From Vulcanimicrobiota bacterium (GTDB taxonomy: Bacteria; Vulcanimicrobiota; Vulcanimicrobiia; Vulcanimicrobiales; Vulcanimicrobiaceae), in NCBI GenBank assembly GCA_003151115.1, contig PLWS01000005.1:186001-250000 (forward strand): a stretch of 64,000 bases of DNA, read 5' to 3'. Made by a program: the position numbers and the translations under genes. The notes below the pieces were generated by a model. The model was not told the DNA's origin, ran no database searches, and saw nothing but the letters and a program-made list of their open reading frames with translations. Below are positions 1 through 64,000 of the stretch, one piece after another. Numbering within the stretch: the stretch's first letter is position 1; every line of letters starts with the position of its first letter.

Positions 1-1
1 C

Positions 2-793
2 TTATGGCTGCAGTACGTCACATGGCTGGGACAGGTCATTCACGGCAATTTTGGATACTCGACCAGCAACTCGGAAGACGTCTTCACCGCGATCGTCGAG
101 CGCTTACCCTCGACGCTGCTGCTGATGGGCACCGCGGTCACCATCGCCTTCATCATCGGCGTGTCGGCCGGGCTCTTCGCAGCGGTGCATCCGTACTCGG
201 TGTGGGACTACCTGATCACCACGTTCGCGTTTTTCGGTCAGTCGATGCCGGTATTCTGGCTGGCGCTGATGCTGCAGCTGGCTTTTGCGGTGCATGGAAT
301 TCCACTGCCGTTCGGTTACGTGCTGCAGCTGCCGTCCGCGGGCATTTCGAGCTCGGACACGTTCGATCTCGGCGATCGCATCACGCATTTGATCTTGCCG
401 GCGACCGCGCTCGCGTTTCTCAACATCGCACTCTTTAGCCGCTTCATGCGCAGTTCGATGCTTGAAGTGATCCGCACGGATTACATGCGCACGGCTTCGG
501 CCAAAGGCTTGAATTTCCGGACGGTGCTTTTCAAACACGGTTTGAAGAACGCGCTGATTCCGCTGGTCACGGTAACGGCGCTCACGCTGCCGGCGCTCTT
601 CGGCGGCGCGATCGTGACCGAAACGATCTTCGCGTGGCCCGGTGAAGGGCGGCTGTTCATCAACGCGCTCGGTCAAGAAGACATCGCCGTGCTGATGGGT
701 TACCTGATCGTCAACGCGTTCTTGGTCGTGTTCTTTAATTTACTCGCCGATGTTTTGTACGCGTGGCTCGATCCGCGCGTGAAGTACGACTGA
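2..793 (+). CDS. Peptide/nickel-type ABC transporter permease (DppB-like), 5' truncated by window edge
   Basis: Inner-membrane permease of a binding-protein-dependent oligopeptide importer. The reading frame is already open at base 2 and reads QYVTWLGQVIHGNFGYS followed by ERLPSTLLL, the usual DppB lead-in before the first conserved helix, so the start lies upstream of the window. Several hydrophobic segments follow, with the cytoplasmic coupling loop around DYMRTASAKGL (bases 478-510), and the end WLDPRVKYD is typical of the family. The stop overlaps the next permease start (TGATG), so the two are translationally coupled. The substrate cannot be read from the sequence; dipeptide or oligopeptide is the family default. 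Confidence 0.93.
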   Translation, partial: LWLQYVTWLGQVIHGNFGYSTSNSEDVFTAIVERLPSTLLLMGTAVTIAFIIGVSAGLFAAVHPYSVWDYLITTFAFFGQSMPVFWLALMLQLAFAVHGIPLPFGYVLQLPSAGISSSDTFDLGDRITHLILPATALAFLNIALFSRFMRSSMLEVIRTDYMRTASAKGLNFRTVLFKHGLKNALIPLVTVTALTLPALFGGAIVTETIFAWPGEGRLFINALGQEDIAVLMGYLIVNAFLVVFFNLLADVLYAWLDPRVKYD

Positions 794-1734
794 TGGCACT
801 TTCAGCACCGATTAACCAGCCTGTGATCGCCGATGATACCGCGGTCTATAGCAAGGTTACGGTTTGGAGCCGCTTCAGGAAGCACAAGCTCGCGATGGCC
901 GGCGCGGTCATCTTGCTCATCATGGTCTTGGTCGCGATCTTCGCGTGGAAGTTCGCGCCGTTCGATCCGAACGCGATCGACGAAGTGCACTGGCAGGGCA
1001 ATCCGGTCGCGCCATGCTTCCAAAACGCGGCACAGTGCGGCGGCCACATCCTCGGTTTGGACGAGAACGGGCGCGACGAACTTTCCCGCTTGATGTACGG
1101 CGCGCAGATTTCGCTAACGGTCGCCGTCTGCGCGGTGCTGATGGAGCTGATCATCGGAACGCTGCTCGGCGCGCTGGCCGGCTACTACGGCGGCTACGTC
1201 GACTATTTCCTGATGCGCATCACCGACGTGTTTTTATCTATTCCGCTCTTGCCGCTGCTCTTGGTGCTGACGGGGATCGTGGCGGCGAGCTCGACCAAAG
1301 CGGCGCTCAGCTTCCAAGTGATCGTCGTCATCATCGGCGGTTTGTCGTGGCCCGGGGTGGCCCGCTTGGTGAGGGCGTCTTACCTTTCGCTGCGCGAGCG
1401 CGAGTACTGCGAGGCCGCGCGCGCGGTCGGCAACGGCGACTTGCGCATCATGCTGCGGCACCTGCTGCCCAACGCGATGGCGCCGATCATCGTCCAAGCC
1501 ACTTTGGATATCGCCAACGTCATCATCGTGGAGTCCGTGCTCTCGTTCTTGGGCTTTGGCATCCAGCCGCCGACGGCTTCCTGGGGCAACATGCTCAGCA
1601 ACGCCGAGGCCAACCTCCAGGACATGTGGTGGGCGGCCGTCTTCCCCGGTCTTTGCATTCTCTTCACAGTCATGGCCATCAACTATATCGGAGATGGGCT
1701 CCGCGACGCTCTTGACCCGAACGCCATAAGATAG
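793..1734 (+). CDS. Peptide/nickel-type ABC transporter permease (DppC-like)
   Basis: Second permease subunit of the same importer, 313 residues. An N-terminal cytosolic stretch precedes the first helix (around residues 30-55). A periplasmic segment contains the family motif HILGLDENGRDELSR, then come further helices and the coupling loop REREYCEAARAVGNGD. The C-terminus ends DGLRDALDPNAIR, typical of DppC. The start ATG at 793 overlaps the stop of the upstream permease; an in-frame start 30 bases earlier would lie inside the upstream gene and is less likely. ATPase and binding-protein genes are not adjacent downstream. A peptide-binding lipoprotein is encoded at 49387-51054, but no link can be shown. 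Confidence 0.95.
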   Translation: MALSAPINQPVIADDTAVYSKVTVWSRFRKHKLAMAGAVILLIMVLVAIFAWKFAPFDPNAIDEVHWQGNPVAPCFQNAAQCGGHILGLDENGRDELSRLMYGAQISLTVAVCAVLMELIIGTLLGALAGYYGGYVDYFLMRITDVFLSIPLLPLLLVLTGIVAASSTKAALSFQVIVVIIGGLSWPGVARLVRASYLSLREREYCEAARAVGNGDLRIMLRHLLPNAMAPIIVQATLDIANVIIVESVLSFLGFGIQPPTASWGNMLSNAEANLQDMWWAAVFPGLCILFTVMAINYIGDGLRDALDPNAIR

Positions 1735-1759
1735 ATAAACTTGCCGGGGCCCGCCCCGT

Positions 1760-1843
1760 GCGCGAGTGGCGAAACTGGTAAACGCACTAGCTTGAGGTGC
1801 TAGCGCCCGCAAGGGCCTGGAGGTTCGAGTCCTCTCTCGCGCA
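1760..1843 (+). tRNA. tRNA-Leu (GAG anticodon)
   Basis: A full cloverleaf can be drawn. The acceptor stem pairs GCGCGAG (1760-1766) with CTCGCGC (1836-1842), and the discriminator is A1843. The anticodon arm pairs CTAGC with GCTAG around the loop TTGAGGT, giving anticodon GAG (CUC/CUU leucine). A long variable arm is built around GCCCGCAAGGGC, and the T-arm carries GGTTCGAGTCC. The long variable arm is class II, as expected for Leu. CCA is not encoded. Confidence 0.97.
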
Positions 1844-1864
1844 TGAAACCCTCCGGGTGCCAGG

Positions 1865-1887
1865 GCCGTACTGAGAGGTAGTACGGC
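1865..1887 (+). terminator. Hairpin after tRNA-Leu, possible transcription end or leader hairpin
   Basis: GCCGTACT (1865-1872) pairs perfectly with AGTACGGC (1880-1887) around a 7-base loop. It lies between the tRNA and the RND gene. No T-run follows, so it is not a textbook terminator; it could also help tRNA 3' processing or sit in the RND mRNA leader. Confidence 0.4.
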
Positions 1888-1915
1888 TTAGAAGGCAGCG
1901 AAGGATCCGTTTATT

Positions 1916-4900
1916 ATGTGGTTGACCCGGTTTGCGATCAGTCGTCCCATCATCACCGCGGTGGTTTTTGCAGCCCTCGCGATTTTTGGCGTGATTTCGT
2001 TTCTGCAGCTGGGACGGAGCTCGAACCCGCCGGGCACGGAGTTTCCGGTCATCGTGGTGAGCTCGTTCTACCCTGGCGCCTCACCGCAAGACATGGAACG
2101 GATGATCGTCAAGCCGATCGAAGACCAAATGGCCGGCATCGACAATCTGGATCACATCACTGCAACGGCTCAGGAAAGCCAAGCGGCGGTCGCGGTCTAT
2201 TTCAAGCTCGGCACCAATATCGATCTCGCGGCAGTCGACGTGCAGCGCCGCACGGACACCGCGCGCATCTACATGCCCAACGACGTCGACCCGCCCAATG
2301 TCATCAAAGCCGGCAGCTCGCAACCGCCGCTACTCGACATCGCCGTCAGTTCGAGCTCGCTTTCGCAGCCAGAGATCGCCGACATCATCACGAGCCAAGT
2401 CCAACCGCTGATCGAACAGATTCCCAACGTTCAGTCGGTCGACGTCTACGGTTCGGCCAACCGCGAGTTTCACGTCGAGCCGATTCCGGGCAAGCTGCTC
2501 GCAACCAACGCAACGCTCACCGATATCTTTAGTGCCGTCTCCTCAGACAACCTCAACGTGCCCGGCGGCATGATGACCCAGCCTACGCAAGAGGCGACGG
2601 TTTCGGTCCATTCCTACATTAATAACACCGGCGACATTCTTGCCATTCCGCTGCCGGTAGCCGGTACGGGCGCGACCGGCATGCACATCGCCGACGTTGC
2701 CAACGTCTACGACAGCCATCTCGAGATGCGCACGATCTCGCACTTCAACGGCAAACCGCGCGTCTACATTTCGATCAACCCCACGCTCGACGCCGACCAG
2801 ATCAAAGCCACCAAGATCGCACGCACGCAGATGGCCGCGATCGAAGCCCGTTTTCCGCACCTGCATTTTACTGAAGAAGACGCACCGGGCGATTTCACTG
2901 CTAAGGAGCTTTGGGGCGTCGGCCAGTCGCTGATCGAAGGCATCTTCCTGACGGCAATCGTCATGATGCTCTTTCTGCACGCGTGGCGCAACGCGATCGT
3001 GGTGCTCGTGGCGATTCCGAGTTCGATCCTCTCGACGTTTATCCTCATGAAAATCTTCGGGTTCCACATCGACGACCTGTCGATGATGGGGCTCTCGCTC
3101 ATCATCGGTATTCTTGTCGACGACTCAATCGTCGTCTTGGAAAATATCGCCCGACATCGAGACTTGGGACAGAAGCCCGTGGATGCCGCGATCAACGGGC
3201 GAACCGAAATCGGCGGCGCGGCGGTCGCCATCACGATGGTCGACGTCGTCGTTTTCTTGCCGATCGCGTTCTTGCCCGGAATCACGGGACAGTATCTCAA
3301 GGAATACGGCGCAGTCGTCGTGACTGCGACGCTGTTCTCACTCTTCGTATCGTTCACGCTCACGCCGCTTCTGGCGGCGAAGTGGAGCATGTTGAACCGC
3401 TCCGAGGGCGACCCGAAATGGGTCCGCGCGCTCGACAATCGTCTCCTGGATCTCATTTTGCTGTTGGTCTCGGCCGGCATGTTCTTGCTGGGCAACATGA
3501 CTGGCTGGTTCTTGCTCAACGTGTTTGCGGTGTTCATCGTGGCGCTGCTCGTGTTGAACTTCGTGGTGCACCGCTACGAAGCGTTTACGGAATACTATCA
3601 AGCCAAACTGCTTCCATTCGCGCTGGCGCACGGCACCTTCGTCGTCTTCGTTTGCGGCGTTTTGTTCCTCAACGCCATCCTTCTTGTTGGAGGCGGCGGC
3701 ATGACTATCGTCATGATGGACTTGTTCATCGTTGCGGTCACGGCAGGCTTCTATGGGCTGGCGTTCGTGCTGCGCTTGTTCGGCTACAACAAAATCGAGG
3801 CGACCAATCCGCTTACCGCGGCGTTGCGCGGCTTGAGCTCGCTCGGAACCTATCCGCCGCTCACGATCGCGACCCTGCTCGGACCGATTGCCCTCGGAGT
3901 GGTCATGGCTCTGCTCGGCGGCATTAACTTCGACTTCTTCCCGGCGCAGCAAACGGGCGTCATCAACATGACGGTGAGCTATCCTACCGGTACGCCGATT
4001 GCGACGACCACGAAGTTCGTGGGGCAGTTGGAAAACGCCATCATGAAAATGCCGGGCGTAAAGTCCGTGAGTTCGACCGTAGGGCGTAAGCCGTCAGGCT
4101 TTGGCGCGACCACCGGTGGAAATTTCGCGCAAGTGACTGCGCAAATGGACGACGGGCACATCAAAAATACGAACAAGGCAGTCACTCAAATTCGTCAGCT
4201 CGGGTATCTGATTCCGGGCAGCGAGTTGGAAGTAGCGGCAGAAGGTGGCGGCGGAGGCGGCGCGGCTGTATCTTACGCGATCACGGGCCCCGAAGAGCAG
4301 ATCGGGCCGGCCGCAGAAAAAATCGCCAAATTCTTGCGCACCGTTCCGGGGACGGTTAACGTGCAGACCTCCGCCGAGATCGCGGCGCCGCGCCTTAACG
4401 TAGATATCGATCAGTCGAAGGCTGCGCTCTTGGGAGTTGCTCCCGCGGCGGCTGCCAACATCGCGCGCATCGCCGTGGGCGGCGCCGTCGCTACCAAGGT
4501 TCGCACCCCGAACGGCCTGGTCGACGTGCGCGTACAGTTCCCGCAGGCCGATCGCAACGCCGTCTCGTCGCTGCAAAACGTGCGCGTGCGTGCGAACAAC
4601 GGAATGCTCGTGCCGCTAGGGGCTTTGGCGACATTTACGTGGACGAAGGCGCCGACGCGCATCGAACGGTTGAACCGGCAGCGCGTCGTCAACGTCTTCA
4701 GCGATCTGTTGCCGGGCTACTCGACCGGCCAAGTGATTACGCCGCTGCAGAAAAAAATGCGCGAGCCTGGATTCTTGCCTTCGGGCATTACGCCGGCCGC
4801 ACAGGGCAACGCACAGTGGGTTGGCGAGACGATGGTCAATCTCGGCATCGCGCTGCTCACGTCGTTCGTGCTCGTCTATATTTTGATGGTGATTCTCTAC

Positions 4901-5428
4901 AGCTCGTTCCTCGAGCCGTTGATCGTCATGTTCTCGGTGCCGCTTGCGATTATCGGTGCGCTTGTCTTCCTGGCGGTCATGGGCAAGGTCCAACCGGAAC
5001 AGGGGCAGTCCCTGAACATCATCTCGATGCTGGGCATCATCATGCTCTTCGGGTTGGTATCGAAGAACGGCATCCTGCTGGTCGATTATTCGAACACGCT
5101 GGTCAAGCGCGGCATGCGCGTGCGGGACGCCGTTCTGCGCGCTTCCGCGACGCGGTTCCGTCCGATTCTCATGACGACCGCCGCCATGATCTTCGGCATG
5201 CTCCCGCTCTCGCTCGGCTATGCCGAGGGCGGTGAATGGCGCACGGCCATGGGCACCGTCATCATCGGCGGATTGCTCAGCTCGCTCACGCTGACGATCT
5301 TCATCGTCCCGATGGTCTACAACACATGGATGGGCTATCTCGAACGGCGCGCGGACGCGAAAGCCGTGCGCCAAGAGCTCCAGCCGCAGGGCGGAGGAGG
5401 CGTCGCCGCGGGAGTTCCCGCGTCGTAA
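1916..5428 (+). CDS. RND efflux transporter (AcrB/HAE1 superfamily) with enlarged central membrane region
   Basis: Proton-driven inner-membrane efflux pump. The N-terminus (LTRFAISRPIITAVVFAAL) is the classic RND helix 1, porter-domain signatures follow, and the helix-4 region carries the paired acids of the proton relay (GILVDDSIVVLENI). It is 1170 residues, against about 1040 for AcrB. The excess lies between helix 6 and helix 7 (about residues 500-640), where several added hydrophobic stretches appear. The second half is regular, with SKNGILLVDYSNTLVKRG and RFRPILMTT. A GAAGGA Shine-Dalgarno lies 11 bases before the ATG. No adaptor or TolC gene is adjacent, so this is an orphan pump gene; substrate unknown. 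Confidence 0.93.
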   Translation: MWLTRFAISRPIITAVVFAALAIFGVISFLQLGRSSNPPGTEFPVIVVSSFYPGASPQDMERMIVKPIEDQMAGIDNLDHITATAQESQAAVAVYFKLGTNIDLAAVDVQRRTDTARIYMPNDVDPPNVIKAGSSQPPLLDIAVSSSSLSQPEIADIITSQVQPLIEQIPNVQSVDVYGSANREFHVEPIPGKLLATNATLTDIFSAVSSDNLNVPGGMMTQPTQEATVSVHSYINNTGDILAIPLPVAGTGATGMHIADVANVYDSHLEMRTISHFNGKPRVYISINPTLDADQIKATKIARTQMAAIEARFPHLHFTEEDAPGDFTAKELWGVGQSLIEGIFLTAIVMMLFLHAWRNAIVVLVAIPSSILSTFILMKIFGFHIDDLSMMGLSLIIGILVDDSIVVLENIARHRDLGQKPVDAAINGRTEIGGAAVAITMVDVVVFLPIAFLPGITGQYLKEYGAVVVTATLFSLFVSFTLTPLLAAKWSMLNRSEGDPKWVRALDNRLLDLILLLVSAGMFLLGNMTGWFLLNVFAVFIVALLVLNFVVHRYEAFTEYYQAKLLPFALAHGTFVVFVCGVLFLNAILLVGGGGMTIVMMDLFIVAVTAGFYGLAFVLRLFGYNKIEATNPLTAALRGLSSLGTYPPLTIATLLGPIALGVVMALLGGINFDFFPAQQTGVINMTVSYPTGTPIATTTKFVGQLENAIMKMPGVKSVSSTVGRKPSGFGATTGGNFAQVTAQMDDGHIKNTNKAVTQIRQLGYLIPGSELEVAAEGGGGGGAAVSYAITGPEEQIGPAAEKIAKFLRTVPGTVNVQTSAEIAAPRLNVDIDQSKAALLGVAPAAAANIARIAVGGAVATKVRTPNGLVDVRVQFPQADRNAVSSLQNVRVRANNGMLVPLGALATFTWTKAPTRIERLNRQRVVNVFSDLLPGYSTGQVITPLQKKMREPGFLPSGITPAAQGNAQWVGETMVNLGIALLTSFVLVYILMVILYSSFLEPLIVMFSVPLAIIGALVFLAVMGKVQPEQGQSLNIISMLGIIMLFGLVSKNGILLVDYSNTLVKRGMRVRDAVLRASATRFRPILMTTAAMIFGMLPLSLGYAEGGEWRTAMGTVIIGGLLSSLTLTIFIVPMVYNTWMGYLERRADAKAVRQELQPQGGGGVAAGVPAS

Positions 5429-5508
5429 CCTGCCGAGCGCATGCCGCTATAAGCCTGCACTCTGGGTAAGCAACCTTCTGAGATTTGCTCTCGGAGGTTA
5501 AGAAAATA

Positions 5509-6297
5509 ATGATCATGGCAAAACGGCTCGCCGCGACGGCGCTGGCCGCGACACTCCTTGTGAGCTTGCCGGCGGCCAAAGCACCGGCGCAAGCCGCAGT
5601 CAATGTCGTCGTAAACGGAGCGACCGTCTCTTTCGATCAGCCGCCCATCGAGCGTGCCGGGAGAGTTTTCGTACCGCTGCGCGGCGTTTTCGAACGGCTT
5701 GGAGCGTCGGTCGTATATGCTAACGGCGACATCAACGCCCAAGGTAACGGCCGCAGCGTGCATCTGCACATCGGATCCACCGCCGCAACGGTGAACGGCC
5801 AGACGCTGTATATGGACGTCGCACCGTTCCTCGTCGGTGCGCGCACGCTCGTTCCGCTGCGCTTCGTCGCGCAAGCGCTCGGAGCGGCGGTCAATTGGAA
5901 TGCGTCCAACAATACCGTCTACATCAACGGTAACGGTTCCAACGCGCCGCCGATCTATGCGACGCCGGTTCCGGGCCAGGGCAATCCTACGACCAACGTT
6001 ATCAATCGCCTAAGCCCGGCCGCCAACTCGCAAGTGGGCAGTTCGTTTACACTTTCGGGCCACACGCGCCCGGGGTCGACGGTCCACATCGTCGCGCAAT
6101 CGACGTCGGCCGCTCTGGGCGGCATTTTCCAAGTCCCGCGCGGCAACTACGCGATCGATACAACTGCCGACGGTAACGGCAACTTCAGCGTTCCGATATC
6201 GCTGAACGTCGTTTCGGGCGGTTCCGTGCGCATCCAGCTTACCTCAACTTCGCCGAACGGAATCACGATAACGAGAACCGTCGCGTACTCAACCTAG
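5509..6297 (+). CDS. Secreted protein with copper-amine-oxidase N-terminal-like domain
   Basis: A signal peptide (AKRLAATALAATLLVSLPAA, cleavage near APAQA) precedes a CuAO-N type stalk domain. The repeated pattern V-x-V-N-G followed by V-F-V-P-L-R-G-V-F-E-R-L-G-A and later T-L-V-P-L-R-F-V-A-Q-A-L-G-A is the hallmark of that family (about residues 30-140). The remaining 120 residues look like a beta-rich extracellular domain. The family name is historical: no amine oxidase catalytic domain is present, and the module is thought to act in cell-surface or wall binding. The start is ATG 5509, 11 bases after GGAGG; an upstream TTG (5485) would place the SD inside the gene. A terminator follows. 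Confidence 0.8.
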   Translation: MIMAKRLAATALAATLLVSLPAAKAPAQAAVNVVVNGATVSFDQPPIERAGRVFVPLRGVFERLGASVVYANGDINAQGNGRSVHLHIGSTAATVNGQTLYMDVAPFLVGARTLVPLRFVAQALGAAVNWNASNNTVYINGNGSNAPPIYATPVPGQGNPTTNVINRLSPAANSQVGSSFTLSGHTRPGSTVHIVAQSTSAALGGIFQVPRGNYAIDTTADGNGNFSVPISLNVVSGGSVRIQLTSTSPNGITITRTVAYST

Positions 6298-6307
6298 GCC
6301 ATCTCGA

Positions 6308-6340
6308 GAGGGCGCCCGGGAAACGGGCGCCCTCTTCCTT
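6308..6340 (+). terminator. Rho-independent-like terminator after the CuAO-N gene
   Basis: An 11-base perfect stem GAGGGCGCCCG (6308-6318) pairs with CGGGCGCCCTC (6324-6334) around the loop GGAAA, followed by the pyrimidine tract TTCCTT. The T-run is imperfect. It separates the secreted-protein gene from the dehydrogenase gene starting at 6352. Confidence 0.8.
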
Positions 6341-6351
6341 AAAAGGCGCGC

Positions 6352-7101
6352 ATGCGGATTTTGATCACGGGCGCGGCCGCGGGCCTGGCTCAGCGCGTCG
6401 CGCTGGCGCTGGCGCAAGACGGTCACGAGGTCGCGTTCACGTTCCGTCCTGGCGGCACGCCTCCGGATGCGACGCTCGAACTCATTCGCAAGGCCGGATG
6501 CGAGGCGACAGCTTTTCCCGTAGAGTTTTTGGGCGCTGAAAATGCGGTGTCTGCGGCGCTAAGTGCAGCGGTCCGCGAACCCGTCGACGCGCTCGTGCAC
6601 GCCGTTGGCCCGATGGTCATCAAGCGCTTCGAGCGTTCTTCGGAAACCGATTACCGCGATATGATCGACGGCAATTTGCGCAGCGCGGTCATCGCCGCGC
6701 GCACCGTTCTGCCCGGAATGCGCGAGCGCGGTTTTGGCCGGCTGGTGTTTTTCGGCATGAACGGATCAAGCGTGACCCGTCCGGCGCGCGGGCTCTCGCT
6801 GCATCTCGCGGCCAAAGCGGGCGTTGTCGCATTCGCGCGCACGCTCTCGCTCGAAGAAGCCAAGCACGCGATCACCGTCAATGTGATCGAGCCGGGCGAC
6901 ATCCGGCAGAAGTCGATCTCGCGCGAGGAAGCGCTCGCGCTGCAGGCGCAAAATCCACGCGGCCGCCCCGGCTCCGCGGACGACATCGCGGCCGCGGTGC
7001 GCTTTTTTCTCGATCCGAAGAATGATTTCATCAACGGCGCCGTGCTCTCGGTAAGCGGCGGGTTGATCGAACCGTACGAGCGAACCGCCTCCCCTTCATG
7101 A
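6352..7101 (+). CDS. Short-chain dehydrogenase/reductase with His in place of the catalytic Tyr
   Basis: Rossmann-fold SDR, 249 residues. The N-terminal nucleotide-binding loop is TGAAAGLAQRVA, the structural motif is HAVGP where NNAG is usual, and the conserved Ser lies in FFGMNGSS. The catalytic Tyr-x-x-x-Lys is read here as HLAAKAG: Lys is kept, Tyr is His. The tail (GAVLSVSGGL) is like FabG or enoyl-reductase-like SDRs. If the His reading is correct, ordinary Tyr proton transfer is lost and the protein may use another acid or have a binding role. It overlaps the aminopeptidase start by 4 bases (ATGA). Substrate unknown. Confidence 0.85.
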   Translation: MRILITGAAAGLAQRVALALAQDGHEVAFTFRPGGTPPDATLELIRKAGCEATAFPVEFLGAENAVSAALSAAVREPVDALVHAVGPMVIKRFERSSETDYRDMIDGNLRSAVIAARTVLPGMRERGFGRLVFFGMNGSSVTRPARGLSLHLAAKAGVVAFARTLSLEEAKHAITVNVIEPGDIRQKSISREEALALQAQNPRGRPGSADDIAAAVRFFLDPKNDFINGAVLSVSGGLIEPYERTASPS

Positions 7102-9593
7102 GTTTCGAGGACATGAACGAGCGACGCGCCTTCGCGCTGCCCGGCTCGACGCTGCACTACGGTCCCGACAAGACGGTCGATGTGGAACATATCGACCTGC
7201 ACCTCATTCCCGATCTGGAACGGGGCCGCTTAGAGGGTATTTGCACGACGACGGTGCGCGCGCTCGACGAACCGGTGGCGATGCTGACGCTCGATGCCGT
7301 GGATCTGAACGTCGCCTCGGTCGAATCGAACAGCCGCGCGCTGAAGTTCACGCCGCGCGGCGATCGCCTCGACGTGCATTTCGATCCGCCGCTGTCGCCC
7401 GACACTGCGGCGACTTTCGCAATTACATACAGTGTCGAGCATCCGCGCCACGGACTGTTCTTCGTCGAACCTTCCGCGGAGTATCCGAAAAAGATCCGGC
7501 ATGCGTGGACGCAGTGTCAAGACGAAAACGCACGCTACTGGTTCCCGTGCCTGGACTATCCGCACGAAAAGCAGAGCACGTCGGCGACGATCGAAGTTCC
7601 TAAAGGTCAATTTGCTTTAGGTAACGGCGAACTCGTCGAGCGTCGCGACGACGGCGGCAAGACGATCTTCCGTTACCGGCAAGCGATTCCGCACTCGACC
7701 TACCTCGTCACGATGGTTGCCGGACCGTTCGTCGAGGCGGCGCAGCCCGGTGCGAGCGTTCCGGTTTATTATTATGTGCTTCCGGGCCGGGAAGCCGACG
7801 GCGAACGCGCCTTCGGAAAGACGCCCGCGATGATGGCCGTGTTCGAGCAACGCACCGACTGTCCGTATCCCTATGCGCGGTATTCGCAGATCGCCGTCTC
7901 TGATTTTATTTTCGGCGGCATGGAAAACACGTCGGCGACAACGCAGACCGATCGTACGCTGCACGACGCGCGCGCGCATGTAGATTTTTCGAGCGATCCG
8001 CTGGTGGCGCACGAACTCGCGCATCAATGGTTCGGCGATCTGCTGACCTGCCGCGACTGGTCGCAGGCGTGGCTGAACGAAAGTTTCGCGACATTTTTTG
8101 AAGGCGTCTTTCGCGAAGCCGATCTCGGCTACGACGAATACATCTACGACGTCTTCGATTGGGTCAAGAGATATCTGGATGAAGACCGCCTGCGGTACCG
8201 GCGGCCGATCGTCTGCAACGATTACCGCGATCCAATCGAACTTTTCGACCGGCACCTTTACGAAAAGGGCGGCGCCGTTCTACACATGCTGCGCGGCGAG
8301 CTCGGGGAAGCCCGCTTCTGGCGCGCGATCCGGCGATACGTCCGGGACAACGCGCAGCGCTCGGTCGAGACGATCGATCTCATCCGCGCAATCGAGCTGG
8401 CCACGGGCCGCAACATGCGCGCATTCTTCGACCGCTGGGTCTTTAGCGCCGGCCATCCGCGGCTGCGCATAGCCGCAGTTTACGATGCGCAGCGGCGAGC
8501 GCTGACGCTGACGGTCGATCAAACACAGCCGGTCGACGCGCAGAATGCGGCGTTTGCGTTCGACGTCGACGTCGAAGTAGACGGGCGGCGCATGCGAGTC
8601 CGGATCGAACGCGAACACGAAACCGTCACTATTCCGCTTGACGCAGAGCCGGCCATGGTGCGGTTCGATCCCGGATCTTTTATCCTCGCCGACGTTAGCT
8701 ATGCGTTCGGCGTGCGGCTCGCCTCGGCGGCGCTGGCCGGCGATCCGTCCGTCGTAGCGCGTATTCGAGCCGGACGCGAGCTTGTAAAGGACGGAAGCGC
8801 TCAGGCGCGATCCGCGGTAGCGGCGGCGTTAAAGGACGATGCCTTTTGGGGTGTGGTTGCCGAATTGGCAACTGAACTTGGAAGATCTCACGCGGCGTGG
8901 GCGCGCGACTTGCTGCTCGAGTCAATCGCTCACGCGCATCCGAAGGTGCGCCGCGCGGTGGCCGATGCGCTCGGCGAATTCCGAGAGCCGGCGGTCGCGG
9001 CCGCGCTCATCGCTCCGGCGACGGGCGACGAGTCGTATTTCGTTCAGCGCGCTGCGCTCAACGCGCTTGGAAAGACGCGCAGCGAGAAGGCCTTCAAGAT
9101 TCTGCGCGATGCGGCTCGCACCACGTCGTGGAACGGCGTCATCGAATCGGGAGCCGCGCTCGGCCTGGGAGAGCTTGCCGATCCGCGTGCGACGCCGGTG
9201 CTCGTGGAACTGACGAAACCGGGCGGAGACGTCGCAGCGCGCGGGGCGGCGCTGCTGGGCCTGGCGCGACAAGCCGAATTGCTCGAGTCCGAGCGCGCCG
9301 CCGCGGTAGATGCGATCGTGAGCGGACTCCGGGACCCGAATTTCTTCATCGCGCGCGGCGCGGTGCTCGCTGCCGAGCATCTGTCGGACAAACACTTCCT
9401 AGAACCGCTCGATTGGCTCGCCGAAACCGGATTCGACGGACGGCTGCGGCGCGACGCTGCGGACGCTGCCGCACGCATTCGCGACGCGCAGAAAACGCCG
9501 GCAGCCGTTACCGGGCTGCGCACCGACCTCGATGCATTGCGTGAAGAACACCGTAAGATCCAAGAGAAGCTCGACGCGCTTTCGCGCGCTTAA
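7098..9593 (+). CDS. M1 family zinc aminopeptidase with C-terminal HEAT-like repeats
   Basis: Zinc metallopeptidase removing N-terminal residues from peptides. The exopeptidase motif GGMEN lies near residue 273, and the zinc site HELAHQWFGD is followed 18 residues later by the third ligand in WLNESFATFF. The transition-state Tyr lies in HLYEKGGAVLHMLRGELG. After about residue 530 the protein becomes a series of Ala/Leu-rich helical repeats (RAVADALGEF, RAALNALGKTR, AALGLGELADP), like HEAT/PBS repeats, and ends in a coiled-coil-like stretch (DALREEHRKIQEKLDALS). Length is 831 residues. No signal peptide is seen, so it is probably cytoplasmic. It starts within the stop of the SDR gene. Confidence 0.93.
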   Translation: MSFEDMNERRAFALPGSTLHYGPDKTVDVEHIDLHLIPDLERGRLEGICTTTVRALDEPVAMLTLDAVDLNVASVESNSRALKFTPRGDRLDVHFDPPLSPDTAATFAITYSVEHPRHGLFFVEPSAEYPKKIRHAWTQCQDENARYWFPCLDYPHEKQSTSATIEVPKGQFALGNGELVERRDDGGKTIFRYRQAIPHSTYLVTMVAGPFVEAAQPGASVPVYYYVLPGREADGERAFGKTPAMMAVFEQRTDCPYPYARYSQIAVSDFIFGGMENTSATTQTDRTLHDARAHVDFSSDPLVAHELAHQWFGDLLTCRDWSQAWLNESFATFFEGVFREADLGYDEYIYDVFDWVKRYLDEDRLRYRRPIVCNDYRDPIELFDRHLYEKGGAVLHMLRGELGEARFWRAIRRYVRDNAQRSVETIDLIRAIELATGRNMRAFFDRWVFSAGHPRLRIAAVYDAQRRALTLTVDQTQPVDAQNAAFAFDVDVEVDGRRMRVRIEREHETVTIPLDAEPAMVRFDPGSFILADVSYAFGVRLASAALAGDPSVVARIRAGRELVKDGSAQARSAVAAALKDDAFWGVVAELATELGRSHAAWARDLLLESIAHAHPKVRRAVADALGEFREPAVAAALIAPATGDESYFVQRAALNALGKTRSEKAFKILRDAARTTSWNGVIESGAALGLGELADPRATPVLVELTKPGGDVAARGAALLGLARQAELLESERAAAVDAIVSGLRDPNFFIARGAVLAAEHLSDKHFLEPLDWLAETGFDGRLRRDAADAAARIRDAQKTPAAVTGLRTDLDALREEHRKIQEKLDALSRA

Positions 9594-11022
9594 GCACGCG
9601 ATTCTCGGCGCGGCAGCGATGCTGGCTGGATGCGCGCATCCGCCCGCGCCGAAGCCGGCGATTCCGATCGCGCACCGTCCGGTTGCGCCCGCGTGGGGAG
9701 AGGCGGCGAAGCGTGAATTGCGCGGTGTCGTCGCGCGCGCGCTCGCTCCGGCGATCGCGCTTTCTTACGATTGGAGCTGCGCGGTTATCGCGCAAAACGG
9801 CGTGCTGCTCTACGCCGACCGCAGCACGCACGCCGTCACTCCGGCTTCGACGCAGAAATTGATCGTGGCCGCTGTCGTGCTGGCGCGCTTCGATCCGGCA
9901 TTCCGGTTTCACACGCGCTTCGCGAGCGCACAGCCGCCGAGTAACGGCACGATCGCCGGCGAGTTTTGGCTTGCCGGTTCGGGCGATCCGTCATTGCGCT
10001 CGGACGATCTGCGTCGCGGCGTTCAAAAAATTCGCGCGGCGGGCGTTCGCGCGATCGAGGGTGGCGTTGCCGTCGACGCCAGCGCTTTGGCGGGACCGGA
10101 ACTCAATCCGTTCTGGAACCCGGGCGATGTGAACGAAGATTTTATGGCGCCGACCAGCGGGGTTTCGGTTGACGAAGATACGGTGGAATTTCGAATCGCG
10201 GGAACGACCGCCGGTCAGGCTGCAAGCGTCCGCGTCAAGCCGCAAAGCAGCGCGGTGAGTTACTACGGATCGATCGCAACCGGTTACGCGGACGACGTGA
10301 TCGTCGCAGCGATGGGAACGCCCGGCGTCTTTCGGATAAGCGGAACTATTCCGCCCGGCGTGCGCGAGACGTTCTACTTGCCGGTGCACGACATTCCGCA
10401 ATACGCCGGCGCCGTGCTCTCCGGATTTTTGCGCGAAACGGGAATTACGGTAGCCGGCACTCCGCGCACCGGAAAGGTTCCGCGCGATGCGTATACACTT
10501 TGGGATCATCCGTCGCCGGCGTTGACGCAGCTCGTCCACCACATGCTGATTTTCTCGGACAATCATTTCGCGGAGCAATTCTTGCGGCTGCTCGGCGCGC
10601 CGCGCGGACGTGCCGACGACGCGCACGGGCTCGCGGCCGAGCGCGTCATCTTAAAGGACGAACGCATTCCGACGCCGGGACTCCATCTCGTGGACGGCAG
10701 CGGATTGGCTGAAGCGAACCGGATCGCCGCGATTACGTTGGTGCGGCTGCTAGCGCATAGCGATTCGGACCTGCGAGGGAATGCGCTTTATCCCGTGCTG
10801 GCCCGCGGCGGATTGGACGGCACCTTGAAGTGGTACCATTTCGTGCAAGCAAGCGGGCGCGTTCGCGCCAAGAGCGGACACCTGGCTTCGGTTTCGGCGC
10901 TTGCCGGATACGTGAACACCCGCCATCACGGGCGAGTCGCCTTCGCGTTTCTCTTCAACGGCTTACGCGATCAGGCCGACCGGGCTGTCGCAGCCGCAAT
11001 CGATCGCATCGCGCAGCGCTGA
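9532..11022 (+). CDS. dacB: D-alanyl-D-alanine carboxypeptidase/endopeptidase (PBP4/DacB, S13 family), lipoprotein
   Basis: Penicillin-binding peptidase trimming or cleaving peptidoglycan cross-links outside the inner membrane. The serine-peptidase motifs are all present: SxxK as STQK in TPASTQKLIVAAVVLARF, SxN as SDN in IFSDNHFAEQFL, and KTG as KSG in RAKSGHLASVSALAGYV. The N-terminus has a short hydrophobic stretch ending in the lipobox MLAGC, so it is probably lipid-anchored. The start is uncertain: ATG 9532 is used, GTG 9541 is possible, and both lie inside the 3' end of the aminopeptidase gene. Length 496 fits the family. Confidence 0.9.
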   Translation: MHCVKNTVRSKRSSTRFRALKHAILGAAAMLAGCAHPPAPKPAIPIAHRPVAPAWGEAAKRELRGVVARALAPAIALSYDWSCAVIAQNGVLLYADRSTHAVTPASTQKLIVAAVVLARFDPAFRFHTRFASAQPPSNGTIAGEFWLAGSGDPSLRSDDLRRGVQKIRAAGVRAIEGGVAVDASALAGPELNPFWNPGDVNEDFMAPTSGVSVDEDTVEFRIAGTTAGQAASVRVKPQSSAVSYYGSIATGYADDVIVAAMGTPGVFRISGTIPPGVRETFYLPVHDIPQYAGAVLSGFLRETGITVAGTPRTGKVPRDAYTLWDHPSPALTQLVHHMLIFSDNHFAEQFLRLLGAPRGRADDAHGLAAERVILKDERIPTPGLHLVDGSGLAEANRIAAITLVRLLAHSDSDLRGNALYPVLARGGLDGTLKWYHFVQASGRVRAKSGHLASVSALAGYVNTRHHGRVAFAFLFNGLRDQADRAVAAAIDRIAQR

Positions 11023-11062
11023 GCGGGGCGCTTGCTAGGCTAGGCCGAAACGACTGAGTTCG

Positions 11063-12490
11063 ATGGTACCGATTAGCTTCGCCCTGATCATGCGCGTCGA
11101 GATGCCGAAGAGCCCCGGCGCGTTCAGCCAGCTCGCGGCGGTGATCGGTGACGCCGGCGGAGTCATCGCGGCCGTCGACATGCGCGCGCCTGGAAAGTCG
11201 ACGGTGGTGCGGGACATTACCGTCAACGTCAGCTCCGAATCGATCGGTAAAGCCGTGCGCGACGCGGTCGAAGCGATCGACGGCGTGACCGTCGTCTTCG
11301 TTTCCGACAGCACGTTTCTAGCGCATCTCGGCGGCAAGATTACGATCGACCCGAAGATTCCGATAAAAACGCGCCAAGATCTTTCGACCGTCTATACGCC
11401 CGGCGTCGCGCGCGTCTCCATGGCGATCGCCGCCGATCCGAGCAAAGCATTCAATCTTTCGATCAAGCGTAATTTAGTCGCGGTCGTTACCGACGGCACC
11501 GCGGTATTGGGCTTGGGCGACATCGGTCCGTTCGGCGCGCTTCCGGTGATGGAAGGTAAAGCGATGCTGTTCAAACAGTTCGCGGGGATCGACGCTTTCC
11601 CGATCTGCCTCGACACCAAAGACGTGGACGAGATTGTGGAAACGGTCGTGCACATAGCGCCCGTCTTCGGCGGGATAAACTTGGAAGATATTTCGGCGCC
11701 GCGCTGCTTCGAGATCGAGGAGCGGCTGATCGAAGCGCTCGATATCCCGGTGATGCACGACGATCAGCACGGCACGGCCGTGGTGATCCTTGCGGCACTC
11801 ATCAACGCATCGCGTGTCGTGGGCAAAGACATGCGCGATCTGCAGATCGTCGTGGCCGGAAGCGGCGCCGCCGGAACCGCCACGATCAAGATGCTGCTCG
11901 AAGCCGGTGTGCGCGACGTGATTCCGGTCGACCGGCCGGGCGCGCTCAACCGCACCGATCGCTACGAAAACTCGCACTGGCGCTGGCTGGCCGAGAACAC
12001 CAACCGCGAAAACCGTCGCGGTTCGCTCGCCGAAGTGCTCAAAGGCTCCGACGTTTTCATCGGCGTTTCGGCGCCGGGCATCCTGAAACCCGAAGATATC
12101 AAGGGAATGGCGCGCGACCCGATCGTGCTGGCGATGGCAAACCCGACCCCGGAAATCATGCCCGACGTTGCGGAGCCTTATGTTGCCGTCATCGCAACCG
12201 GCCGCTCGGATTTTCCGAACCAAGTCAATAACTTGCTGGCGTTTCCGGGAATATTCCGCGGCGCGCTCGATTCGCGCGCGCGGCGCATCACCGAGAAGAT
12301 GTTACTTGCTGCGGCGCACGCCATCGCCTCGATCGTCGGCGATGAATGCAGTGCTGAATACATCTTGCCCAGCGTCTTTGATTCCCGCGTCGTTGAAGCG
12401 GTTGCGAAAGCGGTCGCGTCGGCGGCGGTTGAGGAAGGAGTGGCGCGGCGGCACGTTTTGAGTGAAGGCGAACCCGCGCAATGGCATTAG
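11063..12490 (+). CDS. NAD(P)-dependent malic enzyme with N-terminal ACT domain
   Basis: Oxidative decarboxylation of malate to pyruvate. Residues 1 to about 75 form an ACT-like regulatory domain (FALIMRVEMPKSPGAFSQLA). The malic enzyme core follows, with YTPGVARVSMAIA, the Tyr/Lys region KRNLVAVVTDGTAVLGLGD, the metal-binding segment HDDQHGTAVV, the dinucleotide fold VVAGSGAAGTATIKML, and the signature MANPTPEIMPD. It is 475 residues, the short bacterial form plus ACT. The ACT domain suggests allosteric control by a small ligand, which is unknown. It overlaps the response regulator downstream by 10 bases. Confidence 0.93.
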   Translation: MVPISFALIMRVEMPKSPGAFSQLAAVIGDAGGVIAAVDMRAPGKSTVVRDITVNVSSESIGKAVRDAVEAIDGVTVVFVSDSTFLAHLGGKITIDPKIPIKTRQDLSTVYTPGVARVSMAIAADPSKAFNLSIKRNLVAVVTDGTAVLGLGDIGPFGALPVMEGKAMLFKQFAGIDAFPICLDTKDVDEIVETVVHIAPVFGGINLEDISAPRCFEIEERLIEALDIPVMHDDQHGTAVVILAALINASRVVGKDMRDLQIVVAGSGAAGTATIKMLLEAGVRDVIPVDRPGALNRTDRYENSHWRWLAENTNRENRRGSLAEVLKGSDVFIGVSAPGILKPEDIKGMARDPIVLAMANPTPEIMPDVAEPYVAVIATGRSDFPNQVNNLLAFPGIFRGALDSRARRITEKMLLAAAHAIASIVGDECSAEYILPSVFDSRVVEAVAKAVASAAVEEGVARRHVLSEGEPAQWH

Positions 12491-13173
12491 CGCGCATTCT
12501 CGTTATCGAAGACGACGAAGAAGTCTCCAAACTCGAACAAGCCGTACTCGAACGAGCGGGTTACGAAGTTCGCGTGACCCGCAGCGGAGCGCAAGGCTTG
12601 GAACTGGCGGATTCTTATAAGCCCGATGCCGTAATCCTCGACATCGGCCTGCCCGACATTTCGGGGCTCGACGTGTGCACCACACTTTCGAATACGACGA
12701 GCGCGTTCATATTGATGGTCAGCGGACATTCGCGCGAGCAAGACGTGCTGCTCGGGCTCGGCCTCGGCGCCGACGATTACATCACCAAACCGTTTTCGGG
12801 AAACGAACTGGTGGCGCGCGTCGCCAGTTTCTTGCGCCGCCGCGAAAAGTATCTCCAGAAGCAAGACGATGCGGGCCTGCTGCAAATCGGGAACGCGCAA
12901 CTCGTGCGCGATTTCCACACGCTCAAATACGACGATCGCACGATCACGCTGACGGCGCTGGAGTTCCGGCTGCTTTGGTTCCTGGCTGAAGGCGAAGGCC
13001 GCTTGCTGACGCGCGCGCAGATTCTCGAACAGGTGTGGAACGACACGTCCGGCGTGCCGACGCGCGTCGTCGACGTGCACATCGCTGCGTTGCGTAAGAA
13101 GATGTCTGAAGTGGAGGCCCCGTTAGAGATCGCAAGCGTCCGCGGCATCGGGTATCGCCTCGACACGAAGTAA
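12481..13173 (+). CDS. OmpR/PhoB-type response regulator
   Basis: Two-component DNA-binding regulator, 230 residues. The receiver domain (1 to about 120) has the acidic pair IEDDEE, the phospho-acceptor Asp in DAVILDIGLPDISG, the conserved Ser in MVSGHS, and the Lys in YITKPF. The C-terminal winged helix (about 135-230) shows the expected LTALEFRLLWFLAEGEGRLL, then VWNDTSGVPTRVVDVHIAALRKK and SVRGIGYRLD. No histidine kinase gene is adjacent, so it is orphan within the window. Co-transcription with the malic enzyme is suggested by the overlap, but target genes cannot be inferred. Confidence 0.95.
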   Translation: MALARILVIEDDEEVSKLEQAVLERAGYEVRVTRSGAQGLELADSYKPDAVILDIGLPDISGLDVCTTLSNTTSAFILMVSGHSREQDVLLGLGLGADDYITKPFSGNELVARVASFLRRREKYLQKQDDAGLLQIGNAQLVRDFHTLKYDDRTITLTALEFRLLWFLAEGEGRLLTRAQILEQVWNDTSGVPTRVVDVHIAALRKKMSEVEAPLEIASVRGIGYRLDTK

Positions 13174-13219
13174 GGCGCCCGGCAGGTGAGCCTCTTCAAA
13201 CGTTCGTAACCCAGGACGG

Positions 13220-15985
13220 GTGCCCCTGACGCTTCTCGCCTTCGCGCTGACCCTGTATTCCGCGCCCGCCGGCAACCGTATCGCCGGAGCTCCCAATCCC
13301 AGTAACCCGTACAACGTCATCTTGCCGAACGGCCGCTCCGTCGCGCCGGTCGGCCGCAGCGTCGTGGTCGGAATGAACGCGTTGGGCGTCGCGCTTTCGC
13401 CGGACGGAAAATACGCGATCGTTTCCAACGACGACGAACGTGAAGCTACCGCAATCAGCCGGTACACGCAAGTACACGGCGGCTACTCGCTGACCGTCGT
13501 CAATACTGCGACGATGCGCGTGACCGATAATTACACGACCAAGGACATGAAGCTTTTTCTGGGCGTCGTGGCCCTGAACGATCCGGCGCATCCCGGACAG
13601 ACGCTGGTCATCGTTGCGGGCGGCGGAAACGATACGATCTCTTTCTTCCATTTGGATTCGGCCGGCAAGCTGCAGCCGGATGCACCGGCTCTGCAGACGA
13701 TGCCGCCGGTGCCTTTGCCCAGCAGACCGCTCTATGTCAACGCGAATCGCGCTTTCCCGGGATCCATCGCGCTCTCGCCCGATCGCCGCGTCGCTTATGT
13801 CGTAAATAATCTCGGCAACGCTGTCACCGACGTCGATGTCGCGACCCGCCGCCGTTTGCACGACGGGCCGCCATTTGCGGTCGGATACTTCCCGTACGGC
13901 GCAGCGGTTGCCGGGCGCCGTCTCTATGTCACCAATCCCGGACTATCGATCTACGAGAACTTGCCCTCTCCGGTGCGTTATCCGGAGTTTGCAAACGTTC
14001 CAGCCGCACCGCAATTCGCCCAATCGCTGACGGTGCTGCCGCTATCCGCAACCGGCGTCATCGACGGCACGGCGATCGGTAGCGTGAGTTTGGACGCCAC
14101 GCCCGACGGCGTGCAAAATGTCGGCGGCGCGCAGCCGACCGCAATCGCGATCTCCAAAAACGGCCGCTATGCGTACGTGTGTATGAGTAATGTCGATCGC
14201 GTTGCCGTCGTGGACTTGCTCGGCGCGCCTCGGGTGGTAAGCGGCGTCGAGCTGCGGCTCTTCGACAAGTCGCCGTACGGCATGCAGCCTAACGCCATCG
14301 TCACCAGCGCCGACGGCAAGCGCGTTTACGTGGCACTGGCGGGTCTCAACGCGGTGGCGGTACTTAATGCCAAAGTGCCCTCCCGTCTGCGTCGCTTGGG
14401 ACTCATTCCGACCGGCTGGTATCCGACCGCGCTCGCGTTATCGCGCGATGGCCGCTATCTCTACGTTGCCAATGCGAGAGGATTTGGGCAGGAACCGAAT
14501 TTCGACGGCGCCGTTCCAACGCACACCTCCAACGGGCGCGTTCTGCAAGTGCTCCAAGACAGTAATGTCGTCTGGTCTACGCTCCAGAAGATCGACCTGC
14601 GCAAGCTTCCGCTGACGGCAACGACACTCTCGACCCTGAAATACACGCGCGTACCGCGCATTCCGCCGCCAAATACGATGGTTCCGCCGCTACGTTCGCT
14701 CGAACGCAGCAGGTTTATCAAACACGTCGTCTTTATTTTGGAAGAAAACAAAACGTACGACGCGATGCTGGGCGATCTCACCGACGCGCAGGGGCAGCCG
14801 TACGGCAGGGGCGAACCGGCTCTCGTTTCGTTCGGTCAGGACGTTACGCCGAATCTCCACCAACTCGCCCGCGATTTCGCTTTAGCGGTCAATATCTACG
14901 CGGACGGCGACGAGTCCGATGCGGGCCATCAGTTTGCGACCGCAGGTATTGCGAGCTCGTACTCCGAGAAGACGCTGCTGGTAAAAAATAGCCGGTACCC
15001 ATTCGTTTACAAGAACGAAGACGTCGAGGATTATCCGCGCGCGGGATATATTTTCAACAATGCCGCGCGCGCCGGCATTACGTACCGCGACTATGGAGAT
15101 TTGATCCGCTTGTCGGGTTACGACCAAGGCGGAGCGCACGACCCGCGGACGGACGATCCCAACTTCCGCGGCATGAACGATCAGAGCGCGCCCACGAGCG
15201 GCTTGGGCGGGCTGTATTCGCTGAACACGCTGGCCCCGGCGGCGTTGAAAGATCATATCGATATGAATTATCCGGGCTGGAACTTGCGCATTCGTGACGT
15301 GAGGCGCGCCAATGAATACATCGCCGATTTTCGCAATCAGCCGATGCCGGACTTCACCTACATTTGGCTGCCGAGCGATCACGCCGGTGTCGGCCCGGAT
15401 ATTCCGCCCATACCTGAGGAAGTTGCCGACGGGGATCGCGCGCTGGGCGCGATCGTCGATTTCATCAGCCACCAGCCCGAATGGGATTCGACCGCTATTT
15501 TCATAACGCCCGACGATGCGCAGAGTTCTCGCGACCACGTGAGCGAACACCGGCTTTATGCGATCGTCGTTTCACCCTATGCGCGCCGTCATTATACGAG
15601 TCCGGTCCACCTCTCAACCGTAAGCATCCTCAAGACCGAAGAGGAACTGCTCGGACTGCCGGCGCTTTCGCTCGGCGATTTGCTGGCGACCGACATGGCC
15701 GATTTCTTTACCGCATCAGCGGCCGACGCCGCGCCGTACAACGCTATTCCGGTTCCGACGCAAACGGCCAGCGCCGAAGGGCGCCGCATCGCGGCGCTGC
15801 TCGCATATACGGATCAAAGCGGGCCCGATGCCGACGTGCAACGGTCGGCGCGTTTGATCGATCTTTCACGCCAAGCCGATAAGCTCGCGGCGCAGCGAGG
15901 GGCCGTCGACGCGGCCCAGTATGCCGCCGCGCAACACGCGCTCTATGCGGCCGCACTGCGCGCCGTTGGCAAGGACGTAAAGTGA
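13220..15985 (+). CDS. Secreted YncE-type beta-propeller fused to a phosphoesterase (alkaline-phosphatase-like) domain
   Basis: 921-residue exported protein with a short signal-peptide-like start (LTLLAFALTLYSAPA). Residues about 40-460 contain YVTN-style repeats (ALSPDGKYAIVSNDD, ALSPDRRVAYVVNNLGN, AISKNGRYAYVCMSNVDRV, ALSRDGRYLYVANARG), predicted as a seven-bladed propeller. From about residue 500 a phosphoesterase domain begins (KHVVFILEENKTYDAMLGD) and continues with metal-site-like segments YADGDESDAGHQFATAG, TYIWLPSDHAG and TPDDAQSSRDHVSEHR. The GTG start at 13220 follows an AGGA-like sequence. It overlaps the next gene by 4 bases (GTGA). The substrate, presumably a phosphomonoester or phosphodiester, is unknown. 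Confidence 0.88.
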   Translation: MPLTLLAFALTLYSAPAGNRIAGAPNPSNPYNVILPNGRSVAPVGRSVVVGMNALGVALSPDGKYAIVSNDDEREATAISRYTQVHGGYSLTVVNTATMRVTDNYTTKDMKLFLGVVALNDPAHPGQTLVIVAGGGNDTISFFHLDSAGKLQPDAPALQTMPPVPLPSRPLYVNANRAFPGSIALSPDRRVAYVVNNLGNAVTDVDVATRRRLHDGPPFAVGYFPYGAAVAGRRLYVTNPGLSIYENLPSPVRYPEFANVPAAPQFAQSLTVLPLSATGVIDGTAIGSVSLDATPDGVQNVGGAQPTAIAISKNGRYAYVCMSNVDRVAVVDLLGAPRVVSGVELRLFDKSPYGMQPNAIVTSADGKRVYVALAGLNAVAVLNAKVPSRLRRLGLIPTGWYPTALALSRDGRYLYVANARGFGQEPNFDGAVPTHTSNGRVLQVLQDSNVVWSTLQKIDLRKLPLTATTLSTLKYTRVPRIPPPNTMVPPLRSLERSRFIKHVVFILEENKTYDAMLGDLTDAQGQPYGRGEPALVSFGQDVTPNLHQLARDFALAVNIYADGDESDAGHQFATAGIASSYSEKTLLVKNSRYPFVYKNEDVEDYPRAGYIFNNAARAGITYRDYGDLIRLSGYDQGGAHDPRTDDPNFRGMNDQSAPTSGLGGLYSLNTLAPAALKDHIDMNYPGWNLRIRDVRRANEYIADFRNQPMPDFTYIWLPSDHAGVGPDIPPIPEEVADGDRALGAIVDFISHQPEWDSTAIFITPDDAQSSRDHVSEHRLYAIVVSPYARRHYTSPVHLSTVSILKTEEELLGLPALSLGDLLATDMADFFTASAADAAPYNAIPVPTQTASAEGRRIAALLAYTDQSGPDADVQRSARLIDLSRQADKLAAQRGAVDAAQYAAAQHALYAAALRAVGKDVK

Positions 15986-16815
15986 GCGGGAATTCTGTAG
16001 ACTACGGCCCGCGCTTGATTGCAAGCCCGGCGGCTGCCTTGCGTCGCGCGCTCATCGTGATGCCTTCGCGAGCGATCGAAAACGCGCGGCCGCTGCAGGG
16101 CGAACCGAACGCGGTGCACACGCGCGCCGTGGCGGAGTTCGAAGTCTTCGCCAAAACGCTGCGTTTTTTCGGCTGTGAGGTCGTCGAATTGCAAAACTCG
16201 TCCGACGATCCGCTGGCGAGCGCGGTTGCCGACGTCGCAATCGTCTTTGAATCAGGCGCCGCGATCATGCGCCCCTCGTCACCCGCACGCCGCGCGGAAG
16301 CCGCGTGGATCGAAGCGGAGTTTGAAAAGCGCGATGTCCCGATCGCCGCGCACCTTTCCGCGCCCGGGCTGCTGGATGGAAGCGACGTCGTGCTGGCGGG
16401 CAAGACGGCGTTTATCGGCAGCAGCCGGCGCAGCAACGCGCTCGGGCGCGACGGCTTCGCGCGAATCGCGCAAGCCCACGGATTTATGCCGGTCGAGGTG
16501 CCTTTGGCGCCCGGCGTTCCTTCGCTGCGCGCAGTGTGCGGCGTGCTCTCCGACGACGAGCTGGTGATCGCGACGGAGCGGCTGGACCGGTCGCTGTTTG
16601 CCGGATTCAACACAATTGCGGTCAAGCGCGGAGACGAATTCGGAGCCGGCGTTCTGAACGTCGGACACCGGCACGTGATTGCCGACGTGCGTTTTCCCAG
16701 CGTCATCGACGCGCTGCGCGACGCGGGTACACGCGTGGACGCGATCGACCTTTACGATTTCGGCCGCATCGGATTGACCCCGTCGATGCTTGCGATCGAG
16801 TTGAAACGTGGCTAA
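15982..16815 (+). CDS. DDAH-fold (dimethylargininase/amidinotransferase family) protein lacking catalytic residues
   Basis: 277 residues matching the pentein fold of dimethylarginine dimethylaminohydrolase. The diagnostic segment LLDGSDVVLAGKTAFIGSS, with RRSN after it, aligns with the TLDGGDVLFTGREFFVGLS type sequence of the family. Two key positions differ. The catalytic Cys near the C-terminus, normally in a GLTC-like motif, is GLTPS here, and the catalytic His that should precede the VCGVLSDDELV strand appears as Arg (SLRAVCG). As read, hydrolysis through a Cys-thiouronium intermediate is not possible, so this is probably a binding or regulatory pseudoenzyme. It overlaps both neighbours, suggesting a shared operon. 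Confidence 0.78.
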   Translation: MSGNSVDYGPRLIASPAAALRRALIVMPSRAIENARPLQGEPNAVHTRAVAEFEVFAKTLRFFGCEVVELQNSSDDPLASAVADVAIVFESGAAIMRPSSPARRAEAAWIEAEFEKRDVPIAAHLSAPGLLDGSDVVLAGKTAFIGSSRRSNALGRDGFARIAQAHGFMPVEVPLAPGVPSLRAVCGVLSDDELVIATERLDRSLFAGFNTIAVKRGDEFGAGVLNVGHRHVIADVRFPSVIDALRDAGTRVDAIDLYDFGRIGLTPSMLAIELKRG

Positions 16816-17560
16816 GAAGCAACTGCGCATCGCGATTTTCTCCGACATCCATGGCAACCTCATGGGACTCGAGGCTTGTTTGGCCGATCTGCAGGCGCAA
16901 GGCGGAGCGGACATCCACGTGGCGGCGGGCGATCTGTGCATGGATGGCCCAAAGCCCAAGAAGGTGCTGCAGCGTTTACAGGAGATCGGCGCGCAGTGCT
17001 TGCGCGGCAACACAGATCGTTATATCGGCGCGCAATCAGAGGAAGAGATGGACGGCGCCGACGCAGCCGATCGCAAACAGCTCGACTGGCAGCGCAAAGA
17101 GATCGGCGAGAAGCTGGTTTTGTGGCTGCGCGCGCTCCCGTTTTCGCTGCGCTTTGGAAGCGCAAAGAATCAACTGCTGGTCGTGCACGCAAATCCGACG
17201 AATGACAACGAACATCTCTGGCCGGGAGCGGGGGACGACGTACTAGAGCGGCTGATCGGCGCCGAGCCTGCCGGGACGATCGCATTCGGACACTTACACA
17301 TTCCGTACGTGCGCATATGGCGCGGCAAGATGCTCGTCAACGTCTCTTCGGCGGGCCTGCCGAAGGACGGCGATCCGCGCGCCGGATACGCAATTTTCAC
17401 CGAACGCGCCGGCGGGTGGGAAGTGCGGCACCGCCGCGCCGCCTTCGATGTCAAGAAGGTCGCAACGCAGCTCTCCGACTGCGGCATCCCCGGCAGCTCC
17501 GACCTGATTGCGACGCTGCGCCGTCACCGGTATAAACGATTAAAATCGCTGATTCCTTAG
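16808..17560 (+). CDS. Calcineurin-like metallophosphoesterase (YfcE/MJ0936-like)
   Basis: Small dimetal phosphoesterase, 250 residues. Motif I is IFSDIHGNLMGLEA near residue 10, motif II is VAAGDLCMDGP, motif III is CLRGNTDRYI (GNxD form), the His motif is LLVVHANPTND, and the last motif is IAFGHLHIPYVR (GHxH). The C-terminal part contains the usual SAGLPKDGDPRAGYAIF beta segment. A GTG start overlaps the DDAH-like gene by 8 bases, and the 3' end overlaps the ABC ATPase gene. Members cleave phosphodiesters or nucleotides; the substrate cannot be assigned. Confidence 0.9.
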   Translation: MAKKQLRIAIFSDIHGNLMGLEACLADLQAQGGADIHVAAGDLCMDGPKPKKVLQRLQEIGAQCLRGNTDRYIGAQSEEEMDGADAADRKQLDWQRKEIGEKLVLWLRALPFSLRFGSAKNQLLVVHANPTNDNEHLWPGAGDDVLERLIGAEPAGTIAFGHLHIPYVRIWRGKMLVNVSSAGLPKDGDPRAGYAIFTERAGGWEVRHRRAAFDVKKVATQLSDCGIPGSSDLIATLRRHRYKRLKSLIP

Positions 17561-18291
17561 CGCTCGAAATCTCGCATATCGTCAAGCGTTACGGCGACTT
17601 CACCGCCGTTGACGGCGTTTCGCTGCAAGTTAAAGCGGGCGATTTTTTCGGCTTCCTTGGGCCCAATGGCGCGGGCAAGACGACGACGATCAATGCGATC
17701 GTCGGGCTGGCGCGGCTGAACGGCGGTTCGATCCGCGTCTTCGGCTACGACAACCTGACGCAGTGGCGCGAGGCGCGCCGGTTCATCGGACTGGCTCCGC
17801 AAGAGTATAACTTCGACCGCTACCTTTCGATTCGCGACATTCTCATTTACCAGGCCGGGTATTTCGGAATCCGTGCGCGCGACGTGTCCGAGCGCGCCGA
17901 CATGCTGCTCGAGCGTTTCGGCTTGGCTTCGAAATCAAAGCTGGATTACTTGAAACTTTCGGGCGGGCAGAAGCGCCGGCTCACGTTGGCGCGCGCGCTG
18001 ATCAACTCGCCGCAGCTGCTCATACTGGACGAACCGACGGCGGGCGTCGACGTGGAATTGCGGCTGGAGTTGTGGGAGCTGCTGCAGCAGCTCAACCGCG
18101 AAGGCATGACGATCTTCCTGACAACGCATTATCTGGAGGAAGCCGAGCGGCTGTGCCGCGACGTCGGTATTATCCGCGCGGGAAAACTCGTCGCCCATGA
18201 GCCGATGCAAGAGTTGCTGACGCGCAAGGGCAAGGGTCTGCAAGAAGTCTTCTTGGAACTGACGCGCTCGGCGCCGGCGGAACTCTCATGA
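17539..18291 (+). CDS. ABC-2 type exporter ATP-binding subunit with apparent ATT start
   Basis: ATPase of a two-gene ABC exporter. All motifs are intact: Walker A GPNGAGKTTT, Q-loop LAPQEYNF, signature LSGGQKRRLTLARAL, Walker B LLILDEPTAGVD, and the switch His in FLTTHYLEEAERL. The frame opens after TAA at 17533 and contains no ATG, GTG or TTG before Walker A. The first valid annotated-style start (GTG 17884) would delete half the domain. ATT 17539 is the best candidate, giving 250 residues and placing LALEISHIVKRYGDF at the expected N-terminus; ATC 17545 is an alternative. It overlaps the upstream gene by 22 bases and the permease by 4. Confidence 0.88.
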   Translation: MKIADSLALEISHIVKRYGDFTAVDGVSLQVKAGDFFGFLGPNGAGKTTTINAIVGLARLNGGSIRVFGYDNLTQWREARRFIGLAPQEYNFDRYLSIRDILIYQAGYFGIRARDVSERADMLLERFGLASKSKLDYLKLSGGQKRRLTLARALINSPQLLILDEPTAGVDVELRLELWELLQQLNREGMTIFLTTHYLEEAERLCRDVGIIRAGKLVAHEPMQELLTRKGKGLQEVFLELTRSAPAELS

Positions 18292-19049
18292 ATTGGATCG
18301 GGATGTTCACGCTCATGAAGCGCGAGATGGTGCGAAGCATCAAGATCATCAATCAAGTCATTTGGCCGCCGATGATCACGACCGCGCTCTACGTCTTCGT
18401 CTTCGGCGTGGCGCTTGGCAGCCGCGTTCACGCGCCGCACGGCATGTCGTATTCCGTGTTTCTGATTCCGGGCCTCATTATGCTGCAGGTCATCGACTCG
18501 TCGTACGGCGAGTGCAGCAGTTCGGTCTTTCAGGCGCGCTTCATGAATTGGATCCAGGAGATGCTGGTTGCGCCGATGTCGGCCTATGAAATCGTCTTCG
18601 GATACATTTTGGGCAGCATCGCGCGCGCGATGCTGATCGCCTGTCTCATCATGGGACTTGGGTTTGCGCTCGTGCATACGCTTCCGCGTGACTGGCCGCT
18701 GTATTTCGTGGTCATCATCGACGTCGGGCTGCTCTTCTCGGCGCTCGGCGTTATTTTCGGGTTGATGGCGGAAAAATTCGATCATCTAGCTGTGCTGACG
18801 ACGTTTGCGATAACGCCGCTGGTGTTTGTCGGAAGTGCGTTTACGCCGGCGCAGTTCTTGCCGCCGAGCATCCTGCGTTTCGAGTACCTCAATCCTATGT
18901 TTTATGCTATAGACGCTTTTCGTTACAGCTATACCAACGCGAGCTATCTACCGCTGTGGCTTTCGCTTACGGTCATCACGGGGCTGGCGGCCCTGTGTCT
19001 GGGGATCGCCCTAACCATGGCCGTAACCGGGTACAAGCTGCGCCTATGA
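18288..19049 (+). CDS. ABC-2 type exporter permease
   Basis: Membrane partner of the ATPase encoded just upstream, 253 residues with about six hydrophobic segments. The N-terminus MNWIGMFTLMKREMVRSIK and the late motif LVFVGSAFTPAQFLPPSIL followed by NPMFYAIDAFRYSYTN are typical of the ABC-2/NodJ-like group that exports polysaccharides, drugs or lipids. The ATG overlaps the ATPase stop (ATGA). With the ATPase it forms a minimal exporter; cargo unknown. Confidence 0.92.
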   Translation: MNWIGMFTLMKREMVRSIKIINQVIWPPMITTALYVFVFGVALGSRVHAPHGMSYSVFLIPGLIMLQVIDSSYGECSSSVFQARFMNWIQEMLVAPMSAYEIVFGYILGSIARAMLIACLIMGLGFALVHTLPRDWPLYFVVIIDVGLLFSALGVIFGLMAEKFDHLAVLTTFAITPLVFVGSAFTPAQFLPPSILRFEYLNPMFYAIDAFRYSYTNASYLPLWLSLTVITGLAALCLGIALTMAVTGYKLRL

Positions 19050-19083
19050 AGGACGGCTTTCGGGACGTTAGGAACGGCATTTC

Positions 19084-19305
19084 ATGGAAGTAAAACCGAC
19101 GTATCTCGGCACGATGATCGCGCTCGGCACGGCCGCGTTCGGCTTGATCGCCGCGCTGGCATGGAACAAGTTCATAACGGATATGATCGCGATGTTTCTC
19201 AAGCCGGGCTCGGGGATTTGGGCGGAACTCGCCTATGCGGTGATCATTACGATCGTAGCTATCCTCGTCATCCAGTCTCTGGGGCGCCTTGCCGAGCGTT
19301 CATGA
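19084..19305 (+). CDS. Small two-helix membrane protein, resembles DUF5654
   Basis: 73 residues with two hydrophobic helices: residues about 10-30 (MIALGTAAFGLIAALAWNKF) and 45-65 (ELAYAVIITIVAILVIQSL). The first helix with its AALAWN motif recalls the DUF5654 family, an assignment from memory. Function unknown. It is 34 bases downstream of the ABC permease, and its stop overlaps the next start (ATGA), so it is probably co-transcribed. Confidence 0.7.
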   Translation: MEVKPTYLGTMIALGTAAFGLIAALAWNKFITDMIAMFLKPGSGIWAELAYAVIITIVAILVIQSLGRLAERS

Positions 19306-19640
19306 TTTTTCTCGCGCTCGTTACCGTGCTGCTCTCACCGTGGAAGGGACCGTCGCTGCCGACGGCGCCGACGGGAAATTACGAAACGTCGTGGGTCATG
19401 ACGGTGCGCGGCGCGCCGCGCGCGCGAGTGGAGTTGAGAGCGGACGGCGTGGCGCAGGGCTGGGTGGCCTCATTTTGCACGCCCCGCCTGTGCGCGCCGT
19501 TTCACACGATCGCCACGCTCGATGGTAAGGGCGTCGCGCGCTACCAGTTTAGTTTGATCCGCACCGATCCGAAGGCGGTCGCTCATACCCGTGCGAGCAT
19601 CCTCGCGAATAACCAGATGGTGGCCGCCGCCGCTCGCTAA
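19302..19640 (+). CDS. Small secreted protein of unknown function
   Basis: 112 residues. The N-terminal hydrophobic stretch MIFLALVTVLLSPWKGPSLP looks like a signal peptide, with a small beta-rich domain after it. Two Cys close together (FCTPRLC) could form a disulfide outside the cytoplasm. The start ATG overlaps the stop of the upstream small membrane gene. Convergent with the MBL gene; the ends overlap by 4 bases. No family recognised. Confidence 0.6.
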   Translation: MIFLALVTVLLSPWKGPSLPTAPTGNYETSWVMTVRGAPRARVELRADGVAQGWVASFCTPRLCAPFHTIATLDGKGVARYQFSLIRTDPKAVAHTRASILANNQMVAAAAR

Positions 19641-20455
19641 AAGAACGGGTTGTGCTCTTTCTCCCAAGCGACTTTGCTTGGCGGACCGTGGCCGGGCATG
19701 AGCACGGTGTCTTCGGGAAGCGTAAATATTTTCGAGCGGACACTGTTTAGGATATCTTCATAGGTCGAAGCGTCGCCATAAGCGCCGCCGACGCTGCCCG
19801 CAAAAAGCGTGTCGCCCGTAAACAGCGTGGACTTAAAAAGATAAGAAGATGAGCCGTCGGTGTGGCCGGGCGTATGCAGCAGCCGGATGCGGATGTCGCC
19901 GAAAGGCACTTCCTCGCCGTCTTTGACGAGCAGCGCCGAGCTTGCGAGCGATCCGATCGCTTGAACGTCTGCGCGATGCATGACGATTTTCGCGTGCGGA
20001 AAATTCGCGGCAACATCGGCCGTCGCGTCGCAATGGTCGGCGTGCTTGTGGGTGACGAAGATGTACTCCAAGTGGTAAGCGCCGTCGCGCAGGATGCGCA
20101 GCAGGTTGCCCGGGATGCCGGCCGGATCGACGAGCGCGGCACGTTTTCCGCCGTCTAGAAAAAAGACGTAACCGTTGCTCGGGTGCGGGTGCTGCGGATG
20201 ATGCCGTACGTCGGGCAGCGAGATGTGCTCGGGGTGCCACCGTTGGGCCGCCGTGTCGGCGAGTTTCCCAGGGTCGAGCCGCAGGGGCACTGCCAGGGCT
20301 CGCGCCTGCGCGTCGTCCGGCAGGCTGCGTCCGCGGCGCCAATCCTCGATCTCGCTCGCCTGGAGCCCCGTGGCGCCGGCCAGCGCGTTCGCCGTGGCGT
20401 GCGTCCCCTGCATCGCCTTGGTTAGAACGTCGCCGAATTCGTCCTCGAGCGCCAT
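19637..20455 (-). CDS. MBL-fold metallohydrolase with N-terminal HTH-like domain
   Basis: Residues about 85-272 are a metallo-beta-lactamase fold hydrolase: the zinc motif FVTHKHADHCDATADV, then IVMHRAD, LLHTPGHTDGSSSYLF, FTGDTLFAGSVGG and LPEDTVLMPGHG, like glyoxalase-II/persulfide dioxygenase relatives. Residues 1-65 are unusual: ANALAGATGLQASEIEDWRR followed by GRSLPDDAQARALAVPL matches the helix-turn-helix pattern of Cro/XRE-type repressors. ATG 20455 gives the N-terminus MALEDEFGD; a longer frame exists but looks spurious. The fusion suggests either DNA or protein binding by the N-domain, or a structural helical cap. Substrate unknown. Confidence 0.85.
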   Translation of the reverse strand: MALEDEFGDVLTKAMQGTHATANALAGATGLQASEIEDWRRGRSLPDDAQARALAVPLRLDPGKLADTAAQRWHPEHISLPDVRHHPQHPHPSNGYVFFLDGGKRAALVDPAGIPGNLLRILRDGAYHLEYIFVTHKHADHCDATADVAANFPHAKIVMHRADVQAIGSLASSALLVKDGEEVPFGDIRIRLLHTPGHTDGSSSYLFKSTLFTGDTLFAGSVGGAYGDASTYEDILNSVRSKIFTLPEDTVLMPGHGPPSKVAWEKEHNPFF

Positions 20456-20532
20456 CGAAATCGGCTTCTGCGCGCCTGCCGCCGCCGCCCGTCGCAACCG
20501 GAGCGGGCCCGCGCCCGGTCGAAGCGAGCGGC

Positions 20533-21471
20533 ATGGAACGCGTCATCATCATCGGCTCCGGTCCCGCGGGGCTCACGGCTGCGATTTACGCCGCGCGCGC
20601 AAATTTGCGCCCGTTGGTGCTGGCCGGCGGCATGTACGGCGGGCAGCTGATGCTGACGACCGAGGTGGAGAACTATCCGGGCTTTCCCGACGGCATCATG
20701 GGACCCGATCTGATGATCAAGTTTCGCGAACAGGCCGAACGCTTCGGCGCGCGCATCGAAAACGTCGACGTGGTGTCGGTCGATTTTAACAAATGTCCGC
20801 TCGAGGTCACCACGGCGGAGGCGACGTTCAAAGGGAAGAGCGTGATCGTCGCGACCGGCGCGAACGCGCGCTGGCTCAACGTTCCCGGCGAAGAGAAATT
20901 GCGCGGACGCGGTATTTCGACGTGCGCGACCTGCGACGGCGCATTTTTCCGCGAGAAGCACATCGTCGTCGTGGGCGGCGGCGATTCGGCGATGGAAGAG
21001 GCGCTCTTCCTGACGCGCTTCGGTTATAAAGTCACCGTCATTCACCGCCGCGACACGCTGCGCGCGAGCAAAATCATGGCCGACCGCGCTTTCGGGCACG
21101 ACAAGATATCGTTTATTTGGAATACAGCGGTGGAAGAAGCGATCGGCGAGGAAAAACTGCGGGCCCTCAAATTGCGGAACCTCGCGGACGGAACGCGCAG
21201 CGAACTCGAGGCGGATGCGCTTTTCATCGCGATCGGTCACGATCCGAATACGGGCATATTCAAAGGGCAGCTCGAGCTGGACGCGATGGGGTACATCGCT
21301 TCACCCGACGGCGTCTCGACCAACATCGAAGGCGTCTTTGTCGCGGGCGACGTCAACGATATCCGCTACAAGCAAGCCGTCACCGCTGCTGGCGCGGGCT
21401 GCCGCGCAGCGATGGACGCGGAAAAATACCTCGAGGCACTCGAATTTCCGATCGAAGAAGCTATAGCGTAA
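20533..21471 (+). CDS. trxB: Thioredoxin reductase
   Basis: NADPH-dependent FAD enzyme reducing thioredoxin, 312 residues. FAD loop IIGSGPAGLTAAIYAARA at the N-terminus, the redox-active pair in STCATCDGAFF (Cys-x-x-Cys), NADPH loop VVGGGDSAMEEALFL, HRRDTLRASKIM, and the C-terminal FAD motif VFVAGDVNDIRYKQAVTAAGAGC. Length and motif order are canonical. It is divergent from the HTH-MBL gene with 77 bases between starts. It would supply reductant to thioredoxins and through them to peroxiredoxins. Confidence 0.96.
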   Translation: MERVIIIGSGPAGLTAAIYAARANLRPLVLAGGMYGGQLMLTTEVENYPGFPDGIMGPDLMIKFREQAERFGARIENVDVVSVDFNKCPLEVTTAEATFKGKSVIVATGANARWLNVPGEEKLRGRGISTCATCDGAFFREKHIVVVGGGDSAMEEALFLTRFGYKVTVIHRRDTLRASKIMADRAFGHDKISFIWNTAVEEAIGEEKLRALKLRNLADGTRSELEADALFIAIGHDPNTGIFKGQLELDAMGYIASPDGVSTNIEGVFVAGDVNDIRYKQAVTAAGAGCRAAMDAEKYLEALEFPIEEAIA

Positions 21472-21502
21472 AGTCTAGCGGCGTGCTGTCGAAATCGTAT
21501 TG

Positions 21503-21859
21503 TTAGGACGTTTTAGTGCGAGACTCTAGAGTCTCGGGCTGGTAATCTTCGTCAATCTCGTTGTATTCGATTTCCTCGATAATCGCCGAGCCTACTACTT
21601 TGGCTCCCTCCTGCAGAGTAAAGCGTATGCCGACGAAAAGAGCTTCGCACACCTCGCGATACCCGTAGATGCCAAAGCGTGCCCGCTTCGTTTCACCCGG
21701 CGAAAAGGGCCAGTCGGTTTCTTTCAGTTCTCCCATTCCCCATAACTGATCTTGCAGATCCGCGGCATGAAACCGAAAGTCCGGCCTGTAGGAAGGCCCG
21801 GTCAAGGGAGTCTTTCGGCCTTTTGCATCCAGATGAACGGTCGCCCAGAATGCTATCAT
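21503..21859 (-). CDS. Free-standing EF-Tu domain III-like protein
   Basis: 118 residues aligning end to end with the third beta-barrel domain of elongation factor Tu. The segment GRKTPLTGPSYRPDFRFHAA parallels the GGRxTPFFxGYRPQFYFRTT signature, PGETKRARF parallels PGDN, and EALFVGIRFTLQEGAKVVGS parallels the MEEGLRFAIREGGRTVGAG strand pair. No GTPase domain or P-loop is present and no space for one exists. Function unknown; it may bind tRNA, EF-Ts or another EF-Tu partner. It starts one base before the stop of the upstream secreted-protein gene on the same strand. The tail is acidic. Confidence 0.7.
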   Translation of the reverse strand: MIAFWATVHLDAKGRKTPLTGPSYRPDFRFHAADLQDQLWGMGELKETDWPFSPGETKRARFGIYGYREVCEALFVGIRFTLQEGAKVVGSAIIEEIEYNEIDEDYQPETLESRTKTS

Positions 21860-22414
21860 CTATTGCCAGAGGGTCGTCACGAACATCGAGCGCGCGCCCT
21901 TTACCGTCATCGGTCCGCTCGGTGTTCCACACTGCGCCATGAATGTCGTGGGCCATTTCGCGCTGGCCGCCGGGACCGTGCACACCAAATTTCCCGAACA
22001 ATAGTACGGGTAATTCCCGACGACCGTCCCGGTGCCGGCGTTGCACATGATGCCGCTGCCGCCCGCGACTTGGAAGCGCCAGGGTTTTGCGGCGCTCTTG
22101 GGGTTCGCTTGGGGTAAGGGCTTCGTGAGGTTTATGATGACGCCCTTATTCGCGGCGACGTTTTGCGGACAGGCGACGGTCTTCGCCGACAGTTTGAAAC
22201 ACGGATCCATGATCGTGTTGCCGATCATGCAGCGGAACGCGTCGAAGCGCGACGAAGCGATGGAGCTCGTCCAGCAATAGCCCGGGACCGGTTTTCCTTT
22301 CATGCCGGACGCGGCGTAGCTGACCACTTTCGTTGGACCGGGGTAACCCATTGCCGGCGCCGCTGCGAAGCTCGCCAGAGAAAAAATAATTGCAACTGAA
22401 ATGACTTGTTTCAT
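21860..22414 (-). CDS. Secreted Cys-containing protein of unknown function
   Basis: 184 residues. A clear signal peptide (MKQVISVAIIFSLASFAAAP) is followed by a mature domain with about seven Cys (YCWTS, FRCMIG, DPCFKL, VACPQN, IMCNAG, YYCSG, LVCTVP, AQCGTP), presumably paired outside the cytoplasm. The ATG at 22414 is 6-7 bases after AAGGA. A much longer in-frame extension runs back through a repeat and was rejected. It is immediately followed by the EF-Tu-domain-III-like gene (no spacer). No family recognised. Confidence 0.75.
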   Translation of the reverse strand: MKQVISVAIIFSLASFAAAPAMGYPGPTKVVSYAASGMKGKPVPGYCWTSSIASSRFDAFRCMIGNTIMDPCFKLSAKTVACPQNVAANKGVIINLTKPLPQANPKSAAKPWRFQVAGGSGIMCNAGTGTVVGNYPYYCSGNLVCTVPAASAKWPTTFMAQCGTPSGPMTVKGARSMFVTTLWQ

Positions 22415-22470
22415 GAACGTTCCTTTAATGCGGCTCTCGTCTTGCGCGCATTCTGCGCGCCGCTCGAGCG

Positions 22471-22510
22471 CCCTTCGACTGGCGCGCTCACGCGCGCCGC
22501 TCAGGATGAC
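22471..22510 (+). repeat. REP-like palindromic element, copy 1
   Basis: Bounded by CCCTTCGAC and GCTCAGGATGAC with an internal hairpin GGCGCG/CGCGCC. The same boundaries recur at 30595, 38257, 38308 and 48767. It lies in the gap between the secreted-protein gene and the epimerase gene. Confidence 0.75.
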
Positions 22511-22512
22511 AA

Positions 22513-23355
22513 CTAGGAAACCAGATTCGCGAGTGCTGATTCGAGCGTTGGATACGTAAACCGGAAGCCTTCCGACAGCGCGCGTTCCGGGAGAACGCAC
22601 TGACCTTGCAGCGCCATGTCCGCCGCCTCGCCAAGCACCATTTTTAATGCGAACTTCGGCACGGGAAGCGCGGCCGGGCGGTGCAGCGTTTGCCCGAGCG
22701 CTTCGGTGAATTCCTTATTTCGCACAGGGTTGGGAGCGGTTCCATTGATGGCGCCGTCGAGCTTGTCGATTGCGAGCAAGTAGAGATCGACGAGATCGTC
22801 GATGTGGATCCAGGAGTACCACTGCTTGCCGCTTCCGAGACGGCCGCCGGTGCCGGTTTTGAAGATCGGCAGAACCCGCTCGAGTACTCCGCCGTCTCGT
22901 CCGAGCGCCAAGCCGTTGCGGACCCACGCGACACGCATGCCGTACTCGCGACCGCGCTGCGCGACGGTCTCCCATTCGACGCAAACCTGCGCCAAGAAAT
23001 CCATTCCCGGCGGACTGCTCTCGGTGAATTTGTCCTCTTCGCTGGTTCCATAATAGCCAATCGCGGACGCGCTGATGTAGGCTTGAGGTTTGGGTTCGAC
23101 GTGAGCGAGGGCGTCAAAGAACTTCGAAGGCGTGGTGGTGCGGCTTTCGCGGATGCGGTGTTTGACTTCGGCGTTCCAGCGCTGCGCGATCGGCTCGCCG
23201 GCAAGGTTCACCAGCGCATCCATTCCGCCGGCCGCGGCCGCCGCGGCATGCGGTTCGCGCATCGAGGTCACACGCACGTCGTCGCCGCGCGTTCGCAAGG
23301 CGGCCACGAGATGGCTGCCGATGAAGCCGCTAGCGCCGAAGACGGCAATGCGCAT
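22513..23355 (-). CDS. TIGR01777-type NAD-dependent epimerase/dehydratase (extended SDR)
   Basis: 280 residues. The Rossmann start is MRIAVFGASGFIGSHLVAAL, and the family region ALVNLAGEPIAQRWNAEVKH is followed by SASAIGYYG with the Tyr of the SDR site. The C-terminal DUF1731-like tail is present (ALPVPKFALKMVLGEAADM, ERALSEGFRFTYPTLESAL). The substrate is unknown in this family; relatives are cell-division-inhibitor SulA-like by old naming only. The start ATG 23355 overlaps the glcE stop by one base, so it closes a long operon. An upstream in-frame extension into glcE is not credible. Confidence 0.9.
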   Translation of the reverse strand: MRIAVFGASGFIGSHLVAALRTRGDDVRVTSMREPHAAAAAAGGMDALVNLAGEPIAQRWNAEVKHRIRESRTTTPSKFFDALAHVEPKPQAYISASAIGYYGTSEEDKFTESSPPGMDFLAQVCVEWETVAQRGREYGMRVAWVRNGLALGRDGGVLERVLPIFKTGTGGRLGSGKQWYSWIHIDDLVDLYLLAIDKLDGAINGTAPNPVRNKEFTEALGQTLHRPAALPVPKFALKMVLGEAADMALQGQCVLPERALSEGFRFTYPTLESALANLVS

Positions 23356-24584
23356 CAAATTCCGCCTATGAATCTCCCTGGATTGAGCGTTCCATGAGGA
23401 TCGAAGCGCGCCTTCATGGCGCGCATCTTTTCGATCGCGGGCGGCACCGCGCCCCACGCTTCGAACGACGCACGCGCGGCGGAGTCGCCGGCGACGATGC
23501 TGCAGCGCGGTTCCAGCTCGCGCAGTTCGGCGTGGCACGCTTCGAGTTTTGCAGCAAAATGCGCCGCGTCGCGTTCGCTCGCGCGAACGAACACGTCGCC
23601 GTTCATTACGTCGAATAGGACGTCGGTAAAAAGCTCGTGCCGGTTACACGCATCGCGCATGCGTACCGCGCGTTCCTCGACGGCTCCCGGCGAACCGAAG
23701 AGGCGGTAGGTGATCGAACGCCCACGTTTGTTGACGATGCAGGCGTCGATCGTACGGTCGAGACTTTCGGCCGCACCGGTATCGACGATCGACGTCTCGG
23801 GAACGCCGGCCTTGCCGAGCGCCGAGCGTGTATCGAGCGTGGCGCGTTCGAGCAATTCTTCGGTACCTTCGAAATAGAGCAGCACGCGGCCGTCGATGTC
23901 GTCGGTGCCGTCGACGTTCTTTCCAAAACCTTCGACACAAAAAGCCGCCGCAGGCGGAACGACGAGCGACGCGATCCGTTCGATCGCGCGGGAGCGGGTC
24001 GCTTCAGGCAGCGGCGCGACCAGCGCCCGGCGCTTTTTGGGAAGCGGCAGCGTTTTAAAGTTGAGTTGCGTGAAGATCGCGAGCGTCCCGAAAGAGCCGA
24101 TATAGAGTTTGCTCATGTCGTAGCCGCTGACGTTTTTTACGACCATGCCGCCGGCATTGGCCAGCGTGCCGTCGGCGAGCGCAACCTGCGAACCGATCAC
24201 GAAGTCGCGCGCGCGTCCGTACATGTGTCGCCGCGGTCCGGGCCAGCCTGACGCGAGCGAGCCGCCGATGGTGGCCTTCTTGCGCAGTGGAACGTCAATG
24301 GGAACGAATTGGCCGTGCGCGCCGAGCACGGCGTTGAGTTGGGCCACCCGCACGCCGCTTTGCGCCGAGCACGTGAGGTCGTGATATTCGTGCGCCAGGA
24401 TCGCATGCAGGCTTGTGGTGATCAGCGAAACGTCGGCGCGCGGAAGAACCGGTCCCATGCCGCTCAGCGTCTTGCCGCCTTCGACCGAGACTTTCAAGCC
24501 TTCGCGATCGCAGCGCTCCAGCGTTTCACGCAGGGCATCGAGCGACTTCGGTACGACTTTGTCTGAAACGGTGGTCGCGATCAT
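23355..24584 (-). CDS. glcE: FAD-binding oxidase, glycolate oxidase GlcE-like subunit
   Basis: FAD-binding PCMH-type flavoprotein, 409 residues. The FAD domain has VSVEGGKTLSGMGP, DLTCSAQSGVRVAQLNAVL, the motif RKKATIGGSLASGWPGPRR and GGMVVKNVSGYDMSKLYIG, which is a strong GlcE match. In glycolate oxidase, GlcE works with GlcD and the iron-sulfur subunit GlcF to oxidise glycolate or D-lactate and pass electrons to the quinone pool. glcD is directly upstream with a 4-base overlap, but no glcF is seen here. Confidence 0.88.
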   Translation of the reverse strand: MIATTVSDKVVPKSLDALRETLERCDREGLKVSVEGGKTLSGMGPVLPRADVSLITTSLHAILAHEYHDLTCSAQSGVRVAQLNAVLGAHGQFVPIDVPLRKKATIGGSLASGWPGPRRHMYGRARDFVIGSQVALADGTLANAGGMVVKNVSGYDMSKLYIGSFGTLAIFTQLNFKTLPLPKKRRALVAPLPEATRSRAIERIASLVVPPAAAFCVEGFGKNVDGTDDIDGRVLLYFEGTEELLERATLDTRSALGKAGVPETSIVDTGAAESLDRTIDACIVNKRGRSITYRLFGSPGAVEERAVRMRDACNRHELFTDVLFDVMNGDVFVRASERDAAHFAAKLEACHAELRELEPRCSIVAGDSAARASFEAWGAVPPAIEKMRAMKARFDPHGTLNPGRFIGGI

Positions 24585-25960
24585 GCGACTTCCGCGCAGC
24601 CGACGCCGGCCGGAAAGATCTTTTCGGGGTTGAGGTTGCGCCGCGGATCGAAAACCTCCCGCACGCGCGACATCGTCGCGAGATCGTCGGTTGAGAAGAT
24701 ACGCCTGAGCGTATCGCGTTTTTCGTACCCGATGCCGTGTTCGCCGCTGATCGTGCCGCCTAGGTCGACGGCCGCCTTCAAAATCTCGTTGCCCGCTTCG
24801 ATGACGGCGGCGACTTGCTTGGGGTCGCCCCGATCGTAGAGCAGCAGCGGATGCAGATTTCCGTCACCGGCGTGAAAAACGTTGCCCGCGATAATCCCTT
24901 GCGGCGCACACGCATCTTCGACCGCTTGCAACGCCTGCGGGAGTTTCGTGCGCGGAACTACCACGTCTTGAATATAGTAGTTTGGTGCAAGGCGTCCCGT
25001 TGCGCCGAGCGCACCTTTGCGTCCCGCCCACAGCGCGTCGCGTTCGGCCTGCGATTTTGCGGCCCGCCACGTAGTCGCGCTGTTTTCTTTCATCACGCGG
25101 CGGATCTCGTTTTCGTGCAAATTCATCTCGTCTTCGAAGCCGGCGCTTTCGATTAACAGCACGGCCGCCGCGTCGGTGGGGTAGCCGGCGTGAAAGGCCG
25201 CTTCGATTGGCGGGAGCATGACGCGGTCGAGCATCTCGAGCGCAGTCGGAATGATGCCCGCACCGATGATTCCGGTCACGGCGGCCGAGGCGGCGTTGAT
25301 GTCGTCGAATGCCGCCAGCCACACGCGAACCGTTTCGGGCTGGCGCAGCAAACGCACCCACGCCGAGCAGACGATCGCGAGCGTGCCTTCGCTGCCGACG
25401 AGCACGCCGGTCAGGTCGTAGCCGACGTCGTCGAGCGATGTCGTCGTTACGTCGCCGTTTTCGTCGACGATTTCGAGTGCGAGAATGTGATTGACCGTCG
25501 TGCCATAGGAAAGACAGTGCGGTCCGCCCGCGTTGGTGCCGATGTTTCCGCCGATGGTCGAAACTTTTTGGGACGACGGATCGGGCGCGTAGAAGAGTCC
25601 CGAGGCCGCGACATGTTTGGAAAGATCGAGATTGATGAGGCCCGGCTGCACGCGCGCGCGACGGTTGCGCACGTCGACTTCGAGCACGCGGTTCATGCGT
25701 GAGAATGAGAATACGACGCCGCCGCGTGCCGGAATCGCGCCGCCGCACAGACCGGTGCCGGCACCGCGCGGAATGATTGGCTCGCCGCAGTCTTTGGCGA
25801 TTTTTACGGCGGCCGCGACTTCGCGCGTGTTAGCCGGCAGCACGACCGCTGCGGGAACGACGCCCTGCGAGTACGCATCGAAGGCGTAGACTGCGAGATC
25901 TTCAGCCTCGGTTTTAACCGCATCCGCCCCGAGCGCTTCGATGAGCCGCTGCTTCAGCAC
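24581..25960 (-). CDS. glcD: FAD-linked oxidase, glycolate oxidase GlcD-like subunit
   Basis: 459 residues. The FAD-binding domain begins with IIPRGAGTGLCGGAIPARG (about residue 60), and the pyrophosphate region VSTIGGNIGTNAGGPHCLSY is canonical. The FAD-oxidase C-terminal domain carries GNVFHAGDGNLHPLLLYD and ISGEHGIGYEKR, the conserved His/Glu region of the vanillyl-alcohol-oxidase superfamily. It acts as the catalytic flavoprotein for alpha-hydroxyacids such as glycolate or D-lactate; which one is not decidable. Followed by glcE (4-base overlap). Confidence 0.92.
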   Translation of the reverse strand: MLKQRLIEALGADAVKTEAEDLAVYAFDAYSQGVVPAAVVLPANTREVAAAVKIAKDCGEPIIPRGAGTGLCGGAIPARGGVVFSFSRMNRVLEVDVRNRRARVQPGLINLDLSKHVAASGLFYAPDPSSQKVSTIGGNIGTNAGGPHCLSYGTTVNHILALEIVDENGDVTTTSLDDVGYDLTGVLVGSEGTLAIVCSAWVRLLRQPETVRVWLAAFDDINAASAAVTGIIGAGIIPTALEMLDRVMLPPIEAAFHAGYPTDAAAVLLIESAGFEDEMNLHENEIRRVMKENSATTWRAAKSQAERDALWAGRKGALGATGRLAPNYYIQDVVVPRTKLPQALQAVEDACAPQGIIAGNVFHAGDGNLHPLLLYDRGDPKQVAAVIEAGNEILKAAVDLGGTISGEHGIGYEKRDTLRRIFSTDDLATMSRVREVFDPRRNLNPEKIFPAGVGCAEVA

Positions 25961-25971
25961 CGGCTAAGGGT

Positions 25972-27177
25972 TCAACGGTAGAGCAAATATTTCTGCCGTA
26001 CGGCCAGAAAGCGGCGCAGGGCGGGTTCCCATTGCGCCTCGATTTGCTGCGCCGAGCGTCCGGCTTGCAGCGCAGTCGCAAAAGTATCGGTTCCCCAGTC
26101 GATGGCGGTAGACTTAACGCTAACTTTGAGTACATCGGGCGAGACCGCGCGCACCGCGGTCGCGATTTCAACGGCGGTCCGCACCGACGGAAAGACCCTC
26201 GGATCGAAGACGTCGAGTTCAACGCCGGCGAGTTGCTTGCCGGTCAAGGCGCCGAAAAACGGCGACCAATAGGCCGGCCGGAAGTACACGCCCGGAATAT
26301 TGCGCGCGTTGAGTGCGCTCGCGAGTCCGTACGCATCGACATTTTCTCCGCCGACATACTTGAATGGCTTGGTGGTGCCGATGCCGCCGTTGAGGCCGAT
26401 GCTGTCGGTGAGTCCGGTGCACGGATAGACTTCGGCTGTGCTCCATTCGGGAATGTTCGGCGACGTTTGCACCCATTGCAGGCCCGTGTCGGGCCACAGC
26501 ATCGAGCGTTTCCAGCCCTGCATTTTTATGACGCGTAAATTGGCGCCGATGCCGAATTGGTTGTTGAAGAGGCGCGCGAGTTCGCCGACGGTCATGCCGT
26601 GGCGCATTGGAATCGGATAGAGTCCGATGAACGACTTAAATGCCGGATCGAGGACCGGGCCTTCAACCATCGTGCCGCCGATTGGATTGGGGCGATCGAG
26701 CACCCAAATCTCTTTGCCGAATTGTTTGGCGGCCTGCATCGCGTACGCCATTGTCGAGACGTATGTGTATGGCCGCGCGCCGACGTCTTGGATGTCGAAA
26801 AGCAGCACGTCCACTCCGGCGAGCATCTGTGCGTTCGGATGTTTCTGCTCGCCGTACAAACTATACACCGGCAATCCGGTGCGCGGATCGATGTACGAAG
26901 CGACGTACGCGCCCGCCGCGCGATCGCCGCGCAGTCCGTGTTCGGGCGAATAGATCGCTTTCAGGCAGATGTTTGGATTAGCTTTGATCGCATCGACGAT
27001 ATTGACCAGATGCGACGTCACGCCGGTTTGATTCGTGATCACACCGACGCACTTGCCCGCGAGATCGCGCCACGCGCTCTGTAAAAAGACTTCGTCGCCG
27101 AGTGTAACGCGCGCCGGCGGCGGCGTTGTGCTGAGCAAGGCTGCGGCGAGCGCTCCGGCCAGGAGTGCCTTAAGCAA
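25972..27177 (-). CDS. DUF1343/NamZ-like exo-beta-N-acetylmuramidase, secreted
   Basis: 401 residues with a signal peptide (MLKALLAGALAAALLST). The body matches the NamZ family, which removes terminal N-acetylmuramic acid from peptidoglycan fragments: GVITNQTGVTSHLVNIVDAI, YSPEHGLRGDRAAGAYV, DVLLFDIQDVGARPYTYVST, VLDRPNPIGGTMVEGP and RHGMTVGELARLFN. It probably acts in the periplasm in wall turnover. The start overlaps the mqnD stop by 8 bases. Function by family (DUF1343 renamed NamZ); not demonstrated here. Confidence 0.9.
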   Translation of the reverse strand: MLKALLAGALAAALLSTTPPPARVTLGDEVFLQSAWRDLAGKCVGVITNQTGVTSHLVNIVDAIKANPNICLKAIYSPEHGLRGDRAAGAYVASYIDPRTGLPVYSLYGEQKHPNAQMLAGVDVLLFDIQDVGARPYTYVSTMAYAMQAAKQFGKEIWVLDRPNPIGGTMVEGPVLDPAFKSFIGLYPIPMRHGMTVGELARLFNNQFGIGANLRVIKMQGWKRSMLWPDTGLQWVQTSPNIPEWSTAEVYPCTGLTDSIGLNGGIGTTKPFKYVGGENVDAYGLASALNARNIPGVYFRPAYWSPFFGALTGKQLAGVELDVFDPRVFPSVRTAVEIATAVRAVSPDVLKVSVKSTAIDWGTDTFATALQAGRSAQQIEAQWEPALRRFLAVRQKYLLYR

Positions 27178-28006
27178 AAACCGGCTCGGCTTCGGGAATA
27201 ATGCCTTGCTCGCGCGCTCGGCGGAAGAGTTCCTTTACGGCCGCCATTCCATCCTTGCCGACATCGTCGCTGTACTCGTTGACGTAGGTTTCGATGTGCT
27301 TGCGCGTGACGACTGCGTCCATCGCGTTTGCATGTTCGCTGACGTACTTCATGACTTCTTTTTCGTTTTCGCGTGCGTATTTGAGGCTGCGGCGGATTGC
27401 GTCGTTGATCTCGCCGGCGCGCTCGGCGATGTCGTTGCGGATCATGATTGCGCCCAGTGGTACGGGCATCTTTGTTTCCGCTTCCCACCATTCGCCCAAG
27501 TCCGCCACGCTGACAAGATCCGATTCCTTGTACGTGAAGCGCGACTCGTGGATGATCAAGCCTGCGTCAACCGTGCCGCCGGCCACCGATTCGATGATCT
27601 TATCGAAGCGCATCGCGAGCGTCTGAGGGCGCGCGCCCATCGCGAGATTGAGCAACATGAACGCGGTGGTGCGCTCGCCTGGAATGGCGATCAGTTTGTC
27701 TTTGAAATCGGCCAGCGTCTTGCCGGTGCCCGGACGCGCGACCAGCAACGGGCCGCACGCGTGACCGAGCGCACCGCCTGCCCGCAACAGCGTGTACTTG
27801 TCCAGCAAGTCGGGAACCACGGCGTAGCTGATTTTCGTCAGTTCGTGATTGCCTTGGAGCGCGGAGTTGTTGAGATTCTCGATATCCTCGAGATGCACGC
27901 GAATCGGCGGCGCGTCTTCGAGCAAACCGTTGGCGAGTGCCGCGAAAATGTACGTATCGTTCGGGCACGGAGAGAACGCGAGTGTAAGTGGCTTTTCGTT
28001 ATCCAT
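27170..28006 (-). CDS. mqnD: 1,4-dihydroxy-6-naphthoate synthase (futalosine menaquinone pathway)
   Basis: Converts cyclic de-hypoxanthinylfutalosine to 1,4-dihydroxy-6-naphthoate. The N-terminus MDNEKPLTLAFSPCPNDTYI is diagnostic (SPCPNDTF-type), followed by SYAVVPDLLDKYTLLRAGGALG and MLLNLAMG, with GLIIHESRFTYKESDLVSVADLG in the second half. The solute-binding-like fold has the usual length. ATG 28006 is chosen, preceded by GGAACGAAAG; a TTG 12 bases earlier is possible. It overlaps mqnB upstream by 8 bases and the NamZ gene downstream by 8. The adjacent pathway gene makes the assignment firm. Confidence 0.95.
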   Translation of the reverse strand: MDNEKPLTLAFSPCPNDTYIFAALANGLLEDAPPIRVHLEDIENLNNSALQGNHELTKISYAVVPDLLDKYTLLRAGGALGHACGPLLVARPGTGKTLADFKDKLIAIPGERTTAFMLLNLAMGARPQTLAMRFDKIIESVAGGTVDAGLIIHESRFTYKESDLVSVADLGEWWEAETKMPVPLGAIMIRNDIAERAGEINDAIRRSLKYARENEKEVMKYVSEHANAMDAVVTRKHIETYVNEYSDDVGKDGMAAVKELFRRAREQGIIPEAEPVFA

Positions 28007-28607
28007 CTTTCGTTCCAAGCAGCGAGAGCAGCGCGTTCAAAACGCGCTCCAGCCCGCGAACACCGGCATCAAAATCCCAGCCGCTGCGGCTGCGATCGCC
28101 GGCGAGGTTGGATATACCCCGAACTTCGATGGCCGGCACGCCTGCGATCTCTGCTGCTCGTAAAACGGCAAAGCCCTCCATCGTTTCAATGCCTACGCCT
28201 TGCGAGGCAAGGCGAGCTGCCGTTCCGTCGAGCGCGGTCACTTGGGCGACGGTCACGCCGCGAACGCTGCGAAATCCGAGTTCCACCAAACGATCGACCA
28301 ACGCAAGATCCGAACTCGCGCGATCCACCACATGCGCGTTATCCGGCAACGCGATCGGGGCGCCGGTTTCGAGGCAGAGTGCGAACGTATCGTCGGAGAC
28401 GACGACGCCTTCGCCGATCTCGGCGCTATCTTTAAACGCGCCAGCCAGCCCCGCGTTGATGACCAGCTCGGGCCTGCTCTGTGCGAGCGCACGGGAGACG
28501 CTGGCCGCGGCCTCAACCGGACCAACGCCTGTAACCAGCATTTCGACATGCGGCTGCGATTCGAAAAATGCGAGCTCTTTGTTCACCGCGCACGTAATGA
28601 GAATCAT
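27999..28607 (-). CDS. mqnB: Futalosine hydrolase
   Basis: Nucleosidase removing hypoxanthine from futalosine (alternative menaquinone pathway). 202 residues, a phosphorylase/MTAN-like fold: MILITCAVNKELAFF, LVTGVGPVEAAASVSRAL, LVINAGLAGAFKDSAEIGEG, GVGIETMEGFAVLRAAEIAG (the purine-site Glu in METMEG-type) and VRGISNLAGDRSRSGWDFD. Placed between queE and mqnD with 4- and 8-base overlaps. Together with mqnD it shows the organism makes menaquinone by the futalosine route; mqnA, mqnC and mqnE are not in the window. Confidence 0.95.
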   Translation of the reverse strand: MILITCAVNKELAFFESQPHVEMLVTGVGPVEAAASVSRALAQSRPELVINAGLAGAFKDSAEIGEGVVVSDDTFALCLETGAPIALPDNAHVVDRASSDLALVDRLVELGFRSVRGVTVAQVTALDGTAARLASQGVGIETMEGFAVLRAAEIAGVPAIEVRGISNLAGDRSRSGWDFDAGVRGLERVLNALLSLLGTKDG

Positions 28608-29179
28608 GGAGCACCGATAAATTTGTGTGTCTGCAACGAGAGGCGAAAGCGGCCCGGATGCGCTTTCGCGTACTCAAGCGCGATCGCGACGTTCTTGGGT
28701 TTGTTGCCTTCGGGTTGCAGCAGCAGCGTTTTCTTGTCGGCAAAAAGCTCGAGCCAGTTTTCAGGAACGCGCTCGTCGACGATGAGCTTCACTTCGTTCG
28801 CTCGCTTTGCCATGCGTTCGTCGACGCGTTCTTTCGGCGAAACGGTGAGCCACACGTCTTCGGGCAGCTCGCGTGCGATCGTACCGTTAGATTCGATGTG
28901 GACGCGGCGGCCGTCTTTCCGGAGCGCTTCGATCAAATCGAGCGCCTCGCGCTGGGCGAAGGGCTCGCCGCCCGTCAGCACGACCATGGGGCAATCTTTT
29001 CCCAGCGCGCGAACTTTGGTGACGACGTCATCCACGGTGGCGAAAAACTTGAGCGAATAATCCGTGTCGCAAAAATCACAGGAGAGATTGCATCCGGCCA
29101 GCCGCACGAACACGGCCGGTTTTCCGGTATGCTCGCCCTCGCCTTGGATGCTGTAGAAGATCTCGGCGAGTTGCAGCAT
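28604..29179 (-). CDS. queE: 7-carboxy-7-deazaguanine synthase (radical SAM)
   Basis: Radical-SAM enzyme of queuosine/7-deazaguanine biosynthesis, 191 residues. The N-terminus is LAEIFYSIQGEGEHTGKPAV, and the iron-sulfur motif Cys-x3-Cys-x2-Cys appears as CNLSCDFCDTD. The SAM-binding GGEP is present (VVLTGGEPFAQREAL), and later VHIESNGTI. The start ATG 29179 overlaps the queD stop by one base (TAATG). A 41-residue in-frame extension would lie in queD and was rejected. Works with QueD encoded directly upstream. Confidence 0.95.
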   Translation of the reverse strand: MLQLAEIFYSIQGEGEHTGKPAVFVRLAGCNLSCDFCDTDYSLKFFATVDDVVTKVRALGKDCPMVVLTGGEPFAQREALDLIEALRKDGRRVHIESNGTIARELPEDVWLTVSPKERVDERMAKRANEVKLIVDERVPENWLELFADKKTLLLQPEGNKPKNVAIALEYAKAHPGRFRLSLQTHKFIGAP

Positions 29180-29544
29180 TACGAGAAATCGCTCTTTTTG
29201 AGGATGGCGCGCGCCGTTTCGGTTTCCCAGAGTACGAGCTCGTCGAGGGCTGGTAGAACCGGATGCAAGCGTTTCCAAATCCACATGACGATGTGTTCGC
29301 ACGTCGGGTTTTCGATCGTGTCGTTGAGTGAGGTGTGGTCGAGCGCGTCGATGACGTGGCGGTTCACGATGGACTCGAGCACGTCGAAATCCTCAATCAT
29401 GCCGCGTGACGCGCCCTCGGTTTGCAGCGGCCCGCGCACGCCGACTTCGAGCCGGTACGAATGCCCATGCGGACGCGAGCACTTTCCCTGATGGAACGGC
29501 AGTGTGTGCGCGGCCTCGAAGCGGAAGCTTTTCCGAATTTGCAT
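29179..29544 (-). CDS. queD: 6-carboxy-5,6,7,8-tetrahydropterin synthase
   Basis: Makes 6-carboxytetrahydropterin from dihydroneopterin triphosphate, upstream of QueE. Zinc-ligand histidines and the catalytic Cys are present: FRFEAAHTLPFHQGKCSRPH followed by GHSYRLEV, then DFDVLESIVN and NPTCEHIVMWIWKRL. ATG 29544 matches the usual N-terminus (QIRKSFRFEA). An earlier ATG at 29577 would sit inside the REP-like repeat. Neither has a good Shine-Dalgarno. It is the first gene of a minus-strand chain running to the epimerase at 22513. Confidence 0.92.
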   Translation of the reverse strand: MQIRKSFRFEAAHTLPFHQGKCSRPHGHSYRLEVGVRGPLQTEGASRGMIEDFDVLESIVNRHVIDALDHTSLNDTIENPTCEHIVMWIWKRLHPVLPALDELVLWETETARAILKKSDFS

Positions 29545-29571
29545 GATAGAGGAAAGCGGGATTTCCTTATT

Positions 29572-29651
29572 TGTCATGGTGAGCCTGTCGAACCACCCGC
29601 CGAAGTCCTGAGCGAGCGAAGCGAGTCGAAGGGAGCGTGCCGAAGGCACGC
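29572..29651 (-). repeat. REP-like palindromic cluster, copies 2a/2b with extra hairpin
   Basis: Two reverse-oriented copies (TGTCATGGTGAGCCTGTCGAA and CCTGAGCGAGCGAAGCGAGT followed by CGAAGG). An additional hairpin GCGTGCC/GGCACGC lies at 29635-29651. It fills the gap between queD and the broken GNAT gene, and the repeat provides the alternative queD ATG. Confidence 0.7.
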
Positions 29652-29666
29652 AAGACGAGGGGCGCG

Positions 29667-30163
29667 TCAGCTCTTCAAGGGCATGATCATCAATCGCTCC
29701 GGTGGCTGGCCATCGACGAGATTCGGAACAGGGTCGCTGTCGATGAATCCGTGGCGGACATAAAGCGCTATCGCGTGAGCGTTGTCATCTCTGACCGCGA
29801 GCACTACGCGGTCGGCGCGCTGCTCTTTGGCCCACGAAACCACCGCTTGAATGAGCGCATCGCTGACACCATGTCCGCGTGCGAACGGCGCAACCCACAT
29901 AGAGATGAGTTCGACGGTGTTGTCGTCAGGGTTAACGGCACTGACCATGCCCGCTGGCTTTCCGTCAAGTCGCGCGATGATATTGAATGGAACGCCGGCG
30001 AGGCGCTCTCTCCAGCGCTCTTCCTTGTCGCCAGGTCCTGCCAGTCGCTTAACTTTGAACCGAATGCGTACGGAGCTTCGCGCAGAGCTTCAATTCGAAG
30101 CTCGCGCCACAACGGCCAGTCGTCTACCCCGAGGGCCGTTAGCGTTGTTTCGCCGTTCTGCAA
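29667..30163 (-). pseudogene. GNAT acetyltransferase, frameshifted
   Basis: Two adjacent frames each hold part of one GNAT protein. The first part (from TTG 30163) reads WPLWRELRIEALREAPYAFG then SKLSDWQ. The second frame continues with GPGDKEERWRERLAGVPFNI, MVSAVNPDD, LISMWVAPFARGHGVSDAL (the acetyl-CoA loop) and AIALYVRHGFI to the stop at 29667. A single missing base near 30034-30042, in a short G run, restores one 165-residue protein. It is either a real recent lesion or a base-calling error. The start overlaps the VOC gene end by 25 bases. Confidence 0.8.
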
Positions 30164-30567
30164 AGAAGCTCGATCGTGTTCTCCGACGGATCGCGCACAT
30201 ACAAGGATAACGAACTGTCCTCTTCGCGCTCTTCTGTAATGACGACGCTGTTGGATTCGAGGTGCTCGCGCAGCGCTTGAATGTCGCGCGGTTGTATCGC
30301 TAATGCGAAATGATCAATGTTGCGGCCGCCGTCCGCGGAACTCTTAGCCCAAGCGCCTTCCGCCGAGCTTATGTCAACGAGATCGATGTGCGAGGTTCCC
30401 GCCCGCAATTCGACCATGCCGAATTTCGGAATCCGCGTCTCAACGGTGCAGCCGAGCACGCCTTCGTAAAACTCCAGATTCCGTTCCATCCCGTTCACGT
30501 GTAACAGCAAATGATCGATTCCCGCAATCGTGAACGGTGGGGCTTTCAATTCAGCGCCCCTCGTCAT
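30139..30567 (-). CDS. VOC (glyoxalase/bleomycin-resistance fold) protein
   Basis: 142 residues, two beta-alpha-beta-beta-beta modules. The first half, IAGIDHLLLHVNGMERNLEF followed by YEGVLGCTVE, has the first metal-type His, and the second half contains IDHFALAIQPRDIQALREHL and the C-terminal DPSENTIELLCR with the acidic ligand. This is the glyoxalase I or fosfomycin-resistance style of VOC enzyme, probably metal-dependent. Substrate unknown. Flanked downstream by the broken GNAT gene and upstream by a REP-like repeat. Confidence 0.87.
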   Translation of the reverse strand: MTRGAELKAPPFTIAGIDHLLLHVNGMERNLEFYEGVLGCTVETRIPKFGMVELRAGTSHIDLVDISSAEGAWAKSSADGGRNIDHFALAIQPRDIQALREHLESNSVVITEEREEDSSLSLYVRDPSENTIELLCRTAKQR

Positions 30568-30594
30568 GCGCGCCTAACGGCACGCTGCTCGGGG

Positions 30595-30618
30595 TCCTTC
30601 GACAAGCTCAGGATGACA
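30595..30618 (+). repeat. REP-like palindromic element, copy 3
   Basis: Short form: TCCTTCGACAAGCTCAGGAT followed by GACA. Located in the 75-base gap between the VOC gene and the E2 gene of the 2-oxoacid dehydrogenase operon. Confidence 0.75.
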
Positions 30619-30642
30619 ATGCTAGCATCGTCATGACAGCGG

Positions 30643-31998
30643 TTAGAGGGCGCCGCGGGGACCCATCGATTCCAGGCGCTTCTTGAGATCGGCGAGGAAA
30701 CCGCTCGCGACATAGCCGTCGACCACTCGGTGATCGAGCGATAGGCACGAGTTCATCATGTAGCGGATCGCGATGGCATCGTCTTCCATTACCATCGGGC
30801 GCTTGACGACCGTTTCCATCGTAACGATGCCGGCCTGGCCCGCATTGATGATCGGCGCGGATGCGAGCGATCCGTTGGCGCCCGTGTTGTTGACGGTGAA
30901 CGTGCCGTCTTTAAGGTCGTCGGCGGAGAGTTTATTGCGACGCGCGCGATCGATCAGATCGCCGGCCGCCAGCGCAATGCCCTTAATCGAAAGTTTGTCG
31001 GCGTGTTTTATCACCGGGACGACGAGATTTGCCGGCAAGCCGATCGCGATGCCGATGTTCACGTCTTTTTCGACGTGAATCGCCGGCCCGTCAGCGATGA
31101 ACTTCGAATTCATGAGCGGGAATACGGCCAGCGATTCGACGACCGCGCGAATGAAGAACGGAAGAAGCGTAAGTTTGACGCCGGTATCGCGTTCGAAGCG
31201 GTCTTTCTCGCGCTTGCGCCACTCCCAGACGTTGGTGACGTCGACTTCGATCATCGACCATGCGTGCGGCGCAGTCTTGCGCGACTCGACCATGCGCTCA
31301 GCGATGATGCGGCGCATGCTGCTGAGCTGGATCGTCGTTCCGGGAATCGGATCGGCATAGGTGCTCGTATTGCCCGGTCCGGGTTTTGCGGGGGGGCGCG
31401 ACGTTTCGGCGGGCGCCGCCGGTGCAGCGGTCGCAGTTGTCGGCGCGAGTTTAGCTGCGGCGAGCACGTCATCGGCCGTCACTCGGCCGTTCGCTCCCGA
31501 CCCGCGGACGCTGCGGACGTCGACGTGATGTTCGCGCGCTAGGCGGCGTACGGCCGGCGAGACGCCGCGGAGTGCCGCTTCCTCGCGCTGTCCATTGCTA
31601 TGCGGCGGAACTTTTGCGGGCGCGCCGCTGGATGCGGCCGTCGATTTAACCTCGAGCTGCGGAATGTTGAAGCCCGGAACCGGTTCGGCGTTCGCACTCT
31701 CCGCCATCGCGTCGCGCGTTTTGGGCGGTGCAGATGCGGTCTCCGAAGCTTTTGCTGCACCAACTTCGTCGATGACCGCAATCGGCGTACCCGTTGCCAC
31801 GGTCGTGCCTTCTTGCACGAGCAGTTCGCGAATCGTGCCGGTGACGGGCGAGGGAACTTCGGAGTTGACCTTGTCGGTCGATACCTCGAGGAAGGCTTCA
31901 TATTTTTCGACCGGGTCGCCGGCTTTTTTGATCCAGCGCTCGACGGTGCCTTCAGTTACGGTTTCGCCGAGCTGCGGCATCGTGATCGTTGTGGCCAC
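30643..31998 (-). CDS. 2-oxoacid dehydrogenase E2 (dihydrolipoyl acyltransferase), branched-chain type
   Basis: Core enzyme of the 2-oxoacid dehydrogenase complex, 451 residues. The N-terminal lipoyl domain has the lipoyl-Lys in EVSTDKVNSEVPSPVTG. An Ala/Pro-rich linker leads to the peripheral subunit-binding domain (SPAVRRLAREHHVDVRSVRG then GSGANGRVTADDV) and then the acyltransferase domain with MNSCLSLDHRVVDGYVASGF, whose His-x-x-x-Asp is catalytic. The GTG start at 31998 uses the G of the E1-beta stop (TAGTG). Co-transcribed with the E1 genes upstream. The branched-chain assignment rests on the E1-alpha motif. No E3 gene is here. Confidence 0.92.
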   Translation of the reverse strand: MATTITMPQLGETVTEGTVERWIKKAGDPVEKYEAFLEVSTDKVNSEVPSPVTGTIRELLVQEGTTVATGTPIAVIDEVGAAKASETASAPPKTRDAMAESANAEPVPGFNIPQLEVKSTAASSGAPAKVPPHSNGQREEAALRGVSPAVRRLAREHHVDVRSVRGSGANGRVTADDVLAAAKLAPTTATAAPAAPAETSRPPAKPGPGNTSTYADPIPGTTIQLSSMRRIIAERMVESRKTAPHAWSMIEVDVTNVWEWRKREKDRFERDTGVKLTLLPFFIRAVVESLAVFPLMNSKFIADGPAIHVEKDVNIGIAIGLPANLVVPVIKHADKLSIKGIALAAGDLIDRARRNKLSADDLKDGTFTVNNTGANGSLASAPIINAGQAGIVTMETVVKRPMVMEDDAIAIRYMMNSCLSLDHRVVDGYVASGFLADLKKRLESMGPRGAL

Positions 31999-33002
31999 TA
32001 GAACTTCACCATATCGCGCATCGCGTCGGCCATCTTGGCCGGCGAACTCATGTACGCTTCTTCGAGCGGCATCGCGTAGCCCATCGCGGGAACGTCGGGC
32101 GCGGCGAGCCGGCGAATCGGCGCGTCGAGATCGAAGAGCGCTTCCTCGGCAACCATCGCGCTGATCTCCGCGCCGATGCCGCCGAATTTGTTGTCTTCGT
32201 GAATGATCAGCAGTTTGCGCGTCTTGCGCACGCTCTCTAAAATCGCGGTCTTGTCCATCGGACGCACCGAACGCAGATCGATCACTTCGACCGATATGCC
32301 GTCGCCTTCGAGTTGATTGGCGGCTTCGAGCGCCCAGTGCACGTACAGCCCGTACGAAACAACGGTCAGCTGCGAGCCTTCCTTCTTCACGTCGGCTTTG
32401 CCGATCGGAATGACGTAATGGCCGTCGGGCACCTCGCCTTTAATGAGGCGATAGGTTTTCTTGTGCTCCAGGAAGAGCACCGGATCCGGATCGTCGATCG
32501 CCGCGTTGAGCAAACCTTTGACGTCGGCCGGAAACGACGGCACGACGATTTTGAGACCCGGCACGTGGTAGAAGAGCGCCTCGACCGAGACCGAGTGTGA
32601 GAGCGCGCCGCGAACGCCGCCGCCGTACGGCGTGCGGATGACCATCGGGCACGTGTACTCGCCGTTGGAACGGTAGCGCGTCTTGGCGGCTTCGCCGACG
32701 ATTTGATTGAACGCCGGATAGATGAAGTCGGCGAATTGAATCTCCGCGATCGGACGCAGGCCTTCCATCGCCATGCCGACGGCGATGCCGACGATCGAGG
32801 CTTCGGCGATCGGCGTGTCGATGATGCGCTCCGTGCCGAACTCTTTCACGAAGTCTTTGGTGATCAAAAAGACGTTGCCGCGGTTGCCGACGTCTTCGCC
32901 CAGAATCACAACCTTGTCGTCGTTTTTGAGCGCTTCGTATAGCGTCGCGCGTACCGCTTCGACGTTGTTGAGCACTTGCGAGGAAGAGGTCGCTACTGCC
33001 AC
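31998..33002 (-). CDS. 2-oxoacid dehydrogenase E1 beta subunit
   Basis: 334 residues, transketolase-like beta subunit pairing with E1-alpha. Conserved segments: AVRATLYEALKNDDKVVILG then EDVGNRGNVF, RIIDTPIAEASIVGIAVGMA, AEIQFADFIYPAFNQIVGEA, RTPYGGGVRGALSHSVSVEA, and the C-terminal LLIIHEDNKFGGIGAEISAM. It overlaps E1-alpha upstream by 10 bases and E2 downstream by one. Consistent with a branched-chain 2-oxoacid complex (BkdA2/BkdB-type). Confidence 0.94.
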   Translation of the reverse strand: MAVATSSSQVLNNVEAVRATLYEALKNDDKVVILGEDVGNRGNVFLITKDFVKEFGTERIIDTPIAEASIVGIAVGMAMEGLRPIAEIQFADFIYPAFNQIVGEAAKTRYRSNGEYTCPMVIRTPYGGGVRGALSHSVSVEALFYHVPGLKIVVPSFPADVKGLLNAAIDDPDPVLFLEHKKTYRLIKGEVPDGHYVIPIGKADVKKEGSQLTVVSYGLYVHWALEAANQLEGDGISVEVIDLRSVRPMDKTAILESVRKTRKLLIIHEDNKFGGIGAEISAMVAEEALFDLDAPIRRLAAPDVPAMGYAMPLEEAYMSSPAKMADAMRDMVKF

Positions 33003-34021
33003 GGTTCCCAGGCTCCTTCGTAAACGTGTTTGTAGAGATCGTCGGCCGTCGGAAACGGCATCGCTTCGGCTTTGTCGGTCGCCTCGTTGGTTTCGCGCAG
33101 CACGTCTTGCTTCATCGCTGCGACTTGCTCTGCGTTCATGACACCCGATTCCAGCAGCAGGTTTTCAAAACGCGGAACCGGGTCATCTTTGCGGCGTTCC
33201 GTGACGTCTTCGCGCGTGCGGTAAGTCATGTCGTTGTCGTCGGTCGAGTGCGCCAAGAAGCGATAGCAAACGCCTTCGAGCAGCGTCGGTCCGCCGCCGT
33301 TGCGCGCCCGTTCCATCGCGCGCGCAACCGCATCGTAGGTCGCGAGCGGATCGAAGCCGTCGAACTGCTCGCCCGGCATTCCGTAACCTTCGGCGCGCTT
33401 ATAGATGTTGGGTTGACCCATTTGCAGGGAGAGGGGCGTCGAGATCGCCCACTGGTTGTTTTCACACAAAAACACGATCGGCAGTTTGTGGACGGCCGCG
33501 AAATTCATCGACTCGTGCCATTCGCCTTCGCTGGTCGTGCCGTCGCCGAACGTCACCAGCACCGCACGCCCGGCTTCCTTACGATACTTCAACGCATACG
33601 CGGCGCCGACGGCATGCGGAATATGCGCGGCCAAAATCGACGAGAACGACATGAGTCCGGCGCGCTTCGAGGAGTAGTGATTGGGAAATTGCCGGCCGCC
33701 GTTGTGATCGTCGGCGCGCGCGAAAATCGAAAGCATGATTTCGTACGGCGAAAGGCCGATGCCGATCGAGAGTCCGAGATCGCGATAATACGGCGCGAGA
33801 ATATCTTTGCCGCGTTCGAACGCCATGGCCGCGCCGGCTTGCAGCGCTTCGTGTCCCTCGCTGCCGAGCGCGAACGGCACTTTTCCCTGGCGGTTGAGTT
33901 GAAAACCGCGGTTGTCGAGCTGCCGCTGGAGCAGCATCGTGCGGAAAATCGTCTTGAGCTGATCGTCGGAGAGCCCGTGGCGCTCGAGCGTTCTGCGTGT
34001 CGGCGTCGGGGTACTAGCCAT
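32993..34021 (-). CDS. 2-oxoacid dehydrogenase E1 alpha subunit, copy 2 (proximal to E1 beta)
   Basis: 342 residues. Thiamine-diphosphate motif GDGTTSEGEWHESMNF ending at FLCENNQWAIS, and the substrate/phospho-loop AHSTDDNDMTYR, typical of the branched-chain (3-methyl-2-oxobutanoate) E1-alpha class. It overlaps E1-beta by 10 bases, as expected for the cognate partner. It is a tandem paralogue of the gene 11 bases upstream: same length and near-identical motif layout, but clearly diverged at many positions. Both appear intact. Confidence 0.94.
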   Translation of the reverse strand: MASTPTPTRRTLERHGLSDDQLKTIFRTMLLQRQLDNRGFQLNRQGKVPFALGSEGHEALQAGAAMAFERGKDILAPYYRDLGLSIGIGLSPYEIMLSIFARADDHNGGRQFPNHYSSKRAGLMSFSSILAAHIPHAVGAAYALKYRKEAGRAVLVTFGDGTTSEGEWHESMNFAAVHKLPIVFLCENNQWAISTPLSLQMGQPNIYKRAEGYGMPGEQFDGFDPLATYDAVARAMERARNGGGPTLLEGVCYRFLAHSTDDNDMTYRTREDVTERRKDDPVPRFENLLLESGVMNAEQVAAMKQDVLRETNEATDKAEAMPFPTADDLYKHVYEGAWEPWQ

Positions 34022-34032
34022 TTTGGGCTAGA

Positions 34033-35061
34033 TTATTGCCAGGGCTCCCACGGACCCTCGTAGAGCCGGGTGAAGAGGTCCCCGGGGGGCGCGTAAGGGA
34101 CGGCCTCGGCCCGGTCGGTCGCGTCGTTGGCCTCGGCCAGAATCGAGGCTTTGAGTTCGTCCAGCGACCCCTTCGTTAGGACGCCCTGCTCGAGCAGCGC
34201 GCGCTCGAAGGCCGGGACTGGATCTTCCTTGCGCCGCTCTTCGACTTCTGCGCGCGTGCGATAACTGCGGTCGTCGTCGTCGGTCGTGTGCGAGAGAAAG
34301 CGGTAGCATTTGGCTTCGATCAGCGTTGGGCCGCCGCCGTGTCGCGCGCGGTCCATCGCGTCTTTCGTCACCGCATAGCATGCAACCGGATCGAAACCGT
34401 TCACGACCACGCCCGGCATCCCGTAGCCGGCCGCGCGTTTGTAGAGGTCGGGCTGACCCATCTGCGCGGAAAGCGGCGTGCTGATCGCCCATTCATTGTT
34501 TTCGCAGAGGAAAACGATCGGCAGTTTATGGACCGCCGCGAAGTTTACGGACTCGTGCCATTCGCCTTCGCTGGTCGCGCCGTCACCGAATGTCGTGAGA
34601 ACCGCGCGCCCGCTTTCCTTGCGCAGCTTGATGGCATACGCAGCGCCGACCGCGTGCGACGTTTGCGCGGCAATGACGGAGCTTATGGTGTAGAGTCCGA
34701 GCTTCTTGCTGGCGTAATGGTGCGGAAACTGCCGGCCGGCGCTGTGGTCATCGATGCGTGCGAAGAGCGAAAGCATCACTTCATACGAGGTCAGGCCGAT
34801 GCCGAGATCCAGTCCGAGATCGCGATAATACGGGACGAGGATATCTTTGCCGCGTTCGAACGCCATCGCCGCGCCCGCTTGCACTGCTTCGTGCCCTTCG
34901 CTGGCCGACGCAAACGGAATCTTGCCTTGGCGGTTGAGCGCGAAGCCGCGATTCTCCAGCGTGCGGTGCAAAATCATGATGCGCAGCATGGCGACGAGTT
35001 GCTCGTCGCTCAAGCCGTGGCGTTCAAAGTCGGGAGTACGAGGGGTTGCCGTGCTTGCCAT
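34033..35061 (-). CDS. 2-oxoacid dehydrogenase E1 alpha subunit, copy 1 (first gene of the operon)
   Basis: 342 residues, paralogue of the following gene. TPP motif GDGATSEGEWHESVNF ending at FLCENNEWAIS, loop SHTTDDDDRSYR, N-terminus with ALNRQGKIPFASASEGHEAV. All catalytic segments remain, so it does not look like a decaying duplicate. Start ATG 35061; a 99-codon in-frame extension upstream runs antisense through the next gene and was rejected. Two alpha genes before one beta gene suggest alternative alpha subunits with different substrate preference, or a mixed heterotetramer. Confidence 0.93.
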   Translation of the reverse strand: MASTATPRTPDFERHGLSDEQLVAMLRIMILHRTLENRGFALNRQGKIPFASASEGHEAVQAGAAMAFERGKDILVPYYRDLGLDLGIGLTSYEVMLSLFARIDDHSAGRQFPHHYASKKLGLYTISSVIAAQTSHAVGAAYAIKLRKESGRAVLTTFGDGATSEGEWHESVNFAAVHKLPIVFLCENNEWAISTPLSAQMGQPDLYKRAAGYGMPGVVVNGFDPVACYAVTKDAMDRARHGGGPTLIEAKCYRFLSHTTDDDDRSYRTRAEVEERRKEDPVPAFERALLEQGVLTKGSLDELKASILAEANDATDRAEAVPYAPPGDLFTRLYEGPWEPWQ

Positions 35062-35122
35062 CGGCTTGCGTACTCGCCCGAATTCAAGAGCAAATCCTGC
35101 GAGTTGCATCGAAAGTCGGAAT

Positions 35123-35944
35123 ATGGGCCGGTTGACCTCACTTGCAGTTTTCGTTGTCCTGGGCTTGCTCGGAATTTCGCGTGCCGAGGCTGCTGCCGAG
35201 TTTTGCCCCGCCACGTTGGTGAGCGATCCCGTAACGGTTGACGGAAATATCGCGCGTTTTCGTTTGGGTGCGATCAGTCCGCGTGTCATCAGTGGCACGG
35301 TCCGTCTGCAAACCGCGAAAGGGTGGTATGCTGCCACGTTCGACGGCGTGCCGCTCAAGGCGCTCGAGCAAAACTATAACGATCAAGGCATGACGTTTAG
35401 CCACGAGGATTATCTCTCCGACGATTTCATGGTGAAATTGCCGGCGCGAGATCCTGTTCTGTACGCCTATGTTTCGCAAGCGCAAGCGAAGGGCGACACG
35501 TTTTTGAATTGGGATCGCTTCGGCATCGTCGATTGTTCGCCGACGCCGTTCTCGCCCAAAGACAAGCGCAACTCGAGCCGCCCGATGCCCCCGCTATCGA
35601 AGTCTCCCATCCAACTGTCGGCGACAGCGATTTCGGCGCCCTTCGAAGGAACGTGCGCCGAGCCATTCAGTGATGTGACCGTGACCAAACCCGGTCCCTT
35701 TCACTATCCCGCGATTCTGGGACGCGACGATCCGACGGCGCGGCCGACCGGCGTTACGGTTGTCGTTGTTGCGGTCGGTCGCGACGGAAGCGTCGTGGAT
35801 GCGTGGGTGTGGGAGCCGATCGGAACGCCGATGCTCGATCAGGCAGTCGTCGACGAAGCGCGCAAAGCAAAATACGCGCCCGCCAAAGCGTTCTGCGGAA
35901 ACGTGCCGGGTTTCTTCGTCCTGCGTTCAGTTTTTACGCAGTAA
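35123..35944 (+). CDS. Secreted protein with TonB-C-like C-terminal domain
   Basis: 273 residues. A signal peptide (LTSLAVFVVLGLLGISRAEA) precedes a unique N-terminal domain with a few Cys. The final ~90 residues (GVTVVVVAVGRDGSVVDAWV, then IGTPMLDQAVVDEARKAKYA) match the TonB C-terminal fold, in which a beta-alpha-beta unit carries the GxV and LDxAAxxAxxxxxYxPA patterns. No membrane anchor beyond the signal peptide is seen, so it is probably periplasmic rather than a classical energy transducer. ATG 35123 is divergent from the E1-alpha gene, 61 bases away. Confidence 0.75.
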   Translation: MGRLTSLAVFVVLGLLGISRAEAAAEFCPATLVSDPVTVDGNIARFRLGAISPRVISGTVRLQTAKGWYAATFDGVPLKALEQNYNDQGMTFSHEDYLSDDFMVKLPARDPVLYAYVSQAQAKGDTFLNWDRFGIVDCSPTPFSPKDKRNSSRPMPPLSKSPIQLSATAISAPFEGTCAEPFSDVTVTKPGPFHYPAILGRDDPTARPTGVTVVVVAVGRDGSVVDAWVWEPIGTPMLDQAVVDEARKAKYAPAKAFCGNVPGFFVLRSVFTQ

Positions 35945-35946
35945 CG

Positions 35947-36132
35947 TTACGGCCGCTTGTTGATGTCGTCGCGAATCGCTTGCGAAGCGGCGTCGGCGGC
36001 TTCCTTGGCTTTCGCGGCGCCCTTCTTGAAGAGGCTCGTTAATTGATTCGCGGCTTCTTCAATCTGCGGCTTGGTTTGTTCAAACGCGTCTTGCACGTGT
36101 TTCTTGGCTTTTTCGATCGTATCGTCGTTCAT
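35947..36132 (-). CDS. Small charged helical protein
   Basis: 61 residues, almost wholly amphipathic helix rich in Ala, Lys, Glu and Asp (IEKAKKHVQDAFEQTKPQIE, then KKGAAKAKEAADAASQAI). Such composition is seen in apolipoprotein-like or stress-related small proteins, but no family is recognised. ATG 36132 overlaps the upstream gene stop (4 bases). Confidence 0.6.
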   Translation of the reverse strand: MNDDTIEKAKKHVQDAFEQTKPQIEEAANQLTSLFKKGAAKAKEAADAASQAIRDDINKRP

Positions 36133-36461
36133 CGTTCCGTCACCGTGAGCACCCAGCGAATGGCGCGCGCGTACTGGTCCATTTCGCGGACCGTGCGCCG
36201 GAGCCAGGCGCTGGGGCCTTTCTCATCGTCGTTACTGCGAGCGGGGGGAAGGTGTTTCGCGTAGGCGACCGCCGCGTCCAACTGCGCCTCGACCTGAGGC
36301 CAGCTGACGCGCAGCGATTCTTCGGAGGCGTCCGGGAGCCGCTCGATCACCGGCGGAGCCGGCACAGCCGGATCGCGCAGCGCGAATTCCAGTCGCGCGA
36401 GCGCGTAGTCGGCGCTCACGCTAATGAATGAAGCCAGTAGTTGCACCAGCCGAACTTCCAT
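36129..36461 (-). CDS. Hypothetical small protein
   Basis: 110 residues, predicted helical, soluble (LVQLLASFISVSADYALARL, WPQVEAQLDAAVAYAKHL, REMDQYARAIRWVLTV). No family recognised. It overlaps the following small gene by 4 bases, so the two are probably co-expressed. Its start lies 42 bases from the GTG chosen for the divergent flavoprotein gene. Confidence 0.6.
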   Translation of the reverse strand: MEVRLVQLLASFISVSADYALARLEFALRDPAVPAPPVIERLPDASEESLRVSWPQVEAQLDAAVAYAKHLPPARSNDDEKGPSAWLRRTVREMDQYARAIRWVLTVTER

Positions 36462-36503
36462 CTACGGGAGCGATTTCGCTCAGCGCCGAAAGGCGGCCTG
36501 GTA

Positions 36504-37745
36504 GTGAGTTTGGTTGGAGATTTCCGGCGCTACGTGATCGTCGGAAACGGTTTTGCGGGCACGACGGCGGCGGAACAGCTGCGCAAACACGATCCATCCT
36601 GCTCGATCGTGCTTTTCACCGACGAACCATACACGCTCTATAACCGGATTGCGTTGCCGCCGATGCTGCGCAAGCAGGTGACCGAGCAAAAAGTCATCAT
36701 GCGCGATCTCGCGTGGCACGAGAAGCTGAACATCGAACTGCATTTGGAGACGCGCGTCGAGTGCGTCGTTCCCGCCGAGAAGATCGTACAAGCCGGCGGC
36801 AAGTCCTATCCGTACGACGCGATGCTGGTCGCTACTGGCGGGCGCCCCAATCCGCATCCGGCGCCCGGATCCGACGGCGGCAACGTCTACAATTTCCAAT
36901 ACATGAGCGATACAAAAGCGATTTCGCAAGAGTTGGAGACCGCGAAGGCCGGCGTCGCGATCGGCGGGTCGTTCATCGCGTACGAGTTGGCCGAAGCGTT
37001 CGTTTCACGTAAAGTTGAAACGCATTGGATCATGCGCGGCCCCTACGCGCTATCGCGGATGCTCGACGATGTGGCCGGCAATATGATCGACGAGGCCGCC
37101 AAGGCCGACGGCGTGCACATGCACTACGGGGACGAGATTACCGAGTTCGTGCGCGACAACGGCGTTGTCAAGAAGATTCGGACGAAAAATGGCGGCGACG
37201 TCGAAGCGCAGTGTTACGGCGTCGGGCTCGGCTTGCGAATGAATACCGAAGTGCTCGATGGCAGCGGAGTCGACACCAGCGCCAACGGCATACTCTGCGA
37301 CGACGGTTTGGAGACCAACGTCAAAGGCATTTTTTCCGCCGGCGACATTGCGGACTTCTACGATCCGATTCTCGAGATGCGCTACCGCATGGGTACGTGG
37401 AACAACGCGGGCGCGCATGGCAAAGTCGTCGCGCAAAACATGATGGGCGGCAGCGAGAAGTACCACGACGTTCCGGAGTATTCCAGCCTGCTCTTCAAAG
37501 GACAGACCATCACGCAGTTTGGCCTTTCGCCCGAATACCGTAAGGACATCGAGACCGTTTTCTCGGTCGACAAAGAAAAGAAGTGGTATCGCGCGCTGTA
37601 TTTTTGGGAAGACCGCCTCGTCGGCGGTCTCTTCATGGGCAAAGGCAACCGCAGCGGCAAACGCAAGTACGTCGACACGATCAAGAGCAAGGAGCGCTTT
37701 CCGAAGCCGCAGTGGAAGACGATGCTGGAGTGGACGCACGACTAA
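36504..37745 (+). CDS. FAD-dependent pyridine-nucleotide-disulfide-type oxidoreductase
   Basis: About 413 residues. N-terminal FAD loop YVIVGNGFAGTTAAEQLRK, then LYNRIALPPMLR and YDAMLVATGGRPN. NAD loop region VAIGGSFIAYELAEAF and C-terminal FAD site ETNVKGIFSAGDIADFYDP. It resembles the NAD(P)H reductase part of nitrite reductase or rubredoxin/ferredoxin reductases. GTG 36504 is chosen since AAAGGCGG precedes it at good spacing; an ATG 63 bases earlier would overlap the divergent gene and adds an Arg-rich tail. Followed without spacer by sixA. Confidence 0.87.
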   Translation: MSLVGDFRRYVIVGNGFAGTTAAEQLRKHDPSCSIVLFTDEPYTLYNRIALPPMLRKQVTEQKVIMRDLAWHEKLNIELHLETRVECVVPAEKIVQAGGKSYPYDAMLVATGGRPNPHPAPGSDGGNVYNFQYMSDTKAISQELETAKAGVAIGGSFIAYELAEAFVSRKVETHWIMRGPYALSRMLDDVAGNMIDEAAKADGVHMHYGDEITEFVRDNGVVKKIRTKNGGDVEAQCYGVGLGLRMNTEVLDGSGVDTSANGILCDDGLETNVKGIFSAGDIADFYDPILEMRYRMGTWNNAGAHGKVVAQNMMGGSEKYHDVPEYSSLLFKGQTITQFGLSPEYRKDIETVFSVDKEKKWYRALYFWEDRLVGGLFMGKGNRSGKRKYVDTIKSKERFPKPQWKTMLEWTHD

Positions 37746-38219
37746 ATGAAGATCTATTTCTTACGACATGGTGTCGCGGCTGAGCCGGAGGATTGGAAGG
37801 GCAGCGATTACGATCGCCCGCTGACCGGCGACGGGCGCGAACGCATGGCGCAGGAAGCGAAGGCGCTCCGGAAGCTGGGCCTAAAACTCGACGCGATCCT
37901 CACGAGTCCGCTCGTTCGCGCCAAGGAAACCGCGGACATAGTAGCGCGCGAGCTCAGAATGCCTTCCAAAGAAGACGAGCGGCTCGGCGGCGATTTCGAC
38001 GTCTCAAGTCTGGGAGCGATATTGCAAGGCTGCGCCGATCTGAAGGCGCTGATGCTGGTCGGGCACGAGCCGAGCATGAGCTCGGTTATCGGCCGGCTTA
38101 TCGGCGTCGCACGAATGGATCTGAAGAAAGGCGGTTTGGCCTGCGTTGAACTGCCCGACGCTTCAACGATGACGGGCGAGCTGCTTTCACTGATTCCGCC
38201 GAAAGTGCTACTTGGGTAG
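37746..38219 (+). CDS. sixA: Phosphohistidine phosphatase (SixA-like)
   Basis: 157 residues of the histidine phosphatase superfamily. The N-terminal RHG motif YFLRHGVAAEP supplies the phospho-acceptor His. The second arginine is in ILTSPLVRAKETADIV and the second His in LMLVGHEPSMSSVIG. SixA removes phosphate from phosphohistidine of HPt or PTS proteins. It starts directly after the flavoprotein stop. Confidence 0.92.
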   Translation: MKIYFLRHGVAAEPEDWKGSDYDRPLTGDGRERMAQEAKALRKLGLKLDAILTSPLVRAKETADIVARELRMPSKEDERLGGDFDVSSLGAILQGCADLKALMLVGHEPSMSSVIGRLIGVARMDLKKGGLACVELPDASTMTGELLSLIPPKVLLG

Positions 38220-38256
38220 AGCCCCGCGGGCCTCGGCTACGCTCGTGCGCCCCTCG

Positions 38257-38331
38257 CCCTTCGACACGCGCATCGAAGATGCGCTACTCAGGATGACATG
38301 CTCGGGGTCCTTCGACAGGCTCAGGATGACA
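38257..38331 (+). repeat. REP-like palindromic element, copies 4a and 4b in tandem
   Basis: Copy 4a (38257-38298) runs from CCCTTCGAC to GCTACTCAGGATGACA with hairpin GCGCATC-GAA-GATGCGC. Copy 4b (38308-38331) is the short form. They sit between convergent sixA and the beta-CASP gene. Confidence 0.8.
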
Positions 38332-38338
38332 GGTGTTT

Positions 38339-39691
38339 CTAGATCGTCACGGTCGTGCCGCGGGCCGCGACGTGCGCGTCCCAGCCGTACTTCATTTTAA
38401 CGAGATCGCATAAGGATTGCGCCGAGACGGGATCGCCGTGGACGGCGTAGTACGTCGGCTTGCTCGAGCACGTGTCCAGCCATTGCTGGATTTCATTCCG
38501 GTCGGCGTGCGCGCTATAGCCTGAGATAATGCCGGTCGCGGCCTTCACCGGCAAGATGTCGCCGTAGATTTTCACCGTCTTCGCGCCGTTAGTCAGCAGA
38601 AAGCCGAGCGTGCCGGCGCCTTGGAAGCCTACGAACAGAACGGTCGCCTTCGGATCCGAGACGTGGTTGTGCAGATGATGCAGCACGCGTCCGCCCGCGG
38701 CCATCCCGCTGGCGGAAACGATGATGTGCGGCCCGCGTACGGAGTTGATCGCCTTGGACTGCTCCGTCTCGATCGCAACGGTGAGATTGTCACAGCCAAA
38801 TGGCTTGCCGTTGATTTCAAACGGTACAGGTTTATGCCAGGCGGGATAATCCTTGAAGAGTTCGTCCACTCGCGCAGCCATCGGACTGTCGAGAAAGACC
38901 GGCACGTGCGCGAGGGCCGGAACTTGCCGCTGCAGTTGGCCGATCGAGAACAAGATTTCTTGCGAACGCTCGACGGCGAAGGCTGGAATAACGATCGCGC
39001 CGCCACGTGCGACACCGGCGGTCAGCGTCGCCCCGAGTTGCTGCAGCGCGTCGGGCGGGTGCACGCGGTCGCCATAGGTCGACTCGCAGACCAGCACGTC
39101 GGCTTCGCCCATCGGCGTCGGATCGTAAAGCAGCGTGCGATTGTATCTGCCGATGTCGCCGGAGAAGATCACGCGGCGCCCCTCGACTTCTATGCCCGCA
39201 AATGCGGAGCCGATAATGTGCGCGGCGTTCTTATAAATCACCGAAAAACCCGCGGCGTCGAACGGTTTCTCGAGTTCGAATCCTTTGGTCTGCGCAATCG
39301 TCTGCTGAACATCGCCTTCTTCGTAGAACGGCGGAGGCGCGTAGGGCTCTTCGTGAAAGCCGCGCTTTTTCAAATGCTGCTGCAAGTGGACGGCGTCTTC
39401 GAGCACGATGGTCATCAGCGCGCGAGTCGGCATGGTCGCGTAGATGGGGCCTTTGAAACCGTCGCGCACGAGTTTCGGCAGATAGCCGATGTGGTCGACG
39501 TGCCCGTGCGTGATGACGACCGCATCGATCTGCGCCGCGGGAACCGGCAAAGGTACGCTGTTGAGTGCAACGATGTCGGAAGTTCCTTGAAAAAGCCCGC
39601 AATCGATGAAAATCCGCCGCCCGTTGCTGCTGAGCAGATGTTTGCTGCCGGTCACGGTTCCGGCCGCACCGACGAACGTGAGTTCAGCCAC
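38339..39691 (-). CDS. MBL-fold beta-CASP RNA/DNA-processing hydrolase (CPSF73/YsaA-like)
   Basis: 450 residues. MBL metal motifs: ITHGHVDHIGYLPKLV, NAAHIIGSAFAGIEV, IFSGDIGRYNRTLL. The beta-CASP insert follows with VLVCESTYGDR, PAFAVERSQEILFSIG, SPMAARVDEL, IIVSASGMAAGGRVLHHL and ISGYSAHADRNEIQQWL. Relatives are metallo-exo/endonucleases of mRNA processing. The GTG start (39691) overlaps the intended stop of the LOG gene. In the sequence as given, a frameshift fuses this frame to the LOG frame, which would produce a 657-residue artefact. Confidence 0.9.
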   Translation of the reverse strand: MAELTFVGAAGTVTGSKHLLSSNGRRIFIDCGLFQGTSDIVALNSVPLPVPAAQIDAVVITHGHVDHIGYLPKLVRDGFKGPIYATMPTRALMTIVLEDAVHLQQHLKKRGFHEEPYAPPPFYEEGDVQQTIAQTKGFELEKPFDAAGFSVIYKNAAHIIGSAFAGIEVEGRRVIFSGDIGRYNRTLLYDPTPMGEADVLVCESTYGDRVHPPDALQQLGATLTAGVARGGAIVIPAFAVERSQEILFSIGQLQRQVPALAHVPVFLDSPMAARVDELFKDYPAWHKPVPFEINGKPFGCDNLTVAIETEQSKAINSVRGPHIIVSASGMAAGGRVLHHLHNHVSDPKATVLFVGFQGAGTLGFLLTNGAKTVKIYGDILPVKAATGIISGYSAHADRNEIQQWLDTCSSKPTYYAVHGDPVSAQSLCDLVKMKYGWDAHVAARGTTVTI

Positions 39692-40312
39692 CGGATTCCT
39701 GCACGATGCGCAAGCGCGGGCGCGGCGGCGGCATGACCGATTTCGTATTGCGATCGAACGCTTGCGAACTTGGAATCGGCTCGGTGCGATATTTCTCCAG
39801 ACAGCGATCGACGAGCAGCTCCGGGTTGTCGTCGGAGATAATGATCGAACCGGTCTCTTGTGCACGAGGCCGGCGATGTGCAAAAAATCGTTCGATATTC
39901 CCCCGGAGTTCAGCAAAATGCCGATCAGTTTGCCTTCGTCATATGCGATGCAAAACTCCCCGAGCGTTCCGCTGCGTCCGCCGACGAAGAGCACAAAATC
40001 CGAACTGTGGATGTTGTGCGTTTCGCGTCCCATCAGACCCGAGCCGGTAAAAACGATGGTCGTGTACGGCTGAAGCGGCGACCCATAGACGTTGACGTGC
40101 TCTTCGGGCGAAAGCGCCGGCGAAACGCCCAGGCTGATGCCGTGGGCTTCGTGCGCCCCCATGACCGCCGCGTGCGGCAGCCCCGGGCACGCGCCGGTGA
40201 CGATCGTGCAGTCGCGTTCGGCGATCCGCCGTCCGAGACGCGCTGCGAGGGCTAGCTCGCTGTCGGCAATCGACCCGCCCGCCGAGCCCATCACTCCGAT
40301 TTGTATCCTCAT
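39684..40312 (-). pseudogene. LOG-family/TIGR00725-like nucleotide-binding protein gene, frameshifted
   Basis: The N-terminus IGVMGSAGGSIADSELALAA and the motif FVGGRSGTLGEFCIAYDEGK are the SLOG/lysine-decarboxylase-like P-G-G-x-G-T-x-x-E region of LOG proteins. After HIAGLVHK the frame changes: the continuing sense, ETGSIIISDDNPELLVDRC and onward to a stop at 39684-39686, is in another frame, reachable by restoring one base near 39852-39860. Restored length is about 209 residues. It is divergent from the ETF-QO gene with 25 bases between the starts. Real lesion or base error cannot be told apart here. Confidence 0.82.
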
Positions 40313-40337
40313 GACAGGCGCCGTGTTCGGCTAAGGT

Positions 40338-42029
40338 ATGCGCTCGTCCGCCCGCGAAGCTGACGCCGAAATGCCGGACCGCGAGTCGCTCGAAGTAGAC
40401 GTCCTGTTCGTCGGCGCGGGTCCGGCCAGTTTGGCGGGCGCGATTCGCCTGATGCAATTGGCGAAAGCCGCCGGACGCGAGCTGGAAGTGCTCGTGATCG
40501 ATAAGAGCGGCGAGATCGGCAGTCACGGGATCTCGGGCGCGGTGATGGATCCGAAAGCGCTCGACGAGCTCATTCCGGATTGGCGCGCGGACGCGCCGGT
40601 CGAATCGGAAGTCACCAGCGATCAGCTGTGGTTTCTCACCGAGAACGCCAAGATCAAGGCGCCGATCAATCCGCCGATGCTGAACAACCGCGGAAAATAT
40701 GTCGCGTCGCTGCAAAAGATCGTGAAGTGGCTGGCCGCCAAAGCCGAAGAGGCGAGCGCGCAAGTCTTCCCGGCGTTTCCCGGACAGGAATTGCTTTGGG
40801 ATGGCGAGCGCGCGATCGGCGTGCGCACCGGCGACAAAGGCCTCGATAAGGACGGCAATCCAAAACCGAATTACGAACCCGGCGCCGATATTCTCGCGAA
40901 GATCGTCGTGCTCGGCGAAGGTCCGCGCGGCACGCTCGTCAAGCAAGCCGAAGCGCGGCTACAGTTGGACGCGGGACGCGAGCCGCAAGTCTACGCGGCG
41001 GGCATCAAAGAGTTATGGCACTGTCCGCCCGGACGCGTGCAGCCCGGCAGTGTGATTCATACGCTCGGCTACCCGTTGCCGGCCGAAACATTCGGCGGCG
41101 GTTTCGTGTACGGAATGCAGGAGGACATTCTCGACGTCGGATTCGTGACAGGTCTCGACTATCTTAATCCGACGACCGATCCGCACAATGAACTGCAGCG
41201 ATTCAAACAGCATCCGTCCATACGCGCGCTGCTTCAAAACGCCACGCTCGTTCGCTACGGCGCCAAGGCGATTCCCGAAGGCGGACTTTTTGCAATGCCG
41301 CGGATGTATAGTGACGGCTTGCTCATCGTGGGAGATTCGGCCGGCTTTCTAAACGGCATGCGCCTCAAAGGCATCCATCTGGCGATGAAGTCAGGAATGC
41401 TCGCCGCCGAAACCGCATTTGAGGCGCTGCAAGCCGGAGACACGGGTTCCGCGCGGCTCTCGGCGATGGAAAGCAAATTCAAAGATTCATGGGCCTATCG
41501 CGAACTATTCGCGGCGCGCAACTTCCATCAAGGTTTTGAAGGCGGCTTGGTTGCCGGCATGCTCAATGTCAGCCTCGGGATGATCACCGGCGGCCGCGGC
41601 TTCGGATTCAAGAACAAATTGCATGGCAAAGCGGGCTACGCGCGCATGGAAAAAGCCGGCTATAAACCCAAAGAAACGCCGCGCGCGAAGATCGACAACG
41701 TGCTCACGTTCGGGAAATTGACCGACGTTTACAACAGCGGCGTTTCGCATGAAGAGAATCAGCCGTGTCATCTAAAGGTGGCCGATACGAATATCTGCCG
41801 GGACCGCTGCACCGTGGAATACGGCAATCCGTGCCAGTATTTCTGTCCGGCTCAAGTCTACGAACCGTTCTTTGAGAAGAAGGGCGGCGACGGTGAGGTT
41901 GAAGGACGGCTACAGATCAATTTCACCAACTGCGTCCACTGCAAGACCTGCGATATTATGGACCCCTATCAAATCATCACTTGGGTTCCCCCGCAAGGCG
42001 GGGAGGGCCCGGTCTACACCAACATGTAA
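40338..42029 (+). CDS. Electron transfer flavoprotein-ubiquinone oxidoreductase (ETF-QO)
   Basis: Membrane-associated flavin/iron-sulfur enzyme passing electrons from ETF to the quinone pool. 563 residues. FAD loop VLFVGAGPASLAGAIRLMQL, then EIGSHGISGAVMDP. FAD C-terminal region GDSAGFLNGMRLKGIHLAMK, and at the end a 4Fe-4S ferredoxin-like domain with Cys in NICRDRC, NPCQYFCPAQVYE and NCVHCKTCDIMDP. It fits beside a branched-chain 2-oxoacid dehydrogenase, since acyl-CoA dehydrogenases feed ETF. thiS follows 8 bases later. Confidence 0.95.
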   Translation: MRSSAREADAEMPDRESLEVDVLFVGAGPASLAGAIRLMQLAKAAGRELEVLVIDKSGEIGSHGISGAVMDPKALDELIPDWRADAPVESEVTSDQLWFLTENAKIKAPINPPMLNNRGKYVASLQKIVKWLAAKAEEASAQVFPAFPGQELLWDGERAIGVRTGDKGLDKDGNPKPNYEPGADILAKIVVLGEGPRGTLVKQAEARLQLDAGREPQVYAAGIKELWHCPPGRVQPGSVIHTLGYPLPAETFGGGFVYGMQEDILDVGFVTGLDYLNPTTDPHNELQRFKQHPSIRALLQNATLVRYGAKAIPEGGLFAMPRMYSDGLLIVGDSAGFLNGMRLKGIHLAMKSGMLAAETAFEALQAGDTGSARLSAMESKFKDSWAYRELFAARNFHQGFEGGLVAGMLNVSLGMITGGRGFGFKNKLHGKAGYARMEKAGYKPKETPRAKIDNVLTFGKLTDVYNSGVSHEENQPCHLKVADTNICRDRCTVEYGNPCQYFCPAQVYEPFFEKKGGDGEVEGRLQINFTNCVHCKTCDIMDPYQIITWVPPQGGEGPVYTNM

Positions 42030-42037
42030 GCGTTGCA

Positions 42038-42241
42038 ATGATGAAGGCGACGATTAACGGCGAGATTCGCGAGCTGCCGGACGGCATGACGATGGAACGC
42101 CTGCTGGCGCACATCGAGGCGCCCGAGCGCGGCATCGCGGTCGCCAAAAACGATCGCGTCGTTCGCCGCGCGGCGTTCGCGCAAGAAATCGTCGAAGACG
42201 GGGATCGCGTCGAAATCATTCGCGCGGTGGCCGGAGGATAA
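42038..42241 (+). CDS. thiS: Sulfur carrier protein ThiS
   Basis: 67 residues, ubiquitin-like fold. It carries the required C-terminal Gly-Gly ([10 protein letters not shown]) that is thiocarboxylated to donate sulfur for the thiazole of thiamine. N-terminus [20 protein letters not shown]. Start ATG 42038, or 42041 next codon. Followed by thiG one base later. No TPP riboswitch is visible before it. Confidence 0.95.
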
Positions 42242-42242
42242 C

Positions 42243-43031
42243 GTGCAAGACACACTGCGAATCGGCAAACACGAACTGACGTCGCGGCTCATCGTGGGCA
42301 CGGCAAAGTATCCGTCGCTCGACGTGATGCAGGCCGCGCATGCGGCCAGCGGCGCGCAGATGGTGACGGTCGCGATTCGCCGCATAAATCTCGACGACAA
42401 GAGCGGCAAGACGCTGCTCGATTACGTCGACCGCTCGCGCTACCAGATCTTACCAAACACGGCCGGCTGCTACAACGCGAAGGAAGCCGTGCTGACGGCG
42501 CAGTTGGCGCGCGAACTGGTCGAAACCGATCTCATCAAGCTCGAAGTCATCGGCGATTCGCAAACGCTCTATCCCGACACGCGCGAAACGCTTGCCGCGG
42601 CCGAGGAACTGGTGCGCGACGGTTTTACCGTGCTGCCGTATGTCGTGGACGATCCGGTGGCGTGCAAACACTTGGAAGAACTCGGCTGCGCGGCGGTGAT
42701 GCCGCTAGCCGCGCCGATCGGCAGCGGACTGGGCGTCTGCAATCCTTATTCGATTCGCATCATCAAAGAGCGCGCCGGTATTCCGGTGATCGTGGACGCG
42801 GGCGTCGGGACGGCGAGTGACGCAGCGATCGCGATGGAACTTGGGGTCGATGCGGTGCTCATGAATACGGGCATTGCCGCTGCTAAAGAACCGGTAATGA
42901 TGGCGGAAGCGATGAAGCGCGCGATCGAAGCCGGCCGGCTGGCGTTTCTCGCGGGGCGGATGGAGAAGTGGCTTTACGCGAACGCATCGAGTCCCATGCG
43001 CGACCTGATCACCGTCGAACCGCCCGTCTAG
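42243..43031 (+). CDS. thiG: Thiazole synthase ThiG
   Basis: TIM-barrel enzyme forming the thiamine thiazole from deoxyxylulose phosphate, ThiS-thiocarboxylate and dehydroglycine. 262 residues. [13 protein letters not shown]-like N-terminus ([20 protein letters not shown]), the Schiff-base Lys in [17 protein letters not shown], and [20 protein letters not shown] near the phosphate site, followed by [12 protein letters not shown]. The GTG start is one base after the thiS stop. The rest of the thiamine pathway is elsewhere. Confidence 0.96.
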
Positions 43032-43039
43032 CCAGCGCG

Positions 43040-43816
43040 GTGAAATATTCTCTAAGCCGTTATATCTACGGCTTGGCGGCGGTTGGTTTCGGTCTCTGTG
43101 CATTAGTGTGGCATGACATCAGCAATTGGCCGCAGCTCAAGACGCTCGCGGAGGCTCCCCGCGAAGTCGTCATCCACACAGTGGCTGCGATCGAAATCCT
43201 CGGCGGCATAGCCGTTCTATCGCCGAAAACGGCAGGAGCCGGCGCGGCTGCCTTGGGCGCAATCTACGTCGTCTTCGCATTGCTGGGCATACGGTCTATC
43301 GTTGAGCATCCGCTCGTCTACAACGGCTTCGGCAACTTCTTCGAACAATTCTCGTTAGCAGCAGGAGCAATGATCCTCTATGCGACCTACGGTGCAATAG
43401 CTTCCGGTCGAAGAGCACGATTAGCGCAGATCGGGTACTACTCGTTCGGTATTTGCCTTCTCTCGTTCGCACTGGAGCAATATTTCTATCTCTCTGCAAC
43501 GGCAGGTCTTGTTCCGAAATGGATTCCGCCTGGACAAATGTTCTGGGCGATCGCAACCACCGCCGCGTTTGCTCTTGCCGCCGCCGCTCTGCTCACGGGA
43601 TTTATGGCCCGGCTCGCGTCTCGACTGACCACGGCAATGCTCGTGGGTTTTGGGTTGCTGGTCTGGTTCCCGGCGATTCTTGCCGGTCCGCATAGTCTTC
43701 CGAACTGGTCCGAAGGTGTGGAGACTCTCGCGATTGCCGGGTCAGCGTGGATTGTCGCCGACTTCCTCGACCAAAATCACGCCGATCCGCGGCGAATTGC
43801 CCGGACAAACCAATGA
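43040..43816 (+). CDS. Integral membrane protein, DoxX-like
   Basis: 258 residues with about seven hydrophobic helices. The first half resembles DoxX/MauE type four-helix membrane proteins (YIYGLAAVGFGLCALVWHDI, then GGIAVLSPKTAGAGAAALGA). Function unknown. GTG 43040 is chosen as it gives VKYSLSRYIYG with a cytosolic basic start; longer starts run into thiG. The 3' end overlaps the convergent methyltransferase gene by 40 bases. Confidence 0.72.
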   Translation: MKYSLSRYIYGLAAVGFGLCALVWHDISNWPQLKTLAEAPREVVIHTVAAIEILGGIAVLSPKTAGAGAAALGAIYVVFALLGIRSIVEHPLVYNGFGNFFEQFSLAAGAMILYATYGAIASGRRARLAQIGYYSFGICLLSFALEQYFYLSATAGLVPKWIPPGQMFWAIATTAAFALAAAALLTGFMARLASRLTTAMLVGFGLLVWFPAILAGPHSLPNWSEGVETLAIAGSAWIVADFLDQNHADPRRIARTNQ

Positions 43817-44361
43817 ACGACTCCGCGTAACGGTTCGCGATGCGCCCACGTGCCGACGATATCGTCGGCGGCCGTTTCTTGAAGCGACTCGACGTCGTAG
43901 TTGGGTTCAAGCAGCGACCGTAATTCTTCGCCCGTAAAATAGACGTGCGGAACGCCGGCCTCGTCGCCGGTTTCGGCAGCGAAAACGTGTTTCGAGATAC
44001 GCTGACCTTTTCCGAAACGTGCGTCGAGCGTTGAGGCGAACGTCGCGTGCAGCGGCGCCCCGGGTTTTAGCGCGCTCGCGATTGCCGCAAGTGAGGCGGC
44101 AACCGTTCCGGGAGTCCCGTGAAGCAGCGCGTGCGTACTGAGCGCCGCATCGTAGTACTGCTCGCGCACGGGAACCGGCGCGCCGTCGGCAACCGCGTCG
44201 ACCTCGATCCCGGCCGCGCGTATCGCTTCTGTATTGCGTCCCGTCCCCGCGCCGATCTCCAAGACGCGCGCGTTCGGCGTCGCGCGAAGTCTCGCGATTA
44301 ACGAGATTGCGAGCGGGTGCGCGCGGCGGAGCTTCCCGGCGTCTGTTGAAGGGTCGGTCAT
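43777..44361 (-). CDS. Class I SAM-dependent methyltransferase
   Basis: 194 residues. SAM-binding motif I is ARVLEIGAGTGRNTEAI, motif II region IEVDAVADG, then YYDAALSTHALLHGTPGTVA and LKPGAPLHATFASTLD. The substrate is not identifiable. Start ATG 44361: its CATG palindrome also holds the start of the divergent channel gene, so no intergenic DNA separates the two coding regions. Confidence 0.87.
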   Translation of the reverse strand: MTDPSTDAGKLRRAHPLAISLIARLRATPNARVLEIGAGTGRNTEAIRAAGIEVDAVADGAPVPVREQYYDAALSTHALLHGTPGTVAASLAAIASALKPGAPLHATFASTLDARFGKGQRISKHVFAAETGDEAGVPHVYFTGEELRSLLEPNYDVESLQETAADDIVGTWAHREPLRGVVHWFVRAIRRGSA

Positions 44362-45955
44362 GCGTGAGCTGCCTTTGATTATTGTCGTTGGCGGTGATGA
44401 CCTTGCCCGGCGCGTATGCGAAGAATTACGGGCTACACGCGGCCACGAGGTGGTGCAGCTCTGGCCGGCGGGCGATGAAGCGCTGCGCGAAGCGGGCGTC
44501 GCCGAAGCCATTTGCATCATTCCGGTCTCCAGCGACGATCGCCTCAACCTGCAGCTCGCGCTTAAAGCCCGCGAAATGAATCCAAAGATCCGCATCGTCC
44601 TGCGTCAATTCAATCGCGCGCTCGGGCACAAGATCGAGCAGAATCTTGTCGATTGCTCGGTGATATCGCCCGCGGCGCACGCCGCCGCCACCTTTGCCGG
44701 AGCAGCCGTCGATGCGGCCTGTTTTTACGCATTGCAATTTCCCGACGTTGACGGTCCGTTGCTGGGTTTCTCAGAACGGACGGCGCGTGATTTTGGTTTA
44801 CGCGACACGACCGTCGGCGAAGCCGAGCGCCGCTTGGACGTGCGCATTGCCAGCGTCGGCCAGGTTGTAGCGCCGGACCGGAGCGTACCGATCGCGGAAA
44901 GCGATCGCATCGTCGCCTTCGGGCCGATGTATGCAATGCAGCACGCATGGCCGCGCCGCCGGCGGGTGCGTCCGAGATTACGCCGTCGGCGCGAGTGGCT
45001 GGGCGACATGCTGCGCGCAGCCGGGCGATACGAACCTCTGTTGCTCTATACGTTCGCATTCGCGTTCTTGCTTTTCATCGCCGGCTCGCTCTACTTCACG
45101 TTCGCTATGCACCTCACGGCGGTGGAGGCGATGTATTTTACCGCGGCGACGATGTTCACCGTCGGATACGGCGATATCACGCCACTGCGCAGTCACGCCG
45201 GCGATGCCGCGCTCCTAGTCGCGATCGCCGTCATGGGCGGCGGCATCACGATCGGCGGAATCTTTGTGGCTTCGATTGCGTCGGCGCTCAGCCGCGCGCA
45301 GCAGGCTGCGCTGCAAGGCCTGCGGCGCGTGCGAGCCGAGGATCACGTGATCGTTTGCGGGGCTGGAAACGTCGGGACCCGCGTGATCGATTTTCTTCTC
45401 CAAATGGGACAGCGGGTCGTTACGATCGAGCAATCCCCAAGCTCGCTGGTCCTCGAACTTGCCCGGACGCGGCAAATGGATTTGCTGACCGGCGATGCGA
45501 CCAGCGACGACACGCTTGAGTTTTGCGATCTTGGCGCTGCGCAGAGTTTCGTCGCCGTCATGGACAGCGATACGGCGAACTTGGAGGCCTCGCTCGGCGC
45601 GCTTGCGCAAAATTCGCAGATTCCGGTCGTTGTGCGAATCGGCGATCCGGAGTTCGCGCGCCTGGTCGAACGAAACTTCAATATCGCCAAGTCGCTCTCA
45701 ACGGGCGAGCTGACGGCACCGACGATTGCGGGACTAGCCCGTTTTCCCGGAACCCGCGGGCGCGTGCGTTTCGCGGGCGAATCGTTTAACGTCGGCGTGC
45801 GGAGTGCGACCGATCGGCTTCCGCGAGCCGAAGGTACGGTACCGCTGTACGCTTGGCGGGCCGGAAAGCTGCGGTCGATACGCGACTTTTCAGAGATGGA
45901 GCCTGAAGATCGGGTTCTCTACGTCGTACCGCTCTCGCAGTTCAAAGCCGAGTAA
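44360..45955 (+). CDS. Potassium channel with N- and C-terminal TrkA/RCK NAD-binding domains
   Basis: 531 residues. N-terminal Rossmann-type domain (ELPLIIVVGGDDLARRVCEE). At about residues 226-310 there are two helices flanking a K+ filter, TVGYGD near residue 268. A second RCK domain follows, EDHVIVCGAGNVGTRVIDFL, then VAVMDSDTANLEASLGALAQ. A single chain holding filter plus RCK units on both sides is like bacterial channels of the CASTOR/SthK-adjacent or TrkA-N dual type. It probably conducts K+ under nucleotide or NAD control. Its start overlaps the methyltransferase start. Confidence 0.92.
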   Translation: MRELPLIIVVGGDDLARRVCEELRATRGHEVVQLWPAGDEALREAGVAEAICIIPVSSDDRLNLQLALKAREMNPKIRIVLRQFNRALGHKIEQNLVDCSVISPAAHAAATFAGAAVDAACFYALQFPDVDGPLLGFSERTARDFGLRDTTVGEAERRLDVRIASVGQVVAPDRSVPIAESDRIVAFGPMYAMQHAWPRRRRVRPRLRRRREWLGDMLRAAGRYEPLLLYTFAFAFLLFIAGSLYFTFAMHLTAVEAMYFTAATMFTVGYGDITPLRSHAGDAALLVAIAVMGGGITIGGIFVASIASALSRAQQAALQGLRRVRAEDHVIVCGAGNVGTRVIDFLLQMGQRVVTIEQSPSSLVLELARTRQMDLLTGDATSDDTLEFCDLGAAQSFVAVMDSDTANLEASLGALAQNSQIPVVVRIGDPEFARLVERNFNIAKSLSTGELTAPTIAGLARFPGTRGRVRFAGESFNVGVRSATDRLPRAEGTVPLYAWRAGKLRSIRDFSEMEPEDRVLYVVPLSQFKAE

Positions 45956-46967
45956 TGAAGAGATCCGCCAGCGTGCGGATATTTTCGGTATCTGAAGTGA
46001 AGCCCAGGCGGTCCAAGCCCCACGCGTCTTCGATCGTACGCAGCAGCGCATAATGGTTGTAGTCAAAGTGCGAGACGTAGCCGCGTTTGACAATGCCGCC
46101 CACGGCGATGAACGGAATCAATCCGCCCCCGTAAGTGCCGCCCTTGGGAAGCAGCATCGTGCCGGGCGGCAACGCCGGCGCGTCGCAGCAGCCGTCGGCG
46201 TTAAGCCACCCGCCGGTGGCGGGATTTCCGGTGTACGTCGTTTCGTCGGTCAAGATGAAGATGACCGAATGACTCGTCCAGCTCGTGGAGTGCATCAGCA
46301 CCGGCACCCATTGTTTGACGAAGTCGTCTCCGCTGCGGCGAAGGTCGACGTCTTTTGCGTACGGACACGGCTCCTCGGGCATGCCGTGCATGTCTTTGCA
46401 GACGTCGGGCGATATCCAGATGTACTTCGCGAGCTTGCCGCTTTTGGCATCACTCGCGAGCTGGTCGAGCGGCACGACTTTCGCACGGCGCGCCGGATTG
46501 TTGCGGACGTCATCGTAGAGCATAAATGGGTTGTGCCGGATGACGTAGAGCGCCGTGTTTTCGTTGGCCGGATAGAAATTGTCCATGAATCCGACCGAAG
46601 GCATGTGTTCCATGTATGCCTTCCACGAAATGTGGTGTGCTTCCAACTCGTCAACAAGGTTCCGGTGATTGAAACGCTGCGTGGGATCGTCGGAATTGCT
46701 GTACCAGTTGGAGCCTGACGTTATCGCGATGTAGTTCGGCAAACTCGGATGGGTCACGCCGTAAAAATTATCCGCATACGCGTATTGATGGGCGTATTGC
46801 GTGATGGTTGGAGCCGCCGGATCGCCGATGACGCTCCGATCGCTGTGATTCTCGAGCATGATGATCACGATGTGGTCGAGTTTGGGCAGGGACGCTGCCT
46901 GCAGACGGGGCGATCCGGCGCAAACGGACGCCAAAATCAGGGCAAGTACGGTAGCCAAACGGCGCAT
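45942..46967 (-). CDS. Secreted acid/alkaline-phosphatase-family phosphoesterase
   Basis: 341 residues, signal peptide MRRLATVLALILASVCAGSP. Phosphoesterase family pattern LDHIVIIMLENHSDRSVIGD, then NFYGVTHPSLPNYIAITSGS and SHSVIFILTDETTYTGNPAT; relatives include acid phosphatases and phosphoglycolate-like esterases. The GGGAGGA SD precedes the ATG at 46967. A 42-residue in-frame extension lies upstream and was rejected. It overlaps the convergent channel gene by 14 bases. Confidence 0.88.
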   Translation of the reverse strand: MRRLATVLALILASVCAGSPRLQAASLPKLDHIVIIMLENHSDRSVIGDPAAPTITQYAHQYAYADNFYGVTHPSLPNYIAITSGSNWYSNSDDPTQRFNHRNLVDELEAHHISWKAYMEHMPSVGFMDNFYPANENTALYVIRHNPFMLYDDVRNNPARRAKVVPLDQLASDAKSGKLAKYIWISPDVCKDMHGMPEEPCPYAKDVDLRRSGDDFVKQWVPVLMHSTSWTSHSVIFILTDETTYTGNPATGGWLNADGCCDAPALPPGTMLLPKGGTYGGGLIPFIAVGGIVKRGYVSHFDYNHYALLRTIEDAWGLDRLGFTSDTENIRTLADLFITRL

Positions 46968-47037
46968 TAGGGTCCTCCCATTCCCTCCGCGTTTCTCCGA
47001 GGAGTTTGTGCGCTCTTTCCCGATAGCTTCAAAGTCC

Positions 47038-48327
47038 ATGACCAAGCGCAGATATCTCGTTTTTCTGCTCATGTTCCTGAGCGTTTTCATCAACTACATG
47101 GACCGGGTGAATTTTTCGGTCTCGATCCCAGCGATCCGGCATCAATTCGGCTTCAGCTTGCAGCAGATTGGATGGATCTTATTTGCCTGGAGCATCGCCT
47201 ACGCCGTCTTCAATTTTCCCGGTGGATGGCTCGCGGATCGGTTGGGTCTGCGTTGGGCGCTGCCGCTGATGCTGGGCTGGTGGTCGGCGTTTACCATCGC
47301 CACTCCCTTCGCCGGAACGCTGGCCGGCTGGTTTGGGGTTCGCTCCTTAATGGGCGCGGGGGAGGCCGGGATCTGGCCCGTCAATGCCAAGTGCGCGAAT
47401 GCATGGGCTGGACCCGGGGAACGCTCGACGCTCTACACGTGGGCGGGCTCGGGTCAATTTCTCGGTCCGGCCGTCGGCTCGATATTGGCGGGCTTCATTG
47501 TCGTTCGATTCGGTTGGCAGTGGACGTTCATTCTGTTTGGCCTGGCGGGCTTGCTGATTCTGCCGTTTTGGATCTTCATCGTGCGCGACCGGCCGGCGCT
47601 GGATCCGCGCGTCAATCCGGCAGAGATCGCTCACATCGGAAACCGCGCGCCGCACGACGAGAAAGCCGATTGGCCCGGGATTTGGAGCGTGCTTCTCAGC
47701 CGCACCGGTTTTGGAATGCTGCTCGTGTATATGACATTCGGATATATCCTCTTCACGTTTTTGAATTGGGTACCGAGCTACATGTTTTACACATTTCACA
47801 TGAGCATTTTCAAAAGTTCGGCATGGGCGAGTCTCGGGCTGATGCTCGGCTTCGCCGGATTCATTCTCTCCGGCCCTTTTAACGATCGCCTCGTCGCGCA
47901 TTTCGATCGGCTCACCGCGCGCCGCATCGGCACTGCGGCGCCGATGTTTTGCTCGATGCTGTGCATGATACTATCGATTTTTAGCGCTCGAGCGGAGCTC
48001 GGCGGAATAACGGCGGTGCTGATCGGTCTCGCGGCACTCTTGATGAACATGACGGTCGGCGCGTGGGCAGTGAACGTCATCGACATCTCGCCGAACCAAG
48101 CCTCCACCGGGTTCGTTTACGGTGTTTACAACGGCGCGCTGAACGTCATGGGGGCGGTGAATTCGCTCATCCTCGCTTGGATTGCGACGCGCTTCGGTTT
48201 TCCGGCGGCGTTCGCCAGCGCTATTCTCTTCATGTTCATCTTTCTGATCAGCATTCTCTTCGTCGTCGACCGGCCGAGCTACACCAAACTCATCGCCCGG
48301 GCGGAACTCTCGCGCAGCGCGGCGTAG
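47038..48327 (+). CDS. MFS transporter, anion:cation symporter (hexuronate/glucarate-like)
   Basis: 429 residues with about 12 hydrophobic helices. N-terminus YLVFLLMFLSVFINYMDRVN is the ACS-family hallmark, and the loop FNFPGGWLADRLGLRWALPL has the MFS G-x-x-x-D-R-x-G-R-like signature; EAGIWPVNAKCANAWAG fits as well. The substrate is likely an organic anion (sugar acid) by family. The start is ATG 47038; the earlier in-frame frame runs antisense to the phosphatase gene. A peroxiredoxin gene follows 9 bases after the stop. Confidence 0.92.
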   Translation: MTKRRYLVFLLMFLSVFINYMDRVNFSVSIPAIRHQFGFSLQQIGWILFAWSIAYAVFNFPGGWLADRLGLRWALPLMLGWWSAFTIATPFAGTLAGWFGVRSLMGAGEAGIWPVNAKCANAWAGPGERSTLYTWAGSGQFLGPAVGSILAGFIVVRFGWQWTFILFGLAGLLILPFWIFIVRDRPALDPRVNPAEIAHIGNRAPHDEKADWPGIWSVLLSRTGFGMLLVYMTFGYILFTFLNWVPSYMFYTFHMSIFKSSAWASLGLMLGFAGFILSGPFNDRLVAHFDRLTARRIGTAAPMFCSMLCMILSIFSARAELGGITAVLIGLAALLMNMTVGAWAVNVIDISPNQASTGFVYGVYNGALNVMGAVNSLILAWIATRFGFPAAFASAILFMFIFLISILFVVDRPSYTKLIARAELSRSAA

Positions 48328-48336
48328 AGGTTACGC

Positions 48337-48753
48337 ATGCTTACTGAAGGCGCCAAAATGCCCGAACTCGACGTCGTCGACGACGAGGGCAAGAAATTCA
48401 ACACGCGCGAGCTGCTCGGCAAGCCGCTGGTCCTGTGGTTTTATCCCAAAGACGACACCCCGGGTTGAACGAACGAGGGGTCGCAGTTTCGCGACGCCAT
48501 TGACCGTTTCAAAGCGAAAAATGCGCAAATCGTCGGGGTCAGTAAAGACTCAGTCGCCAGCCATCAAAAATTCAAGGCCAAATACTCGCTGCCGTTTCCG
48601 CTCATCGCCGACACGGACCACAAGATGTACGACGCGTTCGGAGTCGATGCGCGCACGACGTTTCTCATCGATAAGGACGGCACGATCCGCAAAGTTTGGC
48701 CGAAGGTCAGCGTCGCCGGCCACGCCGAGGACGTCTATAACTCGCTGCCGTAG
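48337..48753 (+). CDS. Probable selenocysteine-containing peroxiredoxin (Bcp/PrxQ-like), UGA at the peroxidatic position
   Basis: 138 codons in one frame from ATG 48337 to TAG 48751, interrupted by one TGA at 48466-48468. Upstream: MLTEGAKMPELDVVDDEGKK, then PLVLWFYPKDDTPG. Downstream: TNEGSQFRDAIDRFKAKNAQ, IVGVSKDSVASHQKFK, ADTDHKMYDAFGV and RTTFLIDKDGTIRKVWP. In peroxiredoxins the residue between TPG and T is the peroxidatic Cys, so the UGA stands exactly there and probably encodes selenocysteine. No Cys occurs in the whole product and no resolving Cys is present (TNEGS where TxEAC is usual), so without Sec it would be inert. A SECIS-like hairpin follows. It would reduce peroxides using thioredoxin or another donor. 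Follows the MFS gene. Confidence 0.82.
48477..48498 (+). promoter_or_regulatory. Candidate bacterial SECIS hairpin downstream of the in-frame UGA
   Basis: GTCGC (48480-48484) pairs with GCGAC (48491-48495) around loop AGTTTC, extended by GG/CC beyond one mismatch. The loop begins 16 bases after the UGA (48468), and G is the second loop base, followed by U. Those features match the published bacterial SECIS description (apical loop with an early G, 16-37 bases from UGA). SelB recognition is inference. Confidence 0.6.
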
Positions 48754-48766
48754 GGCGCGTCAATAG

Positions 48767-48823
48767 TGTCATCCTTCGACGACGCGTTCATCCTAATCGG
48801 ATGAACGGCTGCTCAGGATGACA
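48767..48823 (+). repeat. REP-like palindromic element, copy 5 (long form)
   Basis: Terminal inverted repeats TGTCATCC (48767-48774) and GGATGACA (48816-48823) enclose the TTCGAC and GCTCA blocks and an inner hairpin GTTCATCC-TAATC-GGATGAAC (48786-48806). It lies between the selenoprotein gene and convergent pyrE and may serve both as a transcription end. Confidence 0.8.
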
Positions 48824-48847
48824 CCTCTTACACGTCGCCGCTGAGCG

Positions 48848-49399
48848 TTAATTGTCCGTCTTCGCTTCGCCGCGCGGAAGTGAGAACTGTAGAAGCGAGC
48901 GCACGGGCGCGAGGCCGCGGCTGACGACCGCGCAGCACGTGACGCGCAGCTTCAGTTCCTCCAAGCGGTCTTTGGCCGCGAGCAGCTCGCGCGCGGTGGT
49001 GACGACGTCCTCGAGCAAGAGCACGCGCTGCCCGGCTTCATAAGCGCCCTCGACGTACTCGCCGGCGAACGCGCCGTAGCCTTTGGGTTTTTTGCGCACC
49101 GCGATCATCGGAAGGTTCGCGAGCTGTGAAACCGCGGTGGCGATAACGACGCCGCCGAGTTCCGTGCCGCCGATGAGATCCGGGTTGACCTCGGAGATGA
49201 CCGGAACGAAAAGGCGCGCGATCCGCCGTAAGACGTGCGGATCCGAAAAGAGCCGGAACTTGTCTATGTAATAATCGCTGCGCGTGCCGCCCGCGAGCAT
49301 GTAGTCGCCGCGCGTCAGCGCGCGTTCAACGATGATCTTGCGCAGCCAGTTGATATCGGGCAGGCGCGCTAGCGATTCGTTTGAGCCTAAATACTCCAC
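48848..49399 (-). CDS. pyrE: Orotate phosphoribosyltransferase
   Basis: Adds ribose-5-phosphate from PRPP to orotate in pyrimidine synthesis. 183 residues. MLAGGTRSDYYIDKFRLFSD is the PyrE substrate-loop region, followed by LIGGTELGGVVIATAVSQLA and the PRPP-binding VLLLEDVVTTARELL. The C-terminal part (VRKKPKGYGAFAGEYVEGAY) contains the flexible loop. GTG 49399 is used; it overlaps the binding-protein gene stop by 13 bases. A downstream start cannot be excluded, since the first residues are weakly conserved. Confidence 0.9.
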   Translation of the reverse strand: MEYLGSNESLARLPDINWLRKIIVERALTRGDYMLAGGTRSDYYIDKFRLFSDPHVLRRIARLFVPVISEVNPDLIGGTELGGVVIATAVSQLANLPMIAVRKKPKGYGAFAGEYVEGAYEAGQRVLLLEDVVTTARELLAAKDRLEELKLRVTCCAVVSRGLAPVRSLLQFSLPRGEAKTDN

Positions 49400-51054
49400 T
49401 GCCAGGCGTTCCAGGACTCGGTCACCGGATTGGGTGCGAAGCCCTTGAAGTTGATGCTGATCGGATGCATCGCGCGCTGGTCGTAGAGGAAGATTTCGGG
49501 GAGGTCGCGCGCGAGGTAGGTTTGGATCAATGCGTACGCCTTCTTGCGCGTCGGCCGGTCGTAGTTGTTGAGCGCGACTATTTGCGCGGCTTCCATGTCT
49601 TTGTTGCAGTAGCGCGAGTAGTTGTACCCTTTGGGCGCGACGTTTGCGCACGTATACTGGGAGGCGTCATCAGGATCGATGCCCGCATACCAGCCCGCCA
49701 AGCTCAAGTCGAACTTGCCGCCTTGCAGGATGCCGCCTTCACCGACCGGCGCGAAGAGAATGTCGCCCGGGTAGTACTTGATGTCGGCGATGATGCCGGC
49801 CTGATGCAGCATCTGCTGAAGTTCGATACTGTTCTTGCGCCGCGTCACGTTGCTGTTGTTGCTGACCATCGTTAGCAAAAGCGGCTGGCCGTTCTTCATC
49901 ATGATGCCATCGGCGGCGCGCGGCTTATAGCCGTCGTCGGTCAGCTCTTTCCGCGCGGCCGCAATGTTGGGCGGATACTTCTGAACGTTCCCATAGAAGG
50001 ACCACATCCAATACGGCTGGTCTTCCACCGCGACGCGCGTTTGACCGAAGGTCAGCGTATTGACGATGCGCTGCTTATCGATCGCGTAGGCGACTGCGCG
50101 CCGGACATTCATGTCGTAGAGCGTCTGACCTTTCTGAACGTTGAGCTGGACGTCTTCATAGCCGTTAACGTCAACCCACGCCAAGCAGACGCCCGGAATG
50201 TTCTTGACTTGCGGATAGTTGCTGAGCGAGGCTTCGAACATCCAATCGAGCGTGTGCGTCTGCAGCATAGCACGCATCGTGTTTTCGTCGGGCACGACCT
50301 TAATCACGATTTTCGCGAGGCCCGGTTTTCCCATGAAAAAATTGTCGTTGGCGACGTAGGTGATGTGATCGCCGTGGGCCCACTCGAGGAATTTGAACGG
50401 CCCATCGCTGACGGTCGGCGCCGCGTTGAACGCGATCTGGTTGATATTCGGATATTTGGAGAGCACGTGCGCCGGGACGACCGGATACGGCTGGTCGCTA
50501 TCCGCGAAGAACGTGTTGATGATCGGCGCAAATTTGCGCGTCAGGTGCACCACGACGGTGTAATCGTCGGGCGTATCCACGCTTTTAATGTAGTCGTAGC
50601 CGTGGCGCGAGATGATATTGTTGCCGTTGCTCATGATCGCTTGCCACGACCACTTGACGTCTTTACTCGTGACCGGGACGCCGTCGGTCCACTTCACGTT
50701 CTTGCGCAGATGGTAGGTGATCGTCAAGCCGTCTTTGCTGATGCCACCGTTTTCGAGCGTCGGAACCTCGGCCGCGAGCGAAGGGACGGGCTCGCCTTTG
50801 GGATTCGCGTGTAAGAGCGGCAGGAACGCCAGGAACATGATCATGCCGTCGGTGGTGTTCGAACTCAGCAGCGGGTTGAGGTTCTTGATGTCTTGCTGGA
50901 TCGAAATGCGCAGCGTTCCGCGCGTCGCGTTTGGCGCGGGCGGATCCGCAGGCGCGCCGCACGATAGGGAATTAACCGCGGTGGCGCCGCCGCCGGTCTT
51001 GGTGCAGCCGGCGAGCATCGAGACGACGAGAACGGCAACGACGAAGTGTTTCAT
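49387..51054 (-). CDS. Oligopeptide/dipeptide ABC transporter substrate-binding lipoprotein (SBP family 5)
   Basis: 555 residues. Lipoprotein signal MKHFVVAVLVVSMLAGCTKT, lipobox LAGC. The body matches DppA/OppA-type binding proteins: NPLLSSNTTDGMIMFLAFLP, GISKDGLTITYHLRKNVKWT and DGVPVTSKDVKWSWQAI, then NVRRAVAYAIDKQRIVNTL. It delivers peptides or similar solutes to a DppBC-type permease. No permease is adjacent, although a permease pair opens the window at position 2. Downstream pyrE overlaps its end. Confidence 0.93.
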   Translation of the reverse strand: MKHFVVAVLVVSMLAGCTKTGGGATAVNSLSCGAPADPPAPNATRGTLRISIQQDIKNLNPLLSSNTTDGMIMFLAFLPLLHANPKGEPVPSLAAEVPTLENGGISKDGLTITYHLRKNVKWTDGVPVTSKDVKWSWQAIMSNGNNIISRHGYDYIKSVDTPDDYTVVVHLTRKFAPIINTFFADSDQPYPVVPAHVLSKYPNINQIAFNAAPTVSDGPFKFLEWAHGDHITYVANDNFFMGKPGLAKIVIKVVPDENTMRAMLQTHTLDWMFEASLSNYPQVKNIPGVCLAWVDVNGYEDVQLNVQKGQTLYDMNVRRAVAYAIDKQRIVNTLTFGQTRVAVEDQPYWMWSFYGNVQKYPPNIAAARKELTDDGYKPRAADGIMMKNGQPLLLTMVSNNSNVTRRKNSIELQQMLHQAGIIADIKYYPGDILFAPVGEGGILQGGKFDLSLAGWYAGIDPDDASQYTCANVAPKGYNYSRYCNKDMEAAQIVALNNYDRPTRKKAYALIQTYLARDLPEIFLYDQRAMHPISINFKGFAPNPVTESWNAWQWSI

Positions 51055-51061
51055 GTTTTCC

Positions 51062-53101
51062 TTAAACTGCAGCTTTCGGGGCAGACCATTTGCCTGGAAC
51101 GGGATCGAAGCGCTCGTGCCGCCAGGAATACGTACCGAGCCCTTGGGTGGCGGTTCGTAATTCGGTGATATAACGCGCCAGCTCCACTTGTGGGACGAAC
51201 GCCTCGACGGTGTCGCAGCCCGGTTTGTCGGCAGGATTCATCCCGAGAATTTGCCCGCGTTTGCCGGTGAGCTGCTGGATGACCGAGGAGGTGTAGTTCG
51301 TGGGCACCGTCACCGCGACGTGCACGATCGGTTCGAGCACGACCGGATTACATTTGGGCATCGCATCGCGGACGCCCATGCCGGCCGCAGTTTTGAACGC
51401 CTGTTCGCTCGAGTCGACGTCGTGATACGCGCCGTCGAACAGTACGACGTGGAGATCCGTGACCGGATATCCGCCGACGCTGCCGTGCATAAGTGCCTCG
51501 CGCACGCCTTTTTCGACCGCGCCGAAGAATTGACGCGGAACGACGCCGCCCACGATCTTCACCTCGAACGTGATGCCGTGGCCGCGATCTTGCGGTGCAA
51601 AGCGGAGCCAAACGTCGGCGAATTGTCCGTGGCCGCCCGTTTGGTGTTTGTAGCGCGAGTGAATTTCGGTGCCGGCCGTGAGCGTCTCTTGATAGGGAAT
51701 CATCGGAGGCGCGGTAATTACCTCGACCTTAAATTTGCGCGTCAGCCGTTCGACCGCAATCGCCACGTGCTGCTCTCCGCTGCCGAGCAGCAAGAGTTCG
51801 TTGGTGATAGGGGCGCGCTCCAAGCGCAGCGACGGGTCCTCGTCGACGATGCGCGCGAGCATCTGTGAAATTTTTGCCTCGTCCATGCGCTCTTTCGGAC
51901 GGATCGCCACGGCGAAGACCGGTTCGTTGGCGGGAACGCGCGGCAAGAGTACCTTGAAATTGTTTTCGGTTAGCGTATCGCCCGTGGCGACGCTTTCCAT
52001 GCGCGCGATGGCGACGATGCTTCCCGGCCCGGCTTCGGAGACCGCTTCTTGCTTCTTGCCCTGCAAACGGTAGAGTCCGCCGGAGCGAACTTTTTCGCCG
52101 CCCTTGGCGATGTTGGTGAGCGTCGCGTCGGATTTCAGCGTACCCGAGATGACGCGGACGATCGAAAGTTTTCCTGATTGCGGGTGGATCGACGTTTTGA
52201 TGACTTGCGCGATGACCGGCCCATCGGCTTTCGGTTCGATCGGGCAGCCCTCGGCGTCGAGGACCGGCGCGTCGGCCGGCGAGGGGAACCATTTCTCCAT
52301 CGCGCGTACGAGCGCGGCGACGCCGTAACCCGGAAGTCCCGCGGCGACGAGCACCGGCACGATTTGATCGTGCGCGCACTCCTGGCAGAGATCTTTCTCG
52401 ACCTCTTCGAGCGGCGGTTCGACGCCTTCGAGCAGCTCTTCCATGAGATGATCGTCGAAGTCGGCCATCGCTTCGAGCAACTGCAGATGCGCCTTTGCGA
52501 CGCGGTCTTGCATGTCGGCGGGCACGTCAATATCTTTTTCGCCGGTGCCGTCGTACTGATGCGCCTTGCCGTCGGCCAAATCTACGTATCCGTTAAAGCT
52601 TTCCGCCGAGCCGATCGGCAGCTGTTCGGCCACCACGTGCCGTCCGTAAGCGGCTTGCAGTGCATCGAGCGAACGGTAAAAATCCGAGCCCGGCCGGTCG
52701 AGTTTGTTGACCACGAACAGATGCGGCATCTTGCGCGTTTCCATGAAATCGATCAGCGCTTGCGTCTGTGGAACGCGCGCCGGCTCGCCGTCGAGTACGA
52801 CGATGGCCGCATCGCAGCCGGAGACGGCGACCTTGGTCTCTTCAAAAAAGTCGATGAAGCCGGGACAATCGACGAGCGTCATGTCGATTCCATCTGCCTT
52901 GCAGTGGGCGAAGCCGACCGTCGTGGATTGTGCGTGCCCGATGCACTCGGGCTCGTAATCCGTGGTGCTCGTGCCGTCGGTGACGGCGCCCTTGCGGCTG
53001 GTTGCGCCGCAGTGTGAGAGGATAGCTTCGGTCAGCGTGGTCTTGCCGGCGTGGTGAGTTCCGACGACGGCAATATTACGAACGCGCGAAATGTCCGGCA
53101 T
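51062..53101 (-). CDS. Elongation factor G-like translational GTPase
   Basis: 679 residues with the five-domain EF-G plan. G1 is VVGTHHAGKTTLTEAIL, G3 is VDCPGFIDFF, G4 VVNKLDRPGSDF. Domain III/IV/V segments include QMLARIVDEDPSLRLERAPI, GSGEQHVAIAVERL, KHQTGGHGQFADVWLRF and GKRGQILGMNPADKP. The sequence is closer to the EF-G-like paralogues (EF-G2 type) than to the canonical FusA, whose switch I is different. The exact role is unknown; ribosome rescue, recycling or stress translation are possible. Lies directly upstream of the binding-protein gene (7 bases). Confidence 0.9.
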   Translation of the reverse strand: MPDISRVRNIAVVGTHHAGKTTLTEAILSHCGATSRKGAVTDGTSTTDYEPECIGHAQSTTVGFAHCKADGIDMTLVDCPGFIDFFEETKVAVSGCDAAIVVLDGEPARVPQTQALIDFMETRKMPHLFVVNKLDRPGSDFYRSLDALQAAYGRHVVAEQLPIGSAESFNGYVDLADGKAHQYDGTGEKDIDVPADMQDRVAKAHLQLLEAMADFDDHLMEELLEGVEPPLEEVEKDLCQECAHDQIVPVLVAAGLPGYGVAALVRAMEKWFPSPADAPVLDAEGCPIEPKADGPVIAQVIKTSIHPQSGKLSIVRVISGTLKSDATLTNIAKGGEKVRSGGLYRLQGKKQEAVSEAGPGSIVAIARMESVATGDTLTENNFKVLLPRVPANEPVFAVAIRPKERMDEAKISQMLARIVDEDPSLRLERAPITNELLLLGSGEQHVAIAVERLTRKFKVEVITAPPMIPYQETLTAGTEIHSRYKHQTGGHGQFADVWLRFAPQDRGHGITFEVKIVGGVVPRQFFGAVEKGVREALMHGSVGGYPVTDLHVVLFDGAYHDVDSSEQAFKTAAGMGVRDAMPKCNPVVLEPIVHVAVTVPTNYTSSVIQQLTGKRGQILGMNPADKPGCDTVEAFVPQVELARYITELRTATQGLGTYSWRHERFDPVPGKWSAPKAAV

Positions 53102-53122
53102 GGCAAACTCTCCTTGGAGCAG

Positions 53123-54553
53123 TTAACGTTTTTTGCGGACTGGGGCTTTCTTTTTGGCCTTAGGCGCGGCTCTTTTGGCCGCAAGTTTTTTTGGCGCGGC
53201 TTTCTTTGGGGCCGCTTTTCTTGGGGCCGCTTTGGGAGCAGCTTTCTTGGGCGCGGCTTTTTTGACCGCAAGTTTTTTTGGTGCGGGCTTCTTAGCCGCC
53301 GGTTTGGCTTTCTTAACCACCGGACGGCTGACTTTCTTAGCGATCGGTTTCTTTTTCGCGGCGGCCTTCACGAGTTTGTGCGGCGGTTTCACCGCCTTCT
53401 TGGCAATGCGCGTAGGCGCTGCGAGCCGTTTGCTCGCAACGGTTGCTTTCTTGCCCTTCTTGACGCGCCCGCCGCGATGGATGCGCTCTTCCTCTTCAGT
53501 GCGTTCGGGCAAACCGAGTTCGGCGCGGCCGTAGCCGCTGATGCTGCTGCCCGCCTGAACCGCGGGTTCGCGCGCCATCACTTTTTGCAGATGTTCTTTG
53601 GTGGCGCGCAGGGCTACTCGCGCGAGCCGTCCGGCGACCGGAAAGACCAGCTCGTTGATCTTGGCTTCGTCGAGCAGTTTGAGAACGATCTCGAAGGAGC
53701 CGCCCTGGTCTTTGGGGCTGTGCGCGTCCGAACCGACGGCAATGCCGACGCCTTTGTTTTTGGCTTTCTTGAGCAGGCGCAGCAGCGCGTCGCGATACTT
53801 CTGTTTTTGTTCGCTGGGATTATCGCGATAGAGGAAACGCGTGTTGATTTCGATCGCCAGCCCGCGAGCCGCGCATGCCTCAAGCACGCGGTTCTCGTAT
53901 TGCTCGAGCCGCTTCATATCGGGCCAGTTGCCGAATACCGCGGGCGCATAGATGTGCGCGACGATGTGTCCGGGGAGCTTTTCGATGTCGTCGATCAGTT
54001 TGGCGACGTACATCTCCCACGTCTTTTGTGTGCCGACGGTAGAGAAGAGATCTTTGAATTCGGGATTGTCGAACGGCCACGACCAGTCGGCGCCCTTTTC
54101 GGGATGCTCGATCGTGAGAAAATGCACCGAACGGATCATGCCGTCGGGTTTCATCGCGTCGACGATGTTTTGTGCGTCGGGCCGCGCGCGCGGATCGTTG
54201 TCGATCTCCGCGCCGATTGAGAAACGCATTCCCTTGCGCAACCCTTCGGAAACGATCGCGGCGTGTGCGACGTCGACGCCGGCCGTTTCGGCGGCGCCAT
54301 ACAAGTCGCCGGCTTCGGCGAGCTTCAACGCGCGGCGCACCGTGTTGACGGCGCCGGGATCTTCGAAGGTCAGATAGTTGATATGATCGGAGACCATGAG
54401 GAAGCGCGGCGATCCGCGCTGGCACGCATGGTAAAACCACAGGAAAAGCATGCGCGCGGAGTATGCGATGGGACGTTCCTCGGCAAACGGTTTATGCTCG
54501 CCTTTGGCGTGGCCGTGAACGTCGGGGATGGCGGCGGTGCGGGGGTCGCTCAG
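53123..54553 (-). CDS. PHP-family phosphoesterase with long histone-H1-like C-terminal tail
   Basis: 476 residues if started at CTG 54553, which has AAGGAG six bases before. The first metal motif IPDVHGHAKGEH (His-x-His) lies upstream of the first ATG (54451), so an ATG start would delete it. Further PHP motifs: FLMVSDHINYLTFEDP, RFSIGAEIDND, IRSVHFLTIEHP, GHIVAHIYAP, IEINTRFLYRDN, and VGSDAHSPKDQGG. The last ~115 residues are Lys/Ala/Pro repeats (KKAAPKKAAPKAAPRKAAPK) like histone H1 or AlgP, expected to bind DNA or RNA. Substrate unknown. Confidence 0.82.
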   Translation of the reverse strand: MSDPRTAAIPDVHGHAKGEHKPFAEERPIAYSARMLFLWFYHACQRGSPRFLMVSDHINYLTFEDPGAVNTVRRALKLAEAGDLYGAAETAGVDVAHAAIVSEGLRKGMRFSIGAEIDNDPRARPDAQNIVDAMKPDGMIRSVHFLTIEHPEKGADWSWPFDNPEFKDLFSTVGTQKTWEMYVAKLIDDIEKLPGHIVAHIYAPAVFGNWPDMKRLEQYENRVLEACAARGLAIEINTRFLYRDNPSEQKQKYRDALLRLLKKAKNKGVGIAVGSDAHSPKDQGGSFEIVLKLLDEAKINELVFPVAGRLARVALRATKEHLQKVMAREPAVQAGSSISGYGRAELGLPERTEEEERIHRGGRVKKGKKATVASKRLAAPTRIAKKAVKPPHKLVKAAAKKKPIAKKVSRPVVKKAKPAAKKPAPKKLAVKKAAPKKAAPKAAPRKAAPKKAAPKKLAAKRAAPKAKKKAPVRKKR

Positions 54554-54563
54554 ATTATTCTCC

Positions 54564-55229
54564 TTAGACTCCGGCCGCCGCAGCTTGCCTGCCGGCGTTG
54601 CGCCTCTCGATCGAGGGGATGGTGGCGGCTATGGCCAGTTCGATCGCGCGACTCATCAATTCCAGAGACATCGAGGGATTGTTTCCCGCTCCGGCCGCAA
54701 TGGCTTGCTCGGGGAGGTACGGCAGATGGATGAATCCGGCGGTTACCGGGGGCGAGACGGACTCGGCGATGCCGAGGACCTCGTACAAAATCTGGTTGCA
54801 CAGATAGGTGCCGGCCGAGTTTGAGACATAGCCGGGCACGCCTTCGCGCTGCCAGGCGTCCACGATTTCGGCAATGGGCATGGGGGAGAGCCGCGCATCG
54901 GGTCCGCCCCGCAGAATCGGCTCGTTCTTGCGCTCCTCGCCCGCATTATCGGGTTGCTCGAAGTCGAGCATGTTCACCGCCACGCGCTCCAGCGACACCG
55001 CGGTGCGCCCCGCGGCGAGTCCCGTGCAAACGACCAACTCGGGCTGCTCCTCTTCAAATGCTTGGCGTAAGCGGTCGCCGACGCCGGACGTTTCCACCGG
55101 AAAAACCCGCGCGACGACGCGGCGCCCCGCGATGAGGCGCCCCTCCAGACTGCGCGCGACCAATTCGCTGGGGTTCATGCTACTGCCGCCGAACGGCTCG
55201 AACCCCGTCACGAGAACCGAACTTGACAC
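54564..55229 (-). CDS. pcp: Pyrrolidone-carboxylate (pyroglutamyl) peptidase
   Basis: Cysteine peptidase removing N-terminal pyroglutamate. 221 residues. N-terminal VLVTGFEPFGGSSMNPSELV. The catalytic triad is visible: Glu in AVSLERVAVN, Cys in VSNSAGTYLCNQILYEV, His in TAGFIHLPYLPEQ. Length fits. It lies 10 bases upstream of the PHP gene, probably in one transcript. Confidence 0.95.
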   Translation of the reverse strand: MSSSVLVTGFEPFGGSSMNPSELVARSLEGRLIAGRRVVARVFPVETSGVGDRLRQAFEEEQPELVVCTGLAAGRTAVSLERVAVNMLDFEQPDNAGEERKNEPILRGGPDARLSPMPIAEIVDAWQREGVPGYVSNSAGTYLCNQILYEVLGIAESVSPPVTAGFIHLPYLPEQAIAAGAGNNPSMSLELMSRAIELAIAATIPSIERRNAGRQAAAAGV

Positions 55230-55247
55230 CGGTAAAAAGGTTAGGTG

Positions 55248-55275
55248 AAAAAAAGCCGGCTCCTACGAGCCGGCT
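55248..55275 (-). terminator. Strong rho-independent terminator on the minus strand
   Basis: A 9-base perfect stem AGCCGGCTC/GAGCCGGCT around a 4-base loop, followed on the minus strand by seven T. It ends transcripts coming from the sigma/anti-sigma-MGMT operon before pcp. Confidence 0.85.
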
Positions 55276-55294
55276 GAACTAGTGGTAACTTGGC

Positions 55295-55313
55295 TGCCGC
55301 CTACGAGGCGGCA
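55295..55313 (-). terminator. Second hairpin in the same intergenic region
   Basis: TGCCGCC/GGCGGCA around a 5-base loop. On the minus strand its centre reads CCTCGTAGG, and the stronger terminator 20 bases downstream repeats CTCGTAGG at its centre, so the two hairpins may be duplicates or a regulatory pair. Confidence 0.5.
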
Positions 55314-55372
55314 CCTCTTTTCATCGTAATGGTGTAAAAACGTTTATGACTATCGATACTTACGATGACCAC
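55301..55372 (-). CDS. Possible 23-codon small ORF ending inside hairpin
   Basis: GTG 55372 to TAG 55301, preceded by GGAGGAG; the predicted peptide is VIVSIDSHKRFYTITMKRGA plus AS. The spacing to the SD is too short for the GTG. The stop lies in the loop of the 55295-55313 hairpin, as in some leader-peptide systems. Low support; recorded because of the purine-rich SD and the position. Confidence 0.2.
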   Translation of the reverse strand: MVIVSIDSHKRFYTITMKRGAAS

Positions 55373-55444
55373 CTCCTCCGTCCGGCTGTTTGCCCTCGTT
55401 GGTCTATCTCTGAGGGAACCGCGGACTAATTTCAGAAGCGACGT

Positions 55445-56182
55445 TCAGCGCTGCGGGCGATAGCCCTCCATCGTGAGCAAGCGCGCTTTCATCTCGATGC
55501 CGTAGCCGTAATTGTGCAGCGCGCCGGTCGAATCGACGACGCGGTGACACGGGAAGAAGAGCGGCAGCGGATTACGCGCCATCGCTTGGCCGACCGCGCG
55601 CGCGGCCTTCGGCCGCCCGATCGAGCGCGCGACCCAAGCATACGAACGCACTTCGCCGGGCGGGATCCGGGCCGCCGCTTTGAGCGCGTCCTGCTCGAAT
55701 GCGGTCAGGTCGCTGATGTCGACTTTGTTTTCATCGACCTTGTACGTCTTGAAGTAGTCGTCGAAAACTTTCTGCAGCCACGTCGGAGGTTGGCCCTTGT
55801 CGACCGGACGATGCAAGCGGCGCTCGATCTGCTCGCGCACTTTTTCGAGCCCGTCGCCGCGATCCAACCCGATGAACGCGATACGGTCGCCCTTGTATCC
55901 AACGTAGACTCTTCCGATCTGCGTGCGCAGCCAGGTCAGGACGATCGGCGTGCTGCGGTGTTTATTTTGCAGGGTCGCAATGTGCTCGATCACGCGTTTG
56001 GCGAGATCGCAAGAAGGTTCGGGCCGGGGCAGGCACGACAGGCAGTAGGCGACGCCTTCGTACTGTTCGTAGAGATCCTGGCAGTTTTGGCACGCGCGCA
56101 GATGGGTGTGGACGGCGGCGCGGAGCGGGGGCATTCCTTCGCGGATATCATCCCACAGCGCTTCGACTTCACGACATCGCAT
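55445..56182 (-). CDS. Zinc-finger anti-sigma domain fused to O6-alkylguanine-DNA alkyltransferase (MGMT)
   Basis: 245 residues. Residues 1-45: MRCREVEALWDDIREG, then HLRACQNC, an anti-sigma zinc finger (Cys3, His-x3-Cys-x2-Cys). After a linker with further Cys (AYCLSCL), residues about 85-245 are a full Ada/MGMT enzyme: N-terminal ribonuclease-like part (RVYVGYKGDRIAFIGLDRG) and the catalytic domain (EQDALKAAARIPPGEVRSYA, ARAVGQAMARNPLPLFFPCH and RVV with the alkyl-acceptor Cys). It overlaps the sigma factor gene by 14 bases. Known MGMTs repair O6-alkylguanine; the fusion implies it also restrains the sigma factor, perhaps until alkylated. No membrane segment. Confidence 0.9.
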   Translation of the reverse strand: MRCREVEALWDDIREGMPPLRAAVHTHLRACQNCQDLYEQYEGVAYCLSCLPRPEPSCDLAKRVIEHIATLQNKHRSTPIVLTWLRTQIGRVYVGYKGDRIAFIGLDRGDGLEKVREQIERRLHRPVDKGQPPTWLQKVFDDYFKTYKVDENKVDISDLTAFEQDALKAAARIPPGEVRSYAWVARSIGRPKAARAVGQAMARNPLPLFFPCHRVVDSTGALHNYGYGIEMKARLLTMEGYRPQR

Positions 56183-56825
56183 GGACAGGGGCTCCTTCCG
56201 GCACGACTTTGCCGATTTGCGGTCCGAGGATACGGCGCAGAATGCGCACGGCCCGGTGCACGTGCGATTTGACCGTTCCGATCGGTTGGTTGAGAATTTC
56301 AGCAATTTCGGGGTGGCTGCGCCCTTCGATAAACCGCAGCGTGGCGGCAGCGCGCAGATGCATCGGGAGTTGGAGGAGCGCTCGCTCCACCAGGGCCATA
56401 TCGGCGTTGCGTTCGAGAATTTTTTCGGGCTGCGCGGGCCCGTCGTGGCGGGAGCTGCGCAGCAGAGCGTCGGGGTCGGCCAGCGCGTCGAGCGCGACGT
56501 TGGTCGGCCGCTTTCCGCGCAAGCGGTTTCGGGTGACGTTCAGCGTGATGGTGTAGAGCCACGGCTGCAGGCGCAACTCGGCGCGTTGCTCCGGGGACAT
56601 TTTGGCGAGGGCGCGATACGCGCGGACGAACGCGTCTTGCACGATCTCTTCAGCGTCCTCACGGTTGCCCGTCATACGCAAGGCGAAACCGTAGAGCCGG
56701 CGCTCGTATTCGTCGACGATGGTGTCGAAACGGTCGGCCTCAGGAGCGCCGACACGCTTCTCCGCTTTCTTCTGTGCCGGTGGCGGCACCCAATACTCCC
56801 TCAGGAGCGGCGCGAGAGCGGTCAT
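56169..56825 (-). CDS. ECF-type RNA polymerase sigma factor
   Basis: About 218 residues. Sigma-70 region 2 covers FDTIVDEYERRLYGFALRMT followed by REDAEEIVQDAFVRAYRAL, with region 2.4 ending in LQPWLYTITLNVTRNRLRG. Region 4 is ALLQLPMHLRAAATLRFIEG followed by RSHPEIAEILNQPIGTVKSH, a clear helix-turn-helix. ATG 56825 is chosen; an ATG at 56918 would add a 31-residue Arg-rich leader. The gene overlaps its presumed anti-sigma partner downstream by 14 bases, as in most ECF/anti-sigma pairs, hence translational coupling. Target promoters unknown; autoregulation is common. Confidence 0.93.
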   Translation of the reverse strand: MTALAPLLREYWVPPPAQKKAEKRVGAPEADRFDTIVDEYERRLYGFALRMTGNREDAEEIVQDAFVRAYRALAKMSPEQRAELRLQPWLYTITLNVTRNRLRGKRPTNVALDALADPDALLRSSRHDGPAQPEKILERNADMALVERALLQLPMHLRAAATLRFIEGRSHPEIAEILNQPIGTVKSHVHRAVRILRRILGPQIGKVVPEGAPVHAMS

Positions 56826-56973
56826 ATACGCTTTCGAAACACCGCGGCCTGGGGCGAAGGTTTCACATAGGGCTGGGCGAACCCGTCCGCCATGACGCCT
56901 CAAGCGTTCATAAAACATCCCTAACCGTTCAGGCGCGCAGCGCCGGGCGGTTTTTGCTTTTTAGGGGGTATTG

Positions 56974-57363
56974 ATGGAAGCGATCGAGCCGAAGGAAGTT
57001 ACTTTCGATGCATACACCATGTGCAGTTTTCTTCCGGCGCTCGATTCGTCACGAGCTATACCTCTGGTCCTGATCGGTTACCGACGCGGCGAAGATCCGT
57101 GGTTCGTGTGGCTAGTGCCGAAAGAGGGCATCTCGGCGCAAGGCCTGACCGACGATCCGTACTATGCGAAAGTGCTGCGCGATCCGCCGGCGTACTTCGT
57201 GAAAAAACTCAACAAATACATCGAGGAAACGGGTTCGTGCAAACGCGGCGTCGAGATGCTGATCGACTGCCATCAAAACCATCTCGCTTTCACGCCGCTC
57301 GTGCATCTGCGCGAAGTGCCATTCACGCACCCGCTCACCGTGGAGTTACTGGCGGCAGTTTAG
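56974..57363 (+). CDS. Hypothetical protein
   Basis: 129 residues, soluble, mixed alpha-beta (TFDAYTMCSFLPALDSSRAI, PLVLIGYRRGEDPWFVWLVP, ILIDCHQNHL-like). Contains three Cys. ATG 56974 follows AGGGGG by 5-6 bases. It is divergent from the sigma-factor gene, with about 150 bases between the chosen starts, which is enough for both promoters. No family recognised. Confidence 0.72.
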   Translation: MEAIEPKEVTFDAYTMCSFLPALDSSRAIPLVLIGYRRGEDPWFVWLVPKEGISAQGLTDDPYYAKVLRDPPAYFVKKLNKYIEETGSCKRGVEMLIDCHQNHLAFTPLVHLREVPFTHPLTVELLAAV

Positions 57364-57371
57364 GCCCATTT

Positions 57372-57384
57372 TGTCAGGATGACA
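57372..57384 (+). repeat. Fragment of the REP-like repeat
   Basis: TGTCAGGATGACA: only the terminal block of the repeat remains, forming a small perfect palindrome. It lies between two converging genes. Confidence 0.45.
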
Positions 57385-57406
57385 ATGTGAAAAGCGACGC
57401 CCGCTT

Positions 57407-58168
57407 TTAGTGCGAGTCCGCCTCGGTGCGGGACGGCAGTGGCGCCGGTTGCGCTTTTATCGTGCGCTCGTAGGTGATCGTGACCGGCGAATGGTGCGAG
57501 CCGTTTTGGAGCGTGCCCGAGATCGTGAGCGTTTCATGGAGTGCGAGCAGAAGCGGATCGCCACGCATCGCGTAGTAGGCGGTGCCGCGCATGCGCATCG
57601 TGCCGCGCATCGTCATCGCGGCGCGGTCCGGTAGCGGGCCCGACATGGGGCCTGCGGCATCAAAGTTTACCGCCAGCGCGGATTGCGCGGCGACGCGTTC
57701 GTCGGCTCCGCGGCGCAAATAGCCGCGCAGTGTTCCGCCCATCACCGGCGCGGGAAACTCGAACGGCACTTCACCGTTAAGGCGTAAAAGATCGTGCAGC
57801 GTCTGCTGGTCGAGCTCGATCGCAAACGGCTGGTTTAGGACGGTGAGGTAATCGGGGTCGCCGTTGGTGCGGTCTTGCAGCTCGCCCTGCGGCGTCATGA
57901 TCTGAACGAAGGCGGCATGGCTCGGAACGCGCCCGCTTTCGTCGATGCGCAAGTACTTGGCATCGGCCCGGAACTGGGTTTGCTTTCCGTTACGGTGGAT
58001 CGTCAGCAGCTGGGTGCCGCTGTACGAGATGTTGGTCTGCAGGTCGGAGGCGCCGATCCGGTACCTGTCGCTGCCGCTGACGACGTAGTGTTGATCGGCC
58101 CGGGCAGGCAGTGCAATCACCAGAACCGCTGCCAAGCCGAGGCCGACGATGCTGCGGTGACGAGTGAT
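57407..58168 (-). CDS. Secreted protein of unknown function, apparent ATC start
   Basis: 253 residues. The frame begins with ITRHRSIVGLGLAAVLVIAL then PARA, a textbook signal peptide with basic N-terminus when started at ATC 58168 (AAAGAGAG lies upstream). The later TTG at 58135 leaves only LAAVLVIALPARA. The mature domain is beta-rich (YVVSGSDRYRIGASDLQTNI, LRIDESGRVPSHAAFVQIMT, TMRGTMRMRGTAYYAM) and could bind lipid or act in outer-membrane biology; no family is firmly recognised. It is divergent from the GH125 gene. Confidence 0.7.
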   Translation of the reverse strand: MTRHRSIVGLGLAAVLVIALPARADQHYVVSGSDRYRIGASDLQTNISYSGTQLLTIHRNGKQTQFRADAKYLRIDESGRVPSHAAFVQIMTPQGELQDRTNGDPDYLTVLNQPFAIELDQQTLHDLLRLNGEVPFEFPAPVMGGTLRGYLRRGADERVAAQSALAVNFDAAGPMSGPLPDRAAMTMRGTMRMRGTAYYAMRGDPLLLALHETLTISGTLQNGSHHSPVTITYERTIKAQPAPLPSRTEADSH

Positions 58169-58236
58169 GGCTGGACTCTCTTTCTTAGTCGTTCTAGGTA
58201 GATAGGCCCAAGTCGCTGAATCTATTATCCCAATAA

Positions 58237-58257
58237 AGACGTTTCTTTCAAACGTCT
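58237..58257 (+). promoter_or_regulatory. Hairpin before GH125 gene, abutting the Shine-Dalgarno
   Basis: AGACGTTT (58237-58244) pairs perfectly with AAACGTCT (58250-58257) around loop CTTTC, and the SD (GAAGGTGGGAAG) follows at once. A TATTAT hexamer at about 58222 may be a -10 box. The hairpin could be an operator or an RNA structure affecting initiation. Confidence 0.4.
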
Positions 58258-58269
58258 GAAGGTGGGAAG

Positions 58270-59574
58270 TTGGGTACGCTCCGGTACGTGAAAGCCGCCA
58301 GCATTGCCTTATCCTTTGTGCTGACCCTCGGGCCGGCGCTGGTGGCTATTCCCTCAGTCGCGTCTCCTACTGCTGAAATCCCCAACGCTCCGCCGACGGT
58401 TGCAGTGACGCTGCAGCGCATTTATCAGCGTGCCTATGACGAGGCCTATAGCCGCCACGCGACGGTCGAGCGGGACGGGACGACTTTCGTTTCCACGGGC
58501 GACATCGACGCGGAATGGCTGCGCGATTCCAGCGCGGTGCTGATGCCGTACATCGGCCTGGCTTCCACCGATTCGTACGTCCGGAACATGCTGCGCGGGG
58601 CGATCGCGCGCCAAGCCAAATACATTCTGATCGATCCGTACGCTAACGCCTTCACCAGCGACTACCAGATCGCGGAGCGCAAGTTCGAGATGGACTCGCT
58701 GCTCTACCCGATCCGGTTGGCCTATGTCTACTGGAAGGCGACCGGCGACCGTTCGATCTTTACGCCGACGCTCCAGCGCGCGATGACGACCGCGGTGCGG
58801 ACGCTCCGGCTGGAACAGCATCACGCGACGCGTTCGCATTACCGGCATGCCGAACTGGCCAACAACGGCGTCGGAACGCGGGTGGCTTACACGGGACTGG
58901 TCTGGACGGCGTTCCGGCCCTCCGACGACGCCGCGCGCTATCAGTACAACATTCCCGACAACATGTTTGCGGCGGTCGTGCTTCAGCAGCTCACCGAGAT
59001 CGAGAGAAAGGTCTATCGCGATAACGCGATGGCCCAAGAAACGTGGGGATTGAGCGTTCAGATTCGTCACGGCATCGAACACAACGCGCTGGTGAACGTT
59101 CCAGGGCTCGGGCGCATCTACGCCTACGAAATCGATGGCTTCGGAAACGCCAACTTGATGGACGACGCCAACATCCCGTCGCTGCTCTCGGCGCCGTACT
59201 TCGGGTACGTCAACGCGCACGATTCAGTCTACAAGGCGACGCGCGCGTTCGTTCTCTCGCAGCGCAACCCGTATTATTTTGCCGGCAAATACGCGGCGGG
59301 CATCGGCAGCCCGCACACACCGCACGGCTACATCTGGCCGCTTTCGCTGGTTATGGAAGCGATTACGTCGACCGATCCAACCGAGGTGGCCACGGTGATG
59401 GGCTACATCGCCGCGTCAGATACGGGCGATCACCGCTTGCATGAGTCGTTTAATTCGGATTGGCCGGAGTCGTATACGCGCGACGACTTCGCGTGGCCCA
59501 ACGCGCTCTTCGCCCAGTTAATGCTCGCGCGCCAGGGCCGTCTGCCGGCGGTGCTGGAATCGCTCGCGCGCTAG
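58270..59574 (+). CDS. Secreted GH125 family glycosidase (exo-alpha-1,6-mannosidase-like)
   Basis: 434 residues with a signal peptide (ASIALSFVLTLGPALVAIPS). Family motifs: STGDIDAEWLRDSSAVLMPY with the conserved acids, YQIAERKFEMDSLLYPIRL, VKAYTGLVWTAFRPSDD-like region (TRVAYTGLVWTAFRPSDDAA), YEIDGFGNANLMDDANIPSL, FAGKYAAGIGSPHTPHGYIW, and HESFNSDWPESYTRDDFAWP. GH125 removes terminal alpha-1,6-mannose. Start TTG 58270 with a strong SD. The export signal suggests action on polysaccharides outside the cytoplasm. Confidence 0.92.
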   Translation: MGTLRYVKAASIALSFVLTLGPALVAIPSVASPTAEIPNAPPTVAVTLQRIYQRAYDEAYSRHATVERDGTTFVSTGDIDAEWLRDSSAVLMPYIGLASTDSYVRNMLRGAIARQAKYILIDPYANAFTSDYQIAERKFEMDSLLYPIRLAYVYWKATGDRSIFTPTLQRAMTTAVRTLRLEQHHATRSHYRHAELANNGVGTRVAYTGLVWTAFRPSDDAARYQYNIPDNMFAAVVLQQLTEIERKVYRDNAMAQETWGLSVQIRHGIEHNALVNVPGLGRIYAYEIDGFGNANLMDDANIPSLLSAPYFGYVNAHDSVYKATRAFVLSQRNPYYFAGKYAAGIGSPHTPHGYIWPLSLVMEAITSTDPTEVATVMGYIAASDTGDHRLHESFNSDWPESYTRDDFAWPNALFAQLMLARQGRLPAVLESLAR

Positions 59575-59871
59575 AAAGAATCTGACCCGCACCGTATCGC
59601 CGCCGCAGACTACGACCTCGTCGGGATGCGCGAAGGTGCGCCCGTTCACGTCAACCGTAAAGCGCCCGGCGCGCAAACCCGCAATGGTTGCACGTAAGTT
59701 TCGCATGAAGTGGTCTTGCGGCGCCCGCGCGCCGATGACTTCGCGCACGGCCAGCGAGAGCAGATGATACAAGCGCAGCGGTGTCGCCGACGCAAATGCG
59801 CTGCAGCCGCTTTCCGCGACTGCGTGGAGATCGACGGGCACGCGCACCGTAATCACGCGCGTAATCTTCAC
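59518..59871 (-). CDS. Hypothetical small protein
   Basis: 117 residues, soluble (VITVRVPVDLHAVAESGCSA, LRLYHLLSLAVREVIGARAP, HPDEVVVCGGDTVRVRFFLA). It covers the gap between the GH125 gene, which it overlaps by 57 bases tail to tail, and the divergent anchored protein. The end has a beta pattern similar to S4 or THUMP-like small domains, but that is weak. Uncertain. Confidence 0.45.
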   Translation of the reverse strand: MKITRVITVRVPVDLHAVAESGCSAFASATPLRLYHLLSLAVREVIGARAPQDHFMRNLRATIAGLRAGRFTVDVNGRTFAHPDEVVVCGGDTVRVRFFLARERFQHRRQTALAREH

Positions 59872-59915
59872 GCACTTCCGAGGACCTGCCTGCTGTTTGG
59901 GATAATCAATTTAGC

Positions 59916-60680
59916 GTGAACGACGACGGTCTCGGCGGGCGGCGTCGGCTAACGCCATCTGGGCCGCGGCGTTCGTCCGGCGGCGGAAGCGGCTGGGCTA
60001 TTACCATTGCGGCGGCGATCGTCGTCGTCATCGCAGGCTGGTTTTTAGGCATGGCGTTAGCGCGCTTCGCTAATACGCCCAAGAAACAAAATACGGTTGC
60101 GAACATTGCGCCGTCGCCGACCGCGTCGCCAACCGAAGCTCCAACACCGGCCGCATCGCCGTCCGTAACACCGTCGCCGGCGAAAAGTTTGAAGCCCTCG
60201 CCCAAGCCGAAACCCAGTGCTACTGCTGCGCCCACCGCGACGCCGTCGCCGGTGCCGACGCCGACCGTGCGCCCAACCGTTGCACCGACCGCGCCGCCGC
60301 CGACGCCCAAACCCACACCCAAACCCACGCCCGTGCGCACCGCGACGCCGCGCCGTCTCGCGCCGACGCCCGCGCGCGTGGTGCCGGCCGCGCCCGTGCC
60401 ATCAAACGCGGCCGAAGTAACCGTGCGATCGTATATCGAGGCGCTGCGCGGCGGCGACCCGCAAACGGCGGCGTCGTATTTGGGGAACGGCTCGCCCGAC
60501 GAGAGCTTTATCCACGCGAGCACGCACATCGTCAGCATGCACAGCGCCCGCGAAGCGGACGGCAGTTACGTCGTCGCCGTGACGATGTCTACGCCGGAAG
60601 GAAATTACTTAGAAACGTTTGACGTTTCGGCAACCGCCGACGGAAGCAAGATTTTACAGAAGAGCGTTTCGAAGCTGTAG
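59916..60680 (+). CDS. Membrane-anchored protein with Pro/Thr-rich linker and C-terminal domain
   Basis: 254 residues. Short basic N-terminus, then one helix (WAITIAAAIVVVIAGWFLGM). Residues about 60-155 are a Pro/Thr/Ala/Ser linker (PTPKPTPKPTPV style). The C-terminal ~85 residues (TVRSYIEALRGGDPQTAASY, SYVVAVTMSTPEGNYLETFD) are like small NTF2-like or DUF4878-type domains. GTG start. The linker probably spans the wall or periplasm. Converges on sufU with 1 base between ends. Confidence 0.8.
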   Translation: MNDDGLGGRRRLTPSGPRRSSGGGSGWAITIAAAIVVVIAGWFLGMALARFANTPKKQNTVANIAPSPTASPTEAPTPAASPSVTPSPAKSLKPSPKPKPSATAAPTATPSPVPTPTVRPTVAPTAPPPTPKPTPKPTPVRTATPRRLAPTPARVVPAAPVPSNAAEVTVRSYIEALRGGDPQTAASYLGNGSPDESFIHASTHIVSMHSAREADGSYVVAVTMSTPEGNYLETFDVSATADGSKILQKSVSKL

Positions 60681-60681
60681 T

Positions 60682-61074
60682 TTACGCTTCGTCCGGCCAC
60701 GCGGCGAGCTCGCCGATCGCGGCACTTTTCAATACCTTGAGCCCGAGCATCGCGCACTTCATGCGTGTGGGGCTGATGCCGATGCCGACGTTTTCCAGCA
60801 CGGCTTCTTTTGGCAGCGTCGCGATCTCGGAAAGCGACTTGCCTTTGATGCTTTCGGTCAGCATCGAGGCGGAGGCTTGGCTGATCGCGCAGCCCTTGCC
60901 CGAAAACTTCACGTCTTCGACCAAACCGTTCTTGTCGAGTTTCAGCTCCATGCGGATTTGATCGCCGCAGAGCGGGTTGAGATCTTCCGCGGCCGCGTCG
61001 GCGCGATCGAGCCGCCCGAAATTGCGCGGGTTGCGGTAGTGGTCGAGAATGTAGTCGCGGTAGAAGTCGTCCAA
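60682..61074 (-). CDS. sufU: SUF system scaffold/sulfur-transfer protein SufU
   Basis: 130 residues, NifU-N fold. Zinc/cluster ligands: LNPLCGDQIRMEL (Cys40 region with Asp), GKGCAISQASASML, and RMKCAMLGLKVL. SufU receives sulfane sulfur from SufS. Two bases after the sufS stop. The IscU His-Cys motif is absent, and the Cys-Gly-Asp form is SufU-like. Confidence 0.94.
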   Translation of the reverse strand: MDDFYRDYILDHYRNPRNFGRLDRADAAAEDLNPLCGDQIRMELKLDKNGLVEDVKFSGKGCAISQASASMLTESIKGKSLSEIATLPKEAVLENVGIGISPTRMKCAMLGLKVLKSAAIGELAAWPDEA

Positions 61075-61076
61075 GG

Positions 61077-62324
61077 CTAAAGTTTAAAGACGCGGGCCGC
61101 TTTTTCAATACCGGCAACGAGCGCGTCGATGTCTTCCGCGGTATTGTAGATGTAGAACGAGGCGCGCGCGGTGGCGGGCCAGCCCATCTTTTCCATGAGC
61201 GGCATGGTGCAGTGGTGGCCGGCGCGCACGCAAATGCCCTCGGTATCGAGAATCGACGCGAGATCGTGCGGATGCACGTCGGCGAAATTGAACGAGATGA
61301 CGTCGGCGATGCGGTTGGGATCGCGCGGACCGTAAATGGCCAAGCCGCGGCTTTCGAGCGTCTGCAGCCGTTCGAGGGCGTAGGTTACGAGCCGGCGCTC
61401 GTGGTCGCGCACCCATTCCATGCCGATGCCGCGCAGGTAATCAACGGCGACGGCAAACGCGATCGCGTCGGCAACGTTGCTGGTGCCGGCTTCGAATTTC
61501 CAAGGCAATTCGTTGAACGTGGATTTCTCGTACTCGACCTTGCGGATCATGTCGCCGCCGGTGAGGAAGGGCGGCATCGCTTCGAGCAGCGCGCGTTTTC
61601 CGTAGAGCACGCCGATGCCGGTGGGACCGCACATCTTGTGAGCGCTGAACGCGTAGAAGTCCGCGTCGAGCGCTTTCAGGTCGACGGGCATATTGGGCGC
61701 AGCCTGCGCACCGTCAACCATGACGAGCGCTCCGGCGGCATGCGCGCGCGGAATGATGATATCGAGCGGCGCGATCGTACCCAGCGAGTTGCTCACCTGC
61801 GAGAGCGCGACGAGTTTGCATCCGTCCAGTAATGCATCGAGATCGTCCAGCACGTGCAGCCCGCGATCGTCTACCGGGATAAAGCGCAACTCCGCGCCGG
61901 TCCGCTCGGCGAGCAGTTGCCAGGGGACGAGGTTGGAGTGGTGTTCGAGCTGCGTCACCAGAATGGCGTCGCCGCGCCCAACGTTCTGCAGCCCCCAGGA
62001 GTAGGAGACGAGGTTGATCGACTCGGTCGTGTTGCGCGTCCAGATGATCTCTTGCGTTTGGGCGTTGAAGAACGACGCTACCGTTTCGCGCGCCTTTTCG
62101 AATTCGGCTGTGGCGCGCTCGGCGATTTCGTAGACGCCGCGGTGGATGTTGGCGTTGTACTGCGAGTAGTAGTCGACGAGCGCATCAATCACGACCTGGG
62201 GCTTTTGCGAGGTCGCCGCCGAGTCGAGATAGATGAGGCGCTTACCCCGCGACGTCGGACGCTGCAGGATCGGAAAATCGGCGATGATGCGCCGGACTTT
62301 GGGGTCGGCGATTGCGACGCTCAC
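61077..62324 (-). CDS. sufS: Cysteine desulfurase SufS
   Basis: PLP enzyme releasing sulfur from cysteine as persulfide, 415 residues. IIWTRNTTESINLVSYSWG, the PLP-Lys in DFYAFSAHKMCGPTGIGVLY, and the active-site Cys loop region at VRAGHHCTMPLMEKMGWP, which fits the group II (SufS) type. Start overlaps sufD by 4 bases and sufU follows. Confidence 0.96.
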   Translation of the reverse strand: MSVAIADPKVRRIIADFPILQRPTSRGKRLIYLDSAATSQKPQVVIDALVDYYSQYNANIHRGVYEIAERATAEFEKARETVASFFNAQTQEIIWTRNTTESINLVSYSWGLQNVGRGDAILVTQLEHHSNLVPWQLLAERTGAELRFIPVDDRGLHVLDDLDALLDGCKLVALSQVSNSLGTIAPLDIIIPRAHAAGALVMVDGAQAAPNMPVDLKALDADFYAFSAHKMCGPTGIGVLYGKRALLEAMPPFLTGGDMIRKVEYEKSTFNELPWKFEAGTSNVADAIAFAVAVDYLRGIGMEWVRDHERRLVTYALERLQTLESRGLAIYGPRDPNRIADVISFNFADVHPHDLASILDTEGICVRAGHHCTMPLMEKMGWPATARASFYIYNTAEDIDALVAGIEKAARVFKL

Positions 62325-63430
62325 GCGATCTTCGCTTCCAGAGCGGCGCGCAGCCGGTCGCGCATAGCGGCGGTCGGGAAGCGCTCGACGACGGGCTCGA
62401 AGAATCCGAGCGCGATCATCTTCTCGGCGGCTTCGCGTTCGATGCCGCGGCTTTCCATATAAAAGATCAAACTTTCATCGAGTGCGCCGATGGTGGCGCC
62501 GTGAAACGCTTTGACGTCGTTCGCGCCGATTTCGAGCGCCGGCACGGAGTCGATATGCGCGTGCGGCGAGAGCAGCAGCGCATCGTCGCGCAGCGACGCC
62601 TCGGTGCCTTGCGCGTGCGGCGCGATGCGGATGTTTCCGAGATAGCGCGCCTGACCGCGGCCGGTCGCGGCGGATTTAATGAGCGTTTGCGACTGCGATT
62701 CGCCGACGTTGTGGCGGATGGTCGAGACCATATCGACGTGCTGGTTCTCGCGCGGAAAGAAGAAGCCGTTGAGGTGCGCGTCTACGCCCGGCTGGTCGAC
62801 GAGCACGTCGATGCGGCTCACCGATAGCGCAGCGCCGATCTCGGCGACGCACCACGTCACCGAGGCGTCTTTGCCGGGAGCGGCGGCGCGCGTAAAAAAG
62901 GCTTGCGACTCGAGCGGCAGATTCTGTTCGGCGGCATAGGTTACCGAGGCGTTTTCCGCGGCGACGATCTCCGCGATGCCGCAGACGGTATCGGATGATT
63001 CGCCTTCGATGCGTTCGATGACCGTGCAGCGCGCGCCGCGGTCGACCACGACCAGGGTATGCGGAAAGAGTGCTCCGTTTTTCGCGGTGTACGTTATTTC
63101 GATAGGGTCGTCGACGGCTTGGTCGGGCGGGACGTAGATGAAGGCGCCGGTATTGCAGAGCGCGGCTGAGAGCGCCGCGAATTTGTCGTTGAGCGTTCCG
63201 GTGACGCTGCCGAAGGCGCGGTTGAAAATCTCGGCGTGATCGCGCCGAGCGGTCTCCAGACCGCACGCGATAAGGCCGGGTTTGGAAGGCGCGGCGATCT
63301 GCGGATCTGACGGCGCGGCTGCCTTTAAAGAAGAGAAGTCGATCGCGTCGAGATCGATCTTCCAAAATTGTCCGGGACGTTCGCGGCCCGAGCGCAGCTC
63401 GAGCGCCTTGTCGAGGGTCGCGCTAGGCAA
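62321..63430 (-). CDS. sufD: SufD, Fe-S cluster assembly scaffold subunit
   Basis: 369 residues. Beta-helix core of the SufB/SufD family: AFIYVPPDQAVDDPIEITYT, RIDVLVDQPGVDAHLNGFFF, ENQHVDMVSTIRHNVGESQS, and the C-terminal MESRGIEREAAEKMIALGFF. Starts at TTG 63430, which overlaps the sufC stop by 8 bases; an ATG-like longer frame from 63460 adds only an Arg-rich stub. SufD rather than SufB because of length and N-terminal type; sufB is not in the window. Confidence 0.9.
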   Translation of the reverse strand: MPSATLDKALELRSGRERPGQFWKIDLDAIDFSSLKAAAPSDPQIAAPSKPGLIACGLETARRDHAEIFNRAFGSVTGTLNDKFAALSAALCNTGAFIYVPPDQAVDDPIEITYTAKNGALFPHTLVVVDRGARCTVIERIEGESSDTVCGIAEIVAAENASVTYAAEQNLPLESQAFFTRAAAPGKDASVTWCVAEIGAALSVSRIDVLVDQPGVDAHLNGFFFPRENQHVDMVSTIRHNVGESQSQTLIKSAATGRGQARYLGNIRIAPHAQGTEASLRDDALLLSPHAHIDSVPALEIGANDVKAFHGATIGALDESLIFYMESRGIEREAAEKMIALGFFEPVVERFPTAAMRDRLRAALEAKIA

Positions 63431-64000
63431 TCTGCGCCGTCTCCTCGCGGATCTTGTCATAGCCTTCGCGTTCGATGCGCTGCGCGAGTTCGGCGTCCCC
63501 TTCTTTAACGATGCGTCCGTCGATCATGATATGCACGACGTCGGGTTTGACGTACTGCAGAATGCGCGGATAGTGCGTGATAATCAGGAAGCCCGTATCT
63601 TTTCCGGCTTCGCTCGCGCGCATCGCGTTAACCGATTCGCCGACGGCACGCAATGCGTCGACGTCGAGTCCGGAGTCGGTTTCGTCGAGGATCGCGTATT
63701 TGGGCGCGAGCATCGCGAGCTGCAGCATCTCAAGCCGCTTTTTCTCACCGCCGGAAAAACCGTCGTTGAGGTAGCGGCCCATGAAGCTCGGATCCATATC
63801 GAGCAGATCCATTTTCTCTAAGAGCAGCGCGCGGAATTTGGCCGGCGGAAGATCGCCGGGGTGCAACGCTTGGCGCGCCGCAAACAAAAAGTTCGCAACC
63901 TTCACGCCCGGAATCGCGGCGGGGTATTGAAAGGAGAGGAAGAGGCCGGCCTTCGCGCGCTTGTCGGGCGGCATGGCGAGTAGGTCGGCGCCGTCGAGCG
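63423..64000 (-). CDS. sufC: SufC ATPase, N-terminus beyond window edge
   Basis: ABC-type ATPase of the Fe-S assembly complex; 3' part only. The frame stays open to the edge, reading LDGADLLAMPPDKRAKAGLF then LSFQYPAAIPGVK, typical SufC, followed by the signature SGGEKKRLEMLQ and Walker B AILDETDSGLDVDAL with switch His in LIITHYPRIL. The Walker A motif lies outside. First of the visible order sufC-sufD-sufS-sufU. Confidence 0.94.
   Translation of the reverse strand, partial: LDGADLLAMPPDKRAKAGLFLSFQYPAAIPGVKVANFLFAARQALHPGDLPPAKFRALLLEKMDLLDMDPSFMGRYLNDGFSGGEKKRLEMLQLAMLAPKYAILDETDSGLDVDALRAVGESVNAMRASEAGKDTGFLIITHYPRILQYVKPDVVHIMIDGRIVKEGDAELAQRIEREGYDKIREETAQIA

Follow-up and report, generated by a model that had tools for sequence, protein, structure and literature searches.

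Selenocysteine (Sec) peroxiredoxins of COG1225 (Bcp), which carry the motif TxxU, constitute an established bacterial selenoprotein family (PMC9312934, PMC13188914), and Sec peroxiredoxins proved abundant in the Sargasso Sea, with 43 genes (PMC1088965). Five Cys-to-Sec events have been inferred among the peroxiredoxins, and the use of Sec has been tied to low oxygen (PMC1794560). PrxU from Eubacterium acidaminophilum is cited in PMC9312934 as an experimentally studied selenocysteine peroxiredoxin; it represents a different peroxiredoxin subfamily from the one described here, in a strictly anaerobic host. The Eremiobacterota go unmentioned in the selenoprotein reviews PMC9312934 and PMC13188914, and a literature search, with most subscription papers outside its reach, yielded no relevant report linking Eremiobacterota or WPS-2 with selenocysteine.

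The window analysed here is a stretch of 64,000 nucleotides from a Vulcanimicrobiota bacterium (contig PLWS01000005.1, positions 186,001 to 250,000), whose genome assembly comprises 2.56 Mb in 8 contigs and is about 98.5% complete. It contains a gene, prxQ, that almost certainly encodes a selenocysteine-containing PrxQ (Bcp) peroxiredoxin, as predicted from the gene itself, the conservation of its TGA codon, the Sec genes of the genome and the modelled fold (Table 1). In agreement with the original prediction, the reading frame displays no in-frame stop other than this TGA, which occupies the peroxidatic position of the motif PxxxTxxC (the flanks read PKDDTPG-U-TNEGSQFRD), and the translation contains no Cys. 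In a crude coding-potential scan of the window, the prxQ frame ranked second among 384 TGA read-through frames, and the TGA in this frame is therefore not a chance occurrence. The top-ranked frame is antisense to pyrE, and the scan gave no convincing candidate for a second read-through gene in the window. A search of the window against Rfam detected only a tRNA-Leu. The MFS transporter gene is likewise next to prxQ in no fewer than three further genomes of the genus. The conserved neighbour pyrE adjoins both the Sec and the Cys forms of prxQ; since this neighbourhood is common to the two forms, they are orthologues.

Table 1. Positions of the features in the window and, where a contig or locus is named, elsewhere in the genome.
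Feature	Position	Strand	Remarks
MFS transporter gene	46858..48327	+	upstream, 9 nt before prxQ
AGAGG, Shine-Dalgarno-like	48326..48330	+	6 nt 5' of the prxQ ATG; shares bases with the MFS stop codon
prxQ/bcp-like gene, predicted selenoprotein	48337..48753	+	138 aa with Sec44; ATG 48337; stop TAG 48751-48753
Trp34 codon	48436..48438	+	Trp in all Sec PrxQ loci; almost always Tyr or Phe in Cys forms
In-frame UGA, candidate selenocysteine 44	48466..48468	+	codon 44; peroxidatic residue of PxxxTxxU; only TGA, TGC or TGT in homologues
Candidate SECIS hairpin	48469..48509	+	16 nt from UGA to apical loop; weaker in Cys orthologues
Hairpin core stem GUCGC / GCGAC	48480-48484 / 48491-48495	+	
Hairpin apical loop AGUUUC	48485-48490	+	GU-containing
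Arg106, invariant active-site arginine	48652..48654	+	alignment of homologues
pyrE, orotate phosphoribosyltransferase-like	48848..49651	-	convergent to prxQ; named from sequence reading, not family search
selA	C1:42266-43588		517 bits, cut-off 268
selB	C1:43608-45440		307 bits, cut-off 242; adjoins selA
tRNA-Sec, anticodon UCA	C1:57430-57519		72.5 bits; ARAGORN agrees; about 12 kb from selB
selD	C6:683687-684610		372 bits
Formate dehydrogenase alpha-like gene	L163 97-3222, TGA 2665-2667, G000 contig C5	-	named by Pfam match and motif

The product of prxQ matches the Pfam family AhpC-TSA (1.3e-35). The NCBIfam models that it matches best are those of PrxQ (NF053650) and of the Bcp-type thioredoxin-dependent thiol peroxidase (NF006960), yet the scores are below the equivalog cut-offs (122 bits against 260 and 95 bits against 140, respectively), which indicates a divergent PrxQ and not those exact equivalogs. 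With the PrxU model (NF040737, 233 positions) the score is far below the cut-off (42 of 270 bits). The AlphaFold model presents a complete PrxQ fold with a mean pLDDT of 97.2, and the closest solved folds are BCP/PrxQ proteins (TM 0.89-0.96). The Cys-containing PrxQ/BCP of Xanthomonas campestris, Burkholderia and E. coli are alike in this fold and in the active-site residues, but have Cys where the present product has Sec. Pro37, Thr41, residue 44 (U or C) and Arg106 are invariant in 37 homologues. The product is about 13 residues shorter than most of its family relatives. As had been noticed from the sequence, the usual position of the resolving Cys is occupied by Ser (Ser49, at +5); this +5 position is the site of the resolving Cys in E. 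coli BCP. The resolving position of Xanthomonas PrxQ, C84, identified from the C84S mutant 5iph, corresponds to Lys80. Thus, whereas the Xanthomonas (C84) and E. coli enzymes both possess a resolving Cys, the present product has none, and with Ser49 and Lys80 at the resolving positions and no other Cys it is not an atypical 2-Cys PrxQ. With known Sec peroxiredoxins of COG1225 it shares the domain, the motif PxxxTxxU, Sec in place of the peroxidatic Cys and a UGA followed by a hairpin with a G in its loop; it differs from them by the absence of a resolving or any other Cys.

An in-frame stop usually marks a broken gene and the window comes from a draft assembly, and the TGA might be a nonsense mutation or a miscalled TGC or TGT. 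However, TGA is present at the codon of Sec44 in all six genomes of the genus where the gene was found, the genome of the window included (the seventh, G004, 56% complete, gave weaker paralogue matches only and is outside this count). These six genomes being independent, the TGA cannot be put down to a base error; TGA also appears at the same codon in further families and in other phyla. Orthologues in Candidatus Eremiobacterota are 91-96% identical. Within 30 orthologues of the family the column contains U in 12 sequences, C in 18 and nothing else, and across a set of 121 loci that extends to other phyla and contains three paralogues and some duplicates between collections, the codon is TGA in 50, TGC in 57 and TGT in 14. 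The TGA at the Sec codon is the sole stop in 50/50 TGA homologues. The comparisons proposed with the original prediction thus gave Cys or UGA only, with Cys in more distant orthologues, and sister genomes that keep TGA at one codon without scattered nonsense codons. The pN/pS ratio within the genus is 0.04 upstream of the TGA and about 0.10 downstream; being low on both sides, it indicates that prefix and suffix form one gene under strong purifying selection, and the downstream conservation previously held against a pseudogene is borne out. A pseudogene or sequencing error is refuted by the conservation of the TGA, and we grant it practically no probability. Termination at the UGA, leaving a 43-residue peptide only, or read-through conditional on the selenium supply would be another account of the locus. 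Termination at UGA always competes with Sec insertion and a conditional yield is normal in selenoproteins, but the strong constraint 3' of the TGA implies that the full-length product is in use, and this account is extremely improbable.

The decoding of the UGA also has to be considered, as Cys at codon 44 would equally give a working peroxiredoxin, and the codon might be read as Cys or Trp, or by leaky near-cognate suppression, instead of Sec. Against this, the SelA, SelB, SelD and tRNA-Sec that a selenoprotein implies were all detected in the genome of the window, the tRNA-Sec having a UCA anticodon. Further TGA genes were sought in chosen families of this genome. The selD gene contains an in-frame TGA at the catalytic site SSCAGUASK (L010 2392-2394, - strand, G000 contig C6), and its product is by this TGA a probable selenoprotein itself. 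A formate dehydrogenase alpha-like molybdopterin gene (1041 aa) has a TGA at the usual Sec site, in NQARLUHSST. UGA thus occupies two more textbook Sec positions in this genome; the same family search detected no SelW (PF10262). These two Sec-type sites, the hairpin that follows the prxQ UGA (see below) and the orthologue L023, whose own terminator is TGA, all argue against a reading as Cys or Trp or by suppression, which we consider very improbable. The selenoprotein initially held to be probable is supported by the Sec genes, the conserved TGA, the Cys orthologues and the SECIS-like hairpin.

The TGA form of the gene occurs in 26 of the 47 genomes with a clear orthologue. The gene selA was detected in 25/26 of the TGA-form genomes vs 16/21 of the Cys-form genomes; this association by itself falls short of significance (Fisher p 0.076), because the Sec system is retained by many genomes with the Cys form too, where it presumably serves other proteins. 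Five of the six genomes with prxQ but without detected selA have the Cys form. In the TGA-form genome G052, a draft of 370 contigs, neither selA, selB nor tRNA-Sec scored over the cut-off; since the Sec genes are clustered in the genome of the window, one lost contig could explain their absence, which is probably an assembly gap. The tRNA-Sec was not over the cut-off in G031 and G053, both with selA and selB.

The candidate SECIS element lies just 3' of the UGA and has a small apical loop containing a G, a feature of bSECIS elements (PMC1088965). The 48-nt segment with the hairpin, which overlaps the codons of the motif SQFRD, has a folding energy of -18.6 kcal/mol (z -2.1). In the TGA forms of the family, the 7-bp core is paired in 82% of cells, with two-sided changes at three pairs and a covariation score reached by 6/500 shuffles, whereas in the Cys forms it is paired in 63.5% of cells, no better than shuffles. 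RNAalifold alone retained only three pairs. Relative to synonymous-codon shuffles, the mean z of folding is -1.12 for the TGA forms (n=44) and -0.21 for the Cys forms (n=67; p 8e-5, counting related sequences as independent). The consensus stem is missing in some Sec forms (L043, L045 and L127). In the genome of the window, the UGA codons of selD and of the formate dehydrogenase gene are likewise followed at short distance by hairpins, whose loop regions contain GU. Among class-level relatives (L142-L150), many Sec PrxQ genes carry a hairpin of another kind, whose GGUC loop begins about 28 nt 3' of the UGA; going by this hairpin, the recoding element seems to have moved between clades.

Sec and Cys were interchanged at least ten times on a tree of 111 rows from which the Sec and Trp columns had been left out. 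The sister-genus Cys orthologues are located at the same pyrE locus and are about 50-67% identical; they differ by having Cys at the peroxidatic position, a Tyr replacing the Trp ten residues N-terminal to it, and a weaker hairpin. This Trp is found in 49/49 Sec PrxQ loci. In the whole-genome set, drawn without a pattern, the residue at this position in the Cys forms is Tyr (21) or Phe (2), two of these 23 rows being other peroxiredoxins of the genome of the window; among public genome matches, Trp is present in 6/48 Cys forms, with a search pattern that favoured Trp. On well-supported branches, 4-5 of 5 independent pairs associate Sec with Trp (p 0.06-0.25), which is not significant, and the Sec-Trp link is thus a lead only. 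It is conceivable, though on balance we find it rather unlikely, that in this aerobic phylum repeated exchanges between Sec and Cys take place in a 1-Sec PrxQ at one locus, each accompanied by a matching Tyr/Trp change and by a hairpin gained or lost, with the Trp as a Sec-specific adaptation of the active site.

Sec PrxQ are also present in records from Gemmatimonadetes, Deltaproteobacteria, Acidobacteria-type bacteria and Planctomycetota (L111, L119, L120, L124-L126, L083, L084, L131 and L132), and all these loci except L131 keep the Cys at +5. In the same order as the window's bacterium, G037 encodes a different, AhpE-like peroxiredoxin (L153) with a TGA at the peroxidatic residue 46 (TPVUTSQ).

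Based on the genes present, SelA would make Sec-tRNA(UCA) with selenophosphate from SelD, and SelB carrying this tRNA would bind the hairpin just 3' of the UGA, leading to the insertion of Sec at codon 44. By analogy with the conserved peroxiredoxin active site, the selenolate of Sec44, in the pocket formed by Pro37, Thr41 and Arg106, would attack H2O2 or organic peroxides and be converted to a selenenic acid. As the product has no other Cys, it would have to work as a 1-Sec enzyme; regeneration may depend on an external thiol, for example a thioredoxin-like protein or a low-molecular-weight thiol.

The prxQ described here is a further member of the established Sec peroxiredoxin family, in the soil-type, uncultivated phylum Eremiobacterota, for which no selenoprotein report was found. 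The new details are the frequent Sec/Cys exchange, the Trp located ten residues N-terminal to Sec in every Sec form and the absence of a resolving cysteine. The association of selenoperoxiredoxins with anaerobes, named beside proteobacteria in the original prediction, does not hold in this phylum: most Eremiobacteria encode aerobic respiration (PMC6664022), in contrast with the low-oxygen link proposed for Sec peroxiredoxins (PMC1794560). Under standard gene calling, prxQ is broken up into a stub of 43 residues and a fragment, and misannotation is therefore likely in many Eremiobacterota genomes. Closely related orthologues with Sec or Cys at a single locus constitute a natural experiment on what selenium contributes to a peroxiredoxin.
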